A stretch of 61,373 nucleotides of DNA. It comes from SAR324 cluster bacterium. GTDB taxonomy: Bacteria > SAR324 > NAC60-12. The DNA is taken from contig JADFZZ010000031.1 of the NCBI GenBank assembly GCA_015232315.1, positions 1 through 61,373 of the forward strand, given 5' to 3'. Of the stretch, positions 1 through 61,373 are shown piece by piece (position 1 is the first letter of the stretch; the number at the start of each line of letters is the position of its first letter). Made by a program: the position numbers and the translations under genes. The notes beneath the pieces are model-generated. The model saw only the letters and a program-made list of their open reading frames with translations. It had not been told where the DNA came from and made no database searches.

Positions 1-1
1 A

Positions 2-100
2 GGGAGTGTGGCCTTGGCTTCGGTGACGGCCTTAAAAAAGAATCAGGAATATCCAACCTGGTTTAAGCATCATGTCCTTGAGTTTAAACTGGTTGCGTAA
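2..100 (+). CDS. C-terminal fragment of an unidentified gene (cut by window edge)
   Basis: One frame is open from the left edge to a TAA at 98-100. It gives about 32 residues ending in FKLVA. The fragment is too short to assign to a family. It could be the tail of a real gene or chance; the other frames close earlier. About 140 bp of non-coding sequence separates it from the next gene. Confidence 0.3.
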   Translation, partial: GSVALASVTALKKNQEYPTWFKHHVLEFKLVA

Positions 101-239
101 AATACACCTGCACAGGTGGAAATTTTTGCTTTGTTAAAGAATTGCTGGAGTTTTTTTTATGGAAGTTGGATTAAAGGGGCTGGCATTCATCGGGAATCGT
201 TGATTCCTGTATCCGGGTATCTGTTTTCGAGGGGAAAAT

Positions 240-1415
240 ATGGAAATGCAGGGTTACGCTCATCCCAAATTCTGGCGGGTCGCCAAGGTTTTTGAACAAC
301 AATTACAGCATATTCGCGGAGGCGCCGCGGCCTGTGTGTATTATCAGGGTGAACCTGTTGTTGACGTATGGGGCGGGGTCATGGACGCGCAGGGGAATCC
401 ATGGAAAAAAGATACTCTGGCCCTTAGTTTTTCGACGACGAAAGGTGTGACTTCGACCTTGATCCATATTCTGGCAGACCGGGGCTTGATTGCGTATGAT
501 GAACCGATTGTTTCCTATTGGCCTGAGTTTGCGGCACATGGAAAAGAGACCATCACCATGCGGCATCTGCTGTGTCATGAATCAGGACTGTATGGCATCA
601 AGAATATTGTAGAAGATTTTGAAGACACTCAAGACTGGCAGTTGATGGCCTCCCGACTGGCTGAAAGTGACCCGGCGCATGCTCCAGGCAGGGCCAGCGC
701 ATACCATGCGATCACCTATGGGTGGCTGTTGGGAGAAATTGCTGAAAGAGTGACTGGAAAAACGTTTGGGCAACTGATGGAAGAAATGTTGATTCAACCG
801 CTCAAACTGGATGGGCTTTATATCGGTGTTCCTCAGGAACAGCTCAACCGTGTCGCTGAAATTATTGATCCCCCTGTCGCAAAAGCGATTCAATTTCTGG
901 ATAAAGCCTCAGATTATCATCCGGATGTGATTTTACCAAAAAATTTTCCTGTCAGTTTGAGACGCATCAAAAAAGCTCTGCTTCCCAAACATGTGGAACT
1001 CCTGTTTCACAGTGTGCCGGAATATCTCAAAGCAGCCATACCCTCAGCCAATGGGGTGTTTACAGCCCGTTCGCTGGCAAAAATGTATTCCATGCTGGCC
1101 GCAGGGGGTACGCTCGATGGGGTAAAACTCTTGTCTCAACGTACCATTTTTGAAGCAGGGCGAATCCAGAGCCGGAAATTTGACAGGGTTGTTCCGATTC
1201 CGTTTCACTGGCGGATGGGATACCACAGCATTCCGTCCATCTATGGCTTCATCCCCAAAGCCTTTGGTCATCTGGGACTTGGAGGTTCAGGCGGTTGGGC
1301 TGATCCGGCCCGTAACCTTTCCTTTGGCATGGTTATTTCTGATAGCTGGATTGGTATGCCCCGAACTGAAATGAAAGCAACAATCGTGGGCAGTGCCGCA
1401 CACCGTTCGGTGTGA
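240..1415 (+). CDS. Serine beta-lactamase-like hydrolase / class C esterase family
   Basis: This 391-residue protein belongs to the beta-lactamase (class C)/EstB-like serine hydrolase family. The nucleophile motif SxxK is visible as S65-T-T-K68 (FSTTKG). A tyrosine motif region (YHAITYG) lies near residue 155 and a glycine-rich GLGGSGG near residue 350 replaces the KTG/HxG box. No signal peptide is seen, so a cytoplasmic esterase or peptidase is more likely than a true beta-lactamase; this is inference. The ATG at 240 follows GAGGGGAAAAT, a good ribosome binding site. The gene stands alone, with a GC-rich hairpin just after its stop. Its substrate cannot be told from sequence. Confidence 0.85.
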   Translation: MEMQGYAHPKFWRVAKVFEQQLQHIRGGAAACVYYQGEPVVDVWGGVMDAQGNPWKKDTLALSFSTTKGVTSTLIHILADRGLIAYDEPIVSYWPEFAAHGKETITMRHLLCHESGLYGIKNIVEDFEDTQDWQLMASRLAESDPAHAPGRASAYHAITYGWLLGEIAERVTGKTFGQLMEEMLIQPLKLDGLYIGVPQEQLNRVAEIIDPPVAKAIQFLDKASDYHPDVILPKNFPVSLRRIKKALLPKHVELLFHSVPEYLKAAIPSANGVFTARSLAKMYSMLAAGGTLDGVKLLSQRTIFEAGRIQSRKFDRVVPIPFHWRMGYHSIPSIYGFIPKAFGHLGLGGSGGWADPARNLSFGMVISDSWIGMPRTEMKATIVGSAAHRSV

Positions 1416-1432
1416 TTCACAATGTTGCGCGG

Positions 1433-1449
1433 GGGCGACCCGGTCGCCC
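1433..1449 (+). terminator. GC-rich hairpin after the serine hydrolase gene
   Basis: GGGCGACC and GGTCGCCC form a near-perfect stem with a tiny loop 18 bp after the stop codon, followed by TCTTTC. The T-run is weak. The same GGGCGACC/GGTCGCCC palindrome is the core of the array at 47719-47857, so this may be a member of that dispersed repeat family working as a terminator. Confidence 0.5.
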
Positions 1450-1492
1450 TCTTTCATCCACTTAAAGAATTATTCCCTCTTCTGTATTGATC

Positions 1493-4129
1493 ATGAAAAA
1501 TAAACTACTTCTATGCGTTCTGGTATTCAATGTGACCCTTCTGGAAATATTTGTGTTTGAATATGCACAGTTTCTTGCATCGTCCTTCCTGTCAGATTTG
1601 AATATTCGCGTCCTTCTGGGGTCACTCATCGGCATCCTGAACACAAGTCTGCTGTTTTATCTGTATCGACATTATGAACGCCTGCATGATGCGTTGCGCC
1701 AAAGTAACAATGACCTGAGGCAGGAACACCAGACCCGGCAACGCACTGAAAAAACCCTTAATCATATTTTATCCGTCACCACAGAAGGTTATATTCATCT
1801 GGATCTGTCCTCACACATCATTGAGGTCAATCCTTCTGTTTCTACAATTCTTGGTGTGCCCATGGACAGCCTTCTTCATCAGAGCTTGTTTAATTTTATT
1901 GAAGATGGTCCTGCGGAAGACGCAATGCTCCATCAGTTGGATCTGCTGAAGTTAGGACGCAAATGCAATTTTGAAATAGAACTGGTGCATGACCAGAAAT
2001 TCAAGGTTTCCTGTCTGTTTCATGCCAATCCGCTGATTTCGGAAAAAGGTGATTTTATTGGTTTTTTCGCGATGATCACGGATATTTCAAAACAAAAACA
2101 CATTGAGAAATCACTCCGATCAAACAAGGCCGATCTTGAACAGGAAGTGGGGAAAAAGCTTCAGGAACTGCAAACCATGAATCAGCAATTGCAGGAGGAA
2201 ATCGCCGAGCGCAAAAAAACAGAAACAGCCCTGCGGGAAAGCGAGGAACATTACCGTTTGGTCACGGAAGCCGCCACTGACGCGTTTGTCACCTTTGATG
2301 AATCCGGAAAAATATTGTTCGTGAACCATGTGACTGAAAATTTGTTTGGTTATTCCACTGAAGAGTTGCTTGGCATGCCGGTGATGCGTCTGCTCATGGA
2401 TCTGTCAGAGATTCATCATCTGCTGGAGGGTTTGTATGTGCGCAATGAGATTATTCCGTATAACTCCAAAGAAATCACCGGGGTTCATAAATCCCGGGTG
2501 GAGATTCCCCTCGAAGTGTCGCTTGGAGTGTCTTACAAAAGCAATCATCCCCTGTTTACAGGTATCTTCAGAAACATCAAAAACAGAAAAGAGGTAGAAA
2601 AAGAATTGATCGAACTGGCAACCGCGGTGGAACAAGCCGCGGAAACCATTGTGATCACAGATGTCGATGGAAACATTAAATACGCGAATCCGGCCTTTGA
2701 ACAATCCAGCGGGTATTTTCGGCATGATGTGCTGGGGAAAAATCCCAGAATATTGAAAAGCGGTCGGCACGATCAGGCGTTTTATCAGAAAATGTGGAGC
2801 AAAATATTGACGGGAGATGTCTGGCGGGGGCGCATCACCAATCGCAAAAAATCAGGCATGCTGTATGAAGAGGAAATGACCATTTCGCCCATCAGAAATG
2901 ACTTGGGCCTTATCACCAATTTTGTGGGTGTCAAACGAGACATCACCCATGAAATCGAACTGGAACAACAAGTGCGTCAATCACAGAAAATGCAGGCGAT
3001 TGGAACACTGGCCGGTGGAATTGCCCATGATTTCAATAATATTCTGTATGCCATGATGGGTTATACAGAAATGACAAGGGATGATCTCCCCCCTGATTCT
3101 AAACTTGCCGGATATCTTGACCAGGTGATGCTGGCAGGAAAGAGAGCCAAAGATCTGGTTCAGCAAATCCTGACCTTCAGTCGGCAGAGTCAGGAGGAAA
3201 TCCATGAAGTGATGGTGATGCCCATTTTGAAAGAAACCCTGAAGTTTTTACGGGCCACTTTGCCCACAACCATCCGTATTGATCAGCAACTGGATTTGCA
3301 AAATGGACAGGTCATGGCAGACCCGACCCATCTCCACCAGATCATCATGAATCTTTGTACAAATTCGGCCTATGCCATGCGTGAAAAAGATGGTGTGTTG
3401 AGCATTAAACTTGAGCAAACAGAGATTGATTCTACCAACAAGAATTTGATTCCGCTGTCCGTTGGAAAATACCTGAAATTAACAGTCCAGGACACTGGAA
3501 CCGGTATGTCCCGGGAAGTTAAGGACAGAATATTCGAACCGTTTTTCACCACAAAACCTGTCGGCGAAGGTACCGGAATGGGGCTGTCGGTTGTGCATGG
3601 ACTCGTTCAGAAATACAAGGGCTATATTTCTGTTGATAGCCAGGAAGGAAGAGGAACCTCTATCTCTGTTTTTCTGCCCCTGATTGAAAAAGGTTCAGAA
3701 CAACCGGTTATCCCGACGGACCGCTTGAATCATAAAGGCCATGGACGCATCCTGCTGGTGGATGATGAATCGAGTTTGCTGGAATTGATTCTCAAAATTC
3801 TCAAACGAATGGGCTATGAAGTGACAGCCACAGCACAAAGTTTGAAAGCTCTGGAAATCTTCAGCGACAGCCCTGAAGCGTTCGACCTGATCGTGACAGA
3901 CCACACCATGCCCCATCTTACCGGTGTGCAACTGGCACAAAAAATTCACCAGATCCGTGCGGATATTCCCGTTATTTTAACAACAGGTTATCACTCTTCC
4001 GAGCATCTTGTCATAGATCAACAGGACATCCATGCCATCTTGCAGAAACCGGTTGACAGAAATCTGCTGGGACAAACCATTCAACGGTGTCTCAATTCTC
4101 AGAATAAACAAACCCTGCAAAATAAGTAG
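1493..4129 (+). CDS. Hybrid sensor histidine kinase, three PAS domains plus receiver
   Basis: The 878-residue protein is a membrane-anchored hybrid two-component sensor. Two hydrophobic segments lie near residues 4-28 and 40-58. A coiled coil and three PAS domains follow (about 80-200, 240-360 and 370-490). The kinase core has the phospho-acceptor H512 (GGIAHDFNN), an N box (NLCTNSAYAM), DTGTGM, and a G box (GEGTGMGLSVV). A C-terminal receiver has VDDES, phospho-acceptor D803 (VTDHTMP) and a KP motif. ATG 1493 is preferred over the in-frame TTG at 1487. No response regulator with a DNA-binding domain is adjacent, so output probably goes through an unlinked partner. The TAG stop lies inside the first unit of the following repeat array. 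Confidence 0.93.
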   Translation: MKNKLLLCVLVFNVTLLEIFVFEYAQFLASSFLSDLNIRVLLGSLIGILNTSLLFYLYRHYERLHDALRQSNNDLRQEHQTRQRTEKTLNHILSVTTEGYIHLDLSSHIIEVNPSVSTILGVPMDSLLHQSLFNFIEDGPAEDAMLHQLDLLKLGRKCNFEIELVHDQKFKVSCLFHANPLISEKGDFIGFFAMITDISKQKHIEKSLRSNKADLEQEVGKKLQELQTMNQQLQEEIAERKKTETALRESEEHYRLVTEAATDAFVTFDESGKILFVNHVTENLFGYSTEELLGMPVMRLLMDLSEIHHLLEGLYVRNEIIPYNSKEITGVHKSRVEIPLEVSLGVSYKSNHPLFTGIFRNIKNRKEVEKELIELATAVEQAAETIVITDVDGNIKYANPAFEQSSGYFRHDVLGKNPRILKSGRHDQAFYQKMWSKILTGDVWRGRITNRKKSGMLYEEEMTISPIRNDLGLITNFVGVKRDITHEIELEQQVRQSQKMQAIGTLAGGIAHDFNNILYAMMGYTEMTRDDLPPDSKLAGYLDQVMLAGKRAKDLVQQILTFSRQSQEEIHEVMVMPILKETLKFLRATLPTTIRIDQQLDLQNGQVMADPTHLHQIIMNLCTNSAYAMREKDGVLSIKLEQTEIDSTNKNLIPLSVGKYLKLTVQDTGTGMSREVKDRIFEPFFTTKPVGEGTGMGLSVVHGLVQKYKGYISVDSQEGRGTSISVFLPLIEKGSEQPVIPTDRLNHKGHGRILLVDDESSLLELILKILKRMGYEVTATAQSLKALEIFSDSPEAFDLIVTDHTMPHLTGVQLAQKIHQIRADIPVILTTGYHSSEHLVIDQQDIHAILQKPVDRNLLGQTIQRCLNSQNKQTLQNK

Positions 4130-4397
4130 AGACTTACAAATTGTGCGTCTCTACAGATGAAACGTTGCATTGCAGAGACGTAGAGACTTACAAATTGTGC
4201 GTCTCTACAGATGAAACATTGCATTGCAGAGACGTAGAGACGCACAAATTGTGCGTCTCGTGCAAAACCATGATCCCTATTGAAGCAGAGACGTAGAGAC
4301 TTACAAATTGTGCGTCTCTACAGATGAAACATTGCATTGCAGAGACGTAGAGACTTACAATTTGTGCGTCTTGTGCAAAACCATGATCCCTATTGAA
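4126..4397. repeat. Tandem array of five palindromic units (54-59 bp period)
   Basis: Units begin with GTAGAGAC at 4126, 4180, 4234, 4293 and 4347, so the spacing is 54, 54, 59 and 54 bp. Each unit holds an inverted repeat (GTAGAGAC...GTCTCTAC in complete units) around ACAAATTGTGCG. Two linker types alternate: one containing ATGAAACATTGCATTGCA and one containing CCATGATCCCTATTGAA. The array fills the space between two convergent genes and supplies the stop codons of both. Related single palindromes occur at 58717-58745 and 52434-52457. Confidence 0.9.
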
Positions 4398-5430
4398 AAG
4401 GAAGATGTTTGTTGCGGGGGAGACTTTTCCAGGCATTTCCGGCATGTTTTGTGGAACTCCACAGCAATCCCGTAATCAGCAAGGACGAGGTCAGGCACCA
4501 GATACAGGTAGCCCCAATGATGAAAGGTTCTAAAAAGGTCAGGTAAATTGCAAACAGGGTTCCTGCAAGCGATATTCCCCAGAGAAGTAATGCCCAGAAG
4601 GGTTTCCAGGCGGGAATCCCGTAATATTGAAACAACCATATTGCCAGGATGAGTCCATAGCCTACAACCCCTGCAACCCCGACAGGAAGCCAGCCCCACA
4701 GATAGGCATAGGAACTCTGCTGAACAGTATTGCAGTCGCCGACAGGACCACAAATTGCGACAGAATGGGATATCTCAAGATAGGAGAGATAAGTTGCAAC
4801 CATGATTCCCAAAACCGCAAGCACCGGGATTTTGCGGGGCAGTCTGGTTTCGGCAAGATTTTCAGGGGCGTTTCGAAACAAATAACCAACACCTCCCAAA
4901 CTCAGGATCATCCCCACCAGCACAATCACAGCCAAGGTGTTTCCTGCGGGATCGGCAAGAAAATTCTGCAGAAAAGAACGTTCTTCAGCGGAAGCCTCAA
5001 AATCCGGTTGAGTCCATTTTTCGTCCAGACCGGGAACGGTCGGCCAAGTGAGGCCTCCCTGCTGGAGTCCTGCTTCAATCAAACCTGTCAAACTGGCAGG
5101 AATCTCCAGGGCACCCACCAGGATTGTATCTCCAAGAATCAAGGTTGGCACTCCCCAGCGTTCTTTGGGAATATTGAAATGAGCGATGGTATTCTGGTAG
5201 AGTTGCTTGCCTTCCGGAGTTGAAATATTGACGGTCGCAATTTGCAACTGTTTGCCATATTTCTGGAGGAGGGGCGGTAAATACTCTGTCATTATCTGAT
5301 GACAATGTGGGCATGTGGGCGAAAAAAACAGAACAGCCTGAATGACAGGTTGCTTGCTCAACACCACAGGGCTGTTCATTCCCAGTAGAAGCACGATCAG
5401 TAGTCCTGTTCTTTGTATCCTTGCTCGCAT
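4390..5430 (-). CDS. Thioredoxin-VKOR fusion, membrane disulfide-forming protein
   Basis: The 346-residue protein joins a periplasmic thioredoxin-like domain to a vitamin K epoxide reductase (VKOR) domain. A signal sequence spans about 1-25, and the redox motif CPHC is at residues 40-43. A membrane segment lies near 165-185. The VKOR bundle follows with loop cysteines C227 and C233, a nearby serine (239/240) and the quinone-proximal CIWC at 309-312. VKOR proteins oxidise periplasmic thiols and pass electrons to quinone, doing the job of DsbB. In the well-known cyanobacterial fusion the thioredoxin is C-terminal; here it is N-terminal. The gene lies 9 bp after a small lipoprotein gene. Its last codons and TAG stop fall in the repeat array. 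Confidence 0.9.
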   Translation of the reverse strand: MRARIQRTGLLIVLLLGMNSPVVLSKQPVIQAVLFFSPTCPHCHQIMTEYLPPLLQKYGKQLQIATVNISTPEGKQLYQNTIAHFNIPKERWGVPTLILGDTILVGALEIPASLTGLIEAGLQQGGLTWPTVPGLDEKWTQPDFEASAEERSFLQNFLADPAGNTLAVIVLVGMILSLGGVGYLFRNAPENLAETRLPRKIPVLAVLGIMVATYLSYLEISHSVAICGPVGDCNTVQQSSYAYLWGWLPVGVAGVVGYGLILAIWLFQYYGIPAWKPFWALLLWGISLAGTLFAIYLTFLEPFIIGATCIWCLTSSLLITGLLWSSTKHAGNAWKSLPRNKHLPFQ

Positions 5431-5439
5431 TTGTACCTT

Positions 5440-5727
5440 TTATTTGACGGGATCTTCATTAGGCACAAATTCGCAGGAAGCGGCTTCTACCTTTGGTTGA
5501 GCACAGTCAGATTCTGCCGTTTTTTCTTCTATTTTCTGAGCTGTTTTTTCGGATGGAGCCATTGGAGTTTTTAATTCTTCATCTGAATTTTCCTGATTTA
5601 TCCGGTCCACTGGAGTTGCTTGAGGAGCAATGGAATTATTTTCTTTTTTCTCACAAGATATGAGGATCATTGAGAAAAACACGATGATCGGGATTGAACA
5701 GTATTTAATTTTTTTTATTACGCTCAT
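5440..5727 (-). CDS. Small predicted lipoprotein upstream of Trx-VKOR
   Basis: This 95-residue protein has a basic N-terminus, a hydrophobic stretch and a lipobox ending ILISC at about residues 21-25, so it should be processed by signal peptidase II and lipidated. The mature part is short, charged and probably disordered, rich in Glu, Lys, Pro and Ala. Two further cysteines near the C-terminus (SDC...SCEF) are about a dozen residues apart. It is co-directional with the Trx-VKOR gene 9 bp downstream, so the pair probably forms an operon. The cysteines could be a redox substrate or relay for that enzyme, which is inference. No family is recognised. Confidence 0.7.
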   Translation of the reverse strand: MSVIKKIKYCSIPIIVFFSMILISCEKKENNSIAPQATPVDRINQENSDEELKTPMAPSEKTAQKIEEKTAESDCAQPKVEAASCEFVPNEDPVK

Positions 5728-6093
5728 AGCCTTTGTCTCCTGTTTCCTGTGTCTTCGTAGAAAAGTTACCTATCAACTTATATTTGGAAGTGGTGTCCTC
5801 TTGACCAACTGGAGAGAACTTGAATACTGTAAAATCAGCAACTTAAAAAGTTCAAGATCCCTCTCATGCGTTCTGGATGACAAAAAAACACAATTGCGCG
5901 ACTGTGACTGTGTTACTTCCCTGAGCAGGAGAAAATTCACAAGCCCTTAAATCCCAATAAGGCTGGTCTGAAAAGTTTATAAGCGCTCAGGACATGATGA
6001 TCTTGAAGGCTCAGATTGACCATGATAAGGGTGTACCATCTTTCTGTAATTCATACAGGATCGGGCCTGCCGGGATAATAAAAGCGCAGACTC
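5728..6093. other. Gene-free divergent intergenic region
   Basis: The 366 bp between two divergent genes must hold both promoters. I see no convincing ORF or RNA gene. A short stretch near 5857-5885 (ATCCCTC...GGATGACA) resembles another at about 43349-43375 and may be a minor dispersed repeat. Confidence 0.5.
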
Positions 6094-6636
6094 ATGCATC
6101 ACCAGACAACTGAACCTAAAGAGTCAACGCCTATGAACAGTTTAACAGGATTTGTCATTAAATTCATGTACCGCATTGTCAAACATGTGGATATCGGGGA
6201 ACTCGCAAAAGCAATCAATCAGATCTATCTGGATCACCCTGATTTCACCACAGATCTGCTTGGAAAAATTGATCCCGTCAATATGGGAAAATCTTCTTCC
6301 AAATTTCTTGAGAGCTACCCTGATTACCTGTGCAAACTGATGAGTGCCATTGATCCGCGTCTTGTGGGGAATTTTGTCAACCAGATTTTCACCCAGGAAC
6401 CAGACTATCTTCCAACGCTTGTTTCCCGGATTCAACCTGAATCACTGGGTGAGTTCATGAACAGACTGATGACGCTGAATCCTGAGTTTGTTTCCAAACT
6501 GGTTGGAAATATTGCCCCGGAAAAACTTGGACAAGCCTTGAAACATTTGCTTGAAACCAGACCTGAATTTTTTAGGGAAATTCTGGAAAAAGCAGACCCC
6601 GAATTATTACAAAAACTGGTTTCACCCCAATCCTGA
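6094..6636 (+). CDS. Protein made of strict 27-residue repeats (predicted alpha-solenoid)
   Basis: The 180-residue protein is almost wholly repetitive. Units begin with Pro-Asp/Glu-aromatic at P49, P76, P103, P130 and P157, exactly 27 residues apart, and a degenerate unit starts near residue 22. The consensus is P-[DE]-[FY]-x3-L-[VM]-x2-I-x-P-x2-[LM]-G-x2-[ML]-x2-[IL], which suggests two short helices per unit. There is no signal peptide or membrane segment, so it is probably cytoplasmic and binds a partner (inference). The start is uncertain: ATG 6094 or ATG 6133 (MNSLTG), neither with a strong ribosome binding site. pyrF follows 26 bp later on the same strand. I do not recognise the family. 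Confidence 0.8.
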   Translation: MHHQTTEPKESTPMNSLTGFVIKFMYRIVKHVDIGELAKAINQIYLDHPDFTTDLLGKIDPVNMGKSSSKFLESYPDYLCKLMSAIDPRLVGNFVNQIFTQEPDYLPTLVSRIQPESLGEFMNRLMTLNPEFVSKLVGNIAPEKLGQALKHLLETRPEFFREILEKADPELLQKLVSPQS

Positions 6637-6662
6637 TCAACCCTGTTATCTGAAGGAATGCA

Positions 6663-7463
6663 ATGTCCGGATTTTATGATAAACTGAATGAAGTGGTTCA
6701 ACTTAAAAAAAGCTGGTTATGTGTCGGGTTGGATCCTGTTCTGGAAAAATTGCCTGAAGGCATCGAAAAATCCCCTCAGGGAGTATTGCGATTTCTCAGG
6801 GAAATCATCAATGCGACGGCCCGTTGGACGCCGGTGTATAAACCCAATTTTGCCTATTTTGAGGCCTTGGGCCCTGAAGGCATGTCGGTCCTGAAACAAA
6901 TCATCGAGGAAATTCCAGCCGGGGCATTGGTGATTGGTGATGCCAAACGGGGAGATGTCGGGCATTCCTCAGCCATGTATGCCAAAACCCTGTTTGAAAC
7001 TTTCGGTTGTGACGCGGCGACAGTTTCACCGTATCAGGGGTATGACTCGGTTGAACCTTTTCTCAGTTATCGGGATAAGGGAACCTTTGTTTTGTGCATC
7101 ACATCCAATTCAGGTGCGGATGATTTTCAAAGGCCTGCGGATCTGTATCTGAAAGTTGCCCAAAAGGTGTGTGAGTGGAATCAGTTCGGAAATTGTGGTT
7201 TGGTCGTTGGTGCTACCCGGCCAGAGTTGGTAGAAAAAGTCAGAAGTGTTTCCGGACCCATGCCGTTTTTGATTCCGGGCGTGGGCACACAGGGGGGGAG
7301 TCTGGAAAACACGCTACAAAATGTTGCCGATGGGACCCCTATCCCGGCCCTGATCAATGCCTCACGGGCAATTTTGTACAGCTCCTCCGGCAGAGATTTT
7401 GCGGAACAGGCGGCCATTGCCGCTGAAGAATTATGGAACCAGATCAACCAGTGTCGCCTTTGA
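6663..7463 (+). CDS. pyrF: Orotidine 5'-phosphate decarboxylase (type 2)
   Basis: This 266-residue enzyme decarboxylates orotidine monophosphate to UMP, the last step of de novo pyrimidine synthesis. The N-terminal substrate motif CVGLDP and the catalytic DAKRGDVG box with its Asp-Lys-Asp array are clear. The length and the sequence VSPYQGYDSVEPF fit the longer type 2 subfamily rather than the E. coli type. AAGGA lies just upstream of ATG 6663. It follows the 27-residue repeat protein by 26 bp and converges with a dehydrogenase gene 7 bp beyond. No other pyr gene is in the window. Confidence 0.95.
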   Translation: MSGFYDKLNEVVQLKKSWLCVGLDPVLEKLPEGIEKSPQGVLRFLREIINATARWTPVYKPNFAYFEALGPEGMSVLKQIIEEIPAGALVIGDAKRGDVGHSSAMYAKTLFETFGCDAATVSPYQGYDSVEPFLSYRDKGTFVLCITSNSGADDFQRPADLYLKVAQKVCEWNQFGNCGLVVGATRPELVEKVRSVSGPMPFLIPGVGTQGGSLENTLQNVADGTPIPALINASRAILYSSSGRDFAEQAAIAAEELWNQINQCRL

Positions 7464-7470
7464 CATCTGG

Positions 7471-8352
7471 TCATGACTCCGCAGAATTCTTTAGTCTTGC
7501 GATCAAACTGGAGGTATCCCAGCGTTTGCCTCCCATTTTCTCAATTTCCGCATAAAATTGATCGACCAGCGCTGTTAAGGGCAGAGATGTTCCGATATGA
7601 CGGGCTTCTTCCAGCGCGATTCTTAAATCCTTGCGCATCCATTCCACCGCAAAACCAAAATCGAAACGGCCTTCCAGCATGTTCAAATATCGGTTTTCCA
7701 TCTGCCACGACTGTGCGGCACCTTGTGAGATAACATCCACGACCGCATGCGGATCCAGACCTGCGGAAACCGCAAAATTCAACCCCTCTGCCAAGCCTTG
7801 AATAATCCCGCCGATACAGATCTGATTCACCATTTTTGTCAATTGGCCATAGCCTGAAGGTCCCATGAGGCGTACAATCCTGGAATAGACTCTTATTGCC
7901 GGTTCTGCTTTGGACAACGCATCCTGTTCGCCGCCCACCATCACACTCAATCTCCCTTTTTCAGCACCGGACTGTCCACCGGAAACCGGCGCGTCCAGAA
8001 AATCAAATCCCCGGCTTTGTGCCTGTTGAGCCAATTCTCGAGCAACCTGGGCGGAGGTGGTGGTATGATCCACAAACACGGATCCGGGTTTCATTCTGGA
8101 AAACGCTCCCTCGGGTCCCAAGGTGATTTCAAGAATATCTTCATCTCTGCCGACACAGGCAAACACCAGATCCGCATTTTCAGCGGCCTGTGCGGGCGTT
8201 TCGCGAACCTCGCCGCCAAACTCAGCCACCCACTTCACAGCTTTTTCCCGGGTGCGATTATAAACCGTAACCGAATACCCGGTATTTTGCAGACGTCCCG
8301 CCATGGGATAGCCCATGACACCCAGACCAATAAACGCAACGTGTTGACTCAT
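7471..8352 (-). CDS. 3-Hydroxyisobutyrate dehydrogenase family NAD(P) oxidoreductase
   Basis: The 293-residue protein has an N-terminal Rossmann fold (FIGLGVMGYPMA) and the substrate-binding signature DAPVSGGQSGA. The catalytic lysine region is GYGQLTKMVNQ, followed by the all-helical C-terminal dimerisation domain. It belongs to the beta-hydroxyacid dehydrogenase family, which includes 3-hydroxyisobutyrate, tartronate semialdehyde and succinic/glyoxylate reductases. The exact substrate cannot be fixed from sequence. GAGGAGAAACC precedes its ATG. Its start overlaps the end of the oligopeptidase A gene by 4 bp, so the two are translationally coupled. Confidence 0.9.
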   Translation of the reverse strand: MSQHVAFIGLGVMGYPMAGRLQNTGYSVTVYNRTREKAVKWVAEFGGEVRETPAQAAENADLVFACVGRDEDILEITLGPEGAFSRMKPGSVFVDHTTTSAQVARELAQQAQSRGFDFLDAPVSGGQSGAEKGRLSVMVGGEQDALSKAEPAIRVYSRIVRLMGPSGYGQLTKMVNQICIGGIIQGLAEGLNFAVSAGLDPHAVVDVISQGAAQSWQMENRYLNMLEGRFDFGFAVEWMRKDLRIALEEARHIGTSLPLTALVDQFYAEIEKMGGKRWDTSSLIARLKNSAES

Positions 8353-10403
8353 GGTTTCTCCTCTACCAGAATTCCATTATGTTTCAAAAGGGGAAGGATG
8401 CTTGGACTCCGTCCGCGAAACTCTTCAAACAGTTCCATCGGATCATGACTTCCCCCGGGTTCAAGGATTGAATGTAAAAAATCGCCACCGGTTTCAGGAT
8501 TAAAAATGCCTTCTTCTTCAAACCTTGAGAAGGCGTCACTCGAAAGCACTTCGGCCCATTTGTAACTGTAATATCCTGCGGCGTAGCCGCCTGCGAAAAT
8601 ATGCGTAAAGCCATGCTGGAACCGATTGTAGGGAACAACCGGAACCACGGATACGTTACTGCGGACCTCATCCAGAATTTGCTGGACCCGTCCACCATGT
8701 GCGGGCTGATATTCCTGATGAATCCTGAAATCGAACAGTGAAAATTCCAGTTGACGCATCATTTGCATGGCAGACTGGAAATTTCTGGCTTTCAACAGAC
8801 GTTGCAGTTTTTCCGGAGGCAATGGCTCACCTGTTTCATAATGGGCTGAAACGAGTTTGAGCGCGTCTTCCTGCCACAACCAGTTTTCCATGAATTGACT
8901 GGGCAGTTCCACTGCATCCCAGGGAACACCATTGACCCCGGCCACATCAGGATAATCCACCAGTGTCAGCATGTGATGCAGGCCATGACCGAATTCATGA
9001 AACAGAGTTTGAACTTCATCATGGGTGAACAATGCGGGTTTGTTGCCAGAGGGTTTATTCAGATTGCACACCAGATACGCCACCGGGCTTTGCAATACCT
9101 GATCACTTTTCCTGAAACGGGACATGCACTGGTCCATCCATGCCCCGCCCCGCTTATGCTGGCGGGCATACAGATCCAGATAAAAACTGCCCCGATGATT
9201 TTCAAATTCATCAAATATCTGAAAAAAACGCACAGATTCATGCCAGACATGCTCCGTAGGTGCTTCCCTGATGTCAAGACCATACAGGCGTTTTACAATT
9301 TCAAACAAGCCTTCCAACACCCGGTTTTCAGGAAAATAAGGCCTGAATTCTTCACTGGATACCGCATAGCGTTCCTGTTTCAGTTTTTCCGAAAAATACG
9401 CCAGATCCCAGGAAGCCAGGTCGGATTGGCCAAATTTTGTTTCGGCAAATTCCTTGAGTTCTGCCATTTCTTTCATGGCGCTGGCTTTGGAACGATTCGC
9501 CAGATCTGTGAGAAAATTTAATACCTGTTCCGGATTGGACGCGGTTTTGGTGACCAGTGACAGTTCTGCGTAATTGGAAAATCCCAGCATTTGAGCCTTT
9601 TCATGTTTCAATGCCAGTAATTCTTCCATGATCCTGGTGTTGTCCCATTTTCCGGCAAACGGCCCCTGATCTGAAGCCCGTGTGACATACGCCGTATAGA
9701 TTTCTTGCCGGAGTGCCCTGTTATCCGCATAGGTAATCACTGCCAGATAGCTGGGAATTTCCAACGTGATCAGATATCCCTCCATAGCCCGTGATTTCGC
9801 GGTTTCAGCCGCGTTTTCCAGTGCGGATTCCGGCAGTCCCTGCAACCCCTCCGTTGTGGGGAAATGCTTGGTCCAGGCCATGGTCGCATCCAGCACATGA
9901 TTGCTGAACGTATTGGACAGTTCGGCCAGTCGTTGCTGAATTGCCCTGTAGCGGGTTTTTTCTTTTTCAGGCAAGCTGACTCCGGATAATTTGAAATCTC
10001 GCAGGGCATTCTGAATGATTTTCTTTTTCACATTATCCAGTTCCTGATATTCCGCACTTTCAGATACTTGCAAAATGGCCTGGTACAACCCGGAATGCTG
10101 TCCCAATTCTGAGGAATATTCAGACAGTCTCGCGATACAGTGATTGTACACTTCACGTAATTCGTCATTGTTGGCCACCGCGTTCAGATGACTGATGGGC
10201 GACCAGATGCGGCTCAGATGATTGTCATCTTCGGCCAGAGGATGCATCAGATTATCCCATGAATAGTGAACTGAAGCCGCAAGGAGTTCTTCCAGATGAG
10301 CCTTGTTCCGGTCAATGACAGCATCCAGCGCTTCCTTCATGTTTGCCGGTGTGATTTCCTTGAAGGGGGGCAATCCTTTCATACGCTGAAGTGGGTTGAA
10401 CAT
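8349..10403 (-). CDS. prlC: Oligopeptidase A, M3 family zinc metallopeptidase
   Basis: The 684-residue protein matches the M3 thimet-oligopeptidase/PrlC (OpdA) family in length and organisation. The zinc site HEFGH is clear (TLFHEFGHGLHHML), with the expected Glu further on and the VPWDAVELPSQFMENW segment typical of the family. It is a cytoplasmic enzyme that degrades short peptides, including cleaved signal peptides. AGGAGATCT lies directly before ATG 10403. It is followed by the 3-hydroxyisobutyrate dehydrogenase-family gene with a 4-bp overlap, and preceded by two unknown genes on the same strand. Confidence 0.95.
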   Translation of the reverse strand: MFNPLQRMKGLPPFKEITPANMKEALDAVIDRNKAHLEELLAASVHYSWDNLMHPLAEDDNHLSRIWSPISHLNAVANNDELREVYNHCIARLSEYSSELGQHSGLYQAILQVSESAEYQELDNVKKKIIQNALRDFKLSGVSLPEKEKTRYRAIQQRLAELSNTFSNHVLDATMAWTKHFPTTEGLQGLPESALENAAETAKSRAMEGYLITLEIPSYLAVITYADNRALRQEIYTAYVTRASDQGPFAGKWDNTRIMEELLALKHEKAQMLGFSNYAELSLVTKTASNPEQVLNFLTDLANRSKASAMKEMAELKEFAETKFGQSDLASWDLAYFSEKLKQERYAVSSEEFRPYFPENRVLEGLFEIVKRLYGLDIREAPTEHVWHESVRFFQIFDEFENHRGSFYLDLYARQHKRGGAWMDQCMSRFRKSDQVLQSPVAYLVCNLNKPSGNKPALFTHDEVQTLFHEFGHGLHHMLTLVDYPDVAGVNGVPWDAVELPSQFMENWLWQEDALKLVSAHYETGEPLPPEKLQRLLKARNFQSAMQMMRQLEFSLFDFRIHQEYQPAHGGRVQQILDEVRSNVSVVPVVPYNRFQHGFTHIFAGGYAAGYYSYKWAEVLSSDAFSRFEEEGIFNPETGGDFLHSILEPGGSHDPMELFEEFRGRSPSILPLLKHNGILVEEKP

Positions 10404-10451
10404 AGATCTCCTGTTTTGAATGAAATATGAAAAATCAGTGAGGTTTGAATT

Positions 10452-10922
10452 TTACTCCGAACCCGGATTCAATTGTTGCTGAAGTTGTTCAGCGACACGG
10501 TTGGTTTGTTTGGTATAATATTGATGAAATTCCATCATCAGCGATTGGCCCTTTTTCAACAAGGCCTGGGCATTGGCGTCATTGGGTTTTTTCATAAGGC
10601 CCGCCAGTCCTTTTGCCATGTTTTCCGCTCCTGCCTGAAATTTATCCCGGAACATTTGCGCAAATTCAGAATCCACACTTTTCAGAAATTTTTCGGAAGT
10701 GAGTTTGGCATAATCCCGGATATAAATGAAATCCTGAACCAGTTTCAGCATTTCTTCAGGCGTTTTGGGGAAGTCCTGCTGTTGGACCTGCGCCCATTTC
10801 GCAAAACTTTTGGTCATGTTGTCAACAGCCTGAAAATCTTCCGGTGAAATTTGCGGAATAATCTGGGCCAAAACCGGAAAGCCTGAAAAGAGCATGAAAA
10901 CCACGATAAACATCACTCGCAT
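10452..10922 (-). CDS. Secreted helical protein of unknown function
   Basis: This 156-residue protein begins with a cleavable signal peptide (about 1-19, ending VLAQ). The mature part is rich in Gln, Lys, Phe and Met and looks entirely helical, with no cysteines. It is probably periplasmic. AGGAGGCAGTC before ATG 10922 is a strong ribosome binding site, located inside the 3' end of the preceding gene, with which it overlaps by 10 bp. It lies 48 bp upstream of prlC. The low-complexity helices resemble phasin-like or chaperone-like small proteins, but I cannot assign it. Confidence 0.75.
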   Translation of the reverse strand: MRVMFIVVFMLFSGFPVLAQIIPQISPEDFQAVDNMTKSFAKWAQVQQQDFPKTPEEMLKLVQDFIYIRDYAKLTSEKFLKSVDSEFAQMFRDKFQAGAENMAKGLAGLMKKPNDANAQALLKKGQSLMMEFHQYYTKQTNRVAEQLQQQLNPGSE

Positions 10923-11419
10923 GACTGCCTCCTTTGTGCCTGGGCAAGACGTTCTTCAATTACGGGTTTGAGGATTTTATAAAGATCATCCAGATGGTTT
11001 CTTACCCGTGTGATGGATTCGACATCCAGATCCTGAACCAGAAATTCCACATAACTGCTGATCAACTCCGGAGAAACCCTGCTTTTAAGTTCTGTCAGCA
11101 ACTGGTCCACGGTTCGGACGCCCGCATTGATCCAGTTTGGAATGGCCCCCACCACACCCAGCGAAATTTCAGGTTCGTTCCATACAATAGTTTTGATGGT
11201 TTCCGGCAACTTATCCAGCGGAATATTCCGGATCCAACGGGCCGCTGTGCGCCGCACCCGATTTTCTGTGAAGAATGTCTGGGTGGTATGACTGATCATT
11301 TCCATAATTCCATCATGACTGATTATGGAATGTATGAATTCATCCACATGTTTTTTAATATCTTTTTCATGAAGAAATGATTCAATGAAGCCTAATAACC
11401 CCAAGTCTTCAAGTGCCAT
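10913..11419 (-). CDS. Hypothetical helical protein, first gene of the prlC block
   Basis: The 168-residue protein is predicted to be mostly helical, with no signal peptide or clear membrane span. It carries several amphipathic helices punctuated by Pro-Glu and Ile-Pro pairs (NEPEISLGVVGAIPNW, VSPELISSYVEFL). These weakly recall the 27-residue repeats of the 6.1-kb protein, but no strict period is visible. The gene overlaps the next one by 10 bp and probably starts the operon. Upstream is a 720-bp non-coding region. No known family is recognised. Confidence 0.7.
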   Translation of the reverse strand: MALEDLGLLGFIESFLHEKDIKKHVDEFIHSIISHDGIMEMISHTTQTFFTENRVRRTAARWIRNIPLDKLPETIKTIVWNEPEISLGVVGAIPNWINAGVRTVDQLLTELKSRVSPELISSYVEFLVQDLDVESITRVRNHLDDLYKILKPVIEERLAQAQRRQSCE

Positions 11420-11656
11420 AATGCGTCCTGTACAGAAGGCTTTTCAAATATATTTTTAGGGGATTCAGTTCAAAAAAACTGAGAACTGAAAGCTGAGAAC
11501 TTACCACTGTCGAACAATTTAATAAAATTTCCACGGAAGAAATTCAAAATTATTTTTTATAAAAAATCGCACAGGAACCCATTATGATCAAACCTTATAA
11601 GTACCCGACTATAAATCTTTAAACATTTTTTCTGGTTCCCTACCTCTGGTGCAAGG

Positions 11657-11799
11657 CTGTTAAGTTAGAAATTACCTGCGAGAAAATCCCCCTTTTCAAA
11701 GTGGGCATGGGGGATTTAAAGCTCAGAATAACATCCCCCTAACCCCCTTAAACCAAGGGGGAATTGGTGCCAGTGACTTCACAGGGCTTAACTTAACAG
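11657..11799. repeat. MITE-like element with 11-bp terminal inverted repeats
   Basis: CTGTTAAGTTA at 11657-11667 is matched exactly by its reverse complement TAACTTAACAG at 11789-11799. Between them lie a hairpin (AAATCCCCC ... GGGGGATTT) and a second C/G-run pair (ATCCCCCTAACCCCC ... AGGGGGAATT). At 143 bp it has the size and form of a non-autonomous miniature element. No target-site duplication is obvious. Confidence 0.5.
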
Positions 11800-12020
11800 A
11801 CGTGTACCTCTTGGTGGGGAACCCTCTATCCTACCTCCGGTATTTTGCCAATGAGCCAAGGGTACCAGAGGTGCATTGTGGATGATTCGTTGAGGGCTTT
11901 TGCCGGCAAACTGGAGTTATACACTTTGTCTTGCGGCGAGGCCCTTGGCCTGAATACTCACGCCGGTATGGAAAATAGAGAGCTGAGAAGAATTCCTAAG
12001 TTGACGACATTGGGGGGCAC

Positions 12021-12079
12021 GTAGGGGCAGACCTGTGTGTCTGCCAAAGATCAAGGCGACCACACAGGTTCGCCCCTAC
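12021..12079. repeat. Palindromic intergenic repeat bounded by GTAGGGGC
   Basis: GTAGGGGC at 12021-12028 and GCCCCTAC at 12072-12079 bound a 59-bp unit. Inside is a hairpin GGCAGAC/GTCTGCC and a GGCGACC-ACACAGGT-CGCC segment. It shares the CGCCCCTAC end with the 50-bp array after fliI, so it is likely a diverged member of that family. Confidence 0.6.
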
Positions 12080-12139
12080 ATATTGTGGCCGAAAACAGGA
12101 TCACCCCTCAGAGCGGCAATCATATCCGGCAGAAGCGTC

Positions 12140-14629
12140 TCATCCATTAAACCTGGCGGCTCGCTGAATGAGTTTATCCAGCCCCGGTTCTTTCGGGTTG
12201 AGCGGGGTTCCGGGGTGAATACACTCTGCGGGACATTTTTCAGCCGCAGATACCAGATGTTTGAACGTTCCTGCGAGCGGATTTTTAATCATGGCAAGTT
12301 TGTCTTCATTGTACCCGAACATCGTCGAATTGACGGCAATACAATCCCCGCAGGAAGTGCATAACACGGATTCAATCCAGGGTGCTTCAGAAGCAGGTCC
12401 TGAGGTTGCAGGACCTGTTTTTGATTCAGGCTCCGCGTTCGTGGAAAATGTCGGCGATTTATCGTCACGCGGTGATACCGTTGCAGAGTGCATCGGTGCG
12501 GACGTTGCAGAAAAAACAGACTCGCCCGCATCGAGATTCAACAGAGTTCGAGCCAGATTTTCCATTGTCTGCCGTGCGGCATTCTGACTGACTTGCTGAA
12601 TTTTTCGGGCATGTGCCTGTTCCAGTTCTTCAATTTTTTGTTCATATTCCTGCGACACCTCCCTGCGTGCTTTTTCGGCGGCAATCTCGGCGTGATAATT
12701 TCTGGTTCCGCCAAGATCCTGGAGCATGTGCCAGAAATCGAGCCGTTCCTTGCAGGTTCTTACAATGGCAAAAGAAACCAGCACCCGGTGGATCTTGCCC
12801 TCCGTATCAGCCATCCAGATAAACGGGCGTTGCCGATAATACTGCTCCTGTGGACCTTGAAGAAATTCCTGCAACGGCACCATTTCGGGTTTCACACAAG
12901 CATCTGGAACAAGCAGAAAGTTGGACCGAAATTCCGGAATCAGCGACGCATAGTCCGCAAACGTGAAGTCAAAGCCACGCGACTGGTTTTGCCCTGCATC
13001 AGTCTCGATCATGATTTCATACTCCGGCCAGTCCTCAAAGGCGGACGGATTGATGTCTGTTGAAAAACGACTTCCCCACAACAAACCTTTTTCTGGATCA
13101 TAACTGAACAGGGGAAATTCCCGGCCTTCAATGGCCGCATGTGTCAATAACCATGGTTGCAGTTCGTCAGAAGACCATGAAGGACTGGATAAAACATACA
13201 ACAACGCTGATTTGGCGATGTTCAGGCCTCTGGTGATGGAAGTGACACAATGCTGGATGAGTGCGGTTGACGCTTGAGCGACATAGGTTTGTCGATGAGA
13301 AACAGCCACTTCGCCCAGTTCCAGACGGAGGGTGTGAAGCATGTCTCCCTGTGCATCGGTGGCACTGGAACCAGACTCGGTTTTCAGGATCACGATTTTT
13401 ACGGGTTTTTCACTCAAGAGCAGTCTGGAAAGATCGGAAAAGCCATTGTGCTGAATGGTGCGTTCCTCTTCAAACATCACCAGTGGCGGGCACATCTCCA
13501 GTTCTTCAACGGTCATGAATTTCCAGTCAAAATGCTCAAAATAATCATCATGGATGGATTCATCATACTGCTCCTTCAGTTCCAGTTTTCCAATTCTCAA
13601 GGCTTTGATCAGCTCAACCCATGGTTTGATATGCACCTCAAATCTTGTTTGAAGTGTCTGAAATCCCTGTTCTGAAGAATAAAATTGAGGTTTGCATTCC
13701 GGAAAAAACATCTGGAGGGCTTCGGAACAATGACGGAACGCGATTGATAGCGCCAGACTTGTTTCTGAAGCAAACAAGCGTGGAACATCATCAAAAGTTT
13801 TCAGAACATTGCGAATGCGCTCCAGACGTCTGTTGGATAACGGATTATTGGCGGATTCCGGTAGCACCCTGGACAGGGCCAGTGGATTGATAAACGCACT
13901 GCCCAAGCCCAGTGATGACTGGATTTTTTCGGGGGAATGACCTTCTTTCCCCTTGGACTGATTGATCCAGAGCATTGTTTCAAGGGGTTGCCGAAGTTTC
14001 TGGATTTGTTCCTGAATCCTGGTTTCTCTGGTTTTTGTGTCTCTTTTCAACAGTGCGGCCATGAGATAGATGGGGGTTTCCATACAGAACGGAACCCATA
14101 TCCCTCCGGGAATATCCCGGAGCAACACATGGACGGAGCTGTCAAATTGTTCCTGATCGACTGGATTCCAACCATGTTTGATCTTGTCCAGAGCTTCTCC
14201 CAGAAGGGCTTTTCCTTCCAGGGGTTTGCTTTCGAGCATGACCTTGTCGCGGATCAAGGATTCCAGACGGTCCAGATTGTCTCTAAGCAACCGCCCTTCT
14301 GAAGGCGCCAGTGTTTTTTCAAGAGAACGTTCCAGCATGGTGCGCAAGGGTTGGATCACTTCATTTCCCGATGCGTTTCCATCGGTTGTCACCCACAGGG
14401 GATAATCATGGCGGATATGTACCGGCTTACGATAGAGCGACAGCAACGGCGGCAACAGGCTGGGGTCAAGAGCGCCTCCAGATCCTGTTCTCATGAAATC
14501 TCCTGCTTTTTTCCAGAATTCTTTGGACTCCGGAGTCAGCATGTCGGAAGCAGGAGGATCCTTTTGCATTTTCAGGGTTGGTTTTGCCTGAGACAAAAGG
14601 GGTTTGGAATCAATTTCAGATGGTGTCAT
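12140..14629 (-). CDS. Large ferredoxin-tailed component of the 2-oxoacid:ferredoxin oxidoreductase operon
   Basis: The 829-residue protein ends in a ferredoxin-like iron-sulfur domain (about 745-810), with CTSCGDC followed later by CPAEC. That provides the cysteines for at least one 4Fe-4S cluster. A coiled coil (about 640-690) and a Ser/Thr/Pro-rich linker precede it. The centre (about 400-600) has stretches such as SHRQTYVAQAS and FPLFSYDPEKGLLWG. These remind me of the domain that precedes the ferredoxin module in large pyruvate:ferredoxin oxidoreductases, which is a weak inference. The N-terminal 400 residues are unrecognised. It starts 21 bp after the beta-subunit gene, so it probably supplies the electron-transfer subunit of that enzyme. 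Confidence 0.7.
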   Translation of the reverse strand: MTPSEIDSKPLLSQAKPTLKMQKDPPASDMLTPESKEFWKKAGDFMRTGSGGALDPSLLPPLLSLYRKPVHIRHDYPLWVTTDGNASGNEVIQPLRTMLERSLEKTLAPSEGRLLRDNLDRLESLIRDKVMLESKPLEGKALLGEALDKIKHGWNPVDQEQFDSSVHVLLRDIPGGIWVPFCMETPIYLMAALLKRDTKTRETRIQEQIQKLRQPLETMLWINQSKGKEGHSPEKIQSSLGLGSAFINPLALSRVLPESANNPLSNRRLERIRNVLKTFDDVPRLFASETSLALSIAFRHCSEALQMFFPECKPQFYSSEQGFQTLQTRFEVHIKPWVELIKALRIGKLELKEQYDESIHDDYFEHFDWKFMTVEELEMCPPLVMFEEERTIQHNGFSDLSRLLLSEKPVKIVILKTESGSSATDAQGDMLHTLRLELGEVAVSHRQTYVAQASTALIQHCVTSITRGLNIAKSALLYVLSSPSWSSDELQPWLLTHAAIEGREFPLFSYDPEKGLLWGSRFSTDINPSAFEDWPEYEIMIETDAGQNQSRGFDFTFADYASLIPEFRSNFLLVPDACVKPEMVPLQEFLQGPQEQYYRQRPFIWMADTEGKIHRVLVSFAIVRTCKERLDFWHMLQDLGGTRNYHAEIAAEKARREVSQEYEQKIEELEQAHARKIQQVSQNAARQTMENLARTLLNLDAGESVFSATSAPMHSATVSPRDDKSPTFSTNAEPESKTGPATSGPASEAPWIESVLCTSCGDCIAVNSTMFGYNEDKLAMIKNPLAGTFKHLVSAAEKCPAECIHPGTPLNPKEPGLDKLIQRAARFNG

Positions 14630-14650
14630 ATAGCCTCAGCAGACAAAACG

Positions 14651-15604
14651 TTAAACAGCGTAGCGGTCCAGTTGACGGTTCAGTGCTTCTTTTTTCTGTT
14701 CAATGGTAAAACCCATGTTATGCGCTCCATAGTCATTGTAACAGGCATTGCTGGTATTCTGATACAGCAGACCCAACGGAATCTTGTCTTCTCTTCCTGC
14801 GACTTCCCGGGCTTTGTTCAAATCAGAGGGATCATGTTCCAGAATATTCGGATACCGTTTTTCAAGAGCGGCATCCATTTGAATGCCCTTTTGATGCCTG
14901 AGCAGAAGCGAGGCGTCCGCGTCATGCGCCAAGGTTTCAAACGCATCAGCATTGAAATGCGGACAACGTTGCAGGATTCTGACAAAGGAAAATCCCTTGT
15001 GTTCATGAGCCGCCATCAGCGTGGCGTACATATGGGGCGGATTCCAGTCTGCGGTTTGGGCGACAAAGGAAACATTGCTGATTCCAAGGGTCGTGGTCAG
15101 TGGATTGATGGCGGGAAGAATGGAACCTTTGGGGTGCGTGTTGGATTTGGTTCCTATTCGTGAAGTCGGAGATGTCTGTTTTTTAGTCAGACCATAAATT
15201 TCATTGTCCAGCAACATCACGGTGAGGTCCATGTTGTAGCGGACCGCATGCACCCAGTGACCGGCGCCAATGGAGCAACAGTCGCCATCGCCGGTGGCCA
15301 CAAACACATGCAGATCAGGTCTGCGGAACTTGATGCCTTCAGCCACTGGAAACGCACGGCCATGCAATCCATGGAATCCGTAAGTTTTCATGTAGTGTGG
15401 AAACCGGCTTGAACAGCCGATACCTGAGACAAAAACAGTTTTTTCAGGAGGGAGTTGACGGTCTCTGCACAACCGTTGAATTACAGTCAACACGGTGTTA
15501 TCGCCACATCCCGGACACCAGCGGGGTACATTCCCTTCATAATCCTTCAAGGTGTAATATTCTTCAGGAACTTCCAGAATACAGTCTTCGGATAATCCAA
15601 ACAT
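14651..15604 (-). CDS. korB: 2-Oxoacid:ferredoxin oxidoreductase, beta subunit
   Basis: This 317-residue subunit binds thiamine pyrophosphate and decarboxylates a 2-oxoacid (2-oxoglutarate or pyruvate), reducing ferredoxin and forming the acyl-CoA. The TPP motif GDGDCCSIGAGH...NNEIYG-like (seen here as LLDNEIYGLTKKQTSPTS) and an N-terminal CPGCG are diagnostic. The 4Fe-4S ligands CPGCGDN and a later Cys are present. It lies 49 bp downstream of the alpha gene and 21 bp upstream of the large ferredoxin-tailed gene, forming a three-gene operon. The symbol follows the 2-oxoglutarate enzyme; pyruvate or another oxoacid cannot be excluded. Confidence 0.9.
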   Translation of the reverse strand: MFGLSEDCILEVPEEYYTLKDYEGNVPRWCPGCGDNTVLTVIQRLCRDRQLPPEKTVFVSGIGCSSRFPHYMKTYGFHGLHGRAFPVAEGIKFRRPDLHVFVATGDGDCCSIGAGHWVHAVRYNMDLTVMLLDNEIYGLTKKQTSPTSRIGTKSNTHPKGSILPAINPLTTTLGISNVSFVAQTADWNPPHMYATLMAAHEHKGFSFVRILQRCPHFNADAFETLAHDADASLLLRHQKGIQMDAALEKRYPNILEHDPSDLNKAREVAGREDKIPLGLLYQNTSNACYNDYGAHNMGFTIEQKKEALNRQLDRYAV

Positions 15605-15653
15605 AGAACCTCATTGTAAAAAGTGGATAATTTTTGAGAAACTTGCGCCTGAA

Positions 15654-17543
15654 TCAGGAAATTCCCAATTCCTGTTTAATCAGATTCACAATGGATCCGG
15701 GACGGATGGGTTGTCCATGAACATTGGAGTAAAAATCCACATCCGTGAGGGTCTGTGCTCTCAGATACCACGCAAGTTGAGAATATCTGCGGTTCTCGCT
15801 GGTGATGATGGAACCATCCAGTTTATCTCCATAATTGTTTTCTACCGTCATGATTTTTTTGAACCGTTTGAACAATTCAGGCAGTCCAGGTTCAATCGGA
15901 GACAAGAATCGAAGATGGATTGACGACACACGTCCACCCATTTTCTGAACTTTCCCCACGGCTTCCTCAATAGCGCCCCGGGTAGAGCCCCAGCCAACTA
16001 TCAACAAATCCCCTTCATCATTTCCCATCACTACAGGGGGTTTCAGGGAGCTTCTGAAGGTAGCGATTTTGCGACTTCGATTATCAGATGAAACCTGATT
16101 GATCGCGGCATCATAGGCCACTTTGCTGTTGGAATCATGTGCCAGACCAGTCAGTGTGTACATTCCGTTTTTTTGTCCGGGAATGGGGCGTGGAGACAAA
16201 CCCGTTCCGGGATCCCATTGATAGGGTCTGACTTCAGGATTCCACGGGCTTTGATCCACTGGCGGCGCCACCCAGTCCGGGTTGAATTCAGGTCGGGGAA
16301 ACGGTTGAACGCCTGTGGCAAGATTGGCATCTGTGAGCAGAATAACCGGCATGCGGAAGGCTTCTGCCAACTGTCTGGCCACAATGACAAAATGAAAACA
16401 CTCTTCAATGGTTGATGCGGCCATCACTATTTTTGGCGCGTCACCGGGTTGTCCATAAAGAGCATAAAGCAGATCGCTCTGCTCGACTTTGGTGGGGAGT
16501 CCTGTCGAAGGTCCACCTCGTTGCACATCCACAATCACCAGCGGAACTTCCGCCATGACCGCCAGTCCAAGAAATTCGGTTTTCAACGCCATTCCAGGAC
16601 CCGATGTGATGGTGATGGCGGTTTTTCCGGCATAGGAGGCCCCAATGGCAAATCCAATCGCGGCAATTTCATCTTCTGCCTGATGAACGAGTCCGCCCGC
16701 GGATTCAAAAAATTCTGCCAGATAATGGGATGCGGATGTCGCGGGGGTGATGGGATACATGGAACAGACTTCTATGCCGGCGGCAATCGTACCCATACCG
16801 ATGGCTTCATTGCCGTTCATGACCACTTTGGGGCTGGTGTCCGATCCGGGCGGGATGTTGTATTGAAAATCAAGATGTGTCACGGCGTATTGGCGGCCGG
16901 CATTCAGCAGGTTGATATTTTTTTCGATCACATTTGCTGATTTTTTGGAAAACGTGTGTTTAATTTGTGCTTCAGCAATGGACATATCCCGATCATAAAT
17001 GCCACAGAGCAGTCCCAGAACCCACATGTTTTTTCCCAGTGCGGGATTTTCCACAATTTTCTGACATTCTTCCTCCATCGGTATTTCATGGACGATCATG
17101 CCCATTGTCCGGAATTCTTCAACCGCTTGCGTGTATTGGGAAACAATTTCAGGATCAATGTGCGTGGCCCATTTATTTTCCAGTAGCAGAATTGTTCCTG
17201 CCTTGTAGGCTTTCTGGTCGATCCGCCCGTAGAGTACCTGTTCATTGAACGCAATGACAACATTCGCTTCATCCCCCATGTTGGTGACAGCCTTTGAGCC
17301 AATCCTGATGCGGATGCCGGAGGCCCCGGCTTTGGAACGAGCGGGAGGTTTTACTTCTGCGGGGATGATTTCCACAGTCCAGGTTCCATTGTTCATTTTG
17401 GCGCACAACGCACCGAAACTCTGCCCAGCTTTCTGGGCACCTTCTCCGGAATCACTCACAATTTCAATAATGTGTTCATCCAGCGTGACAGCTTTGCCTG
17501 AATCTGAAGAGGTGACTTTACTCAGAATATTCTTGATTGACAT
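15654..17543 (-). CDS. korA: 2-Oxoacid:ferredoxin oxidoreductase, fused gamma-alpha subunit
   Basis: The protein (629 residues from ATG 17543) fuses the gamma domain (about 1-190, GQGxQKAG-like GEGAQKAGQSFG) to the alpha pyrimidine-binding domain. The alpha part has MYPITPATSASHYLAEF, then GPGMALKTEFLGLAVMAEVPLVIVDVQRGGPSTGLPTK, typical of KorA. Together with KorB it forms the catalytic core. ATG 17543 has AAGG five bases upstream, whereas the upstream in-frame ATG at 17555 has no such site. The enzyme is oxygen-sensitive in many organisms and supports either oxidative or reductive TCA flux. The direction here is unknown. Confidence 0.92.
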   Translation of the reverse strand: MSIKNILSKVTSSDSGKAVTLDEHIIEIVSDSGEGAQKAGQSFGALCAKMNNGTWTVEIIPAEVKPPARSKAGASGIRIRIGSKAVTNMGDEANVVIAFNEQVLYGRIDQKAYKAGTILLLENKWATHIDPEIVSQYTQAVEEFRTMGMIVHEIPMEEECQKIVENPALGKNMWVLGLLCGIYDRDMSIAEAQIKHTFSKKSANVIEKNINLLNAGRQYAVTHLDFQYNIPPGSDTSPKVVMNGNEAIGMGTIAAGIEVCSMYPITPATSASHYLAEFFESAGGLVHQAEDEIAAIGFAIGASYAGKTAITITSGPGMALKTEFLGLAVMAEVPLVIVDVQRGGPSTGLPTKVEQSDLLYALYGQPGDAPKIVMAASTIEECFHFVIVARQLAEAFRMPVILLTDANLATGVQPFPRPEFNPDWVAPPVDQSPWNPEVRPYQWDPGTGLSPRPIPGQKNGMYTLTGLAHDSNSKVAYDAAINQVSSDNRSRKIATFRSSLKPPVVMGNDEGDLLIVGWGSTRGAIEEAVGKVQKMGGRVSSIHLRFLSPIEPGLPELFKRFKKIMTVENNYGDKLDGSIITSENRRYSQLAWYLRAQTLTDVDFYSNVHGQPIRPGSIVNLIKQELGIS

Positions 17544-17742
17544 GACAACCTTCATGATAAAAGGTTAAGAATCCGAGGTGAGAATAAAACGCGTTTGCGG
17601 AAGGAAATCTTCCATATTACCTGGAATTGAAGTGGCTTATAACAGCCTTCCATGACAAGTGCAACCTATTGATTCCATGATGTATAAATCAATTGAATTC
17701 TGAACCATCGATTGAACTGATCTTGCGGATCAAGGGGAATGA

Positions 17743-18798
17743 TTATCGACCTGACAGCAGTACAAACCATTGTCCCTGAACAACTCCCAACGTTGTGATC
17801 TGCATTTTCTGATTCCATTGATCCCGGACCCAGTCATGCGGAAACTCGCGGGAAATGCTCCACACCTGATGGTTCCAGCCGGTATTTCTGGTTGTTACGG
17901 TACACAATTCATTACTGGAACAACCAATTGCCGTAATGAAGTCATCCTGCCGCTGATATTCCTCAAAAAGTTGTTGTGAAAATTGTGGTTCCCTGAGCAG
18001 TCGTTGATCATGGAACCTGGCATTTCGAGACATTACGAAAGTCCATTGATTCCAATGCTGTCCTGCTACGGTGAGGGAATAGCCGTCATTCCATTTTTCC
18101 TGTATCCAGCCTGCTGGGAAGTCAATGCTGTGATACCATATCTGGTCCTGAGACAAGGCATCTCTGGACATCACAACCAGCATGGGGCGATCACCGATTA
18201 CCTGGGTGATCTGATAGCCGTCATTCCATTTTTCCTGTATCCATTCTGCAGGCCATTCCTCAGTAAGTTTCCAGCATTGTTCACCCGGACTGTCTGTTTT
18301 TGACATGACAATGGCCCATAATCCATTGAGATAACTGCCACTGGTCAAAAAATAGCCTCCGTTCCAATGCTCACTAATCCAGTTATCAGGAAAGTCCTGT
18401 GTCACGTTATAGGCCTGTTCCCATAAAACAGGCTGTTGCACAAGGGGGACCTTCGTGAGCAAGTTGATGTCCTTTACGGATGTTGGCAGAACGTCTTGTT
18501 CAAGATCATTTGTTTCGGTTTCAGGGTGTAAGGTCGCTGTAAGAGGTGTTGCGGGTTCTGCCGGGTTGTCATTTGTATTGACCAATGTTTTCAGTGAAAT
18601 GGATGGGACAAAGCGAACCTTGTTTTTATTTCTGGAGGATACAACCTTGAAAATTCCGAAACTGCTGAGAGAAATTCTATGGTGAGTGACTAAATTTTGC
18701 TGAATGGTAGTCAGCATGATTTCGAGCATTTTTGACACTTCAGCAGGGTCCATCGTGATTTTTTTTGAAACTGTAGCAATCAATTCTTTTTTATTCAT
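17743..18798 (-). CDS. HU/IHF-like DNA-binding domain fused to five tryptophan-rich repeats (DUF7477-like)
   Basis: The 351-residue protein starts with an HU/IHF-type fold (about 1-75: NKKELIATVSKKI, SLSSFGIFKVV). A Pro/Thr-rich linker leads to five repeats of about 45 residues. Each has the pattern FP-x2-WI-x-E-x-WN-x-GY-x-(I/L)-T, then WxxVMS(K/R). This pattern resembles DUF7477 repeats known from plant casein-kinase-like proteins and some bacteria. Strong GGGAGAATGATC before ATG 18798 fixes the start; the longer frame upstream is discarded. Tight repeats suggest a beta-propeller-like or beta-barrel partner-binding module tethered to DNA (inference). The fourth repeat is the most degenerate. 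It stands alone upstream of the hemerythrin gene, divergently. Confidence 0.8.
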   Translation of the reverse strand: MNKKELIATVSKKITMDPAEVSKMLEIMLTTIQQNLVTHHRISLSSFGIFKVVSSRNKNKVRFVPSISLKTLVNTNDNPAEPATPLTATLHPETETNDLEQDVLPTSVKDINLLTKVPLVQQPVLWEQAYNVTQDFPDNWISEHWNGGYFLTSGSYLNGLWAIVMSKTDSPGEQCWKLTEEWPAEWIQEKWNDGYQITQVIGDRPMLVVMSRDALSQDQIWYHSIDFPAGWIQEKWNDGYSLTVAGQHWNQWTFVMSRNARFHDQRLLREPQFSQQLFEEYQRQDDFITAIGCSSNELCTVTTRNTGWNHQVWSISREFPHDWVRDQWNQKMQITTLGVVQGQWFVLLSGR

Positions 18799-19142
18799 GA
18801 TCATTCTCCCTTCGTGGAATTTGCCAATTGTACTGCAAAAAAAAGCATCGTTTATCAGTCTACAGAACAATAAATGACTTTTTTTTAAGCAGTCTCACCC
18901 AGAAATATCCTCTGCTCTACCTTTCAGCAATGGTAATGCCACTTGATTGAGTCTCGACAGAAATGCTTCTTACAGGTCTGGTTTACCGGAGGCTGAAGGG
19001 CTAGAGACTATTTCTGAAAGGTGCCCAACGTTGATTTCCACAGATTAAATGGGGTGCCCATAGATATCTTGAAACTATCCTCAATTGAGATGATTTTAGC
19101 GATACCTTTTTATTTTTCAAAAATTTCTCATGAGAACGAACT
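18799..19142. other. Gene-free divergent promoter region
   Basis: The 344 bp separate the HU-like fusion gene and the hemerythrin gene, which are divergent. I see no ORF with a good start and no RNA gene. The right half is AT-rich and likely contains the hemerythrin promoter; no operator motif stands out. Confidence 0.5.
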
Positions 19143-19547
19143 ATGTCAATTAGCGGATGGCGACCTGAATACAGTCTCAATATTGCTTTGTTGGATGAAC
19201 ACCATCAAAAACTTTTTGCGGGAATTCAGCAATTGAAAGACTCGTATGGAACCCACGAAGAGATTCCTGTTATTTATGAAACCCTGAAATTTTTTATGGA
19301 TTACGCGATCTTTCATTTTTCTGAAGAAGAGCGCTTGATGCGGGAACATGATTATCCCCATTTTGAAGAACATCTGGTCGAGCATAAAGACTTCGTAAAA
19401 GCAGTCCGGAAGACGTTTGTGGAATTTCAACGGACAGAGGAATTTCCTGATGACTTTATGGAATATTTACAGCAATGGCTGGTCAGGCACATTTTGAATG
19501 AAGACCGGAAATACCAGTTCACGCTACATCAGAATGGAATTTATTGA
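19143..19547 (+). CDS. Bacteriohemerythrin (di-iron oxygen-binding protein)
   Basis: This 134-residue single-domain protein has the full di-iron ligand set: H20 (DEHH), H58-x3-E62 (HFSEEE), H77-x3-H81, H116 and D121 (RHILNED). Bacteriohemerythrins bind oxygen reversibly and are used for storage, delivery to oxidases or sensing. Length and motif spacing match the bacterial family. It is not fused to a chemotaxis or signalling domain here. Its last seven bases overlap the end of the convergent DNA methylase gene. An oxygen-sensitive ferredoxin oxidoreductase nearby makes a protective role plausible, but that link is inference. Confidence 0.93.
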   Translation: MSISGWRPEYSLNIALLDEHHQKLFAGIQQLKDSYGTHEEIPVIYETLKFFMDYAIFHFSEEERLMREHDYPHFEEHLVEHKDFVKAVRKTFVEFQRTEEFPDDFMEYLQQWLVRHILNEDRKYQFTLHQNGIY

Positions 19548-20332
19548 TCTTCTTTTCCTGATTTACCGGGAATTTTGAACTCCTGAAGTTGCTGGTTCAG
19601 TTCAGTCGGATCACGTCGGTCTTTGGGGATGCCATTCACTTCCTTGCCATCAGGCTTGTACATGATGAATAAATAGTTGAAGCCCCTCAAAAAAAAGTTT
19701 CCTTCCACTGCCGCAGTGTGCCAGTTGTTTCGTTGTAATTTCCGGTTATGTCTTAACACTGAAATGATATCGACGGGCACAAACGATTCACAAAGCAATT
19801 CAAACAAACGAAAACCAATCGGCATGAACGGTTTGCCTTTTTCATATGAATCACTCACGTACAAACCCATATATCTTCCGGGACGCATGACTCTGTGAAT
19901 CTCATGAATCACAGCCCCCATCGCAAGGTAATATTCTTCTGAAGTGGCTTTCAGTTTGCCAATACACCCGGCCTGATTGGAATAGTTGACATGGTCTGAA
20001 TAAGGCGGATCCACAAACACGAAATCCGCTTTTCCATCTTCCAGAGGCAATTTTCTGGCATCCGCCCTGAATATATCCTTGCGCGACGGTTCAATATCAT
20101 ACCCCAACGCCCGACGGTTCAAATCCCGGGAAACATCAATGGTCGTTCCCGAGCCACACATGGGGTCCACAATCAGATCTTTGGGGCGTGTATAGCGCTG
20201 AAGCAGATTCCATATCACATAGGCGGGGGTTGCGCCGATATAATGTTTTAAGGATTCCATGGAGGGATCATAATGCTGGGAGGGGTATTCCCATAAGGAC
20301 AGCGTTTGTAGTTTTAAGGTCGGTTTTGCCAT
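19541..20332 (-). CDS. Orphan DNA methyltransferase (N4/N6 class)
   Basis: The 263-residue protein has the SAM-binding motif VDPMCGSGTT and the catalytic motif DPPYSDH. Both are characteristic of amino-group DNA methyltransferases (N6-adenine or N4-cytosine). An N-terminal LWEYPSQHYDP segment is also typical of this subgroup. There is no restriction endonuclease gene next to it, so it is an orphan methylase, possibly regulatory. The small size leaves little room for a target-recognition domain. It converges with the hemerythrin gene and overlaps it by 7 bp. A tRNA/rRNA methylase role cannot be ruled out. Confidence 0.85.
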   Translation of the reverse strand: MAKPTLKLQTLSLWEYPSQHYDPSMESLKHYIGATPAYVIWNLLQRYTRPKDLIVDPMCGSGTTIDVSRDLNRRALGYDIEPSRKDIFRADARKLPLEDGKADFVFVDPPYSDHVNYSNQAGCIGKLKATSEEYYLAMGAVIHEIHRVMRPGRYMGLYVSDSYEKGKPFMPIGFRLFELLCESFVPVDIISVLRHNRKLQRNNWHTAAVEGNFFLRGFNYLFIMYKPDGKEVNGIPKDRRDPTELNQQLQEFKIPGKSGKEDQ

Positions 20333-20593
20333 GGTCTTTCTCAGTTTAAAATTATCGTAAGCGTTCAGCTTTCAGTGTTTAACGGCTGAACGCTTACAAA
20401 TTATCATTCAAAATAATTTGAATCCATACCCTGCCCTCTGAGCATTCTCAAGTGAGTTCCTTGAGGCTCTGTCAATCAATCCACAGAACCAGGGAATGGC
20501 CAATAACTCCTTGACATCCCTGATTTTCAAACATACGTTTCCTGTGCATCGCCATTTCTTCCAAATATGTTAACACTGTTGATCAAGAGGATT

Positions 20594-22384
20594 ATGAGAA
20601 GAATCAAACTGATATGGCTGTTATATCCTGTATTTTTAGGCACCATGCTGATCACCTTGCTAGGCATGGCGTGGTATGCCTCGCGGACCTTCAATACTTT
20701 TTATTCAAACTCGGTTGAAAAACATCTGAAAGATCTGGCCTATACCACAGAACGACTCATGTCAGGACTTGTAAACAACAGTCAGAAAAACGTAATTTCC
20801 CAGTTGTGTGAAGAACTGGGACAGAAAACCAGCACACGGATCACTGTCCTGGACATTACCGGCAAAGTCCTTGGTGATTCCAGAAGTGATCCCGGGAAAA
20901 TGGAAAATCATGCCAACCGTCCTGAAATCATGGCGGCCATGAACGGTGCCACCCAATCCTCGATACGGTTCAGCAAAACACTTTCACAGCAAATGATGTA
21001 TGTCGCGGTTCCCATTCTGGCAGAACAAAAAGTGGTTGGCATTGTGCGCACCTCGGTTGCCCTGAAAAATGTGGGTCAAACGCTGAGAGAAATCTACGTC
21101 AACAATCTGGATGGGGTATTGATCCTGGCATTGTTGTCCATGCTCATCAGTTTTCTGATTTCCAGAGGCATCAGTCGTCCACTGGAACGCATCAGGGAAG
21201 GCGCAAAACAGTTTGCTTCAGGCAATTTCATGGAAAAACTGCCGTCACATCATTCTGAAGAAATTGATGACCTGGTTCACACCTTGAATCAGATGGTGGA
21301 TAAACTCAATGACCAAATTCAGCAGATCACCCATCAGCGGAATGAAAAGGAACTGATTCTGAACAACATGAAAGAAGGTGTACTGGCAGTCGATCATGAC
21401 GAAAATATCATGGACATCAATCCTGCCGCCGCCAAAATCATGGGCGTTCAGGATTTTCATGTCAAGGGCCGTCATTTGTTGGAACTGACCCGGAACCGTG
21501 ATCTGAAACGATTCATCAACCGAACCCTTGAAAGCGACCACCCCATTCAGGATGAAATTGCCTTCTGGAATGAAAATGAACTAACGCTCCAGATCAGCGG
21601 CATGGCCTTGCGAGATATCCACGGTCAACGAATCGGCTCGCTGATTGTCTTCAGTGATGTGTCCCGAATCCGGAAACTGGAACATATCCGCAGTGAATTT
21701 GTGGCCAATGTCTCTCATGAACTCAAAACGCCCATCACCTCCATTCAGGGGGCCGTGGAAACCTTGCTGGACGGTGCGTCCCAAACGCCGGCGGATCTGG
21801 AACGATTTCTTAAAATGATTGAGCGGCAATCACACCGTTTACTGGCCTTGATTGAAGATCTGCTTGATTTGTCCAGAATTGAACAGGATGCTGAACAGGG
21901 CTTGGTTGAACTAACTCACTTTGCCTTGGGAGATGTTGTAACGACAGCATTGCAAAATTGTCATGGTATCATTGAAGACAAGCAAATGATTGTGGATAAC
22001 AGGACCAGTGATTCGATCAAAATCCATGCGAATCCGTTGCTGATGGAACAGGCTCTCACCAATCTCCTGACCAATGCGTTCAAATATAGCGACCCTGGCA
22101 AAACCGTCACTATTGATGCCTCAGAACAGAATCAGCGCATTATGATCCATGTGCAGGACCAGGGATGGGGAATTCCAGACGCCCATCTGCCTCGTCTGTT
22201 TGAACGGTTTTATCGGGTTGATAAGTCCCGAAGCCGCGAGATGGGCGGCACCGGACTGGGGTTGGCAATCGTCAAACACATTGTGCATGCTCATAAAGGT
22301 CAGTTGTCGGTTAAAAGTGAACTGAGGAAGGGGAGTGTTTTTACCATTGAAATCCCAATAACTCCACCAATGAATCAAGATTAG
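20594..22384 (+). CDS. phoR: PhoR-type sensor histidine kinase
   Basis: The protein (596 residues from ATG 20594) has the PhoR/PnpS layout: TM1 near residues 8-30, a periplasmic sensor, TM2 near 172-192, HAMP, PAS, then the kinase core. The phospho-acceptor is H375 (NVSHELKTPITS), with an N box (NLLTNAFKYS), DQGWGIP and GGTGLGLAIVKHIV. MRRIKLIWLLYP at the start matches PhoR homologues, and AAGAGG lies just upstream; an in-frame ATG at 20567 is an alternative. PhoR normally senses phosphate status through PstSCAB-PhoU and phosphorylates PhoB, none of which is in this window. The name rests on architecture, so the signal could differ. Confidence 0.85.
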   Translation: MRRIKLIWLLYPVFLGTMLITLLGMAWYASRTFNTFYSNSVEKHLKDLAYTTERLMSGLVNNSQKNVISQLCEELGQKTSTRITVLDITGKVLGDSRSDPGKMENHANRPEIMAAMNGATQSSIRFSKTLSQQMMYVAVPILAEQKVVGIVRTSVALKNVGQTLREIYVNNLDGVLILALLSMLISFLISRGISRPLERIREGAKQFASGNFMEKLPSHHSEEIDDLVHTLNQMVDKLNDQIQQITHQRNEKELILNNMKEGVLAVDHDENIMDINPAAAKIMGVQDFHVKGRHLLELTRNRDLKRFINRTLESDHPIQDEIAFWNENELTLQISGMALRDIHGQRIGSLIVFSDVSRIRKLEHIRSEFVANVSHELKTPITSIQGAVETLLDGASQTPADLERFLKMIERQSHRLLALIEDLLDLSRIEQDAEQGLVELTHFALGDVVTTALQNCHGIIEDKQMIVDNRTSDSIKIHANPLLMEQALTNLLTNAFKYSDPGKTVTIDASEQNQRIMIHVQDQGWGIPDAHLPRLFERFYRVDKSRSREMGGTGLGLAIVKHIVHAHKGQLSVKSELRKGSVFTIEIPITPPMNQD

Positions 22385-22440
22385 GGATGCGAGAAGTGGG
22401 AACAGGCATTTTTTACGTATTTCTGCTCCCCCCCTTTTCC

Positions 22441-22468
22441 CTTTAACCTTTAACCTTTAACCTTTAAC
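22441..22468. repeat. Heptanucleotide tandem repeat (CTTTAAC x4)
   Basis: Four perfect CTTTAAC copies lie 19 bp before the ATG of the amrB gene, just upstream of its AGGAG ribosome binding site. A short run of T/C precedes them. Such runs can slip in replication and change promoter or leader spacing. Confidence 0.8.
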
Positions 22469-22487
22469 CTTATTTAATAGGAGTCCT

Positions 22488-23303
22488 ATGAAAACATCGG
22501 TCAGACACCCGGCAGTAGCTTCGATGTTTTACCCGGGTAATCCCTTAGAATTAAAACACCAGATTCAGGACTTTCTGGGGCAGGTATCAATGACGGTGGC
22601 ACAACGCCCCAAGGTTCTGATCGCACCACATGCAGGATACATTTACTCTGGTCCCATTGCCGCTTCCGGCTATAAAATGCTGGAACCCCAGCGTCAATCC
22701 ATCAAAAAAGTGATCCTGCTTGGACCAGCGCATCGTGTTTATCTTCAGGGACTCGCCGCGCCTTCTGTTCACTATTTTGAAACACCTCTGGGCAAGATTC
22801 TGCTGGATCGTGAGATGCTGGATCATCTGCTCATTGAATTCCCTTACGTGGTCACAATGGATCAGGCTCATACCCAGGAACACAGTCTGGAAGTCCACCT
22901 CCCCTTTTTGCAAATGTTGCTGGCTGATTTCACGCTGGTTCCACTGGTCGTTGGCGACTGCTCCCCGGAAAAAGTAGCTATGGTTCTGAACAGATTGTGG
23001 GGAGATTCAGAGACACTGATTGTTATCAGCACCGATCTGAGTCATTTTGAATCCTATACCAAAGCTCAAAATCTGGATCTGCAAACGGCAGAAACCATTG
23101 AGGCCTTTGACTATGAAAAACTGTCACATCATGGGGCCTGTGGTTATTTTCTGGTACGAGGAGTGCTGGCTTGCGCAAGGGAACGACATATGCAGATCAA
23201 ACGGATGGACTTGCGCAATTCCGGAGATACCGCGGGTGACAAATCAAGGGTTGTCGGCTATGGTTCATGGATTCTCTCAGAATTTGATCAGAAAGGGAAT
23301 TAG
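22488..23303 (+). CDS. amrB: AmmeMemoRadiSam system protein B (MEMO1 family)
   Basis: The 271-residue protein belongs to the MEMO1/AmrB family. Conserved features are MFYPGNP, APHAGYIYSG, GPAHR, EHSLEVHLPFLQ, STDLSHF and the C-terminal GYGSW. The histidine-rich metal or substrate pocket of the family is intact. AmrB usually occurs with AMMECR1 (AmrA) and a radical SAM protein. Neither is next to it here, so the role remains unknown. AGGAG six bases before ATG 22488 is a good ribosome binding site, and the heptamer repeat lies just upstream. A small unknown gene follows on the same strand. Confidence 0.9.
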   Translation: MKTSVRHPAVASMFYPGNPLELKHQIQDFLGQVSMTVAQRPKVLIAPHAGYIYSGPIAASGYKMLEPQRQSIKKVILLGPAHRVYLQGLAAPSVHYFETPLGKILLDREMLDHLLIEFPYVVTMDQAHTQEHSLEVHLPFLQMLLADFTLVPLVVGDCSPEKVAMVLNRLWGDSETLIVISTDLSHFESYTKAQNLDLQTAETIEAFDYEKLSHHGACGYFLVRGVLACARERHMQIKRMDLRNSGDTAGDKSRVVGYGSWILSEFDQKGN

Positions 23304-23342
23304 TGGCATTTCATGGGGGTAAAACAGGAGAAGGGAGACCGA

Positions 23343-23588
23343 ATGGACCTTGAAAATGAGAAAAAACAGCTTGCGAATGAACTTGCCCGAGACATGCAAC
23401 AGTCGCTGGATGCGCTGTTTGCGGAAAGCATTGAGCTTGAAAAAAACGAACGGGAACGTGATGACCCTTACGGTGGCAGTGAGCTTGATAAAATGAAGGC
23501 TGAGTACCGCAGGGGAATGGTTTACGCACTGCAAAAAATGAAACGGGTTCTCCTGGTCTATAAACAAAAATATGGAAAATTTGACTGA
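23343..23588 (+). CDS. Small charged helical protein, unknown
   Basis: This 81-residue protein is highly charged, rich in Glu, Lys and Asp, and predicted as two helices with no cysteine or membrane segment. GGGAGACCGA directly before ATG 23343 supports this start over the ATG at 23313. It lies 39 bp after amrB on the same strand and may be co-transcribed. A conserved-looking AEYRRGMVYALQKMK segment near the C-terminus suggests a helical hairpin. No family is recognised. Confidence 0.65.
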   Translation: MDLENEKKQLANELARDMQQSLDALFAESIELEKNERERDDPYGGSELDKMKAEYRRGMVYALQKMKRVLLVYKQKYGKFD

Positions 23589-23664
23589 ACGGAGTCCTTA
23601 TGTGTCCATCAAATTTAACATTGTTTTTGTGTCTCATCAAATTTGAAAACGCTATAGGAATGTT

Positions 23665-25569
23665 TTAAAGCTGTGCCACCCTGTGTTCTATGGCTTCCAC
23701 AGACGCTAAAATCATGGATATTTCCCGTTCCTGTTTTCGCCATTTCTCCGGAGACGGGGTTGACAGCGTCATTTGGGAAACAGGCAATGATTGGGAGACC
23801 ACCTGTTCAATCCGTTGATCCCAATGAAACTGGGCAAACCGGCTGATTTCACGAATGGTTTCCCCAGGGTTCTGAATTAAATCCGCATATCGAATCAGGC
23901 GCCAAGAGTCCTGAGGCAGAGCCTGGAGATCATCCAAAATGCAGGAATTAGCGGCGTTCCATTGATACGCCGCGATTTCCACGAGTGAACTGTTTTGCAA
24001 GGCGGACCATCCAGGTGGTAACAGAAAACTCCATTCCTTATACGGCCATCCCGGTAAATCCCGATAAGCGACAAAGCGTCTTGACCTCCAGCATTCCACC
24101 ATACTGCTGATATTTTCTCGTGGATCCCGATACAGATAAATAAAAAGAGCCTCTGGAAATACTGTTTTCAGAAAAGGAATGCGCAATGCGTTTTTAGGGG
24201 TTTTTTCCAGAAACCGGATCTGGAGAGGTCGTTGACTGACTGGAAGGTCAAGATACGCGCAGCCATCTCGATCCTGCAATTCCCGGACGAACCGCTTTTT
24301 AAGAGTCTGGGCAACAGGATGAGGCGCATCCTTTTCACTCAAACGATTTGAACTGAACTCGTGAGATGACGGATGAAGGGCTTCAATACCTTCTATCAGT
24401 TCGTGACTTTCTTCGCCTATTGTCCATAAATTTGGAAAATGCGCTAAGGTATTAAATAAAAGAGTACTCCCGGCTCTAGGTGGAGATACAATAAAGAGCG
24501 GGCGATCAAATTGAGGCTCAGGAAAAATCTCGGTTAGACGTTCCTGTGACATATGAATTTTTTGTTTGCTTTTTAACCTGTTTTTGGTGAGTAGCAGCCT
24601 GCTAAGACGTTTGGGTTCCGGTGGAGACATTGTTAACATGGAACGGATCACCTCCATGGCATATCGACCCTTGCTGTCGGGAGAAAGTATTTTGTTGACG
24701 TTGGGGACAATTTGCTCATTGAAGTCCAGAATGAGATCCTGATAGGCTAATTCTCCCGTAGGATGATGTCCAAATCGGGAAAACGCCTTCTTCCATTGAC
24801 TTCTAAAGTCCTCCATCGACTGAACCAGATTTAAAAACTCCGCTTGAAGCATTTTTGATTGTTCTGCCCCGGAAAGAATATCATCGGTCAATTCACTGAT
24901 TTCCTGCGGTGTCAGTACTTCAAAGCAATAAGGCTCTAAAACAATTGAATTCTGATCCTTGGGGGAAGATGGCATTTCTTGAGCATAGAAATCATTCGGG
25001 CTGTAACCCGGCGCACAGATTTGTTCGGGTTGAAGCAATTTTTTTTCAATCGCCGATGATCCTTTTGTTTCTATAATCAGATGAAAACAGTCTTCTGCGG
25101 ACCCGTTAATCATCCAGTGCTTCATGGTCTGGTCAAAAATCCAGGTATCCCCGGATGCCATGTGGATACTTTTATCATTACAAAATAATTTGACCGTGGG
25201 ATTCGTCACAAGCGGAATATAGAGCGACACCCTTCGAAACCAATGGTAATTGTCAGCTCTCTGGACCGGGGTCTCCGCCCCTGCTTTGAGTCTGGTTACA
25301 CGACAACGGGAAATGGGAATATTGAAGGTGCTTAATATTTGACCAAAGTAAGGACAATGCGCCATGAGGTGCGTCGGTTTGGTTTGACCAGCCAAAGCAA
25401 AATCATGATTGGGGAGCCCCCCGGCTGAGATCAATATGATGGAAGAATCACCAGCGTCTGTGGGAACATGAAAAAACCAATCCGACTCGCTGATTTGAGA
25501 TAATTCTTGTTCCAGTTGTGCGGAATCAAAGCGAAATGGAAGATGATAAAATTCAGTATTCAATTTCAT
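23665..25569 (-). CDS. AspH-like hydroxylase fused to a sulfotransferase
   Basis: The 634-residue protein combines two enzymes. Residues about 1-170 match the aspartyl/asparaginyl beta-hydroxylase fold (2-oxoglutarate/iron): DNYHWFRRVSLYIPLVTNP, then GDTWIFD and H151 with N155. The iron-binding histidines are probably H109 and H151. Residues about 355-600 are a sulfotransferase with the PAPS 5'-phosphosulfate loop (SPPRAGSTLL) and the 3'-phosphate motif YLYRDPRENISSMVECW. The middle linker (about 170-350) is unassigned. A plausible role is hydroxylation followed by sulfation of a metabolite or peptide (inference). The gene is monocistronic and divergent from the porin gene. Confidence 0.85.
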   Translation of the reverse strand: MKLNTEFYHLPFRFDSAQLEQELSQISESDWFFHVPTDAGDSSIILISAGGLPNHDFALAGQTKPTHLMAHCPYFGQILSTFNIPISRCRVTRLKAGAETPVQRADNYHWFRRVSLYIPLVTNPTVKLFCNDKSIHMASGDTWIFDQTMKHWMINGSAEDCFHLIIETKGSSAIEKKLLQPEQICAPGYSPNDFYAQEMPSSPKDQNSIVLEPYCFEVLTPQEISELTDDILSGAEQSKMLQAEFLNLVQSMEDFRSQWKKAFSRFGHHPTGELAYQDLILDFNEQIVPNVNKILSPDSKGRYAMEVIRSMLTMSPPEPKRLSRLLLTKNRLKSKQKIHMSQERLTEIFPEPQFDRPLFIVSPPRAGSTLLFNTLAHFPNLWTIGEESHELIEGIEALHPSSHEFSSNRLSEKDAPHPVAQTLKKRFVRELQDRDGCAYLDLPVSQRPLQIRFLEKTPKNALRIPFLKTVFPEALFIYLYRDPRENISSMVECWRSRRFVAYRDLPGWPYKEWSFLLPPGWSALQNSSLVEIAAYQWNAANSCILDDLQALPQDSWRLIRYADLIQNPGETIREISRFAQFHWDQRIEQVVSQSLPVSQMTLSTPSPEKWRKQEREISMILASVEAIEHRVAQL

Positions 25570-25875
25570 ATATTGAATAACTCAGCCGTTGCATCGTTAA
25601 TAATTGGTAGTGACTGGTCAATTTTCAAAAAATAAGTATTGTACATGCGGTTTAACTTGGTTAAGAATCAAGCTGATTTCTTAAATCAAAAATACGCTGA
25701 AAATACAATGTCTCATTTCTCCGGTTGAAGGTTGAAAAATGAAACAAGATCAAGAATCAGCTTATAAATTTTCATCTCTTCCGTAAGCATTCAAAATACG
25801 TTAAGTATTAGATTGTAAACGCATGACAGGTAAAACATATCTGGACCATTGATTAACCCGAATCTAGAGAGTGCT
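25570..25875. other. AT-rich divergent intergenic region
   Basis: The 306 bp lie between the AspH-sulfotransferase gene and the porin-like gene, both reading outward. The AT-rich sequence presumably holds two promoters. No ORF, RNA gene or clear operator was recognised. Confidence 0.5.
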
Positions 25876-26955
25876 ATGAAAACAAAAAAAATCAGTAAAT
25901 TGCTAATGTCCACTTTGAGTATAGCAGCAGGACTCACTTTGATGAGTACGGATGTCGTTCAGGCTGCTGAAAAAAATCTGAATGTTCAAGGACGGTTAAG
26001 AGCCTGGATGTCCGCTGAATCTAAAACACCAGACAAGGACTCGGATACCGGATCAACTCTTCAAGTGGATGCGGATGCCAGATTTGGCGCAAACGGACAA
26101 AGTGTGGGGAATGATGGCTGGACTGTGGGATTTAAATTGGAAAGTGAAGGTTTGGCAGGGAAACCCATTACCGTAAATCGTGATCGGTGGGTGAGCCTGG
26201 AAAATGATTCATTCAAAATCGTTTTGGGAAATCAATATCTTGTTGGAACATATGGTGGGGTGAAACTTAAATATGCTGGAATCAAGTCCAGTATCCGTTA
26301 CATCCTGGATTATTACCTGTTCCGAAATGGTGTGACCTACTACATGAAAGGTCTGGATGGAATGGAATTTAAAACAATGTTGCTTGTCAACGATGATGAT
26401 GGCGCAGGCAGAGGTGAAATTGGATTAGCGCCTTCGTTTAGAATGAATATTACCGATTCCATGACGATCTCAACTGAGGCAATTGCCACCACCATTACTG
26501 GTGATGAAAAGGTCAATCCTCAAGTTGAGGGTTATGAAAAAGCCGAAAACGGTTTCGGTTTATTGTTTGAAGGAAATTTCGGGATCGGTGTTTATCTGGG
26601 AATGGATTCACTCACTTCCAAATTGACCAGTGCTACAGCGGAAGCCGAAGAAGAAACCCAGGTAATGAGCGTTATGGGTGGACTGAACTTTGCTATGAGT
26701 GACATCAGTGGTGTAAATCTTGAACTCGTGAGTGCTTCTGAAAAATTAGATGAAGCCGCGGCCGTAGTTGAAAACTCGCTTTCGTTGTCTTATGGAACCC
26801 AATTTGCAGACATCAGATGGGTTGTGGGAATTTATTCCATCACGATCTCTAATCCTGATCAGACAAAAATTAAAAATAGAGGCGTTTGGCGTGGGGGCGG
26901 TATTGATGGTTATTCGTCCACTTCACTCGACATTGGTACCGTTTATAAATTCTAA
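25876..26955 (+). CDS. Porin-like outer-membrane beta-barrel protein
   Basis: The protein (359 residues from ATG 25876) has a signal peptide (about 1-31, ending VVQAAEK). The mature part is of alternating hydrophobic/polar strands and ends in aromatic phenylalanine (GTVYKF), the outer-membrane insertion signal. Features such as GRLRAWM and NVQGR near the N-terminus recall general porins of Proteobacteria. GAGAGTGCT lies before ATG 25876; an upstream in-frame TTG at 25849 is less likely. No substrate can be assigned. The gene is monocistronic, and a 309-bp gap separates it from the cyclase operon. Confidence 0.8.
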   Translation: MKTKKISKLLMSTLSIAAGLTLMSTDVVQAAEKNLNVQGRLRAWMSAESKTPDKDSDTGSTLQVDADARFGANGQSVGNDGWTVGFKLESEGLAGKPITVNRDRWVSLENDSFKIVLGNQYLVGTYGGVKLKYAGIKSSIRYILDYYLFRNGVTYYMKGLDGMEFKTMLLVNDDDGAGRGEIGLAPSFRMNITDSMTISTEAIATTITGDEKVNPQVEGYEKAENGFGLLFEGNFGIGVYLGMDSLTSKLTSATAEAEEETQVMSVMGGLNFAMSDISGVNLELVSASEKLDEAAAVVENSLSLSYGTQFADIRWVVGIYSITISNPDQTKIKNRGVWRGGGIDGYSSTSLDIGTVYKF

Positions 26956-27264
26956 CAACCGGGTCGCTATGAAAGACTGATAGACCTACCACTCAGGTAT
27001 GCTTGATGATGCAATTATAGCCATTGCTTCATCAGCAACCTGTGTGATTTGCCCTTGACGTGAGCCTTTGAATCCAGTCATTGATGTTTTCCCTGTTCTG
27101 CCTCATGCAGAAAAAGGCTGTAAGATTTGAGGTGTTTTTCAAAAGAACTTTACAGTTTGTCTTCTCAACAACGGAAGATATCTTTCGTCACTCCTTAAAA
27201 TCCCTCGTCACTCCTCGTTAGAGTTTGTCTTCTCAACATTTCAGCATTTTTGTATCCCACACCA
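26956..27264. other. Intergenic region with direct repeats before the cyclase operon
   Basis: The 309-bp leader of the cyclase operon contains a 17-bp direct repeat AGTTTGTCTTCTCAACA at 27154-27170 and 27222-27238, start to start 68 bp. Between them is a shorter pair TCGTCACTCCT near 27186 and 27204. The operon promoter probably lies here. No ORF or RNA gene is visible. Confidence 0.6.
27154..27238. repeat. 17-bp direct repeats with 68-bp spacing
   Basis: AGTTTGTCTTCTCAACA occurs twice exactly, at 27154-27170 and 27222-27238. The second copy ends 26 bp before the ATG of the first cyclase. The pair could be regulator-binding sites or the footprint of a deletion-prone duplication. Confidence 0.7.
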
Positions 27265-28770
27265 ATGAATACCGCTATCCGCACAAAACTGATTACTATT
27301 GTGATCATATCTGTTTCCCTGGGAGCACTGTTCAACATTGGTTACATGAATTGGCGGGCTACCACACTGGCTTACCAGGCCATCGAAAGAAAAGCGTTGT
27401 CCATGTCGGAATATGCGGCCTTCAACAGTGCGCCCAGTGTGTTGTTCGCCAATGAGGAAGTGCTTCATGAAATGCTGACCGGACTCGAAAGCACCGCGAA
27501 TCTGATCTATGGGGTATTTGTCAATAATATGGGAGAGGTTTTATCAGAATTGCATCAGGACAGGATGAAACTGCCTGAACCTTTGCCCACACCAGATCAC
27601 ACCACCAGTATTCTGGATGATGATCAGATTCATGTCATTTCGCCTATCAGGGACAGTGATGAAGTTGCCGGATTTTTATACCTGAGCCTGTCCTTGGCTG
27701 AAACTCAGGAACAATTGAGAAAGAATCTGGTTGAATCCATTCTGCTGGATGGTGCTCTGGCTGTTCTAATCACGCTGTTGCTGATCTGGAATCTGAACCG
27801 AATGATTCTGAAACCCACGATGCTTCTCTCGTCAAGCGCAAAACTGATCAGCATGGGGAACTACAAAATTGATGAATTGATCACACAAATTCATGGACGG
27901 GATGAAATAGCACAACTGGCCCAGGCCTTTCTGGACATGGATCATTCCATTCTGGAAAGCCAGAACGCCCTGAAAGAACAGAACCGGGAATTGAAAGAAC
28001 GGGATGAACGACTTGAAACAGGGGTTCAATTTCTGTCCAATTATTTGCCCAAACAATTTGTACAGGATCTGCTGAATGAGGATCATACCGACATCCGAAA
28101 TATCCCTGAACGCAAAATGCTCACGGTCTTTTTTTCTGATCTGAAAGGATTTACCAATTTGACCGATCAACTGGAAGCGGAAGATCTGTTCCAACTGCTG
28201 AACAAATATCAAAATTTGATGACCGGCATTATCCATAAATATGATGGAACCCTGGACAAATATCTGGGTGATGGATTGAAAATATTTTTTGGCGCACCGC
28301 ATGGCTACGGCACTCAGGAAGACGCCCTGCGAAGCTGTCTGATGGCGCTGGAGATGCAGTCTGAAATGAAAAATCTGCGAAAAACATGGTTTCGCCAGGG
28401 CATTGAAACCCCGATTGATCTGAGAATCGGCATCCATACCGGCTTCTGCACCGTCGGAAGTTTCGGCTCAGAAGCTCGCATGGATTATACAGCGATTGGT
28501 CCCGCGGTAAATTTCGCGTCACAACTCGAAAGCGAATGTGTGCCCTCCAAAGTTCTGGTGAGTCAGTCTACCTGGAATCATATTCATCCCTTCCTTCAGA
28601 CAGAGCCTCATGAAACCCTTGAAGTGAAAGGCTCAGATGGTGAAAAATCGCCCACCTATCTTTTAGCTGGCATAAAACACGATATTGTGGAACAGACCAC
28701 ACATCATGCCCTGTCAAACAGTCTTTTAACTATCATCAGAACCATGCCGACAACTCTCACTCAGGATTGA
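27265..28770 (+). CDS. Membrane class III nucleotide cyclase (cyclase 1)
   Basis: The 501-residue protein has TM1 (about 8-28), a periplasmic domain (about 30-155), TM2 (about 160-178), a HAMP-like linker and a coiled coil. A class III cyclase domain (about 285-450) follows. Both metal-binding aspartates are present: D292 (FFSDLKGF) and D336 (DKYLGDG). The purine-reading K332 and T409 fit an ATP-type site, and N416 is present. The transition-state arginine is replaced by Q420 (VNFASQLES). The periplasmic segment, with AAFNSAPSVLFANEE, resembles the CHASE8-like sensor of YfiN. The YfiR gene follows 4 bp later, so this cyclase is probably its direct target. A TTG at 27250 is an alternative start. 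Confidence 0.9.
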   Translation: MNTAIRTKLITIVIISVSLGALFNIGYMNWRATTLAYQAIERKALSMSEYAAFNSAPSVLFANEEVLHEMLTGLESTANLIYGVFVNNMGEVLSELHQDRMKLPEPLPTPDHTTSILDDDQIHVISPIRDSDEVAGFLYLSLSLAETQEQLRKNLVESILLDGALAVLITLLLIWNLNRMILKPTMLLSSSAKLISMGNYKIDELITQIHGRDEIAQLAQAFLDMDHSILESQNALKEQNRELKERDERLETGVQFLSNYLPKQFVQDLLNEDHTDIRNIPERKMLTVFFSDLKGFTNLTDQLEAEDLFQLLNKYQNLMTGIIHKYDGTLDKYLGDGLKIFFGAPHGYGTQEDALRSCLMALEMQSEMKNLRKTWFRQGIETPIDLRIGIHTGFCTVGSFGSEARMDYTAIGPAVNFASQLESECVPSKVLVSQSTWNHIHPFLQTEPHETLEVKGSDGEKSPTYLLAGIKHDIVEQTTHHALSNSLLTIIRTMPTTLTQD

Positions 28771-28774
28771 AAAC

Positions 28775-29392
28775 ATGTTGACCGGAAAAAGCCACAAAGC
28801 ACCAACCCTTCTTCGACGAAAACGACTGCTCCTGTCCCTGTTGCTGGCAGAGTTTCTGCTGGTTCCGGGATGGAGCTGGGCGCTTGAAACCATGGACATT
28901 CCTGTCGAATTGCAGATCAAACTTCTGGTTCAGGCTTCAACCTATGACCGTAATCAAAAAAATAAACCACCACCGGGGGTACTGCGTATCGGCGTCATTC
29001 ATACAGAGTCCACTGATTCTCAAAAAGTGGCCGATGAAATAATGGGGCAGTTTGCTGAGAAACACATGACAGTCCGGAAATATGAACTTCAACTCGAATC
29101 AATTACCTTCAAGGACGCGTCCAATCTCAAGGAAGCCACACGTTCCAGAAACATTCACATGTATTACATCGCGCCGGGTAACAGAAATAACCTTTCCACC
29201 ATTATTGATCTGGGCAAAGAGATGAAAATTATGACCATGACCGGAGTGGCGGATTATGTTTATGCCGGAACAACCATAGGGGTTCAGAACAACGGTTCCA
29301 GACCTCAATTTCTGTATAACCAGCAAAGCGCGGAAGAAAACGCTGCTGATTTTGACGCCAATTTTTTAAGAATGGTTAAATTTGTTAAATAA
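28775..29392 (+). CDS. YfiR-family (DUF4154) periplasmic regulator
   Basis: The 205-residue protein carries an N-terminal signal/anchor (about 16-35). It has the DUF4154 pattern: VELQIKLLVQASTYDRN, RIGVIHTESTDSQKVADEI, and a C-terminal part with GTTIGVQNNGSRPQFLYN. In Pseudomonas, YfiR binds the periplasmic domain of the diguanylate cyclase YfiN and inhibits it. YfiR-family genes often neighbour TonB-dependent receptors. Here it sits between cyclase 1 and the receptor, with 4-bp and 18-bp gaps. Regulation of one or both cyclases is therefore a reasonable inference. No cysteine pair typical of disulfide-controlled YfiR is seen. Confidence 0.8.
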   Translation: MLTGKSHKAPTLLRRKRLLLSLLLAEFLLVPGWSWALETMDIPVELQIKLLVQASTYDRNQKNKPPPGVLRIGVIHTESTDSQKVADEIMGQFAEKHMTVRKYELQLESITFKDASNLKEATRSRNIHMYYIAPGNRNNLSTIIDLGKEMKIMTMTGVADYVYAGTTIGVQNNGSRPQFLYNQQSAEENAADFDANFLRMVKFVK

Positions 29393-29410
29393 TCGCCCAC
29401 AGGAAACATT

Positions 29411-31741
29411 ATGAAAACATGGTTTGTTTTGCTACTGTTCCTTGTGATGGTAGCGCCCTTATTGGCCCAACAAGCCGATGAATCCTCTCTGGAGGATTCT
29501 ATCGGATCAGAAGAATTTATCATGGATGAATCTGTCGAAGATCTCCTCAGCACAGAACTGGTCACCATCACTTCCCGTCAGGCACAATCAACCGCGGAAG
29601 TTCCCAATATTGTCACCGTGATTACGGAAGAAGAAATAGCGCAATCAGGCGCCAGAACACTGGGTGACGCCCTGTCGCTGGTGCCCGGAATTCATGTCAG
29701 GCATACCAGTCCCATGGGAATCGTGGATAATACGGTACGATCTGAAGTATTGCTGATGCGGGGGGTGGTGTTCGGTTCAAACCGTCAAATCCTGATCATG
29801 ATTGACGGACAACGGATCAATAACAGCCAATCAGGCGGAACCGATGGCACACTGCCGGCTGTTCCGCTTTACAACGTCAAACGGATTGAGATCATCCGGG
29901 GTCCGGGTTCATCAGGTTACGGCACGGGCGCGTTTGTGGGAGTGGTGAATGTCATCACCAAAACAGGCCGTGATATCCGTGGCGGTTCGATGGTGATCAG
30001 TGCCCACAATCACGGTGGAAAACAGATTGGCCTCTCGGCCGGAAACGCGTATGGCGACTGGAGTTATTCCTTTCATGGCCTTTATTCCCAGGAAGACGGT
30101 CAGGAGCATGAAGCCAAAAAATCCCTGGCAGGAACCCAAACCGTCACAGATGGCGGCATGACTCAGAACGCTGACTTGCGTCTGAATTACCAAAACCTGG
30201 AATTTCACTATCAACAGTATCAGCACGACAATGACCCTTATTTGATGTGGGGAAATCCTAATCCCGCGGATGATTCGAGTTTGTTTGACAGAGGATATAC
30301 CAGGCTTTCGTCCATCAGCTATGAAATTCCTCTGTCTCATGGAACCATTTACGCCTCCATCGGGTACTCGGATTTCAATGCTGAAAACGTGGGTGTGGAA
30401 ATTGAAGCGGAAACTCTGGATTATTTGAGTGCTCAGGGTTCCTTGAGTGGCAATCCCTCATCCTCAGGCGGCCCACCGCCTTCCAGACAGAACCCACCAC
30501 CACAAAACAGCGGTGGAACGGCGCAACCGTCTTCCACACAAGGGGGAACCAGTTCGGGAACACAACCGTCTTCCACACAGGGTAGCACCAATGCGGGATC
30601 CCAACCCGCGGCCGGTACAACCAGCAGTGAAAATTTCCGGAATCCCAGCCGCAAGGGCCGTTTCGTAAACGAAAACCGTCTTGAAAGTAAAATCGACTGG
30701 CTCTACACCGGATTTGAAAACCATGTCTGGGAAATAGGGTTCAGCCAGTCCCGTGAAACTCTGGTGAATTACGGAGTTTTCTACAACGCGCAGTCCGCGG
30801 ATAAAAGCTCGACAGGTTCGTTTGCCGCCAATGACTCGGACACGACCCTGACTCTGCTACAAAACAGAACCAGAGAAATTTCCGGGGTATATGCCCAGGA
30901 CAACTACCGGATGACCACCGACCTTTCTGTATACATCGGTGCCCGCTATGACAGTTACAGTGATTTCGGTAGCACTCTCAACCCCAGATTAGGTATGGTT
31001 TATCGACTCACAGACCAGCAGGTGATCAAACTGCTTTATGGTCAGGCCTTTCGTGCGCCATCGCTGTTGGAGCAGGCTTCCTATGAACCCATGACAGGTT
31101 CCCTGGCTGAATATGATCTGGATCCTGAAATCATCAATGCGACCGAAATCGCCTATCAATATGGAATCTCCAGGCGGATGAAATTCAAAATAAATCTGTT
31201 TAACAATGAAATTCACAACATTATTTTTGCCAATCCCGGGAGTGTCTACAACATGAGTTATATGACCTCTCAGGGTAGCGAAGCCGAACTGCGGATTGAA
31301 TTTCTGCCAGATCATTATTTTATTTTCAACGCGTCCTATGCCACAATCGCCTTTCCTGACCGGGATTCGACCGTCACAAATCAGTTGTTGCCCCAGACAA
31401 CAGCAAATGTGATTTACAATGTACCCCTTTTCCGGGTCATGAACCTGAACACCTCGGTGTCTTATCGAAGCGAACAAAAAGTGGAGGAGTTGGCTCAGGA
31501 AACAATGCTTCCAGCCTATGTCATTGCCAATACGCATCTGACCATCCACCCTTCCGGATTTCGTTCCTGGGAAGCCTTTGTCGGTGTGACCAATCTGACC
31601 AATGAGGAATACTATTCGCCCATCATCAAATTGAGTGAGGAATCTCAACTGAGAAATTTACCTGTGTATACAGCCTATCGGGAAAATCATCTTCAGGAAC
31701 GGGAACGTGAGTTGCAGGTGGGAATGACTCTTAAATTTTGA
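29411..31741 (+). CDS. TonB-dependent outer-membrane receptor
   Basis: The 776-residue protein has a signal peptide (about 1-20), an N-terminal extension, a plug domain (VTVITEEEIAQSGARTLGDALSLVPGI...RGPGSSGYGTGAFVGVVNVITK) and a C-terminal beta-barrel ending in KF. A low-complexity Ser/Gly/Pro/Gln loop at about 350-415 interrupts the barrel. AGGAA before ATG 29411 is the ribosome binding site. The N-terminal segment before the plug contains MDESVEDLLSTELV, similar to TonB-box regions of vitamin B12 and siderophore receptors. The ligand is unknown. Its position inside a cyclase operon suggests that substrate occupancy is signalled to the cytoplasm (inference). Confidence 0.93.
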   Translation: MKTWFVLLLFLVMVAPLLAQQADESSLEDSIGSEEFIMDESVEDLLSTELVTITSRQAQSTAEVPNIVTVITEEEIAQSGARTLGDALSLVPGIHVRHTSPMGIVDNTVRSEVLLMRGVVFGSNRQILIMIDGQRINNSQSGGTDGTLPAVPLYNVKRIEIIRGPGSSGYGTGAFVGVVNVITKTGRDIRGGSMVISAHNHGGKQIGLSAGNAYGDWSYSFHGLYSQEDGQEHEAKKSLAGTQTVTDGGMTQNADLRLNYQNLEFHYQQYQHDNDPYLMWGNPNPADDSSLFDRGYTRLSSISYEIPLSHGTIYASIGYSDFNAENVGVEIEAETLDYLSAQGSLSGNPSSSGGPPPSRQNPPPQNSGGTAQPSSTQGGTSSGTQPSSTQGSTNAGSQPAAGTTSSENFRNPSRKGRFVNENRLESKIDWLYTGFENHVWEIGFSQSRETLVNYGVFYNAQSADKSSTGSFAANDSDTTLTLLQNRTREISGVYAQDNYRMTTDLSVYIGARYDSYSDFGSTLNPRLGMVYRLTDQQVIKLLYGQAFRAPSLLEQASYEPMTGSLAEYDLDPEIINATEIAYQYGISRRMKFKINLFNNEIHNIIFANPGSVYNMSYMTSQGSEAELRIEFLPDHYFIFNASYATIAFPDRDSTVTNQLLPQTTANVIYNVPLFRVMNLNTSVSYRSEQKVEELAQETMLPAYVIANTHLTIHPSGFRSWEAFVGVTNLTNEEYYSPIIKLSEESQLRNLPVYTAYRENHLQERERELQVGMTLKF
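30524..30579 (+). repeat. In-frame 39-bp direct repeat in receptor loop
   Basis: CAACCGTCTTCCACACA occurs at 30524-30540 and 30563-30579, exactly 39 bp apart. It encodes a 13-residue repeat (QPSSTQG...) inside the Ser/Gly/Pro-rich extracellular loop. The spacing keeps frame, so unequal exchange would change loop length without breaking the gene. Confidence 0.8.
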
Positions 31742-31748
31742 GAGCGAA

Positions 31749-33290
31749 ATGCGCGTATCTTCCATTCGTGTCAAACTGGCCGGTATTGTCATCCTGTTCA
31801 TTCTGGCGGGTTCCCTGTTGAACATCCTGTATAATGCCTGGAGCGCATGGTCCCTTGCCCGGAATGCCATCCGGCAAAAAGCCGTTTCCGTAGCGGAATT
31901 TGCCGCGTTGAACAGTTCTCAACCGGTCTGGCTGAAAGATGGCCTCGTTCTGGAAACATCCCTCCAGGGTTTGGAAAAAAATCCTGATCTGGTCTATGCG
32001 TTATTCACGGACGATGCCGGCGAAGTTTTATCCTCGTTGCCTGAAACACAACCCCCTCCATTTCAGGCAGTGGAACAGACAACCGTTCTGTTCCAGAATG
32101 ATCAGATTCAGGTCAGTGTGCCGATTGACCATGAAGCCAACAGGGTCGGCTATTTATTTCTGGGACTCAGCCTGGCAGAAACCAATCAACAATTGATCCA
32201 GGATGTGAAACTGGCGTTGGGCTTCAACCTCAGCATGGGAGTCATCATCATTCTGCTACTGCTGGGAATGTTGCGTAAAATACTGCTACACCCGCTCAGT
32301 TTGCTGTTTTCAAGTGCCAGAAATATTCAGAAAGAACAATTATCCATTCAAGCCCTGACCTCTCAAATCCAGTCAAAAGATGAAATGGGGCAACTGGCAC
32401 GTTCTTTTGAAGAAATGACCGGGGCTCTTGCACAAAGTCGAGCCACAATCCTCCGTCAAAATGAAATGCTGATTGAAAAGAAAAATAGACTGGAATCCAT
32501 GATCCGCTATCTTTCTTCCTACTTGCCCGGTCCTGTCGTGAAACATATCCTGGCTCAAGGGGAACAATCTGGCGGGATTTTATCCAAACGGGCAAAAATA
32601 TCGTTTTTATTTTCGGATTTAAGCGGTTTTGCCCAACTGACCACAGCCCTGGAAGCTTCAGAATTATCCAAACTACTGGAGATATATCAGGATGAAATGA
32701 CCCGGATTGTGAATCGATATGAAGGCACCCTGGTGCAGGTGCTGGGAGATGGCATGATGATCTTTTTTGGCGCACCCCAAACGCATGGTACTCAGGAAGA
32801 TTCATTGCGAACCTGTCTGATGGCGATGGAAATGCAAAATGCCATCAAACCCCTGGAACATCAATTGAGCGCACAGGGCTTGCATATCCCGCTCAACATG
32901 CGCATCGGTATTCATAGCGGATTCAGCACTGTCGGCAGTTTCGGCACAGAATCCCGGCTGAATTACACCGCGCTGGGACTGTCGATCAATCTGGCGTCCC
33001 GCCTGAAAGATGCCTGCCCTCCTGGGGGAGTGCTGGTCAGCCATCCGGTGTGGGCAAATATTACTGATTACATTCAGGTCGCTGAATATAAAACGTTCAC
33101 ACCCAAAGGACTCAAACGACCCATGTTGACTTATCTACTGGAACAACCGCAGAAACACATTGTGGAGCAAGCCATGCGGGATCGTCTCTCCACCACGTTT
33201 CAGGAAATTTGTGAAACATGGGCACAGCATCCTGTCATCCTGGATGTTCAGGCCCAAATTGCCATGAATGTCTCCATTGGAAAACAATGA
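31749..33290 (+). CDS. Membrane class III nucleotide cyclase (cyclase 2)
   Basis: The 513-residue paralogue of cyclase 1 has the same layout: TM1 (about 10-28), periplasmic domain, TM2 (about 160-180), HAMP-like linker, coiled coil and cyclase domain (about 283-445). Metal-binding D290 and D334 are present, as are T407, N414 and the transition-state R418. The purine-reading lysine is replaced by Q330 (LVQVLGDG). Cyclase 1 shows the opposite pattern: lysine kept, arginine lost. ATG 31749 follows the TonB receptor stop by 7 bp, so translation is coupled. Whether ATP or GTP is the substrate cannot be read from the altered pocket. Confidence 0.9.
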   Translation: MRVSSIRVKLAGIVILFILAGSLLNILYNAWSAWSLARNAIRQKAVSVAEFAALNSSQPVWLKDGLVLETSLQGLEKNPDLVYALFTDDAGEVLSSLPETQPPPFQAVEQTTVLFQNDQIQVSVPIDHEANRVGYLFLGLSLAETNQQLIQDVKLALGFNLSMGVIIILLLLGMLRKILLHPLSLLFSSARNIQKEQLSIQALTSQIQSKDEMGQLARSFEEMTGALAQSRATILRQNEMLIEKKNRLESMIRYLSSYLPGPVVKHILAQGEQSGGILSKRAKISFLFSDLSGFAQLTTALEASELSKLLEIYQDEMTRIVNRYEGTLVQVLGDGMMIFFGAPQTHGTQEDSLRTCLMAMEMQNAIKPLEHQLSAQGLHIPLNMRIGIHSGFSTVGSFGTESRLNYTALGLSINLASRLKDACPPGGVLVSHPVWANITDYIQVAEYKTFTPKGLKRPMLTYLLEQPQKHIVEQAMRDRLSTTFQEICETWAQHPVILDVQAQIAMNVSIGKQ

Positions 33291-33316
33291 CCGTTTAATC
33301 AATTTGTGGGAGGATT

Positions 33317-34171
33317 ATGATCGTGAATGCCAACTATCCTATTGTTGAATATAAACAAGGGGACATCGTGTTTGAGGAAGGCGATACAGAAGGACATTTT
33401 GCCTACCTGATCCTTGAAGGTTCCATGGATGTTTATCGAATAATTGACGGCAAAAAAATCATTCTCAACACCTTGCCTCCACGAGAGATCTTCGGGGAGA
33501 TGGCGGTGATTACGGCAGAACCGAGATCCGCGTCCGTTGTAGCGGCAGAAGACTCAAAACTGGTGCGTATTGATGAACGGTTGCTGATGAAAATGCTGGG
33601 GGACAGCGACATGATCGTCAAAGCCATCACCCAGCAATTGATCCAGCGCTTCAAAATGAAAGACAAACAGGTCACCGCCCAACTTTCCGGAAATCCGTTT
33701 ATGAGCTTTTCTCATCTGACACATCTGCTGTATTACAAACATCGTGGTGTTCTGGGTTATGGCGATTTATGTGTCACAGTGAAGGATATCCTTGCGGTGT
33801 CACATCTGGAATTGAACAACATGCTCAAATGGATTCAACAGGCATCGCTCCTTCAGATTGAGACGGTGGACGGGAAAAAAATGATCAAGATCCCGAATCA
33901 CAAGGAATTCATGGCAAATATCCAGCTACTGGAGCAGGAAAAACCCTATAAAACCATGAAACAGGAAGAGCAGTATCTTGATATTTTCACGCTGGCCAAA
34001 GAACTCAAATGCAAACCTCAACAGATTGTCACCCAGATTCAGGCAGGCCGCTTTCCAGTGGATACCCTGTTTTTTCCCAAAGCAAAAACCCTGGAATGGT
34101 ATGTGAGGCACCAAAGTCAGAATGAAGTACAAAGTAACCAGGCTGAATCAGCTTCAACGGTGAAAAAATAA
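33317..34171 (+). CDS. Cyclic-nucleotide-binding transcription regulator (CRP-like)
   Basis: The 284-residue protein has an N-terminal cNMP-binding domain (about 5-125) with a canonical phosphate-binding cassette (FGEMAVITAEPRSASVV). A CRP-type helix-turn-helix follows (about 150-200: TVKDILAVSHLELNNMLKWIQQASLLQIE). An additional C-terminal segment (about 230-275: LAKELKCKPQQIVTQIQAGRFPVDTLFF) resembles an excisionase/MerR-type helix-turn-helix, which is unusual for CRP proteins. GGGAGGATT precedes ATG 33317. It closes the operon and is the natural effector of the two cyclases. Its stop codon lies in the start of the 171-bp composite repeat. Confidence 0.88.
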   Translation: MIVNANYPIVEYKQGDIVFEEGDTEGHFAYLILEGSMDVYRIIDGKKIILNTLPPREIFGEMAVITAEPRSASVVAAEDSKLVRIDERLLMKMLGDSDMIVKAITQQLIQRFKMKDKQVTAQLSGNPFMSFSHLTHLLYYKHRGVLGYGDLCVTVKDILAVSHLELNNMLKWIQQASLLQIETVDGKKMIKIPNHKEFMANIQLLEQEKPYKTMKQEEQYLDIFTLAKELKCKPQQIVTQIQAGRFPVDTLFFPKAKTLEWYVRHQSQNEVQSNQAESASTVKK

Positions 34172-34340
34172 GGAATGGCAAAAGAATAAGTTGTCAAAGT
34201 TTGCTCGTGCCCTACGTCCCGTGGGGCACGTTATCCACCTGGCGAAGCTCTGCTTCGCACCCACCTCCGGTGGGTCATGGAACGGTTACGAACGTCCCGT
34301 TCGTAAGCAGAAAGTTTTCCATGTTATTTTTTGAACGTTC
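34170..34340. repeat. Composite four-hairpin repeat, copy 1
   Basis: This 171-bp element contains four palindromes: CGTGCCC/GGGCACG (34206-34230), GCGAAGC/GCTTCGC (34242-34258), CCCACC/GGTGGG (34260-34274) and TTACGAACG/CGTTCGTAA (34286-34306). It ends in TTTTTTGAACGTTC. Copy 2 lies in inverted orientation at 60814-60983. This copy starts at the stop codon of the CRP-like gene and ends 15 bp before the next start, so it could also stop transcription or stabilise the operon mRNA. Confidence 0.9.
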
Positions 34341-34355
34341 ACCTAAGGGAGAATC

Positions 34356-35066
34356 ATGAGAATATTCGTGTGTATTGTATTTTTGATGATTTCAGGTAAG
34401 GCCTTTGCGTTATCACCCGGAGTCAAGATTGGCGGCGTGCAAACCGCGCCGGGAGTGATTGTAAAAAACAATGTCACCGGAGCTTCAGGACATATTCAGG
34501 CCAGTGCGGATCAGGGCGGAACCGCAGGGTTGTTTTTTGCCCCTGATCCCAAAGCGGTTTTTGGACTATTCATCCATCTGGATGCGTTTAACTTCATTGC
34601 TGATAAACAGGCAATTGGGGATCAAAAGACTAAAGTCACGCTAGGATCGAGTGTTGCGGCAACAGTGGTGGAACTGGTTCCCGGTGTCTCGATGGCCATG
34701 CATTTCACAGACAGTTCCTATATTTCACTGGGCGCTGGAATGGGTGCCCGCTATCTGGATCTTTCCGGAAATATTTACCTGACTGAAGACAGTCAGGTTG
34801 AAACCTGCACCACCGGAGCCACAGAACTCAACGCACAAGTCATGCGCGCCAACTGTAAGCGTGTTACCGTCAACCAAATCCTGCAAACCACAACGACCGT
34901 GATGCTGGCTGACGTGAAACTGGGTGATTTTCTGCTTCAATATTCTGTGGCGACCTCCAACCTCCAGGGCACTTCCCAAACCAAGGAAATTGATAAAAAA
35001 ATCGGTGATTTCCAATATCAGGTTTCCATGACAACCATCAAGCTGGTGTATGTCTACATGTTCTGA
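34356..35066 (+). CDS. Secreted, probably outer-membrane beta-barrel protein, unknown
   Basis: The 236-residue protein has a signal peptide (about 1-19, ending KAFALSP). Alternating beta-strand patterns and a C-terminal aromatic (VYVYMF) suggest a small outer-membrane barrel. Two cysteines about 14 residues apart (ETCTTG ... RANCKR) could form a disulfide in an outer loop. AAGGGAGAATC before ATG 34356 is a good ribosome binding site. It follows the cyclase operon after the composite repeat. Whether it belongs to that regulon is unknown. Confidence 0.7.
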   Translation: MRIFVCIVFLMISGKAFALSPGVKIGGVQTAPGVIVKNNVTGASGHIQASADQGGTAGLFFAPDPKAVFGLFIHLDAFNFIADKQAIGDQKTKVTLGSSVAATVVELVPGVSMAMHFTDSSYISLGAGMGARYLDLSGNIYLTEDSQVETCTTGATELNAQVMRANCKRVTVNQILQTTTTVMLADVKLGDFLLQYSVATSNLQGTSQTKEIDKKIGDFQYQVSMTTIKLVYVYMF

Positions 35067-35215
35067 GTTTCTTGCAAAAGCCTGCCAGAAAATTTCGCTG
35101 AAACCCTCAAAACCAAACCCAATCTGAAAACTTTGGTTTGTAAAAATCCCTCACGTTGTTCTGTTAGACTCTTATCAAGAGACTAACCATAAAATACAGG
35201 ACACACTGACTCATA

Positions 35216-35983
35216 TCAATTGAGGCGATCCATACCGCCCATCATGCGAATCCGCTCTTCAGGGGTGACAATTTCCAAAATCCGGACTCCGAATTTTTCA
35301 TTGACCACCACGACTTCGCCTTTGGCAATCAATTTGCCACTGACAAACAGATCCAGATCTTCTCCCACAAGTCGATGTAATTCAATCACAGACCCCTGCC
35401 CCAAAGACAGTAAATCGCCAATTTTCATTTTGGACCGACCTACTTCAAAGGTCACATTGAGTTGCATATCCAGCAGAAAATTGACATCAATTTCAGCGTC
35501 TGGCTCTGTGACTGCTGATGGAACAGCGGACTGGACAGAATTGATCAGAGACTGGATATCCCCCTGGTTCATCTGGGTGCTACCCATTCCTGAACTGGGT
35601 TGGATTTCATTGAGCAACTCGTCAATGTTCACCTCGGCGGGTTTTCCGCCACCTGAAGTTTGCTGGATTTCGGCCAGCAATGAAGCCATGTTGGAATCAA
35701 GTTCATCATCATCCAGTTCAGCATCTGAAGCATTGACTCCGGCAAACTGATTGCTGTCAAGAAGTTCATCAATGAGATTTTGATCGACGTTAGACTTGCG
35801 GGTGGTGCCACTGGAAGGGGTATCATCCGGAGAAAATGACGTATTCAGTAGCGCATCGATATCATCCTGCGCCATGGAACCACCAAAGGCAGATTCTTTT
35901 TTTTCTTCTTTAGGCGCACTGTCCCCGGCAATATCAAAATTTCCATTCAGCAGCGCATCAATGTCAGCCTGGTCCATTGCCAT
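35216..35983 (-). CDS. fliN: Flagellar switch protein FliN with extended, repeated FliM-like N-peptides
   Basis: The C-terminal 90 residues (about 165-255) are a FliN/SpoA domain (VGRSKMKIGDLLSLGQGSVIEL...GEVVVVNEKFGVRI). FliN forms the base of the C-ring that switches motor direction. The N-terminal 160 residues are acidic and disordered, and hold repeated short motifs: DIDALL at 7-12 and 41-46, LIDELL at 70-75, NIDELL at 119-124 and DIQSLI at 142-147. These match the EIDALL peptide of FliM and FliY that binds phosphorylated CheY. Typical FliN is about 100-140 residues, so this one is twice the usual length. No other flagellar gene is adjacent. Confidence 0.93.
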   Translation of the reverse strand: MAMDQADIDALLNGNFDIAGDSAPKEEKKESAFGGSMAQDDIDALLNTSFSPDDTPSSGTTRKSNVDQNLIDELLDSNQFAGVNASDAELDDDELDSNMASLLAEIQQTSGGGKPAEVNIDELLNEIQPSSGMGSTQMNQGDIQSLINSVQSAVPSAVTEPDAEIDVNFLLDMQLNVTFEVGRSKMKIGDLLSLGQGSVIELHRLVGEDLDLFVSGKLIAKGEVVVVNEKFGVRILEIVTPEERIRMMGGMDRLN

Positions 35984-36046
35984 AAGAACTCATTCTCCCG
36001 GAAATTGAAGGATGTGATTCAGATGTTTCCTGAATTTATGTGATTG

Positions 36047-36988
36047 TCATTCTGAAGCAACACTATCGTGCGTCTCTACGAGTTGGAGTATCCAGCGATT
36101 GCGAAGTTCAGGAGGATTATCGCAACTGATGGGACTCTCAAATGTTTTTCGTATCAGGCTCAAGGTCAACGATTTGACAGGATTCGTAGTTGGCGAAGTG
36201 AGTTCGATGTCGCAAATCAGATTTTCGTTTTCCATTCTGGTCTGACGCAACACAGGACGTGCATCAAAACCCTGTTCATAACAAAATTGCCGGGCATAGG
36301 CGTCAGCAATCTGAGAAATGTCATTCAACCACGCATTGCCCCGATAGGCCGGACCATACACACGGTTTTGCAACAACATAGTGACCCATGTGGAAACATT
36401 TTCCCCGGTCAACCAGCCATAAACGTCTGCCTGGGGAAACACCATGGCTGTAGCGGCAAAGCGGTGCCCGCCAAGGTGAGAGCTTTCCCAGACATCAATG
36501 TCCGGGTGGGCAATTTCGTTTCGAAGTGACTGATAAATTTTCTGTCCATACCTGGCACAGCATTTATCATGCCGACCATGGGTGCATACGAAAATTTGAA
36601 GATTGTCCACCGGAGCCGGGGGAAACTCCTTCAGCGGGGTGCCTCCGACATGGTTTTCCAGGACCTCCATCAAACTGTCGCGTGGAACATTCCGATATTG
36701 TCTGGAATCTGGAAAAATCATCACGGTGTGTTGTTCCGGTGATGTCCGGGATTGGCTGATGAGACGCAATTGAACTTTTCCCTGGAGCCGTTTTTCCTGT
36801 GCCTCAAGCCATGGTGCCAGTTTTTCAGGAATAGCAGGCGTGTCCAGCGCGTCATACCCCCATTGCGCTTTGGGCCATGATATAAAAACAAACATTTTTG
36901 CGTGAGGCGCTGTACCCGCAAGGGGTTCTTTGAGTGCTAACGCTTTATCAGTACAGAATACATCATGAGAAAATGAAGTCGTTTCCAT
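36047..36988 (-). CDS. Sucrase/ferredoxin-like family protein (2Fe-2S thioredoxin fold)
   Basis: The 313-residue protein belongs to the Suc/Fer-like family, related to yeast Apd1 with a 2Fe-2S thioredoxin-like domain. The ligand region CTHGRHDKCCARYG and the later SSHLGGHRFAA with its two histidines fit the Cys/His-ligated cluster of that family. A second half (about 200-313) has no clear match. Its reaction is unknown; Apd1-type proteins are linked to redox stress. The final codons are read from a fragment of the GTAGAGACG palindrome (36065-36079), so the natural C-terminus may have been altered. It is 228 bp from fliN on the non-shared side, with no operon partner. Confidence 0.8.
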   Translation of the reverse strand: METTSFSHDVFCTDKALALKEPLAGTAPHAKMFVFISWPKAQWGYDALDTPAIPEKLAPWLEAQEKRLQGKVQLRLISQSRTSPEQHTVMIFPDSRQYRNVPRDSLMEVLENHVGGTPLKEFPPAPVDNLQIFVCTHGRHDKCCARYGQKIYQSLRNEIAHPDIDVWESSHLGGHRFAATAMVFPQADVYGWLTGENVSTWVTMLLQNRVYGPAYRGNAWLNDISQIADAYARQFCYEQGFDARPVLRQTRMENENLICDIELTSPTTNPVKSLTLSLIRKTFESPISCDNPPELRNRWILQLVETHDSVASE

Positions 36989-37040
36989 AAGGCCATTTCA
37001 TAGAGATTCAAAAGGGGATTCAAAGACATCAACAGAAAAA

Positions 37041-37880
37041 TCAGGCAACTTCCAGTTCCAGATCACTTTGTTGCTGGATATTCCATTTTTCAACACTGAG
37101 TTCAAAATCATCATGGATGGTGCAGTGGATCGGCCCCATGCTTTCAAGTTGAACGACACGGATGATTTTCATTTTGGCCATCTCGAGCATCGCCATGAAG
37201 GTAAGAATGATGAACGATTTTGAGAGATCTCCGGTAAACATGTCTTCAAACAGAATTTGAGGAGAAAGCCAGAATTTATCAATCAGTTCATTGATCCGGT
37301 CTTCAATCCGGTATTTTTCCATTTCCACGATATGTGTTGTGATTTTGGGGCGGCGTTCCATCACCCGCTGAAAGGCTTCCATGAGGGCGTAAATGGAAAC
37401 TTCTTCAAACACGGGATCTTTTTCCTCAATATCAGCCAGCAGAATTTCCTCCTGCTCAGGCCGGCCAAACACATCCCGTCCCAGGATATCCCGGACAGAC
37501 AATTTATAGGCCGCGTCCTTGTATTTCTGATATTCAATCAGTCGGAGTCTCAGTAATTCTTCAGGGTCGTCCTCATCCGGCACAACTTCTTCGGTTTTAG
37601 GTTTGGGCAGGAGTCTGCGGGATTTGATGAGAATGAGCGTGGCGGCAATATCGAGAAACTCACCCGCGATATCCAGATTGATGGATTGCATGATGTTCAG
37701 ATAAGACAAATAAGATGCCGTCAAATCGGACAGACGGACTTCGTAGATATCCAGTTCTTTTTTACGAATCAGGTGCAGAAGTAAATCCAGCGGACCTTCA
37801 AACACTTGCAACTTGATTTCAAGGGGGTTATCCGGGTTAGGAAAAATGGCAAATTCTTCAGGAATCGCTACGGGATTCAT
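37041..37880 (-). CDS. scpA: Segregation and condensation protein A
   Basis: The 279-residue kleisin binds SMC head domains and ScpB to build the chromosome-condensing complex. The conserved N-terminal motif FEGPLDLLLHLI and the LDIAGEFLDIAATLILIKSRRLLP segment are diagnostic. The C-terminal winged-helix part is present. It overlaps the gspD stop by 4 bp, so translation is coupled to the secretin gene. No scpB or smc gene is in the window. The unrelated neighbour argues for a conserved chromosomal operon rather than a functional link. Confidence 0.93.
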   Translation of the reverse strand: MNPVAIPEEFAIFPNPDNPLEIKLQVFEGPLDLLLHLIRKKELDIYEVRLSDLTASYLSYLNIMQSINLDIAGEFLDIAATLILIKSRRLLPKPKTEEVVPDEDDPEELLRLRLIEYQKYKDAAYKLSVRDILGRDVFGRPEQEEILLADIEEKDPVFEEVSIYALMEAFQRVMERRPKITTHIVEMEKYRIEDRINELIDKFWLSPQILFEDMFTGDLSKSFIILTFMAMLEMAKMKIIRVVQLESMGPIHCTIHDDFELSVEKWNIQQQSDLELEVA

Positions 37881-40687
37881 CGGCTTTCTTTTCTCACACG
37901 CTGGGGCGGAATGATTTCTTCAATCACTTCCTTGTGCAGTTGTTTGGTTTCGTTGGCTTTGTGATAACGTTTTTCAACAGTGGTGGTGACTTCCAGCAGG
38001 TCTTCCTGATTATGAATAATGTAAGGTCGAATGAACAGGAGCAAATTGGTTTTTTCCACTTCATCCTCACTGTTCCGGAACAACCAGCCAATCAACGGCA
38101 AATCGCCAAAGCCCGGAATTTTGGTGCCTGTCTTGCTCACTTTTTCATTGATCAAGCCACCAAGAGCCACAATCTCACGGTTACCGGTCAACACTGAGGT
38201 TTCCAACTCACGTTTGAGTGTGACAACACCAGCCTGATCGACTTCAACCGGACGGGCGACAATATTGCTGGATGTTTCCTTAATTTGCAAGAGGATGCTG
38301 TCATCGCCACTGATTTGTGGCTGGATCGTTAACATAACTCCAACATCACGGTATTCAATCTGTGTTGTACGGTTGCCGCTTGCGTCCACCACCGAGTTGG
38401 TTCCCACTGGAACCACCGTGGCCACATTGATGGTCGCTTCTTCATTATTCAGCATGAGGAGTTGAGGGTTTGCCAGAACATTGATTTCCGAATCACGTTG
38501 TGTGGCATTGATGAATGCGCTGAAGGTAAAAAACTGCTCTCCCCCCATTTTGATACTGCCGCCAACCGTTCCCAGGGTAAAATTTCCAGTGTTGGAAATG
38601 GCTTCTGTTGCTGTCAGCGGTTTGCCATCAGGAAAGCCACCGACAGAAGCACCACCCGTCCGGGGTGCCGCCGCATTCCAGTCTACGCCCAGTTCCAGGC
38701 TTTTGCTGAGTGAAACCTCCACAATCATGGCTTCCACATAGACCTGCAATCTGCGAGAGTCCAGTTTTTCCACAACACGGTCCATGGTTGAAAAGATCTC
38801 GGCAGGACCAAAAACCAGCAAGGAATTGGTTGCTTTGTCAAAACTGATGGACACCTCACTTTTTTTCTGTGAGCCGGATGCCGGTGCCGCGTCTTTATTT
38901 CCACCGGCGACATCTGTAATTCCTCCAGTGAGTTCTTTCAACAGTTTGGAGACGTCTTCCGCAATGGCGTATTTGAGCGTATAAACCTTGAAATTGCCGC
39001 TACCTTCGCCCACGGGCACATCCAGTTTTTCCAGCAGGTCAGTCGCTCGTTTTGTACTTTGAGGGTCGGCAATGATCAGCAGGGCATTGAGCCGTTTTTC
39101 CGGAATGATTTTAATGTTGCTGACCGCGTTTGCATTACTGCCGCCCTGGTCGGGGCTGGCAGGTTTATTCATGGTGGATTCTTCCTGAAATACGTTTTTC
39201 AGCATCGCGGCGGCATCCTGTGCAGACGCATATTCCAGACGATGAAATGTTGTCTGAAAACTTCCGGAACTTTCAGAAATATCCAGCTCCTCCAGCAAGG
39301 CCAGAATCCGTTGAACCGAGAAACTGTCAGCGACCAGCAGTAAGGCATTCAACCGGGGTTCCGCGATAATCGTGACACGACTGTCGGGTGAGGCCTCGCC
39401 TTTTCCTTTTCCAGCAACCACCCTGTCTGAAAACACACGAGACAGCAAGGAGGCCATCGTGTTGGCTGAAGCGTATTTCAAGGGATGCAACTTGACCTGA
39501 ACATCTCCGCGAGACACATCCAGTTTATCAATCAGATTGTCAATTTCCTTGGTAGTCAGAGGATCCGCGATAATGATCAGCGCGTTCAGATTATCAAACG
39601 GGATCACCTTGGTGGGAATGGCAATCGGTGGGTTGCCCGCATTGGCATCACCAGCCGGTACAGGTTTGGCCAGTTGAGACTGATTGCTATAAATCTGGGT
39701 CACGATGGATCCAACCTGGCTGGCAGAAGCAAATTTGAGTTCCTTGACGGTCAGGGTCGCGCCAATTCCCTGCGCTCTGACATCCACTTCCTCAATAAAC
39801 TGGATGATCTCCTCAGTCACATTTTTGTTGGCCAGAATGATGATGGCGTTGAGTTGTTCTTCCATCATGAGTTTGATCTTTTCACGTCTTCCATTGTTGA
39901 CCATATTGGAAAACAGACTGGAAACCGTGTTGAACACATCTTTGACCTGCCGGTTCTTCATGTTGTAAATTGTGACAAGTTGTTTGCTCACTTCCGGTTC
40001 ACGAACATCCAGATATTTGATGATGTCCGTAACACGTTCCACATTGATCTGGGTGTCAATGATCAACAGCATGTCCAGGGGTTCATAGGTGATGATGATT
40101 CCGGATTTCGAAAAAATCGGCGCAAGTGCCGCTTTCAATTGCTGAAGATCCGCAAACTGAATCTGTACCAGCCGCATCATAAAGGTATTCTGTGGATCAT
40201 CAATGCGGACATTGCCCGTGATGAGCGGTAGTTTGGAATATTTGGCATTTTTTTCTTCCAGAATTTCAACTACATTGCTGTTTTCGCGACGCACCATGGT
40301 CAATCCCTGGGCAGCAAGGAGTTGTTCAAAAATAAAAAAAGCGTCCGCAGCGGTCACTTTGATATTCGGTGGCGATGTGATGGACATTTTGCCCTTCAAA
40401 TCATTCTGCTTGTAAACAAAAACTGTTTCTGTCTCGGTGGCGATTATTTTTATAAACTGTTCCAGATCGACTGTCGGTGGCAGGTTGATCAGAACCTTTT
40501 CCTTGTCTTTTGTTTTTGGAGGGGCTGTTTTTTTGGGGGGAGGAGGAACCGGCTTGGGTGCTTCTGCTACAGGTGTTGCTGCCGGTGTTTCCTGAGCTTG
40601 AACCATAGAAATACCGCCAAGGACAATGCTCACGAGCAGTAATAAAAAACTGTGTTTCAGGAATGATTTCATAAAATAATTTTCCAT
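37877..40687 (-). CDS. gspD: Type II secretion secretin GspD with six N-domain repeats
   Basis: The 936-residue protein forms the outer-membrane gate of type II secretion. After a signal peptide (about 6-31) and a Pro/Lys-rich linker come N0 (about 65-145) and six Secretin_N-type repeats (162-229, 236-304, 311-392, 397-471, 476-557, 565-645). Each has the pattern (L/I)NALLIIAD...LDV. The secretin core follows (648-895: VPVG, GGLINEKVSKTGTKIPGFGDLPLIGWLF). GspD usually carries three such repeats (N1-N3). ATG 40687 and ATG 40672 are both possible starts. The gene lies between ispD and scpA with 10-bp and 4-bp junctions. Other gsp genes are not here. Confidence 0.95.
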   Translation of the reverse strand: MENYFMKSFLKHSFLLLLVSIVLGGISMVQAQETPAATPVAEAPKPVPPPPKKTAPPKTKDKEKVLINLPPTVDLEQFIKIIATETETVFVYKQNDLKGKMSITSPPNIKVTAADAFFIFEQLLAAQGLTMVRRENSNVVEILEEKNAKYSKLPLITGNVRIDDPQNTFMMRLVQIQFADLQQLKAALAPIFSKSGIIITYEPLDMLLIIDTQINVERVTDIIKYLDVREPEVSKQLVTIYNMKNRQVKDVFNTVSSLFSNMVNNGRREKIKLMMEEQLNAIIILANKNVTEEIIQFIEEVDVRAQGIGATLTVKELKFASASQVGSIVTQIYSNQSQLAKPVPAGDANAGNPPIAIPTKVIPFDNLNALIIIADPLTTKEIDNLIDKLDVSRGDVQVKLHPLKYASANTMASLLSRVFSDRVVAGKGKGEASPDSRVTIIAEPRLNALLLVADSFSVQRILALLEELDISESSGSFQTTFHRLEYASAQDAAAMLKNVFQEESTMNKPASPDQGGSNANAVSNIKIIPEKRLNALLIIADPQSTKRATDLLEKLDVPVGEGSGNFKVYTLKYAIAEDVSKLLKELTGGITDVAGGNKDAAPASGSQKKSEVSISFDKATNSLLVFGPAEIFSTMDRVVEKLDSRRLQVYVEAMIVEVSLSKSLELGVDWNAAAPRTGGASVGGFPDGKPLTATEAISNTGNFTLGTVGGSIKMGGEQFFTFSAFINATQRDSEINVLANPQLLMLNNEEATINVATVVPVGTNSVVDASGNRTTQIEYRDVGVMLTIQPQISGDDSILLQIKETSSNIVARPVEVDQAGVVTLKRELETSVLTGNREIVALGGLINEKVSKTGTKIPGFGDLPLIGWLFRNSEDEVEKTNLLLFIRPYIIHNQEDLLEVTTTVEKRYHKANETKQLHKEVIEEIIPPQRVRKESR

Positions 40688-40697
40688 CGAGTGTTAA

Positions 40698-41402
40698 TCA
40701 AAACCTTGCGTCATTCTTAGTGGATCCAGCCAACCAGGTTGCCCACTTCCAGTCAAGGGGCGTTGTGATTTTAATATTTGTTTCTTCTCCGGGAATCATG
40801 GCAACTTCATGCCCCAGATGTTCCACAAGAGAAGCATCATCCGTGACTTTCCGGCCATCTTTTCTGGCCTGGTCATTGGCTTGCAACAATAGTTCCGTTC
40901 TGAATCCCTGAGGCGTCTGAGTTGCGAAAAGGATGGAGCGATCCACTATTTCAGATTTATTTTCTATTCGCCGCCGGATTGTATCCTTGAGCGATATCAC
41001 AGGCACTGCCGCCGCACTGGTTTCGCAGGCCTCAAGAATCCGGTCAATGAGTTCATGGCTAAACAGGGGACGGGCACCATCATGCACCAGAATCCATGCT
41101 GGCAGAGATTCTTTACGGATCATTTGCAGGGCATTCCAGACAGAATCCTGACGTTCCTCACCACCATAAACCATCCGAATCTGATCCCCCATTGGCTGAG
41201 TCATTGTCCGAATTTCAGCTTCATCTTCTTTGGCAATCGCTAAATAAATCGACTTGATTCGAGGATGAATTAAAAATTTTCTGAGCGTGCATTCCAGTAT
41301 GGTTTCATTGCCTAGAGACAGAAACAGTTTGTTTTTTCCGGCACCCATACGTTTTCCCTGTCCAGCCGCAGGAATAATGACGATCGTATCCGGGGTTTTC
41401 AT
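40698..41402 (-). CDS. ispD: 2-C-methyl-D-erythritol 4-phosphate cytidylyltransferase
   Basis: This enzyme (234 residues from ATG 41402) transfers CMP to methylerythritol phosphate in the non-mevalonate isoprenoid pathway. The nucleotide motif PAAGQGKRMG, the VHDGARP box and TPQGF are intact, as is the C-terminal TDDASLVE segment. The in-frame TTG at 41417 is a weaker start. It precedes gspD by 10 bp. The other MEP-pathway gene that usually neighbours it, ispF, is not next to it. Confidence 0.95.
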   Translation of the reverse strand: MKTPDTIVIIPAAGQGKRMGAGKNKLFLSLGNETILECTLRKFLIHPRIKSIYLAIAKEDEAEIRTMTQPMGDQIRMVYGGEERQDSVWNALQMIRKESLPAWILVHDGARPLFSHELIDRILEACETSAAAVPVISLKDTIRRRIENKSEIVDRSILFATQTPQGFRTELLLQANDQARKDGRKVTDDASLVEHLGHEVAMIPGEETNIKITTPLDWKWATWLAGSTKNDARF

Positions 41403-41795
41403 AATTTTAATTACCAATATGGGTTCTGTTTTTCAAAAACAAATGCAAAACGCAAGAATCCGTTGCGAGGGATTTTCAAGGGTATTTATGAGCTTTAATA
41501 TATTCATTCCCTTGTTTCAAGAGAAAGTTTGCAAGGTTTCAGACAGGATTTGGTGTTTATGCGAGATTGAGGAGGATCTGTCACGAATAAATTACAGCGA
41601 CATTTATTTTATTTGAGGGCTTTGATAGGAGGCTGTCTTGAACTATTTAGGGCTAAAAAAACATTTTTCGAGGGTGCCCTGTAATTTCAGAGAAAATTTC
41701 TTGAAAATATATTGACGGAGACCTGAAAATTCCTATCCCCGCCGCAAGCGGACGGGGTATTACGGAATTTTTTCCCTTCATTCTGAAGCTATAGC
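41403..41795. other. Gene-free region between ispD and FTR1 genes
   Basis: The 393 bp hold the ispD-gspD-scpA promoter and the 3' end of the FTR1 gene. A GC-rich hairpin (41737-41757) lies downstream of FTR1. I see no credible ORF or RNA gene. Confidence 0.5.
41737..41757 (-). terminator. Hairpin downstream of the FTR1 gene
   Basis: Read on the minus strand, CCCCG...CCGC and GCGG...CGGGG form a stem with a one-base bulge. It is followed by ATAGGAATTTT. It lies about 40 bp after the FTR1 stop and could terminate that transcript. The T-run is short, so this is tentative. Confidence 0.45.
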
Positions 41796-42617
41796 TCAGG
41801 AAATTTTCTGGGGTGCTGGAATTTGTCCAAATCGTTTCATTAATCCGCCAATGATTAATAGGGTGAGAACATACACAATCAACTGGATTCCTGAGGGTCG
41901 ATCATCATAGCCAATCAAGGTATGAAACAATTCGCCAATCATGGAATTTTCTGACAAAAGAGACGAGGTATCCCACACCACAGGTGCGATGGGGGAGATC
42001 ATTCCGGCCTGAACCAGATAGACGGTGGCTTGAGATGCCATGCCCGCCGCCAGTAACAGAAGCAACCAACCCGTCACGGTAAAGAAGTGACGTGAAGGAA
42101 CCTTGAGCAGTCCAAAATACAGCAAGACACCAATGACCACACCACCGGCCAGGCCAATACCGCCACCGGCCATCATCAGGGAAACATCACTACCGCCAGC
42201 GGCAATTCCATACAGAAACATGACCACTTCAGCGCCTTCTCGTAAAACAGCAATTGCGACTACGGCCTGCAACATAAGCAAGGACTTTGTGCCTTCCGCA
42301 ACTTCTCGACCAACCGTGCTCATTTGTTGCGCCATTTCACGCCCATGCCGACTCATCCAGATGTTATGCCATCCTAGCATTACGACGGCAATACCAAGCA
42401 CACAGGCGTTAAACAACTCTTGTCCCACACCTTCAAGGGACATTGCGATCGATTGGGCAAAATACGCCACTATACATGCTCCCGCGAGGCCTGAGGCAAC
42501 TCCACCCATAATCCATAAACCCCTCTGTTTGACTTCTTTGGTGGCGGCCATGACAATACCAATGATCAACGCCGCCTCAAATACTTCCCGAAATACAATG
42601 ACCGCTGAACTTAACAT
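41796..42617 (-). CDS. FTR1-family iron permease
   Basis: The 273-residue protein is an integral membrane iron permease. Both REGLE-type motifs are visible: FREVFEAALI near residue 10 and LREGAEVVMF near residue 123. About seven membrane segments fit the FTR1/EfeU family. It should carry iron into the cytoplasm together with an iron oxidising or binding partner. The cupredoxin-domain gene 86 bp upstream on the same strand is the likely partner, resembling EfeO. No EfeB-type peroxidase is here. Confidence 0.92.
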   Translation of the reverse strand: MLSSAVIVFREVFEAALIIGIVMAATKEVKQRGLWIMGGVASGLAGACIVAYFAQSIAMSLEGVGQELFNACVLGIAVVMLGWHNIWMSRHGREMAQQMSTVGREVAEGTKSLLMLQAVVAIAVLREGAEVVMFLYGIAAGGSDVSLMMAGGGIGLAGGVVIGVLLYFGLLKVPSRHFFTVTGWLLLLLAAGMASQATVYLVQAGMISPIAPVVWDTSSLLSENSMIGELFHTLIGYDDRPSGIQLIVYVLTLLIIGGLMKRFGQIPAPQKIS

Positions 42618-42702
42618 GATTCCTCATTTTTTTGGAAGTTGTTGAACTCAAAATTCTCTGTGAATTTATTAAATATAGTTGTGGTTTGGGGCAGTGTACG
42701 AG

Positions 42703-43053
42703 TCATTTGGCGATAATATTACCTTTTGCGGATTCCTCATGAAACTCACCCACAAAAGGATAGGTTCCCTTCTCCAGAGGACCAAGGAATAATATGATTT
42801 TTCCTTTCGCTGGAATAATTTTTTCTCTGTTCAGCGAATGGCTTTCGAATTCTTCAGGAGTCACGTCCTGATTTTCCACGATCAATTTGATTTTTTCTCC
42901 AGCGGGAATTTCCAGTTGAGTTGGTTCAAAGAGGTGATCCTTGATGATCAGGCGAAACTCCGGTACCTCCGCAAAGCCAGTGTTAACACTCAGAAAAATT
43001 GTTGAAATGGTTAATCCTGCCATTGCGCATAATCGCCATATGATTTTTTTCAT
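42703..43053 (-). CDS. Periplasmic cupredoxin-domain protein, EfeO-like
   Basis: The 116-residue protein has a signal peptide (about 1-28, ending GFAE). A single cupredoxin-like domain resembles the N-terminal domain of EfeO: FESHSLNREKIIPAKG, then YPFVGEFHEE. The family pattern (ESH ... EFHE) is kept. It lacks the C-terminal M75 domain of full EfeO. It likely delivers iron, possibly after oxidation, to the FTR1 permease 86 bp downstream. Upstream is a 575-bp gap; I could not identify a reliable Fur box. Confidence 0.85.
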   Translation of the reverse strand: MKKIIWRLCAMAGLTISTIFLSVNTGFAEVPEFRLIIKDHLFEPTQLEIPAGEKIKLIVENQDVTPEEFESHSLNREKIIPAKGKIILFLGPLEKGTYPFVGEFHEESAKGNIIAK

Positions 43054-43628
43054 AATTCTCCTTCTGATTCAGTTGTTGCCTGTTGCGTACATGACACATT
43101 CATGTTCACCTATTAAAATAATAAGTATAGGCGAAATGTTTATTTACACTCCGGGTCTAAGTCAAGTCCTGATCGGCAAACCAAATTATTTCTATCGTTT
43201 TTTATGGGCTAATCTTGTTGTATTGAGGAGAGTATTGATTGGCAACACAGGAGATAAATAGTTGCTGTAGCGAAACTGTATTTTTGTGTCATAGTGAACG
43301 CAAGTGAGTGACCTTAAACTTGTTATATTACTGATTTCACAATATTTAAGATCTCTCACGTTGTTCAGGATGACACGACTTCAAAATTATGCGACAGCCG
43401 CTAAATATTGAGTTTTGAAGAACAGGCGAGTTGGGAGTTGAGTACTTGTAACTACTGAGGTAATCTGGTGTGACTGAAAAAATGATAGGGTTCCATAACT
43501 CCCGGGATATTTGGAATTGATCTTGCTTGGCTGTTTCCTTAATAATATTCGTAGTATGTTTGAGACAAATACTACCCTATCCAGATATCAAGGACCTTGT
43601 ATAATCTTAGATTGAGACGGAATTTCCT
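43054..43628. other. 575-bp gene-free divergent region before fliF
   Basis: The region separates the EfeO-like gene (minus) from fliF (plus) and should hold both promoters. A short motif near 43349-43375 (ATCTCTCACGTTGTTC, GGATGACA) resembles sequences near 5857 and 35146, suggesting a weak dispersed repeat. I see no clear flagellar promoter, ORF or RNA gene. Confidence 0.5.
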
Positions 43629-45245
43629 ATGGCGGAACAAGCCAACCCCTTAAAAGACATAAGTTTCCAGTTCCAGAATTTCTTTGGTTCGCTCACGCTG
43701 GCAAAAAGAATCACCATTCTTGTCTCGTTGGGCATCATTCTGGCGGGAATGGTCACCATCGTCATTGTCTCGAATCGAGACACATGGGCACCACTCTATT
43801 CCAACATGGATCCGGGAGATGCCGCAAAAATTGTGGAAAAACTTCAAGAAAATCAAATTCCTTTCATGCTCGCGCCCGGTGGGCGAACCGTCATGGTTCC
43901 GCCGCACATGGTTGATCAGGCACGATTGACAATGGCCAGTGAAAAAGTTCTGCCCGGAAGCGGAGTAGGATTCATGGATATGTTTGGAACCCCCAGTCTC
44001 GGCGAAACAGAATTTCAACAGCAGGTAAAATACCGAATCGCTCAGGAAGGTGAACTGGCAAGATTGATCGGCAGGATCACCAATATCAAATCGGCCAAAG
44101 TCTCTCTGGCACTGCCACAGAAAACGCTGTTCAGTGATTCGCAGGAACAACCTACAGCCGCTGTTTCACTGGATGTCGCTGGAAGCTTGTCTCGTCAGCA
44201 GGTTGAAACGGTTTCTCATCTGGTCGCCGCCTCTGTGGAAGGAATGGAACCCAAATTTGTCAGAATCACAGATCAATCAGGAAACCTGCTGAGCCGTGGA
44301 CTGGAAGATGAATCGCTGGGAGGAAAACTCAGTGAACACTACACCTATAAACGTCGGCTTGAAGCAAATCTGGAAAAGGAAATTCTCGATCAACTGGAAC
44401 CCATTGTGGGGGTTGACCGGGTCAAGGTCAAGGTTGCGGCAAAACTCAAATTTGACAGGGAAACCGTCAAAGAACAACGCATTGATCCTGAACAAACCGC
44501 AATCATCAGTGAGCAGGTCTCCAATGAAAACTCAACAGGTTCGCGATCCATTCCTGTTGGACCCGCCGGAGTGAGTACCAATCTTCCAGAAGCAACAGGT
44601 CGTGAAGCCGCGACTGTCACCGATTTTGGCAAACAGAATTCCACCAGAAATTTTGATATCAGCCGCCAGGAAGTTTTCAGGGAATCCGCAACAGGAAAAA
44701 TCATGGGCTTGAGCATTGCGGTTCTGCTGGATCATAAACATCCTGCGGTGATGGATGGAGATGGCAAGATTGTAGGCCGTGAAAACATTCCCTGGACAGT
44801 GGCGGAAAAAGAGGAAATCAGCAATCTGGTCAAAGCGGCCATCGGCTTCACCAGCAATGACGAACGCAAAGACAATGTGTTTGTGGCCAACATGTCGTTT
44901 GGAAAACCTGTGGAAGAAGATCAGCAGGCACAAGTGGAAGAAACCAGAAGACAACGAATTTTCATTCTGGATATTGTCCGCTATTCGGCTTTGGGCGTTG
45001 CGATTCTCGCACTGATCATGCTTGTGATCCGCCCGATGGTTCAACGTCTGAGCGCCAAACCCGCGGATCTCGATCTGTTGATGGGACTTCCTGCAACCAT
45101 TGGCGAACTCGAGGGCGAAGAACTGGAGATTCCAACAGAACGCGAAGCGGGTATTCCACCAAGAGACAAAATCATCGACATCGCTCGTCAGGATCCGCTC
45201 AAAACAGCATCACTTATCCGTTCCTGGCTGCGGGATAAAAAATAA
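43629..45245 (+). CDS. fliF: Flagellar MS-ring protein FliF
   Basis: The 538-residue protein forms the MS ring in the inner membrane, the base of the motor. TM1 is near residues 29-50 and TM2 near 448-468. The ring-building motifs LYSNMDPGDA, GSGVGFMDMF and the conserved VSLALPQ segment are clear. The C-terminal tail ends in ARQDPLKTASLIRSWL, the segment that docks FliG. FliG itself is not encoded next, which is unusual. fliH follows 89 bp later, with a strong hairpin in between. The ATG at 43629 is preceded by GGAATTTCCT, a weak ribosome binding site. Confidence 0.95.
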   Translation: MAEQANPLKDISFQFQNFFGSLTLAKRITILVSLGIILAGMVTIVIVSNRDTWAPLYSNMDPGDAAKIVEKLQENQIPFMLAPGGRTVMVPPHMVDQARLTMASEKVLPGSGVGFMDMFGTPSLGETEFQQQVKYRIAQEGELARLIGRITNIKSAKVSLALPQKTLFSDSQEQPTAAVSLDVAGSLSRQQVETVSHLVAASVEGMEPKFVRITDQSGNLLSRGLEDESLGGKLSEHYTYKRRLEANLEKEILDQLEPIVGVDRVKVKVAAKLKFDRETVKEQRIDPEQTAIISEQVSNENSTGSRSIPVGPAGVSTNLPEATGREAATVTDFGKQNSTRNFDISRQEVFRESATGKIMGLSIAVLLDHKHPAVMDGDGKIVGRENIPWTVAEKEEISNLVKAAIGFTSNDERKDNVFVANMSFGKPVEEDQQAQVEETRRQRIFILDIVRYSALGVAILALIMLVIRPMVQRLSAKPADLDLLMGLPATIGELEGEELEIPTEREAGIPPRDKIIDIARQDPLKTASLIRSWLRDKK

Positions 45246-45284
45246 TTCCCGACCAGCCTCTTCCCACATCACATTCCCGTTCCT

Positions 45285-45309
45285 GTTTCCGGTAAATCAT
45301 CCCGGAAAC
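45285..45309 (+). terminator. Hairpin between fliF and fliH
   Basis: GTTTCCGG (45285-45292) pairs perfectly with CCGGAAAC (45302-45309) around a 9-base loop. There is no T-run after it, so it may be a processing or attenuation site rather than a true terminator. It occupies the place where fliG normally lies. Confidence 0.5.
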
Positions 45310-45334
45310 TGCGGGGTTCATTCAATGTTGAAAT

Positions 45335-46396
45335 ATGTTCAAATTTGATTCTTCACAGGTACAGAAATTTGAATTTCCCGAATTCAGGATTGTAGAGGAA
45401 CCCTCGGAAGAAGAGGGTGCGCCACCCGTCAAAAAAGTGGAACACATCCGCTCCGCGGACGCGGAAGAAATGAGAGTTGCTGATTTTCAGCCACTTGAAT
45501 TTACCAATTTAAGCCCCACACATGAATCCCCGGTACTCAATTCTGCTACCGATGATGAAAAAATTATTTTGGCGGAAAATTTCAGGGTTGGAGAGTTTAT
45601 CCCTGAAGCCAGCTTGCTCAGTAACGCTGAACAATATGCCAAATCCATCAGGGAAGGCGCTGAAATTTATGCGGAACGGATGAAAATTGCCGCTGAGGAA
45701 AAATACGCTCAGGCAGAACAAGTCAAACTCGATGCTGATGCCATCAAGCGCGCGGCCGATCATGATCGAACCCGACTTCTCAAAGAAACTGAAATGGAGG
45801 TGGAAAAGATCCGCAAAAAAGCCTATGAAGATGGTTTCAGGCAAGGGCAGATCGAAGGTCTCAATCAACGTTATGTGGAGGCGGAACCACAGATTCAACA
45901 ACTTGAAGCTTTGTTTGACCAGCTCAAAAACCTGAGACAGGTGATCCGGTTCCAAAGTGAACAGGAGTTGGTACAGCTTGCTGTTCTTACCGCGAAAAAT
46001 GTGGTCATGGAAGAACTGACGGTGAATCCTGATGTGCTTTATAATATTTTAAGAGCCGCCTTGAAGGAAATTGAGGCCCTGGGGAAAATCAGGGTATTCC
46101 TGAATCCGGAAGACTATGATTTCATGGAAAAGGCTCAGGCACAACTTCAGAACTATTTGAATGAAGAGCAGACGCTGATGATCAAACCGAGTGTGGATGT
46201 GGCTCCGGGAACACTGTTGATTGAAACCGATGAGAACATTATCAACTATGCTTTTGAAAAACAGTTTGCCGCTGTCGAAGACGCCTTGAGCCGAAAACTC
46301 GCAGAACGCCATTCCCGTCTGAATGAGGTGGATATGGACGCTTATGACTTCTCACTTTCTGAAGAACATCCTGATGCAGACACAGATCTACTCTAA
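45335..46396 (+). CDS. fliH: Flagellar export assembly protein FliH
   Basis: The 353-residue protein is a coiled-coil stator of the flagellar type III export ATPase. A long Glu/Ala/Lys helix (about 85-190) is followed by the conserved C-terminal domain (about 215-335: VQLAVLTAKNVVMEEL, RVFLNPEDYDFM). The N-terminal part is acidic, with a FEFPEF start segment. FliH binds FliI, whose gene starts inside the fliH 3' end. The protein is longer than E. coli FliH, mainly in its N-terminal part. Confidence 0.9.
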   Translation: MFKFDSSQVQKFEFPEFRIVEEPSEEEGAPPVKKVEHIRSADAEEMRVADFQPLEFTNLSPTHESPVLNSATDDEKIILAENFRVGEFIPEASLLSNAEQYAKSIREGAEIYAERMKIAAEEKYAQAEQVKLDADAIKRAADHDRTRLLKETEMEVEKIRKKAYEDGFRQGQIEGLNQRYVEAEPQIQQLEALFDQLKNLRQVIRFQSEQELVQLAVLTAKNVVMEELTVNPDVLYNILRAALKEIEALGKIRVFLNPEDYDFMEKAQAQLQNYLNEEQTLMIKPSVDVAPGTLLIETDENIINYAFEKQFAAVEDALSRKLAERHSRLNEVDMDAYDFSLSEEHPDADTDLL

Positions 46397-47708
46397 TCTT
46401 GGCGATTATATTGAAGAAATGCACCGGTTTCCCAAAATTCAGTTGGAAGGCCGGGTGATTCAGATGATTGGTCAGATCATCGAAGCCTATAATCCGGGTT
46501 GCTCGATGGGCAATCTGTGCCACATTTTCAATCCTGCCGATATGTCGCAAACCCTGGGCGAAATCGTTGGTTTTCGTAAAGACCGTATCCTGGTCATGCC
46601 GCTGAAAAATATTCATAATGTCGGCCCGAAATGCCGGGTGATTCCTGTGCACCGTCCACCAACGATTCAGGTTGGCGAAGGCTTACTCGGACGCGTGGTC
46701 AATCCCATGCTTGAACCTCTGGATGGACTGGGCGATATTTCTACAAATACTGATGCCCCTTTGTATCCTGAAGTGATCAACCCACTGGACCGTCCGAGGA
46801 TTACACGTCCGCTGGATGTTGGAATCCGTGCGATCAATGCCAGTCTTACCTGTGGCAGAGGACAACGTGTCGGAATTCTCGCGGGTTCAGGCGTTGGAAA
46901 ATCTGTTCTTCTGGGAATGATGGCCCGCTATACGGATGCGGATGTCAACGTCATCGCACTCATCGGTGAACGAGGACGGGAAGTGAAGGATTTTATTGAA
47001 AACAACCTTGGCGCTGACGGTCTCAAACGATCTGTAGTGATTGTGGCGACTTCCGATCAACCGCCATTGCTGAGGATGCGCGGGGCCTATGTTGCCACAA
47101 CCATTGCGGAATATTTCCGTAATATGGGCCTCGATGTGCTGTTGACCATGGATTCTCTGACACGCTTCGCAATGGCACAGCGTGAAATCGGACTTGCCGC
47201 CGGGGAACCGCCCACCACCAAAGGATACCCGCCCTCCGTTTATTCCATGCTTCCACTGCTTCTTGAAAGAGCCGGAACAGCGGGTGAGCAAGGCAGTATC
47301 ACTGGTTTTTATACCGTACTGGTTGAAGGGGATGACATGAATGATCCCATTGGAGACGCGGTCAGAGCGATTGTGGATGGCCACATCATTCTCAGTCGCA
47401 GTATCAGCGCGAAAGGACACTATCCGTCCATTGACATTCTGCAATCCGCCAGTCGGGTCATGGGGGATGTTGTGTCACCTCAATATCGTCAGTTGTCACA
47501 ATTGTTGCGGCGAACTTTGGCTACTTACAGGGAATCGGAAGATTTGATCAACATCGGAGCGTATGTCAAAGGCAGCAATCCTGAAATTGATTATGCCTTG
47601 GCCAAATACCGACAGATTGAAGCCTTTTTACAGCAAAATGTGGAAGATCATTCCACATTGACAGAATGTGAAGCTAAATTATTACAGCTTTTTCGAGACA
47701 GGATGTAA
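46374..47708 (+). CDS. fliI: Flagellum-specific ATP synthase FliI
   Basis: The protein (444 residues from ATG 46374) energises flagellar protein export. The Walker A sequence GSGVGKS and the Walker B region (LLTMDSLTRFAMAQRE) are clear, and GEPPTTKGYPPSV is typical. ATG 46374 overlaps fliH by 23 bp; longer frames up to 46323 are less likely. fliJ, usually next, is absent. A 50-bp palindromic array follows 10 bp after the stop, then two ABC permease genes. Confidence 0.95.
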   Translation: MQTQIYSNLGDYIEEMHRFPKIQLEGRVIQMIGQIIEAYNPGCSMGNLCHIFNPADMSQTLGEIVGFRKDRILVMPLKNIHNVGPKCRVIPVHRPPTIQVGEGLLGRVVNPMLEPLDGLGDISTNTDAPLYPEVINPLDRPRITRPLDVGIRAINASLTCGRGQRVGILAGSGVGKSVLLGMMARYTDADVNVIALIGERGREVKDFIENNLGADGLKRSVVIVATSDQPPLLRMRGAYVATTIAEYFRNMGLDVLLTMDSLTRFAMAQREIGLAAGEPPTTKGYPPSVYSMLPLLLERAGTAGEQGSITGFYTVLVEGDDMNDPIGDAVRAIVDGHIILSRSISAKGHYPSIDILQSASRVMGDVVSPQYRQLSQLLRRTLATYRESEDLINIGAYVKGSNPEIDYALAKYRQIEAFLQQNVEDHSTLTECEAKLLQLFRDRM

Positions 47709-47718
47709 TCCATGGCAT

Positions 47719-47857
47719 TGTAAGGGCGACCGGCGGGTCGCCCCTACGATTTGTGCCGGAGGAATCCTTGTAAGGGCGACCGGCGGGTCGCCCCTACGAT
47801 TTATGCCGGAGGAATCCTTGTAAGGGCGACCGGCGGGTCGCCCCTACGATTTGTGCA
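47719..47857. repeat. Three tandem 50-bp palindromic units
   Basis: TAAGGGCGAC starts at 47721, 47771 and 47821, an exact 50-bp period; the third copy is truncated. Each unit contains the stem GGGCGACC/GGTCGCCC. Copies 1 and 2 differ at one position (TTTGTG versus TTTATG). The array lies between the fliI stop and the ABC permease genes. Similar cores occur at 1433-1449 and 12021-12079. Confidence 0.9.
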
Positions 47858-47897
47858 TATTGCCATAATAAAACATGAATCCGCTTCCTAACCTCCC

Positions 47898-48716
47898 ATG
47901 ATCAATAGAATAACAACCACAACGCAGAAATGGTGGCAAACCATGTTGGTCTGCTGGTCCAATGTCTATGTTTACAGGATCAATTTTCTCCTGCAAATTA
48001 TTGGTCCGGCCATTGTCTTTTTTTTCATCAAATACAGTTTGTGGTTCAGCATTTTCCAGGGCGACTTTTCCCGGGAAATTGGAGGCTACACCCTTTCTTC
48101 CATGCTCGAATATCATTTGTGGACTCTGGTCGTTTCAGTCATTGGATTGGGCAACAGCGGCCATGAATTGTCCCAGGACATCCGTATGGGACGCATCACC
48201 AGTTATTTCATCTATCCGTTCAGTTTGTGGGAATTTCACATGGCCCAGTTTCTGGCAATGCAGGTCGTCAAAATATTTACCGCATCGTTGGTCATTGGCC
48301 TGAGTTTTACGTTTCTGGATCAGATTTTCACCGGATTTTCATGGCAGGCCTGTCTGAATGGCTGGTTGATGTCAATGGTCGTTGCGCTGTTCTGGTTCAT
48401 GGTACAATACATGATTGGACTGCTGGCGTTCTGGTTGGAGGAAACCTGGACCTTCAGGGTGATTATTCACACCGTCACGCAGTTCTTTTCAGGGGCGATC
48501 ATTCCGTTGGATCTGTATCCTCAATGGATGCGTCAGGCACTGGAATACACACCGTTTCCCTACCTTGTTTATCAACCGGTTCATGCTTTTTCCGGTCGTG
48601 CGGTCGATGTGGGCTGGAGCATCACCATTTTGTGCTTCTGGATCCTGATCACAAGTGCCCTGACACTTTGGGTCTGGAAACGAGGCGTCAGACTTTATAC
48701 TGCGGCCGGGATGTAA
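47898..48716 (+). CDS. ABC-2 type permease (first of a pair)
   Basis: The 272-residue protein has six predicted membrane segments and matches the ABC-2 type permease family (ABC2_membrane_6/DUF990-like). It contains the conserved interior EL-x2-DIR-x-G-R-I-T-SYFIYPF segment. It is followed 2 bp later by a second permease of the same type, so the two probably form a heterodimer. No ATPase gene is nearby. The substrate is unknown. The gene begins just after the repeat array. Confidence 0.85.
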   Translation: MINRITTTTQKWWQTMLVCWSNVYVYRINFLLQIIGPAIVFFFIKYSLWFSIFQGDFSREIGGYTLSSMLEYHLWTLVVSVIGLGNSGHELSQDIRMGRITSYFIYPFSLWEFHMAQFLAMQVVKIFTASLVIGLSFTFLDQIFTGFSWQACLNGWLMSMVVALFWFMVQYMIGLLAFWLEETWTFRVIIHTVTQFFSGAIIPLDLYPQWMRQALEYTPFPYLVYQPVHAFSGRAVDVGWSITILCFWILITSALTLWVWKRGVRLYTAAGM

Positions 48717-48718
48717 CA

Positions 48719-49522
48719 ATGACAAATATGTGGAGCAGAATCCGACATTATTTATCGGTCTATCAGGTGTTTATTATCACCAGTCTGTCAGAAGCCATGA
48801 GCTATCGGTTGCATTTTGTCATGCTGGTGCTGATGGATTTGTTGTTCTATGGCGCAACCCTGATGTCTGCGGATATTATTTATGATCACGTTGCGCTCAT
48901 TGGCAACTGGCGGCGGGAACAACTGCTGTTTTTTCTGTCGATCATGCTGATGATCAATCAGTTGCACATGACCTTTGTCAGTGAAAATTTCTGGATTTTC
49001 CCCATCCATCTACGCACCGGAACACTGGATTTTATTCTGCTGAAACCGATCCATCCCCTCTTCCCGAGTTTTTTCAGATATATCCGTGTTGGCAGTTTTT
49101 TTAATATTTTTATCACCTTGGGGATTGTGATTTATTATGGAAAACTGGTCGGTTTATCATGGCTCAGTTGGGTGGTTCTGGTGCCCTCAATCGTCATGGG
49201 ATTTTTATTGCTCTCAATTCTGGAAATGACAATTGCGTGCAGTATGTTCTGGATGTTGGAAGGAACAGGGATTAATTTTCTGCGGATAGAGTTACAGCAA
49301 CTTTCAAGATGGCCTGACTTCATCTATGGTTCAGTCGCGCGCCGATTACTCACGTGGGTGATCCCCGTTCTGATGATTGGAAACCCGGCAGCAAAATTTT
49401 TGATGGATGTTCATGATTTCATTCCTATGATTTTTATGGGAATCATGACAGCGTTGGTCTGGGGCTTTCTGAATTTTTTCTGGCAACTGGGACTTCGGAC
49501 TTATGAGTCCGCTTCGAGTTGA
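48719..49522 (+). CDS. ABC-2 type permease (second of a pair)
   Basis: The protein (267 residues from ATG 48719) has about six membrane segments and a matching interior motif (FPIHLRTGTLDFILLKPIHPLF). The frame extends upstream to 48227, but that part overlaps the previous permease and is a shadow. It starts 2 bp after the first permease stop. Such permease pairs normally work with an ATP-binding subunit encoded alongside; it is missing here and is presumably encoded elsewhere. The gene converges with lspA. Confidence 0.85.
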   Translation: MTNMWSRIRHYLSVYQVFIITSLSEAMSYRLHFVMLVLMDLLFYGATLMSADIIYDHVALIGNWRREQLLFFLSIMLMINQLHMTFVSENFWIFPIHLRTGTLDFILLKPIHPLFPSFFRYIRVGSFFNIFITLGIVIYYGKLVGLSWLSWVVLVPSIVMGFLLLSILEMTIACSMFWMLEGTGINFLRIELQQLSRWPDFIYGSVARRLLTWVIPVLMIGNPAAKFLMDVHDFIPMIFMGIMTALVWGFLNFFWQLGLRTYESASS

Positions 49523-49531
49523 CTTAACCGT

Positions 49532-50035
49532 TCAAACACTGGATGTTTCAGCCTGATCATTGCCACGGAAAGTTCCAATGATCAGCAGAACCACGCCCAG
49601 ACTGATGAAGCAATCCGCCAGATTGTTCACAAACGTAGGAATCAGGGGAATTCCATACCACAGGAAATGAAGAAAATCCGTGACAGTTCCATAAATCACC
49701 CGGTCCACCAAATTACCCATTGCTCCGGGAATCGTCAGAATCAGCGCACTTTTTGTGAACAGATCCAACTGGATCCAGTAGCGATAGAGGTAAAAAACCA
49801 TTCCGCCGATGGCCAGGATGGACATTCCTGACAGTAAGGGAATCCGTATCATCGAAGGCAATCCCGCCAGAAAACCAAAACTGACTCCCGGATTTTCCAC
49901 ATGAGTCAATTCCAGCATATTCGGCAGCAACACGGTCACATCACCAATCGGGATGTAGAGCCGCACCAGAATTTTGACACCTTCGTCCAGCACCAGCAGC
50001 AATGCCATGATCAGAATTGAACGCTGAATGGTCAT
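49532..50035 (-). CDS. lspA: Lipoprotein signal peptidase (signal peptidase II)
   Basis: The 167-residue inner-membrane aspartyl protease cleaves the signal peptides of prolipoproteins. Four membrane segments are evident, and the catalytic aspartates are D120 (GTVTDFLHF) and D141 (NNLADCFISLG). The NPGVSFGF motif near residue 50 is typical. The initial DEGVK replaces the usual DQxxK. It overlaps hisS by 4 bp and is coupled to it. Its substrates include the lipoprotein at 5440-5727. Confidence 0.93.
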   Translation of the reverse strand: MTIQRSILIMALLLVLDEGVKILVRLYIPIGDVTVLLPNMLELTHVENPGVSFGFLAGLPSMIRIPLLSGMSILAIGGMVFYLYRYWIQLDLFTKSALILTIPGAMGNLVDRVIYGTVTDFLHFLWYGIPLIPTFVNNLADCFISLGVVLLIIGTFRGNDQAETSSV

Positions 50036-51315
50036 GCACCCCTGGAATATGAAGGTAAAAAAGCCAGCAGGGGAAGTACCTGTTGATCATGAGTTTTCAT
50101 GTCCTTGACAACAATCTGTTGCTTTTGCAGTTCTTCAGGAAACAGAAACAGAACCTTGGACACATTGAGATCGTTGGCCTGTTGCAGAACTTTTTTCATT
50201 TTTTTCATGCTGAAATTGCATTCTACCTTGCTGCCTCTGGCAGTGAGCGCATTGGCAATTTTCAGTGCCAACGATGCTTCATCCCATGAAAATGGAACAA
50301 TCATGTAATCCAGTTTTTTCCCAAGCTGAGGCAACAGGTTGAGTTCCTTGAGCATGTCCAGGATCACCACATCGCCAAACCCGAAGCCCACAGACGAGAT
50401 CACATCCCCACCATACGTGGAAAGCAACGAATCATAACGACCGCCCCCGCAAATGGCCCGCTGGTTTTTGGAAGGAGTGTTCATTTCAAACACGGTTCCA
50501 GTGTAATAGGACAAGCCTCTGACAATGGTGATATCGAACTGGAAATAAGCGGCCAATCCGGACATTTCCATGGTGGAAAGAAGTTTTTTAAGATTCAGGA
50601 TTCCCTCATTCTCTCCCAGTTTCTCACCCAGTTGATGTAAATCTGAGGTGGACAGATATTCCTCCAATCTGGAAATCTGATCTTCAGACAGAGATGCTTC
50701 TTTCAACAATTGACGAAAATCTTCCGGACGGAGTTTGTCTTTCTTATCCAGAATCACAAGGATGGCAGGATGTTGATCGTCAGCCACAGACAGATTGGTC
50801 AAAATCGCGTTCAGGATACGTCGATCATTGATGAATATCCGAATATGTTCCGTGGTGAGTCCCATGCTGGAACAGGCCTTGATCAGTGCGGACAACAACT
50901 CGGCTTCCGCGACAATGTGATCCTGCCCGACAATATCCATATTCCATTGAAAATGCTCACGTCGGCGACCTTTGGTCATGCGTTCATAACGAAAACATTG
51001 AGCCACAGAAAACCATTTGATGGGAAATGACAGAGCTTTCTGCTGGCTGATGATCATTCTGGCGAGGGTTGGCGTCATTTCTGGTCTCAGACTCAATTTT
51101 CGCCCGCCCTTGTCTTCAAAATTATACAACTGATCGCTGATTTCATCTCCGGCCTTGCGAATATACAATTCCTCGCTTTCCAGCACACAGGAATCATACT
51201 CTTCAAAGCCAAACATCGCGGCGGTTTCTCGCCACAAGTTAAACAGCCAGTTGCGTAAACGCATGTCGTCAGGAAAAAAATCTCTTGTTCCCTTAACAGG
51301 TTGCAGATCAATCAT
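50032..51315 (-). CDS. hisS: Histidyl-tRNA synthetase
   Basis: The 427-residue class II synthetase has motif 1 region (GTRDFFPDDMRLRNWLF), motif 2 (FRYERMTKGRRREHFQWNMDIVG), the histidine motif VRGLSYYTGTVFE and motif 3 (GGGRYDSLL...SVGFGFGDVVI). The GDVVILDMLKELNLLP ending resembles the organellar/eukaryote-like subgroup rather than the E. coli type. The C-terminal anticodon domain is present. It joins His to tRNA-His. It overlaps lspA by 4 bp. Confidence 0.95.
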   Translation of the reverse strand: MIDLQPVKGTRDFFPDDMRLRNWLFNLWRETAAMFGFEEYDSCVLESEELYIRKAGDEISDQLYNFEDKGGRKLSLRPEMTPTLARMIISQQKALSFPIKWFSVAQCFRYERMTKGRRREHFQWNMDIVGQDHIVAEAELLSALIKACSSMGLTTEHIRIFINDRRILNAILTNLSVADDQHPAILVILDKKDKLRPEDFRQLLKEASLSEDQISRLEEYLSTSDLHQLGEKLGENEGILNLKKLLSTMEMSGLAAYFQFDITIVRGLSYYTGTVFEMNTPSKNQRAICGGGRYDSLLSTYGGDVISSVGFGFGDVVILDMLKELNLLPQLGKKLDYMIVPFSWDEASLALKIANALTARGSKVECNFSMKKMKKVLQQANDLNVSKVLFLFPEELQKQQIVVKDMKTHDQQVLPLLAFLPSYSRGA

Positions 51316-51359
51316 ACATGTCCGTTATTCAAATGGATGGGGTTCAACAGCGGTGAGCA

Positions 51360-52259
51360 TCAGGAGGTTCCAAACGCAAGTTCTATGACTTTTTTAAGAT
51401 CATCCCAGACCAGTTCCATCGCTGATGGCGTGCGTAACAGATAGGACGGATGAAACGTCGGAATCACATTCCAGTTTTGATACCGCAAAACGGATCCCCG
51501 AGCCAGGGTGATGCCTGGTGCGTCCGGGATCAGGGCATGGGTTGGAACATTTCCCAGCGTGACGATGACTTTGGGATTCAACAATTCAATCTGACGCCGG
51601 ATGATAGGAAAACATTGGGCAATTTCATCGGATGCCGGGACCCGGTTTCCGGGCGGGCGACACTTGACCACATTGGCGATATACACGTCAGGACGATCAA
51701 TTCCCATCACCTGAATCATTTTGGTCAGAAGTTGTCCCGCTTTTCCGACAAAGGGCAGACCCTGAGTGTCTTCATCAGCGCCGGGCGCTTCACCCAGGAA
51801 AAGAATTACGGGAGACACATGACCTGAACCGAACACAAAATTAATCCGGGTTCCTCCCAGGGGACATTGCTGACATTTGCAATAGAGACGTTCCAGTTCA
51901 ACCAGATCATGAATATCTTCCACTTGAGGCATAAGTGAATTATATTCACGGACAACTGGAATTTCAGGAGGGTGTGGGGTTCGTTGATTTACGGGAAATG
52001 GTTCTGGCCCGGATGAGTAATTTTCTTTCAGGAAGCGGTTTTTAACAGGGTTGCCGGAATCTGACTGAAACAAGTCGGTGGGGGAATACTCTTCACCGAT
52101 ATCGGCTTCTTCATTGAGCGTCGAAGTTTTCTTGACCCCTTTCATCAGCGTGCTGAGTTCAACTTTAGGGAGCGCTTCCAGATTAAGATAATTTGATTTG
52201 TGCTTGTTCAACCATTTTAACTGGTTTTCAAGATGGAGCAGGATGGTGGTGATGTCCAT
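51360..52259 (-). CDS. Family 4 uracil-DNA glycosylase
   Basis: The protein (299 residues from ATG 52259) removes uracil from DNA. The active-site motif GEAPGADED and the HPSYLLR motif are diagnostic. The 4Fe-4S ligands are visible: CKCQQC and two later cysteines (VVKCRPP and AQCFPI). An N-terminal extension of about 110 residues precedes the domain and is unassigned; it may be a partner-binding region. The in-frame TTG at 52277 is a less likely start. Confidence 0.92.
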   Translation of the reverse strand: MDITTILLHLENQLKWLNKHKSNYLNLEALPKVELSTLMKGVKKTSTLNEEADIGEEYSPTDLFQSDSGNPVKNRFLKENYSSGPEPFPVNQRTPHPPEIPVVREYNSLMPQVEDIHDLVELERLYCKCQQCPLGGTRINFVFGSGHVSPVILFLGEAPGADEDTQGLPFVGKAGQLLTKMIQVMGIDRPDVYIANVVKCRPPGNRVPASDEIAQCFPIIRRQIELLNPKVIVTLGNVPTHALIPDAPGITLARGSVLRYQNWNVIPTFHPSYLLRTPSAMELVWDDLKKVIELAFGTS

Positions 52260-52433
52260 ATTTTTTTCAGATAACAAAGATGGGAATGACTGAATTTCGA
52301 TGAGTCAGGATACAACCAGCCTTTGAAGTGTCAAGGCCTGATCCCTGGTCCATATTTTGATCTTCCGGTTGGGTTCAGCGGTTAGTTGTGTTGCGAAACA
52401 TGTTTGGTGTGTCATTCTGAAACTGTATGCAAT

Positions 52434-52457
52434 AAAGACGCACGATGGTACGTCTTT
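52434..52457. repeat. Single GTAGAGACG-family palindrome (diverged)
   Basis: AAAGACG (52434-52440) and CGTCTTT (52451-52457) flank GCACGATGGT. The sequence resembles one unit of the 4126-4397 array in weakened form. It lies between the UDG and hslU genes, about 40 bp from the end of hslU. Confidence 0.55.
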
Positions 52458-52499
52458 ACCAGAATTCTTCGTTTTTTGAATTTCCCGACAACCTGACGG

Positions 52500-53843
52500 T
52501 CAAAGAATATAACGGCTCAAGTCCTGATTTTTCAGCATGCTTGCCAGGCGACCATTGATATATGCCGGGGTGATTTCAAAGCTTTTTCCTGCCATTTCAG
52601 GCGCGTCAAAACTGATATCTTCCAACAGCTTTTCCATGATGGTGTGCAGTCGCCTGGCACCAATATTTTCAGCTTCCTCATTGACCCTGCACGCGATTTT
52701 GGCGATTTCCTCAATGGCGTCATGAGTGAACTTCAAGTCAACATTCTCGGTTTTCAGCAGTTCGGTATACTGGACAATCAGAGCATTTTTCGGCTCTGTC
52801 AGGATGCGGATAAAATCTTCCTTGGTGAGCGACTGAAGTTCGACACGGATCGGAAAACGTCCCTGCAATTCGGGAATAAGATCAGAGGGTTTGGCGATAT
52901 GAAACGCTCCTGCCGCAATGAACAGAATGTGATCGGTTCTCACGGGACCATATTTGGTATTGACTGTCGAGCCTTCCACAATCGGCAGAAGGTCACGCTG
53001 GACCCCTTCTCTGGAAATATCGGGGCCATGGCTTGAGCCTTTGCGCATGGCGATCTTGTCCACCTCATCCAGAAACACAATTCCTGTCTGTTCGGTCCGG
53101 TGGACTGCTTCCCGGGAAACTTCTTCCATGTCGATTAACTTGCCGACTTCTTCCTGCTCCAGGATGGTGCGGGCATCGCTGATAGTGATTTTTCTGCGTT
53201 TGGATCGTTTGGGCATCATGTTTGAGATCATGTCCCGAATATTCATATCCAGATTGTCATTGAGCGAAATCGGCATGAATTCAACCACGGCTCCAGAGGC
53301 CTTCTCGGTCACATCCATTTCAATCATTTTGTCATCAAGCAGATTGTTGCGGAGTTTTTCCCTGAATTTTTCCCGGGTTGGATTCGGTTCATCACTCTCC
53401 TGGGTGCCTGTAGGCGGCAACAACAGATCGAGCAGACGTTCCTCAACAATGGTCTGGGCATGTTGGGTTTTGATTTTAACATGTTCCTGACGTACCAGAT
53501 TGACAGACACTTCCGTCAAATCACGAATGATAGATTCCACATCTCGTCCGACATAGCCAACTTCGGTGAACTTGGACGCTTCCACCTTGACAAAAGGCGC
53601 ATTTGCCAGTTTGGCGATCCTGCGGGCAATTTCTGTTTTCCCCACACCGGTGGAGCCGATCATGATAATATTTTTTGGTAAAATTTCCTCGCGCAGATCC
53701 TCCGCAAGCTGGAGTCGTCGCCAACGATTTCTTAAAGCGATCGCAACCGCTTTTTTGGCGTCTTTCTGGCCAATGATATAACGGTCAAGAGAGTCCACAA
53801 TCTGACGTGGTGTCTGGTCTGCGTTGGTGGCTGATGTTTCCAT
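52500..53843 (-). CDS. hslU: HslUV protease ATPase subunit
   Basis: The protein (447 residues from ATG 53843) is the AAA+ unfoldase of the HslVU protease. The Walker A motif GSTGVGKT, pore segment GYVGRDV, Walker [11 protein letters not shown] and the C-terminal LSRYIL tail that activates HslV are all present. ATG 53843, 10 bp after hslV, is favoured over ATG 53873, which would overlap hslV. The family start [15 protein letters not shown] supports this. The operon is hslV-hslU. Confidence 0.95.
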
Positions 53844-53853
53844 GGGATGTTCT

Positions 53854-54375
53854 CTAGAAAGATAGTTCTTCATAATGGATATTCTGATTGGAATACAGGC
53901 AGATTTCTGAAGCGATGATCATTGATTTCTGGACGATTTCTCTGGCCGACAAGGGGCTATCCTTGAGCGCCCGAGCCGCCGCAAGAGCGTACATCCCGCC
54001 AGAACCGATGCCGATAATGCCATCTTCCGGCTCAATCACATCTCCGTTGCCGGTAATGATCAGGATCGCTTCGGAACTGGCCACAGCCAGCAATGCTTCC
54101 AGATTTCTGAGAATTTTATCGGTGCGCCATTCTTTGGCCAGTTCCACAGCAGAGCGCAATAATTTGCCATTGTACTGTTCCAGTTTTTCATCAAATTTTT
54201 CAAACAGGGTAAACGCGTCTGCGGTTGAACCCGCAAAGCCTGCGATGACTTTGTCATTGTGAGCCAGTCGTATTTTACGGGCATTGGTTTTCATGATGGT
54301 GTGACCTTGTGTGACCTGACCATCGCCAGCCATTACGACCTGATTGTCTTTTCTAACGCATAAAATGGTTGTCAT
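53854..54375 (-). CDS. hslV: HslUV protease proteolytic subunit
   Basis: The 173-residue threonine protease has the expected processed N-terminus after Met (TTILCVR). [10 protein letters not shown] and the [21 protein letters not shown] segments are intact. It forms the double-ring core that HslU feeds with unfolded substrates. It lies 69 bp downstream of larC and 10 bp upstream of hslU. Confidence 0.95.
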
Positions 54376-54444
54376 AGATTTCCAATTTCTAAAAAGAAGG
54401 GGATTGAATGGATAACTTCATCAGAGGAGAGCTGTGTCCAGTGG

Positions 54445-55725
54445 TTACGTTTCAGGCTCCTGATCTTTCATCGGTGGAGTCGCTGTTATTGTCAGAGATT
54501 GGTAATACCGATTCATCACTTCCTGAAAAACGGTTTTTAGTGGAATTGAATGTTCTTCGGCAATTCGACGGCAGTCTTCATATTCCGGCTTGAACGATCG
54601 GGAAATTCCATCGCCTGAGACTTTTCCCTGGACCATTCCCCAGGAAGTTGCCACCTGAATCATCTGCCGGGGCCATACCTTACGATAATATTTTTGATAG
54701 CGCAACCCGATAGTTGTGGTTTCACTCCTGATTATTTGATGAATCTGATCCCGGATTTCCTGTGGATACAATACCTGGAGCATTGTTCCGGGACGATTTT
54801 TTTTCATATAAACAGGAACAAACCAGACATCCAGTGCCCCATTTCTTAGCAACTGTTCCTGGACCCATCCCAGCCATTCCCCGGAACAGTCATCCAGATT
54901 CACTTCCGCACATTCCACTGTCGGCTGATCAGAAGACCTCGCCGGAGTTCCCAACGTGGCTCTCAAAATATTGGGAACTTCGCTGAAATCTTTGGTTCCA
55001 GTACCAATACCCGTGCGAAGAACCACAAATTCCAGTGCTGCTGGTCGGGGCTCAGCCAGTGCCGATAATACTGCCGCCCCCGTGGGCGTGGTCCGTTCAA
55101 ACGGCAATTGATCCCAAATCACGCTGAAACCGCGCAAAAGTTCCAGTGTGGCCGGTGCGGGAACCGGGAGTTCACCATGCTGACTCATGACAGTGCCGGA
55201 TCCAAGCGGAATACTTCCTACATAAATTTTCTCAATATTGAAATATTCCACCCCGACAGCAATGCTCACAATATCCGCAATGGAATCCCAGGCACCCACT
55301 TCATGAAAATGTACGGTTTCAGGAGAAACGCCATGAATTTTACCCTCAGCAATGGCCAGTTTATGAAATATGTTGATCGCTGTCGCTTTAATTTGAGGGC
55401 TCAATCCTGATTGTTCCAGCATGACACGAAGCGAAGCAAAGGTCTGATGCGAATGTTGGTGGATCAGTGGTGTTTGCTGATTTGTTGCCGACAATGGAAC
55501 GGCATAAGCGGGTGGGAAAACCTTGAACTGGATGCCTGTGAGGGAATGGCGGGTTTGAGACGATGCTGACATTTCCAGAAGCCCCACTGGCAGTTTTGCC
55601 AAATTTTCACGAAGCACTTCGATGGGAAGCCCCAAGTCAAGGAAACATCCTGTCAGCATGTCCCCGGCAATCCCGCCGACAGGTTCCAGATAGAGAATAT
55701 TACCCAGGGATTCCAGCTCAGGCAT
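54445..55725 (-). CDS. larC: LarC, nickel insertion protein for the pincer cofactor
   Basis: The 426-residue protein belongs to the LarC family, which inserts nickel into the NPN pincer cofactor of LarA-type enzymes in a CTP-dependent step. The N-terminal segment GGIAGDM, the histidine-rich HQHSHQTF region, the HFHEVGAWDSIADIV motif and the C-terminal LarC2 half are present. LarB, LarE and LarA are not in the window. It lies 3 bp from pgsA, so the two genes are coupled. Confidence 0.9.
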   Translation of the reverse strand: MPELESLGNILYLEPVGGIAGDMLTGCFLDLGLPIEVLRENLAKLPVGLLEMSASSQTRHSLTGIQFKVFPPAYAVPLSATNQQTPLIHQHSHQTFASLRVMLEQSGLSPQIKATAINIFHKLAIAEGKIHGVSPETVHFHEVGAWDSIADIVSIAVGVEYFNIEKIYVGSIPLGSGTVMSQHGELPVPAPATLELLRGFSVIWDQLPFERTTPTGAAVLSALAEPRPAALEFVVLRTGIGTGTKDFSEVPNILRATLGTPARSSDQPTVECAEVNLDDCSGEWLGWVQEQLLRNGALDVWFVPVYMKKNRPGTMLQVLYPQEIRDQIHQIIRSETTTIGLRYQKYYRKVWPRQMIQVATSWGMVQGKVSGDGISRSFKPEYEDCRRIAEEHSIPLKTVFQEVMNRYYQSLTITATPPMKDQEPET

Positions 55726-55728
55726 ATC

Positions 55729-56301
55729 TTATTGCTGGGGTTCTTCGTGAGGGGTATTGCGGTAATAGGCCATAAAATACTCCACTCCGCTCCAGAGAGA
55801 AATGACCGCCGAAGCCCAGAGCAATACCAGACCGATGATGTGAAACGGGATATGCCAGGTATCATGATGCACAATCAGAAAGCCAATGGAAATCATTTGA
55901 ATCAATGTTTTGAGCTTTCCGGCCCAGCTTGCGCCAATCACCAGACCATCCACTACCGCGATGGAGCGGAGTCCGGAAATAGCAAATTCACGGGAAATCA
56001 GAATCACGGTGGCGATGGCGGGAGCACGATCCATGGCAACCAGCAAAACCAGAATGGAGGAAACCAGAACTTTGTCCGCAATGGGATCCAGCAATTTTCC
56101 AAGAGGGGTGGATTTTCCCTCAAAACGTGCCAGCACACCATCCAGATAATCAGTAAAACAGGCGATGGTGTAAAGCACTGCCGCGGCAAACAAAATTCCG
56201 GGAGTATCAATCCAGATCAGCAGATAAATGACAGGAATCAAAAACATTCTTGCCACAGTGAGTTGGTTGGGAGTTACCAGCTTTGAGAGTAAACCGAGCA
56301 T
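55729..56301 (-). CDS. pgsA: CDP-diacylglycerol-glycerol-3-phosphate phosphatidyltransferase
   Basis: The 190-residue membrane enzyme makes phosphatidylglycerol phosphate. The CDP-alcohol phosphotransferase signature DGVLAR-x8-GKLLDPIADK is complete. Several membrane segments are seen. The gene starts a reverse-strand run that includes larC, hslV and hslU, with tight spacing. Confidence 0.95.
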   Translation of the reverse strand: MLGLLSKLVTPNQLTVARMFLIPVIYLLIWIDTPGILFAAAVLYTIACFTDYLDGVLARFEGKSTPLGKLLDPIADKVLVSSILVLLVAMDRAPAIATVILISREFAISGLRSIAVVDGLVIGASWAGKLKTLIQMISIGFLIVHHDTWHIPFHIIGLVLLWASAVISLWSGVEYFMAYYRNTPHEEPQQ

Positions 56302-56424
56302 AAATCAATATCCATCTTGAGTTATTCAATCATATTCATTAATGAAGGCTGTAAAAGATTTTAATGGAATAGTCCATAGTAAATTTGGAAGCCTGAAAAA
56401 ATTAACGCAACTGGAGTGGACATT

Positions 56425-57744
56425 ATGAAATTTGCGGTGCTGGGCTGGAGTTATCGACAAACTCCGGTAGAACTGAGGGAAAAAATCGCACTGACGCCCC
56501 AGCAGCGCTTCTCACTCGCCTATGATCTGAAACAACAGTTTGAACTTGAAGAACTGCTGATCCTCTCCACATGCAACCGCACAGAATTCTATTACCGTGC
56601 GGTCCAGCCAAGGCACGTCAGCCAACAAATTTTAAAATATTTAACCGACTTCTGGAAAAATCCTGACATCGGGAATCTGTCCTATCAGGAATATGACATG
56701 GATGCCGTCCGGCATTTATTCCGTGTATCCGCCAGCCTGGATTCCATGATTCTGGGCGAACCTCAAATTCTGGGACAAATCAAGGACGCGTATCAGGAAT
56801 TTCAGGAAATGGATATGACGGGACGTGTATTCAAATCGCTGTTTCCTAAAGCGTTTTTTACAGCAAAACGCGTCCGCACAGAAACCCAGATCTCCAATTT
56901 CGCGGTTTCCATCAGTTTTGCCGCAGTGGAACTGGCACGACAGATTTTTGATGATCTGGAGAAGCGCAGTGTGATGATCATCGGTGCCGGTGAAATGGCC
57001 GAACTTTCAGCAAGACATCTGATCAAATGCGGTGTTTCCCGACTGCTGGTAACCAATCGAACTTTTGCCAATGCTGTCAAAATGGCCGAACGCTATAAGG
57101 GGTCAGCCATTCAGTTTGAACAGATGGCGGGCTATCTGCCCAATGTCGATATTGTGATTTCCTCCACGGGTGCCAGTCACCACATCATCACAGAAAGTAC
57201 TGTCAAAAAGTGCATGAAGCTTCGCAAAGGCGATCCCATGTTTTTTATTGATATCGCGGTTCCGCGAGACATTGATCCCCAAATCAATAATATCTCTGAC
57301 GTATTCTGTTACGATATTGATGATTTGCAGAATGTGGTGGACCGGAACCTGAAAGAACGTCAGAAAGAAGCAGAACTTGCGGACCATATTGTGGAAGAGG
57401 AAATCATCAAAACTCATTCATGGTTCAAAACACTTTCATCGGTGCCTACCCTCAAGGCCTTGCGTAAACAATTCCATGACATTGGTGAAGATGAACTTTT
57501 CAAAACACTGTCAAAACTGAAAGGCCTGGATTCCCAGCAACAGGATGCTGTGAAATATCTGGTCTATAAAATCATCAACAGGCTGCTGCATGCGCCCTCC
57601 ACCAACCTTAAAGAGGCAAGTCACAGAGATGACGTGCATCTTTATCTCGAAGCACTTTCGGATCTGTTTGATCTTTCACCGGCGGAACTCTCCATTGAAA
57701 ATCTTGCGGAAACACCTGCGTTAAAACTCCTCAATCGACGTTAA
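56425..57744 (+). CDS. hemA: Glutamyl-tRNA reductase
   Basis: The protein (439 residues from ATG 56425) makes glutamate 1-semialdehyde from glutamyl-tRNA, the first step of C5 tetrapyrrole synthesis. The catalytic cysteine lies in STCNRTE, and the ILGEPQILGQ and IIGAGEMAE motifs are clear. GGAG eight bases before ATG 56425 fixes the start; GTG 56416 is an alternative. It is divergent from pgsA and followed by hemC 12 bp later. Confidence 0.95.
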   Translation: MKFAVLGWSYRQTPVELREKIALTPQQRFSLAYDLKQQFELEELLILSTCNRTEFYYRAVQPRHVSQQILKYLTDFWKNPDIGNLSYQEYDMDAVRHLFRVSASLDSMILGEPQILGQIKDAYQEFQEMDMTGRVFKSLFPKAFFTAKRVRTETQISNFAVSISFAAVELARQIFDDLEKRSVMIIGAGEMAELSARHLIKCGVSRLLVTNRTFANAVKMAERYKGSAIQFEQMAGYLPNVDIVISSTGASHHIITESTVKKCMKLRKGDPMFFIDIAVPRDIDPQINNISDVFCYDIDDLQNVVDRNLKERQKEAELADHIVEEEIIKTHSWFKTLSSVPTLKALRKQFHDIGEDELFKTLSKLKGLDSQQQDAVKYLVYKIINRLLHAPSTNLKEASHRDDVHLYLEALSDLFDLSPAELSIENLAETPALKLLNRR

Positions 57745-57756
57745 TTTCAGGAACTC

Positions 57757-58689
57757 ATGACAACTACAACTCTGCGTATTGGAACACGAGGCAGTCAACT
57801 GGCTTTATGGCAGGCCAACTGGATCCGCGATCAGATCCTCGCTAAATTTCCGGAAATTATTGTGGATCTGGTCATCATTAAAACGACCGGTGACATGATT
57901 CAGGACAGACCCCTGTCTGAAATCGGGGGCAAAGGATTGTTTGTTAAGGAAATTGAAACAGCTCTGATGGAAAACAAAGTCGATCTGGCTGTGCACAGCA
58001 TGAAAGATGTTCCCTCCTGGTTGCCTGAACCTCTGGAAATTGCTGTCATTACCAAACGTGAACATCCGGGTGACGCGCTACTCTCTGAAAAATATAAGAG
58101 TCTCGAAGAACTCCCTTCAGGCGCACGGATCGGCACCAGTTCACTCCGCAGGTCCTCCCAGTTGAAAGCCCTTCGAAATGACCTCATTATTGAACCGTTA
58201 CGTGGAAATGTAGACACCCGACTGAGGAAACTGAAGGAAGGTCACTATGATGCAATCATCCTCGCTTATGCCGGACTCAAAAGACTCGGGCTGGATTCCC
58301 ATGTAACCCGGATCATTGATCCATCGCAAATGTTGCCAGCCGTTGCGCAGGGAATTGTCGGGATCGAGGTGAGAAAACAGGATGCAAAAACGCTGTCCTT
58401 TCTTCAGCACCTGCATCACCATGAAACAGCAGCATGTCTTGAGGCCGAACGCGCGTTACTGGTTCGTCTTGAAGGAAATTGCCAGATCCCACTGGCTGGT
58501 TTTGCCCGGTTGAATGACCACACCGTCACACTGGAAGGCCTGCTGGCATCACCGGATGGTGCCACCCTGATTCGCCATACCATGTCCTCACCGGAAAGTG
58601 ACGGCCAACAGCTTGGCAAGGCTATGGGCGATTATTTACTGGCTCATGGCGGCCATCAGATTCTGGATCAACTAAAATCCACCCATTAA
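57757..58689 (+). CDS. hemC: Porphobilinogen deaminase
   Basis: The 310-residue enzyme joins four porphobilinogens to hydroxymethylbilane. RIGTRGSQLALWQ, KDVP, GTSSLRR, RGNVDTRL and the cofactor-bearing cysteine region EGNCQIPLAGFA are all present. It follows hemA by 12 bp as an operon. The 3' end is followed by a palindrome at 58717-58745. Confidence 0.96.
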   Translation: MTTTTLRIGTRGSQLALWQANWIRDQILAKFPEIIVDLVIIKTTGDMIQDRPLSEIGGKGLFVKEIETALMENKVDLAVHSMKDVPSWLPEPLEIAVITKREHPGDALLSEKYKSLEELPSGARIGTSSLRRSSQLKALRNDLIIEPLRGNVDTRLRKLKEGHYDAIILAYAGLKRLGLDSHVTRIIDPSQMLPAVAQGIVGIEVRKQDAKTLSFLQHLHHHETAACLEAERALLVRLEGNCQIPLAGFARLNDHTVTLEGLLASPDGATLIRHTMSSPESDGQQLGKAMGDYLLAHGGHQILDQLKSTH

Positions 58690-58716
58690 GAAGAACCTAC
58701 CTCAATTTTCAGTTTT

Positions 58717-58745
58717 GTAGAGACGTGCGATTCGCGCGTCTCTAC
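58717..58745. repeat. GTAGAGACG palindrome after hemC
   Basis: GTAGAGACG at 58717 and CGTCTCTAC at 58745 flank TGCGATTCGCG, forming a long nearly perfect hairpin. It has the sequence of one unit of the 4126-4397 array and lies 27 bp after the hemC stop. It could work as a bidirectional terminator between hemC and the convergent chemoreceptor gene. Confidence 0.75.
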
Positions 58746-58794
58746 GCATGCCTGCCAGCAAAATTCCAAGCATCCTTATTTCAGAAATCCGCGA

Positions 58795-60669
58795 TCATGT
58801 TTTAAAGAACGACATTGTATCCTGAAGTTGGGTGGCCTGAGCGGATAATTCTTCAGAGGTAGATGCCAATTCTTCAGAGGCTGAAGCATTCTGTTGGATC
58901 ACCTGATCCAGTTGCTGGAGAGCCCTGTTGATTTGTTCCGCTCCGGAATTTTGTTCATTGCTGGAGGCCTTGATTTCCTGGACTAATTCTGCGGTTCGCT
59001 GAATATCGGGCACAAGTCGTGCGAGCATTGCTCCAGCCTTTTCTGCCACATTCATGGTGTTGGAAGATAATTGTGTTATTTCGCCTGCGGCAGCCTGACT
59101 GCGTTCCGCAAGTTTGCGAACCTCAGACGCGACCACAGCAAACCCTTTTCCATGTTCGCCGGCCCGTGCGGCTTCAATTGCCGCATTGAGTGCCAGCAAA
59201 TTGGTTTGGCGTGCAATTTCTTCAATGATCGAAATTTTACTCACAATTTCTTTCATGGCATCCACTGACTGAGAAACGGCGGTTCCTGTTTCTTTGGCAT
59301 CCATGGCGGCTTTGGTGGCAATTTTTTCAGTTTGCTGGGCATTTTCAGAGTTTTGTTGAATATTGGAACTCATCTGCTCCATCGACGCGGAAGTTTCTTC
59401 CACTGACGCGGCCTGTTCCGTTGCCCCCTGTGACATTTGCTGGGATGACGAAGTAAGCTCCTGACTTCCTGAGGTGACATTGTCCGTCGCGGTCTTCACC
59501 TGACTTACAATCCCCAGAAGATTATGCACCATATTTTTCAGGGCGTCTGCCAGCATGCCCATTTCATCTTTTTGGTTCACATCAACTTGAGCGGTCAGAT
59601 CTCCATTGGATATTTTCTGGGCAAATTCAACGCCACTTTTAATGGGATAGGTGATTGAACGAGTGATAAACATCGCAAAAATAATGCCGATGATGAGTGC
59701 GGTCACACTGATGGAAACCACACTCATTCTGGTTTTGGCTGCGTCATCCAGCATCAGCTTTTCCGACACCGTATTATCTGTCACGGTCTGAACCATCTGG
59801 TGTAGCAGATCTTTCACCTGTGCCAAATATTTTGTGGTTTCTGAAGCGTAGAGTTCCCGTGCTTGTGTCATCCCCTGAAGCCTTTCCTGAGACCGATTCT
59901 CCATTTTGCCAATATACTGACGGACGATCAACAGTTTCGATTCTACTTCATCATGATAGTGTTTTTTGGCAAGACCTGCCTGGCCTTCCCTGAGAGACTG
60001 ATCAATTTTTTTACCGGCTTCGTGGAGAGCTCTGTGTGGCGCTTTCACTTCCTCAATCAGTCCAGCCAGAACAGAATCAGAAGAGCTGATTGACTCAGCC
60101 TGTTCTCCATAAAGAAAATGGCCAAAGTTGCATTCAGTGTAATCCAATTGAACATTCACCTGTTTCTTTTCTGTCAGGATTGAATCCAGTAACTGCTGTG
60201 CCCAGGCTAGATGTCCAGCTTCCTGCTTGGCAAAGAAGGTTGGCAACGTAATATCGGCCTGTTCATAAACCTTTTCAATTTTTACAGCCGACTCATGCAG
60301 TTTGCGGTGTGGTTCTTCAATAGAGTTGAACAGCCCTCTCAACGCCGGTACAAACGCTTCTGCTTTTTTGCGCCCCTCACCATAAAACCAACGGCCAAAG
60401 GCACACTCACGCGGGTCTTTTTGTACGGTCAACTGGGTGACTTTATCGTCATTCAGGAAATTACTCAGAGCAATCGACCAATTCAAATGATCCACCTCTC
60501 TTTGCAATAGTTCTCCCCGAAGTCGATTTCCTTCAGCGGATTCAGTGCCATTCGAGACAATTTGGTCAATTCCGATAAAGGCCCAGAAACCAACCACAGT
60601 CAGCATGATCAAAACCCCACCGATTCCGGAAAAAATCTTGATGCCGATTTTTATATCTTTCCAACTCAT
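58795..60669 (-). CDS. Methyl-accepting chemotaxis protein with two CZB domains
   Basis: The 624-residue chemoreceptor has TM1 (about 13-34), a long sensory region, TM2 (about 316-336), HAMP and a signalling domain with the hairpin tip [19 protein letters not shown]. The sensory region contains two CZB zinc-binding domains in tandem: H61-C89-H121-H125 and H153-C180-H212-H216. CZB domains are usually single and cytoplasmic, and bind zinc through three His and one Cys. Their position between the two membrane segments puts them in the periplasm. GGAGATTGT before ATG 60669 fixes the start. The protein probably responds to zinc or redox changes outside the membrane (inference). Confidence 0.93.
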
Positions 60670-61373
60670 ACAATCTCCTTTGTCTTGTTTATAATTTTTT
60701 CCAGGGTGGAAGTACGTCCAGGCGAAGCCGGTTTATATTCTCATTCTGGAAACCTGAAACCTCTGTGACAACCTTGATTATTTGCAGGTCATGCCAATCA
60801 TCTTCTTGCTAAGGAACGTTCAAAAAATATCATAGGAAACTTTCTGGTTACGAACGTCCCGTTCGTAACCGTTCCATGACCCATCTCCAGTGGGTGCGAA
60901 GCTGAGCTTCGCCTGTTGGATAACGTGCCCCACGGGACGTAGGGCACGAGCAAACTTTTACAACTTATTCTTTTGCCCTTCCTAAAGAAAGATATGTCAG
61001 ATTCTTTCACTGAATGGCAAGGACAAGGATCTCCTGTTTAAGTTCTTATCAAAAATGTAAAAATGATAGCAATAGAATTTCAAAAGGATTCTCGGAAAAA
61101 ATATCCACGTTTTTTCATTGTGGTTTACTAACTCATGTTACGTGAACAGTTTTATGCGTACGCAAATGAATGACATAGCATAGAAACAGAACCGTTAACT
61201 GACCATAACTGAGGCCTTGATGATTCCCATGAGCTTGGGGTAAGGCCACGGCTTTCTCATAAAAAATAGGCCTGTCATTTTCGTGTAACAAATAGAGAGT
61301 ACAAATTTTACCCAGGATCCTATGAATAAACTCAACTCAAAAAAACGATAAAATCATTTTACGACGCCTTAAA
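60670..61373. other. Gene-free window end with composite repeat copy 2
   Basis: The 704 bp at the right edge hold the promoter side of the chemoreceptor and the second composite repeat (60814-60983). From 61000 to 61373 I see AT-rich sequence with no credible ORF or RNA gene. Confidence 0.5.
60814..60983. repeat. Composite four-hairpin repeat, copy 2 (inverted)
   Basis: This is the reverse complement of the 34170-34340 element over about 170 bp, with few differences. All four palindromes are kept. Read in the same orientation as copy 1, the loops of the CCCACC-type and TTACGAACG hairpins read GGA instead of TCC; the CGTGCCC hairpin loop is unchanged. A short ORF (60798-61010, minus) across it is a shadow. 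Confidence 0.9.

What the first reader, a model, noticed from the sequence alone, without database searches (positions are those of the whole stretch)
28120..33010. Paired cyclases with reciprocal loss of catalytic residues
Cyclase 1 keeps purine-reading K332 and N416 but has Q420 where the transition-state arginine should be. Cyclase 2 keeps R418 but has Q330 in place of the lysine. Both keep the two metal-binding aspartates. In class III cyclases these residues come from one chain and the metals from the other, so homodimers and heterodimers would all have an altered site. The pair may be tuned, one may be a regulatory pseudocyclase, or substrate choice may differ.
Basis: partly seen in the sequence, partly recalled or inferred. 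Interest (0 to 1): 0.75.

Follow-up and report, generated by a model that had tools for sequence, protein, structure and literature searches.

The report
Twin cyclases, each missing one residue
A marine SAR324 bacterium carries, in one sensor operon, two related cyclic-nucleotide-making enzymes that have each lost a different, almost invariant catalytic residue; all four known sister copies keep both residues, so this looks like a real specialisation, possibly one impaired regulatory partner and one altered enzyme, but nothing has been assayed.

Summary
In a SAR324 genome, AC1 (27265-28770) has K332, T409, N416, both metal aspartates and Q420 for the transition-state arginine. AC2 (31749-33290) has R418, N414, T407, both aspartates and Q330 for the purine lysine. 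These are derived losses: the other four cyclases of their 6-member clade, and nearly all of about 80 further SAR324 cyclase domains, keep D-K-D-T-N-R. Of 21 positions at least 90% conserved in 75 canonical domains, AC1 breaks one (R420Q); AC2 breaks four (T295A, D329V, K330Q, V413I). The pair lies in a five-gene operon: AC1, YfiR-like protein, TonB-dependent receptor, AC2, cyclic-nucleotide-binding protein. This is a YfiR/TonB-receptor/CHASE8 sensor cluster with a cyclase output; sister loci hold one canonical cyclase. Lysine and arginine sit on the same half-site, so the pair cannot complement each other as sGC alpha/beta do. The only site with both metals and arginine is one where AC2 supplies the arginine half. 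Best reading: AC1 is an impaired, ATP-binding regulatory partner and AC2 the residual, purine-altered catalyst. This is inference; two attenuated enzymes or early decay remain open. One genome, no orthologues, no dimer model, no biochemistry. New variant of a known kind.

The parts
27265..28770 (+). AC1: TM - periplasmic sensor - TM - HAMP - coiled coil - class IIIb cyclase domain; D292/D336, K332, T409, N416 kept, Q420 replaces the transition-state Arg (alternative TTG start at 27250)
   Evidence: AF2 cyclase-domain model pLDDT 95.7, TM 0.97 to 3R5G
28522..28524 (+). CAA codon of Q420 (Arg in all four sister cyclases)
28258..28260 (+). codon of K332, the retained purine lysine of AC1
28775..29392 (+). 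YfiR-like (DUF4154) periplasmic protein
   Evidence: Pfam PF13689 E 2.5e-7; NCBIfam YfiR_like_TOL0243 weak; same neighbour in the four sister cassettes
29411..31741 (+). TonB-dependent outer-membrane receptor
   Evidence: Pfam Plug and barrel; NCBIfam TonB_dep_TOL0244 E 1.5e-36, below cut-off
31749..33290 (+). AC2: TM - CHASE8 - TM - HAMP - coiled coil - class IIIb cyclase domain; D290/D334, T407, N414, R418 kept, Q330 replaces the purine Lys; also D329V and T295A
32736..32738 (+). CAG codon of Q330 (Lys in all four sister cyclases)
33317..34171 (+). Cyclic-nucleotide-binding protein (CNB domain with FGEMAVITAEPRSAS phosphate-binding cassette) plus about 160 aa without a Pfam match; likely receiver of the product
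   Evidence: one orthologue, in another SAR324 genome

Best explanation
This is an output-swapped YfiR/TonB-receptor signalling operon. SHOWN: a periplasmic YfiR-like protein and a TonB receptor are encoded with two CHASE8-type/HAMP membrane sensors whose output domain is a class IIIb cyclase (not the histidine kinase or GGDEF of known clusters), followed by a cyclic-nucleotide-binding protein. Sister cassettes have one fully canonical cyclase; here there are two, each with one lost half-site residue in an otherwise preserved domain. INFERRED: AC1 (R to Q) folds and binds metal-ATP but turns over poorly, acting mainly as a regulatory partner. AC2 (K to Q, Arg kept) is the residual catalyst with altered purine reading. 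Equal coiled-coil length would let them pair through similar sensors. In such a pair, AC1 metals plus the AC2 N/R half make the one chemically competent site, and AC2 metals plus the AC1 half make a nucleotide-binding pseudosite. YfiR-like/TonB-receptor input would set the output, read by the CNB protein.
For: Residues and alignment. Derived state: the six cassette cyclases form a 100% supported clade, four of them canonical. AC1's loss is focal, 1 of 21 near-invariant positions; AC2 4 of 21. AC1 domain folds like CyaB. HAMP-to-metal-motif linker is 77 aa in AC1, AC2 and three sisters but 70 aa in the same-genome paralogue. In the sensor half AC1 is closest to AC2 (39% against 32-33% to the others), while in the cyclase domain AC1-AC2 is the most divergent pair (48%). 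Tight gene spacing (4, 18, 7 and 26 bp). Cluster. CNB motif. Precedents: removing the Lys need not kill activity (Ma1120 K101E kept kcat/Km for ATP 0.82 against 1.25; PMC4215837); sGC works as one complete site plus a pseudosite (PMC3591389).
Against: No biochemistry, expression data or dimer model. One genome only, so neither Q can be shown to be conserved. AC1 and AC2 domain branches are 2-4 times longer than the C25 paralogue's (0.39 and 0.72 against 0.17), which relaxed constraint would also give. Pairing preference is only permissive: homodimers have equal linkers too, and the sensor tree groups AC1 with AC2 at only 61/68. AC1 retains every other catalytic residue and has a new Lys (M339K) near the metal site that might compensate.
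Confidence: 0.4

Rival explanations
1. Both are active but attenuated, separately tuned homodimers: AC1 a low-turnover cyclase (Arg lost, perhaps partly compensated by M339K), AC2 a cyclase with looser purine choice.
For: All other catalytic residues are kept in both. Domains lacking the Lys or the N can be active: Ma1120 K101E, and wild-type Ma1120 lacks the N (PMC4215837). From memory, M. tuberculosis Rv0386 has Gln at the Lys position and makes cAMP. Equal linkers also suit homodimers.
Against: Loss of the transition-state Arg is, from memory of mammalian AC and Rv1625c mutagenesis, strongly damaging to turnover. Arg is one of the most conserved residues in 75 related domains.
Confidence: 0.27
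2. Relaxed selection after duplication: the canonical sister cassette at C25 does the work, and AC1/AC2 are drifting toward loss of catalysis.
For: Longer branches for both cyclase domains; a complete canonical cassette elsewhere in the genome; degenerate class III domains exist in this genome and in relative G005.
Against: All five reading frames are intact; the loss in AC1 is confined to one near-invariant position; metals are kept in both; a CNB gene has been added to the operon; sensor, YfiR and receptor are preserved.
Confidence: 0.15
3. Changed nucleotide choice: AC2 (V-Q-V in place of D-K-Y) makes another cyclic nucleotide, and the CNB protein reads it.
For: Both residues at the purine-reading turn changed together; the Lys position decides ATP against GTP (Glu in guanylyl cyclases; PMC4215837; Cya2 2W01 has Glu); adjacent CNB receiver.
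Against: Gln is not the guanylyl-cyclase Glu; Thr407 is the adenylyl-type partner; the CNB motif does not tell cAMP from cGMP; the PADLOC PycC hits are generic class III similarity and the effector lacks TIR or membrane domains.
Confidence: 0.1
4. AC1 and/or AC2 pair with the canonical C25 paralogue, donating the metal half of one canonical site.
For: Metal halves are intact; the C25 cyclase is the only canonical clade member in the genome and has a related sensor.
Against: The C25 linker is one heptad shorter (70 against 77 aa); it is a different locus with its own YfiR and receptor.
Confidence: 0.06
5. AC1 R420Q is a consensus error in a single metagenome-derived assembly.
For: CAA is one transition from CGA; no second assembly of the species was found.
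Against: Explains only AC1; CGA is not the commonest Arg codon in these genes (18 of 111).
Confidence: 0.02

Closest known systems
P. aeruginosa CyaB catalytic domain (PDB 3R5G) and other class IIIb bacterial adenylyl cyclases
   Same: Fold (TM 0.97) and gap-free alignment; metal Asp, Thr, Asn in place
   Different: CyaB has Lys and Arg; AC1 lacks Arg, AC2 lacks Lys
YfiR-like / TonB receptor / sensor histidine kinase cluster (NCBIfam NF053590, NF053591, NF053592) and the YfiBNR system
   Same: YfiR-like protein, TonB receptor and CHASE8-HAMP sensor encoded together; AC1 and AC2 sensor halves match the HK_near_YfiR_like model
   Different: Output is a class III cyclase, scores are below family cut-offs, and two sensors plus a CNB protein share one YfiR
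Soluble guanylate cyclase alpha/beta and mammalian AC C1/C2
   Same: Class III pair with losses spread over two homologous chains; one possible competent site and one pseudosite
   Different: There the two chains lose opposite halves and together rebuild a full site; here both losses fall on the same half, so no full site is possible (PMC3591389)
Non-canonical single cyclases (Ma1120; Rv0386 from memory)
   Same: Show that missing K or N can be tolerated
   Different: Single proteins, not an operon pair with different losses

Membership tests
Class III (IIIb) nucleotide cyclase | Cyclase homology domain fold | tested here: met
   PF00211 E 2.4e-25 and 1e-20; AC1 model TM 0.97 to 3R5G; AC2 by sequence only
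Class III (IIIb) nucleotide cyclase | Two metal-binding Asp | tested here: met
   D292/D336 and D290/D334
Class III (IIIb) nucleotide cyclase | Purine Lys | tested here: not met
   Met in AC1 (K332), not in AC2 (Q330)
Class III (IIIb) nucleotide cyclase | Transition-state Arg | tested here: not met
   Met in AC2 (R418), not in AC1 (Q420). Both are class III by descent and fold, but neither is a canonical active class III site
Class III (IIIb) nucleotide cyclase | Cyclase activity and dimerisation | not testable with these tools
   needs protein
YfiR / TonB receptor / sensor kinase cluster (NF053590-NF053592) | Adjacent YfiR-like protein and TonB receptor | tested here: met
   conserved in five loci
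YfiR / TonB receptor / sensor kinase cluster (NF053590-NF053592) | Sensor half of the cluster's kinase | tested here: inconclusive
   E 9.6e-16 and 9.8e-14 but 58 and 51 bits against a cut-off of 194; CHASE8 in 5 of 6 relatives
YfiR / TonB receptor / sensor kinase cluster (NF053590-NF053592) | Histidine-kinase output | tested here: not met
   Output is a class III cyclase
sGC-type complementary heterodimeric cyclase | Losses on opposite half-sites so that the pair rebuilds one full site | tested here: not met
   Both losses lie on the K/R half; both metal halves are intact
Pycsar (PycC + CNB effector) | Effector with TIR or membrane domain next to the cyclase | tested here: not met
   CNB protein has only a CNB Pfam match; PADLOC hits cover only the CNB or cyclase domain

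The most novel reading that the evidence does not exclude
A YfiR-gated transmembrane cyclase pair that evolved an asymmetric, C1/C2-like heterodimer by a route unlike the known ones: both losses are on the same half-site, giving one Arg-containing purine-altered site and one ATP-binding pseudosite that works as an allosteric sensor, with a dedicated CNB receiver in the operon.
Probability: 0.2. Interest if true: 0.75.

Novelty: new variant of a known kind. Interest (0 to 1): 0.5.

Why it matters
Heterodimeric class III cyclases are known mainly from eukaryotes, where each half lost the opposite set of residues. An operon pair in a bacterium in which each chain lost a different residue of the same half-site, from a canonical ancestor whose relatives still exist in the same genome, is a small natural experiment on what K and R are worth and on how asymmetric cyclases arise. 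It also adds class III cyclases to the outputs wired to YfiR-like/TonB-receptor sensing. It bears on SAR324 bacteria, whose adenylate cyclases have no paper in the held library.

Tried and rejected
Complementation (sGC-like) was rejected: K and R are on the same half. Realignment to recover K or R was rejected (gap-free alignment to 3R5G). 'Family trait' was rejected: four of four sister cassettes are canonical. Pycsar was rejected. A whole-protein AF2 model of AC1 from six sequences was poor (pLDDT 63) and not used; a 56-row cyclase-domain model was good. Paper searches for non-canonical class III residues, SAR324 cyclases and YfiR/TonB/cyclase returned nothing specific; searches for a natural Arg variant of CyaB found none in the library. 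YfiR had no PDB sequence relative. Orthologues of the two-cyclase operon were not found in the 58 relatives searched, the 52 phylum genomes, or genome contigs.

Full report
WHERE. The window is contig C31 of a 5.25-Mb SAR324-cluster genome (named relatives; own genome). The genome encodes 45 class III cyclase domains. The two of the finding lie in a same-strand run: AC1 27265-28770, YfiR-like protein 28775-29392, TonB-dependent receptor 29411-31741, AC2 31749-33290, CNB protein 33317-34171, with gaps of 4, 18, 7 and 26 bp. Promoter and terminator scans gave only chance-level terminators and no site that splits the run convincingly; co-transcription is inferred.

OBSERVATION. Codon by codon, AC1 has D292, K332, D336, T409, N416 and Q420, and AC2 has D290, Q330, D334, T407, N414 and R418. 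Both align without gaps to P. aeruginosa CyaB through all six positions; a 56-member profile gives the same columns. The AF2 model of the AC1 domain is confident (pLDDT 95.7) and superposes on CyaB at TM 0.97.

DERIVED, NOT FAMILIAL. I fetched the sister loci. In G004 (L061), G010 (L062), G005 (L065) and at a second site in this genome (C25, L064), one sensor-cyclase precedes a YfiR-like protein and a TonB receptor; each of those cyclases is D-K-D-T-N-R. No second cyclase or CNB gene follows the receptor in three of the four; the G010 contig ends soon after. The six cyclases form a 100% supported clade in an 82-domain tree. Almost all other SAR324 domains sampled are canonical too. So R420Q and K330Q are separate, derived changes; whether AC1 and AC2 are each other's closest relatives is unresolved.

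FOCAL OR DECAY. Over 75 canonical domains, 21 positions are at least 90% conserved. AC1 departs at one of them, the catalytic Arg; AC2 at four: T295A, D329V, K330Q, V413I. Branches of both domains are longer than the canonical paralogue's (0.39 and 0.72 against 0.17). AC1 therefore looks like a near-intact domain with one selective lesion, AC2 like a remodelled purine pocket.

DIMER LOGIC. In class III enzymes each site takes metals from one chain and K, T/D, N, R from the other (PMC3591389; established knowledge). AC1/AC1 sites are K-T-N-Q. AC2/AC2 sites are Q-T-N-R. A heterodimer has one of each. Only a site using AC2's half keeps metals plus Arg. Lys loss can be survivable (Ma1120 K101E retained much of its ATP kcat/Km; PMC4215837). 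That Arg loss is worse is from memory. A canonical site could form only with another chain such as the C25 paralogue, but its HAMP-to-cyclase linker is one heptad shorter (70 against 77 aa).

CIRCUIT. The sensor halves match the NCBIfam model for kinases next to YfiR-like proteins and the receptor matches that cluster's receptor model, all below cut-off; CHASE8 is detected in 5 of 6 cassette cyclases. In other phyla, relatives of this YfiR protein neighbour, by eye on the translations, a chemotaxis-receptor-like protein, a hybrid kinase or a TonB receptor. So this is a modular periplasmic input with a cyclase output. The CNB protein has the FGE...PRSAS cassette and PKA/PKG/CRP-type matches, making it the obvious receiver; its C-terminal 160 aa are unassigned.

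VERDICT. I favour AC1 as hypoactive partner and AC2 as residual catalyst (0.4), then two tuned enzymes (0.27), decay (0.15), changed substrate (0.1). Single genome, no assay: interest 0.5.

Noticed in passing
L100 (G005:C47:24500-29200): Two adjacent class III cyclase ORFs in a relative: one canonical (DKDTNR), its neighbour with metal Asp to Arg/Glu and Arg to Lys (RKETNK), i.e. a canonical plus pseudocyclase pair.
   Followed up: partly
L103, L105, L107 (G005): Further class IIIb domains in G005 with substituted metal Asp, Thr/Asn or Arg; pseudocyclases recur in SAR324.
   Followed up: partly
L097:8149-9090 (G005:C19): The only orthologue found of the CNB protein (46% identity) sits directly before a large filamentous-haemagglutinin-like (TpsA) gene and a TpsB-like transporter.
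   Followed up: partly
AC1 residue 339, window 28279-28281: AC1-specific Met-to-Lys change three residues after metal Asp336; it could place a new positive charge near the triphosphate.
   Followed up: no
23665-25569 (-): Fusion of an aspartyl/asparaginyl beta-hydroxylase-like domain with a sulfotransferase domain.
   Followed up: no
L116 (G291), L118 (G130): YfiR-like relatives in other phyla appear to be followed by a chemotaxis-receptor-like protein and a hybrid kinase, suggesting YfiR-like proteins are paired with many output types.
   Followed up: partly
L064:9116-10591 (G000:C25): The canonical paralogue's signalling coiled coil lacks exactly seven residues (one heptad) relative to AC1, AC2 and the other sisters.
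   Followed up: yes

Follow-up and report, generated by a model that had tools for sequence, protein, structure and literature searches.

The window, a stretch of 61,373 nucleotides that makes up contig C31 of a 5.25 Mb genome, belongs to a member of the SAR324 cluster (Lambdaproteobacteria). On its minus strand, the open reading frame at 37877..40687 encodes a protein of 936 aa, which the open frame, Pfam and NCBIfam identify as gspD, the secretin of the type II secretion system (T2SS). The NCBIfam equivalog model for GspD (TIGR02517) matches it with 497.4 bits (cut-off 351.35), while the PilQ model TIGR02515 (194.4 bits, cut-off 284.35) and the SctC and MshL models all stay under their cut-offs. 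The solved structures nearest in sequence are GspDs, and a Foldseek search with an AlphaFold2 model of the protein ranks PulD, GspD, ExeD, and EpsD first. The gene sits between ispD and scpA, apart from the other gsp genes with which it shares no operon. A secretin gene adjoins here the chromosome-segregation gene scpA, the stop of gspD overlapping the start of scpA by four bases (37877-37880), and the order ispD, gspD, scpA recurs in L088 and L093, two genomes of the SAR324 family. A 313-aa protein without NCBIfam match is encoded between scpA and fliN (36047-36988), and in L088 a gene of equal length comes after scpA.

All parts expected of a GspD are present in the expected order, namely N0, N1-type domains, and the secretin barrel (PF21305, six times PF03958, PF00263; all features on the minus strand). 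Behind a probable signal peptide (aa 1-32, 40592..40687, assigned by eye from the sequence, with no lipobox seen) follows the N0 domain (aa 66-157, 40217..40492), the expected docking site for the GspC HR domain. It scores 28.0 bits against PF21305 in the hmmscan of the whole protein and 32.8 bits when scanned alone (cut-off 27). The barrel core (aa 728-891, 38015..38506) matches PF00263 with 144.7 bits, and with 148.5 bits in the whole-genome search. In between, the whole-protein scan finds Secretin_N (PF03958) in six stretches with 205 bits in total. Scanned singly, the segments score 40.0 bits (repeat R1, aa 170-230, 39998..40180), 31.6 bits (R2, aa 235-305, 39773..39985), 34.4 bits (R3, aa 310-392, 39512..39760), 47.7 bits (R4, aa 396-471, 39275..39502), 50.4 bits (R5, aa 477-558, 39014..39259), and 52.1 bits (R6, aa 565-645, 38753..38995), with E-values from 1.9e-7 to 7.8e-14. 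Class profiles for N1, N2, and N3, built from eleven three-domain GspDs, assign R1 to N1, R2 to R5 to N2, and R6 to N3. R4 includes a loop, VVAGKGKGEASP (within 39275..39502), that is conserved in the family.

The original prediction of six Secretin_N repeats in front of the secretin core is thus borne out, because each segment alone (31.6-52.1 bits) exceeds the gathering cut-off of 28.2 bits, and all six rather than fewer than five do so. Its description of repeat ends as a LNALLI-type strand followed by a LDV-type helix fits R3 to R5 well but applies only loosely to R1, R2, and R6. The pairwise identities of the repeats (13-43%) are mostly inside the range of shuffled controls (25 +/- 8%), and their homology therefore rests on the profile scores and the fold and not on raw identity. 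The AlphaFold2 model, a monomer of modest confidence computed from 21 family sequences (mean pLDDT 60.8, pTM 0.40), contains six successive beta-alpha-beta-beta-alpha units with pLDDT values of about 60-82 outside the loops. The usual state of GspD, for which there is no formal family criterion, is three N1-type domains. With six such domains the SAR324 protein is therefore a variant and not a plain member.

The partners of the secretin are encoded elsewhere in the same genome. Contig G000:C25 contains gspM, a gene where gspN would be expected, a YceG/MltG gene, gspF, gspG, and another two prepilin-like genes. GspM, GspF, and GspG were identified by their Pfam domains, and the gene in the gspN position has no Pfam match. 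GspE on contig C75 scores 622 bits, just under the cut-off of 630. With profiles built from relatives, GspC was found on G000:C10 (125.8 bits) and GspK on G000:C14 (144 bits). A loss of GspC and GspK, for which the extended secretin would substitute, had been suggested by a false negative of the Pfam search and is dismissed by these matches. The PF03934 matches were also rejected as GspK, as they lie in open frames of about 750 aa that are not GspK-like. Given the partner genes for GspC, E, F, G, K, and M in the genome (GspE just under its cut-off), the GspD is a T2SS secretin with partners and not an orphan channel. Separately, L241:9105-11186 (G000:C49) encodes an orphan secretin, 693 aa long, in which a single Secretin_N domain is present. 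The YceG/MltG gene, a lytic transglycosylase at L235:6969-8003 (G000:C25), lies inside the gsp cluster before gspF, and is found likewise at L236, L243, and L237, so that G000, G005, G002, and G033 of the sister family all have it. Its product might open the peptidoglycan for the secretin or the pseudopilus.

To count domains across the SAR324 phylum, a repeat HMM was built from the six copies and refined by iteration. In the family itself the N-region is intact in 26 genomes from eight genera, and every one of them encodes exactly six N1-type domains. Six domains in 26 genomes of eight genera cannot be an assembly error, and the repeats in addition differ strongly among themselves. The reading as a type II GspD with three N-domains beyond N1 to N3 stands, but the protein is no isolated case, the number six being fixed throughout the family. 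Most other SAR324 GspDs have three N1-type domains or fewer. Three domains were counted in seven genomes of the sister family, which belongs to the same order; there G032 reaches eight and G031 at least five, a lower bound because its gene is divided between two contigs. The next family of the class contributes nine genomes with three and G049 with seven, and G044 of a fourth family has four, one of them weak. The G032 gene (L034:847-4359, minus strand) encodes up to 1171 aa, with N3 being the amplified domain (R3-R8). The G049 gene (L035:979-3999) encodes up to 1007 aa and its inner copies are 39-68% identical, so that its N2 expansion looks younger.

Outside SAR324, the nearest relatives comprise about 62 GspDs from named genomes of Desulfobacterota, Nitrospirota, Gamma- and Betaproteobacteria. 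Of those that are complete, almost every one has three N1-type domains. Two domains occur in four GspDs, whose records are all, or for the most part, titled Nitrospirota/Nitrospirae, and a lone count of four is probably one split N3. About 30 sampled families of other phyla have two or three. In the phylum of G055 three or four are usual, six are present in G193, G179, and G206, and eight in G227; some counts of four or five are there partly due to one N3 broken by a long loop, and such pieces were merged before counting. Two GspDs of this phylum were scanned, L197 and L195, and both are GspDs by TIGR02517 (583-616 bits). An NCBIfam test for Amuc_1098 in this phylum was negative. The gene of L195 (L195:318-4208, G227:C530) is an open frame that can encode up to 1297 aa and contains eight N1-type domains. 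Long forms of GspD are thus rare but recurrent. As to whether six domains might be the norm for a large clade, they are the norm of one family but not of the SAR324 phylum or the nearest phyla. A search of the open-access literature by title, abstract, and term matches brought up no paper describing a GspD that exceeds three N1-type domains. To our knowledge, none of the T2SS secretin structures carries more than three N1-type rings on top of N0.

The class profiles also indicate where the additional domains come from. In all seven family genomes tested the repeats are N1, N2, N2, N2, N2, and N3, and judged from these profiles the gain of the family is three added inner N2 copies between N1 and N3. 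Repeats at the same position share 41-57% identity across the genera of the family, whereas other positions are mostly lower and at most 46% identical, the least distinct pair being R4 and R5. As the repeats match by position between genera, the duplication predates the family. The added rings would accordingly be old, having arisen via N2 duplication ahead of the diversification of the family and having been retained since. The other long forms have different compositions, namely N1, five N2, and N3 in G049, N1 and three or more N2 in G031, and N1, N2, and six N3 in G032. In these three the copies group within their own protein, and the amplifications are therefore independent. In the phylum of G055, L197 is N1, four N2, and N3, and L195 is N1, six N2, and N3. 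Taken together, the repeat relationships point to at least four separate amplifications in the SAR324 phylum, always of inner rings. The ends were kept throughout, with N0 and N1 on one side and an N3 beside the barrel on the other.

In the known GspDs every N-domain forms one ring, N0 binds the HR domain of GspC near the inner membrane, to which GspC anchors it, and N3 abuts the barrel. Both N0 and N3 are retained in the SAR324 GspD and the added copies are between them. If about 15 subunits assemble, each added domain would contribute one more ring, resulting in seven periplasmic rings in place of four. The tube would be longer by about three ring heights, which, with some 25-30 A for each ring, we estimate at roughly 75-90 A. 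Because extra N-domains are extra rings in Thermus PilQ, a longer channel is the natural expectation for GspD, and this analogy strongly suggests a longer periplasmic tube in the six-domain protein. A stack of seven coaxial rings would be expected, but the model is a monomer of modest confidence, and some of the N2-like domains might instead lie next to one another or double back. Close to the inner membrane, N0 would still dock on GspC, and the exit for folded substrates would still be the same gated barrel. The added rings may serve as spacer and vestibule that extend the reach from the inner-membrane platform to the outer membrane, as has been proposed for Thermus PilQ. The linker between the TM and HR regions of GspC, whose ends were located by a simple hydropathy window and a motif, has a mean of 40 residues in the six-domain family, 33 in three-domain genomes, and 30-31 in G049 and G032. 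GspC thus does not keep pace with the secretin, and it must be the secretin that provides the extra reach. Altogether, the 936-aa protein is most likely a working-type GspD with a lengthened stack of periplasmic rings.

Why the stack was lengthened can be answered only tentatively. The most far-reaching reading, which is less likely than not, is that the number of inner rings is an evolutionary ruler. Lineages would retune the reach of their T2SS by duplication of inner rings while leaving the ends unchanged, and the fixed seven-ring machine of the SAR324 family would be matched to its envelope. Somewhat less probable is that the periplasm is wider, as the original prediction had proposed, in which case the membranes would be further apart and every envelope-spanning machine would have to be longer. 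The lengthened PilQ complex of Thermus does span most of a wide periplasm (PMC5745081, PMC4463427), and in the six-domain family the GspC linker has about 6 additional residues. However, the genomes with seven or eight domains show no such increase, and neither the genome's MshL-like secretin (576 aa, no Secretin_N) nor its orphan secretin with a single domain is extended, which argues mildly against a generally wider periplasm. It is a little less likely still that length is neutral, and that N-domain repeats just grow and shrink by recombination, anything from two to eight working without a function being needed. The range of counts, from 2 in some Nitrospirota records and 3 in most GspDs to 4, 6, 7, and 8, would fit such a process, as would the fact that lineages differ in the copy that was amplified, N2 or N3. 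Yet exactly six domains in every one of the 26 genomes with position-specific orthology suggest retention over drift, and the conservation of R4 equals that of N0 and the barrel. Least probable is that the added N2-like rings provide a function beyond length, with lumen loops gating or binding substrate like Gate 2 of PilQ, given that the monomer model leaves the direction of the loops unset and their pLDDT is below 50, even though the loop VVAGKGEG, which in R4 links the first helix to the second strand, shows good conservation within the family, most genera have a similar loop in R5 (that of R3 varies), and Thermus PilQ has an additional gate from N0/N1 loops (PMC5745081).

Whichever of these readings applies, the lineage-fixed lengthening of a standard T2SS secretin is real. 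A family fixed at six domains beside relatives with three, seven, and eight provides natural variants of one machine, which allow asking what sets the length of a secretin, the periplasm, the peptidoglycan, or the substrate. Compared to the characterised GspDs (PulD, EpsD, ExeD, XcpQ), the SAR324 protein has N0, N1, N2, N3, and the barrel all in the same order, but it adds three N2-like domains between N1 and N3 and its gene is located outside a gsp operon. The GspDs of G049 (7), G032 (8), and G031 (at least 5) belong to the same phylum and have also amplified inner N-domains, but these were separate events and in G032 it was N3 and not N2 that multiplied. The GspDs of G179, G193, G206, and G227 are alike in having 6-8 N-domains; they represent, however, a separate lineage in whose phylum the sampled GspDs mostly have 3 or 4. 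The closest known case, by analogy, is the PilQ of Thermus thermophilus with its six stacked rings N0-N5 in a complex of 350 A (PMC5745081). PilQ is a secretin for type IV pili and DNA uptake and has N0 plus five domains, whereas the SAR324 GspD is a T2SS secretin with N0 plus six. In both, the stack is lengthened by extra beta-alpha-beta-beta-alpha domains, and PilQ thus offers a precedent for more domains leading to a longer tube.
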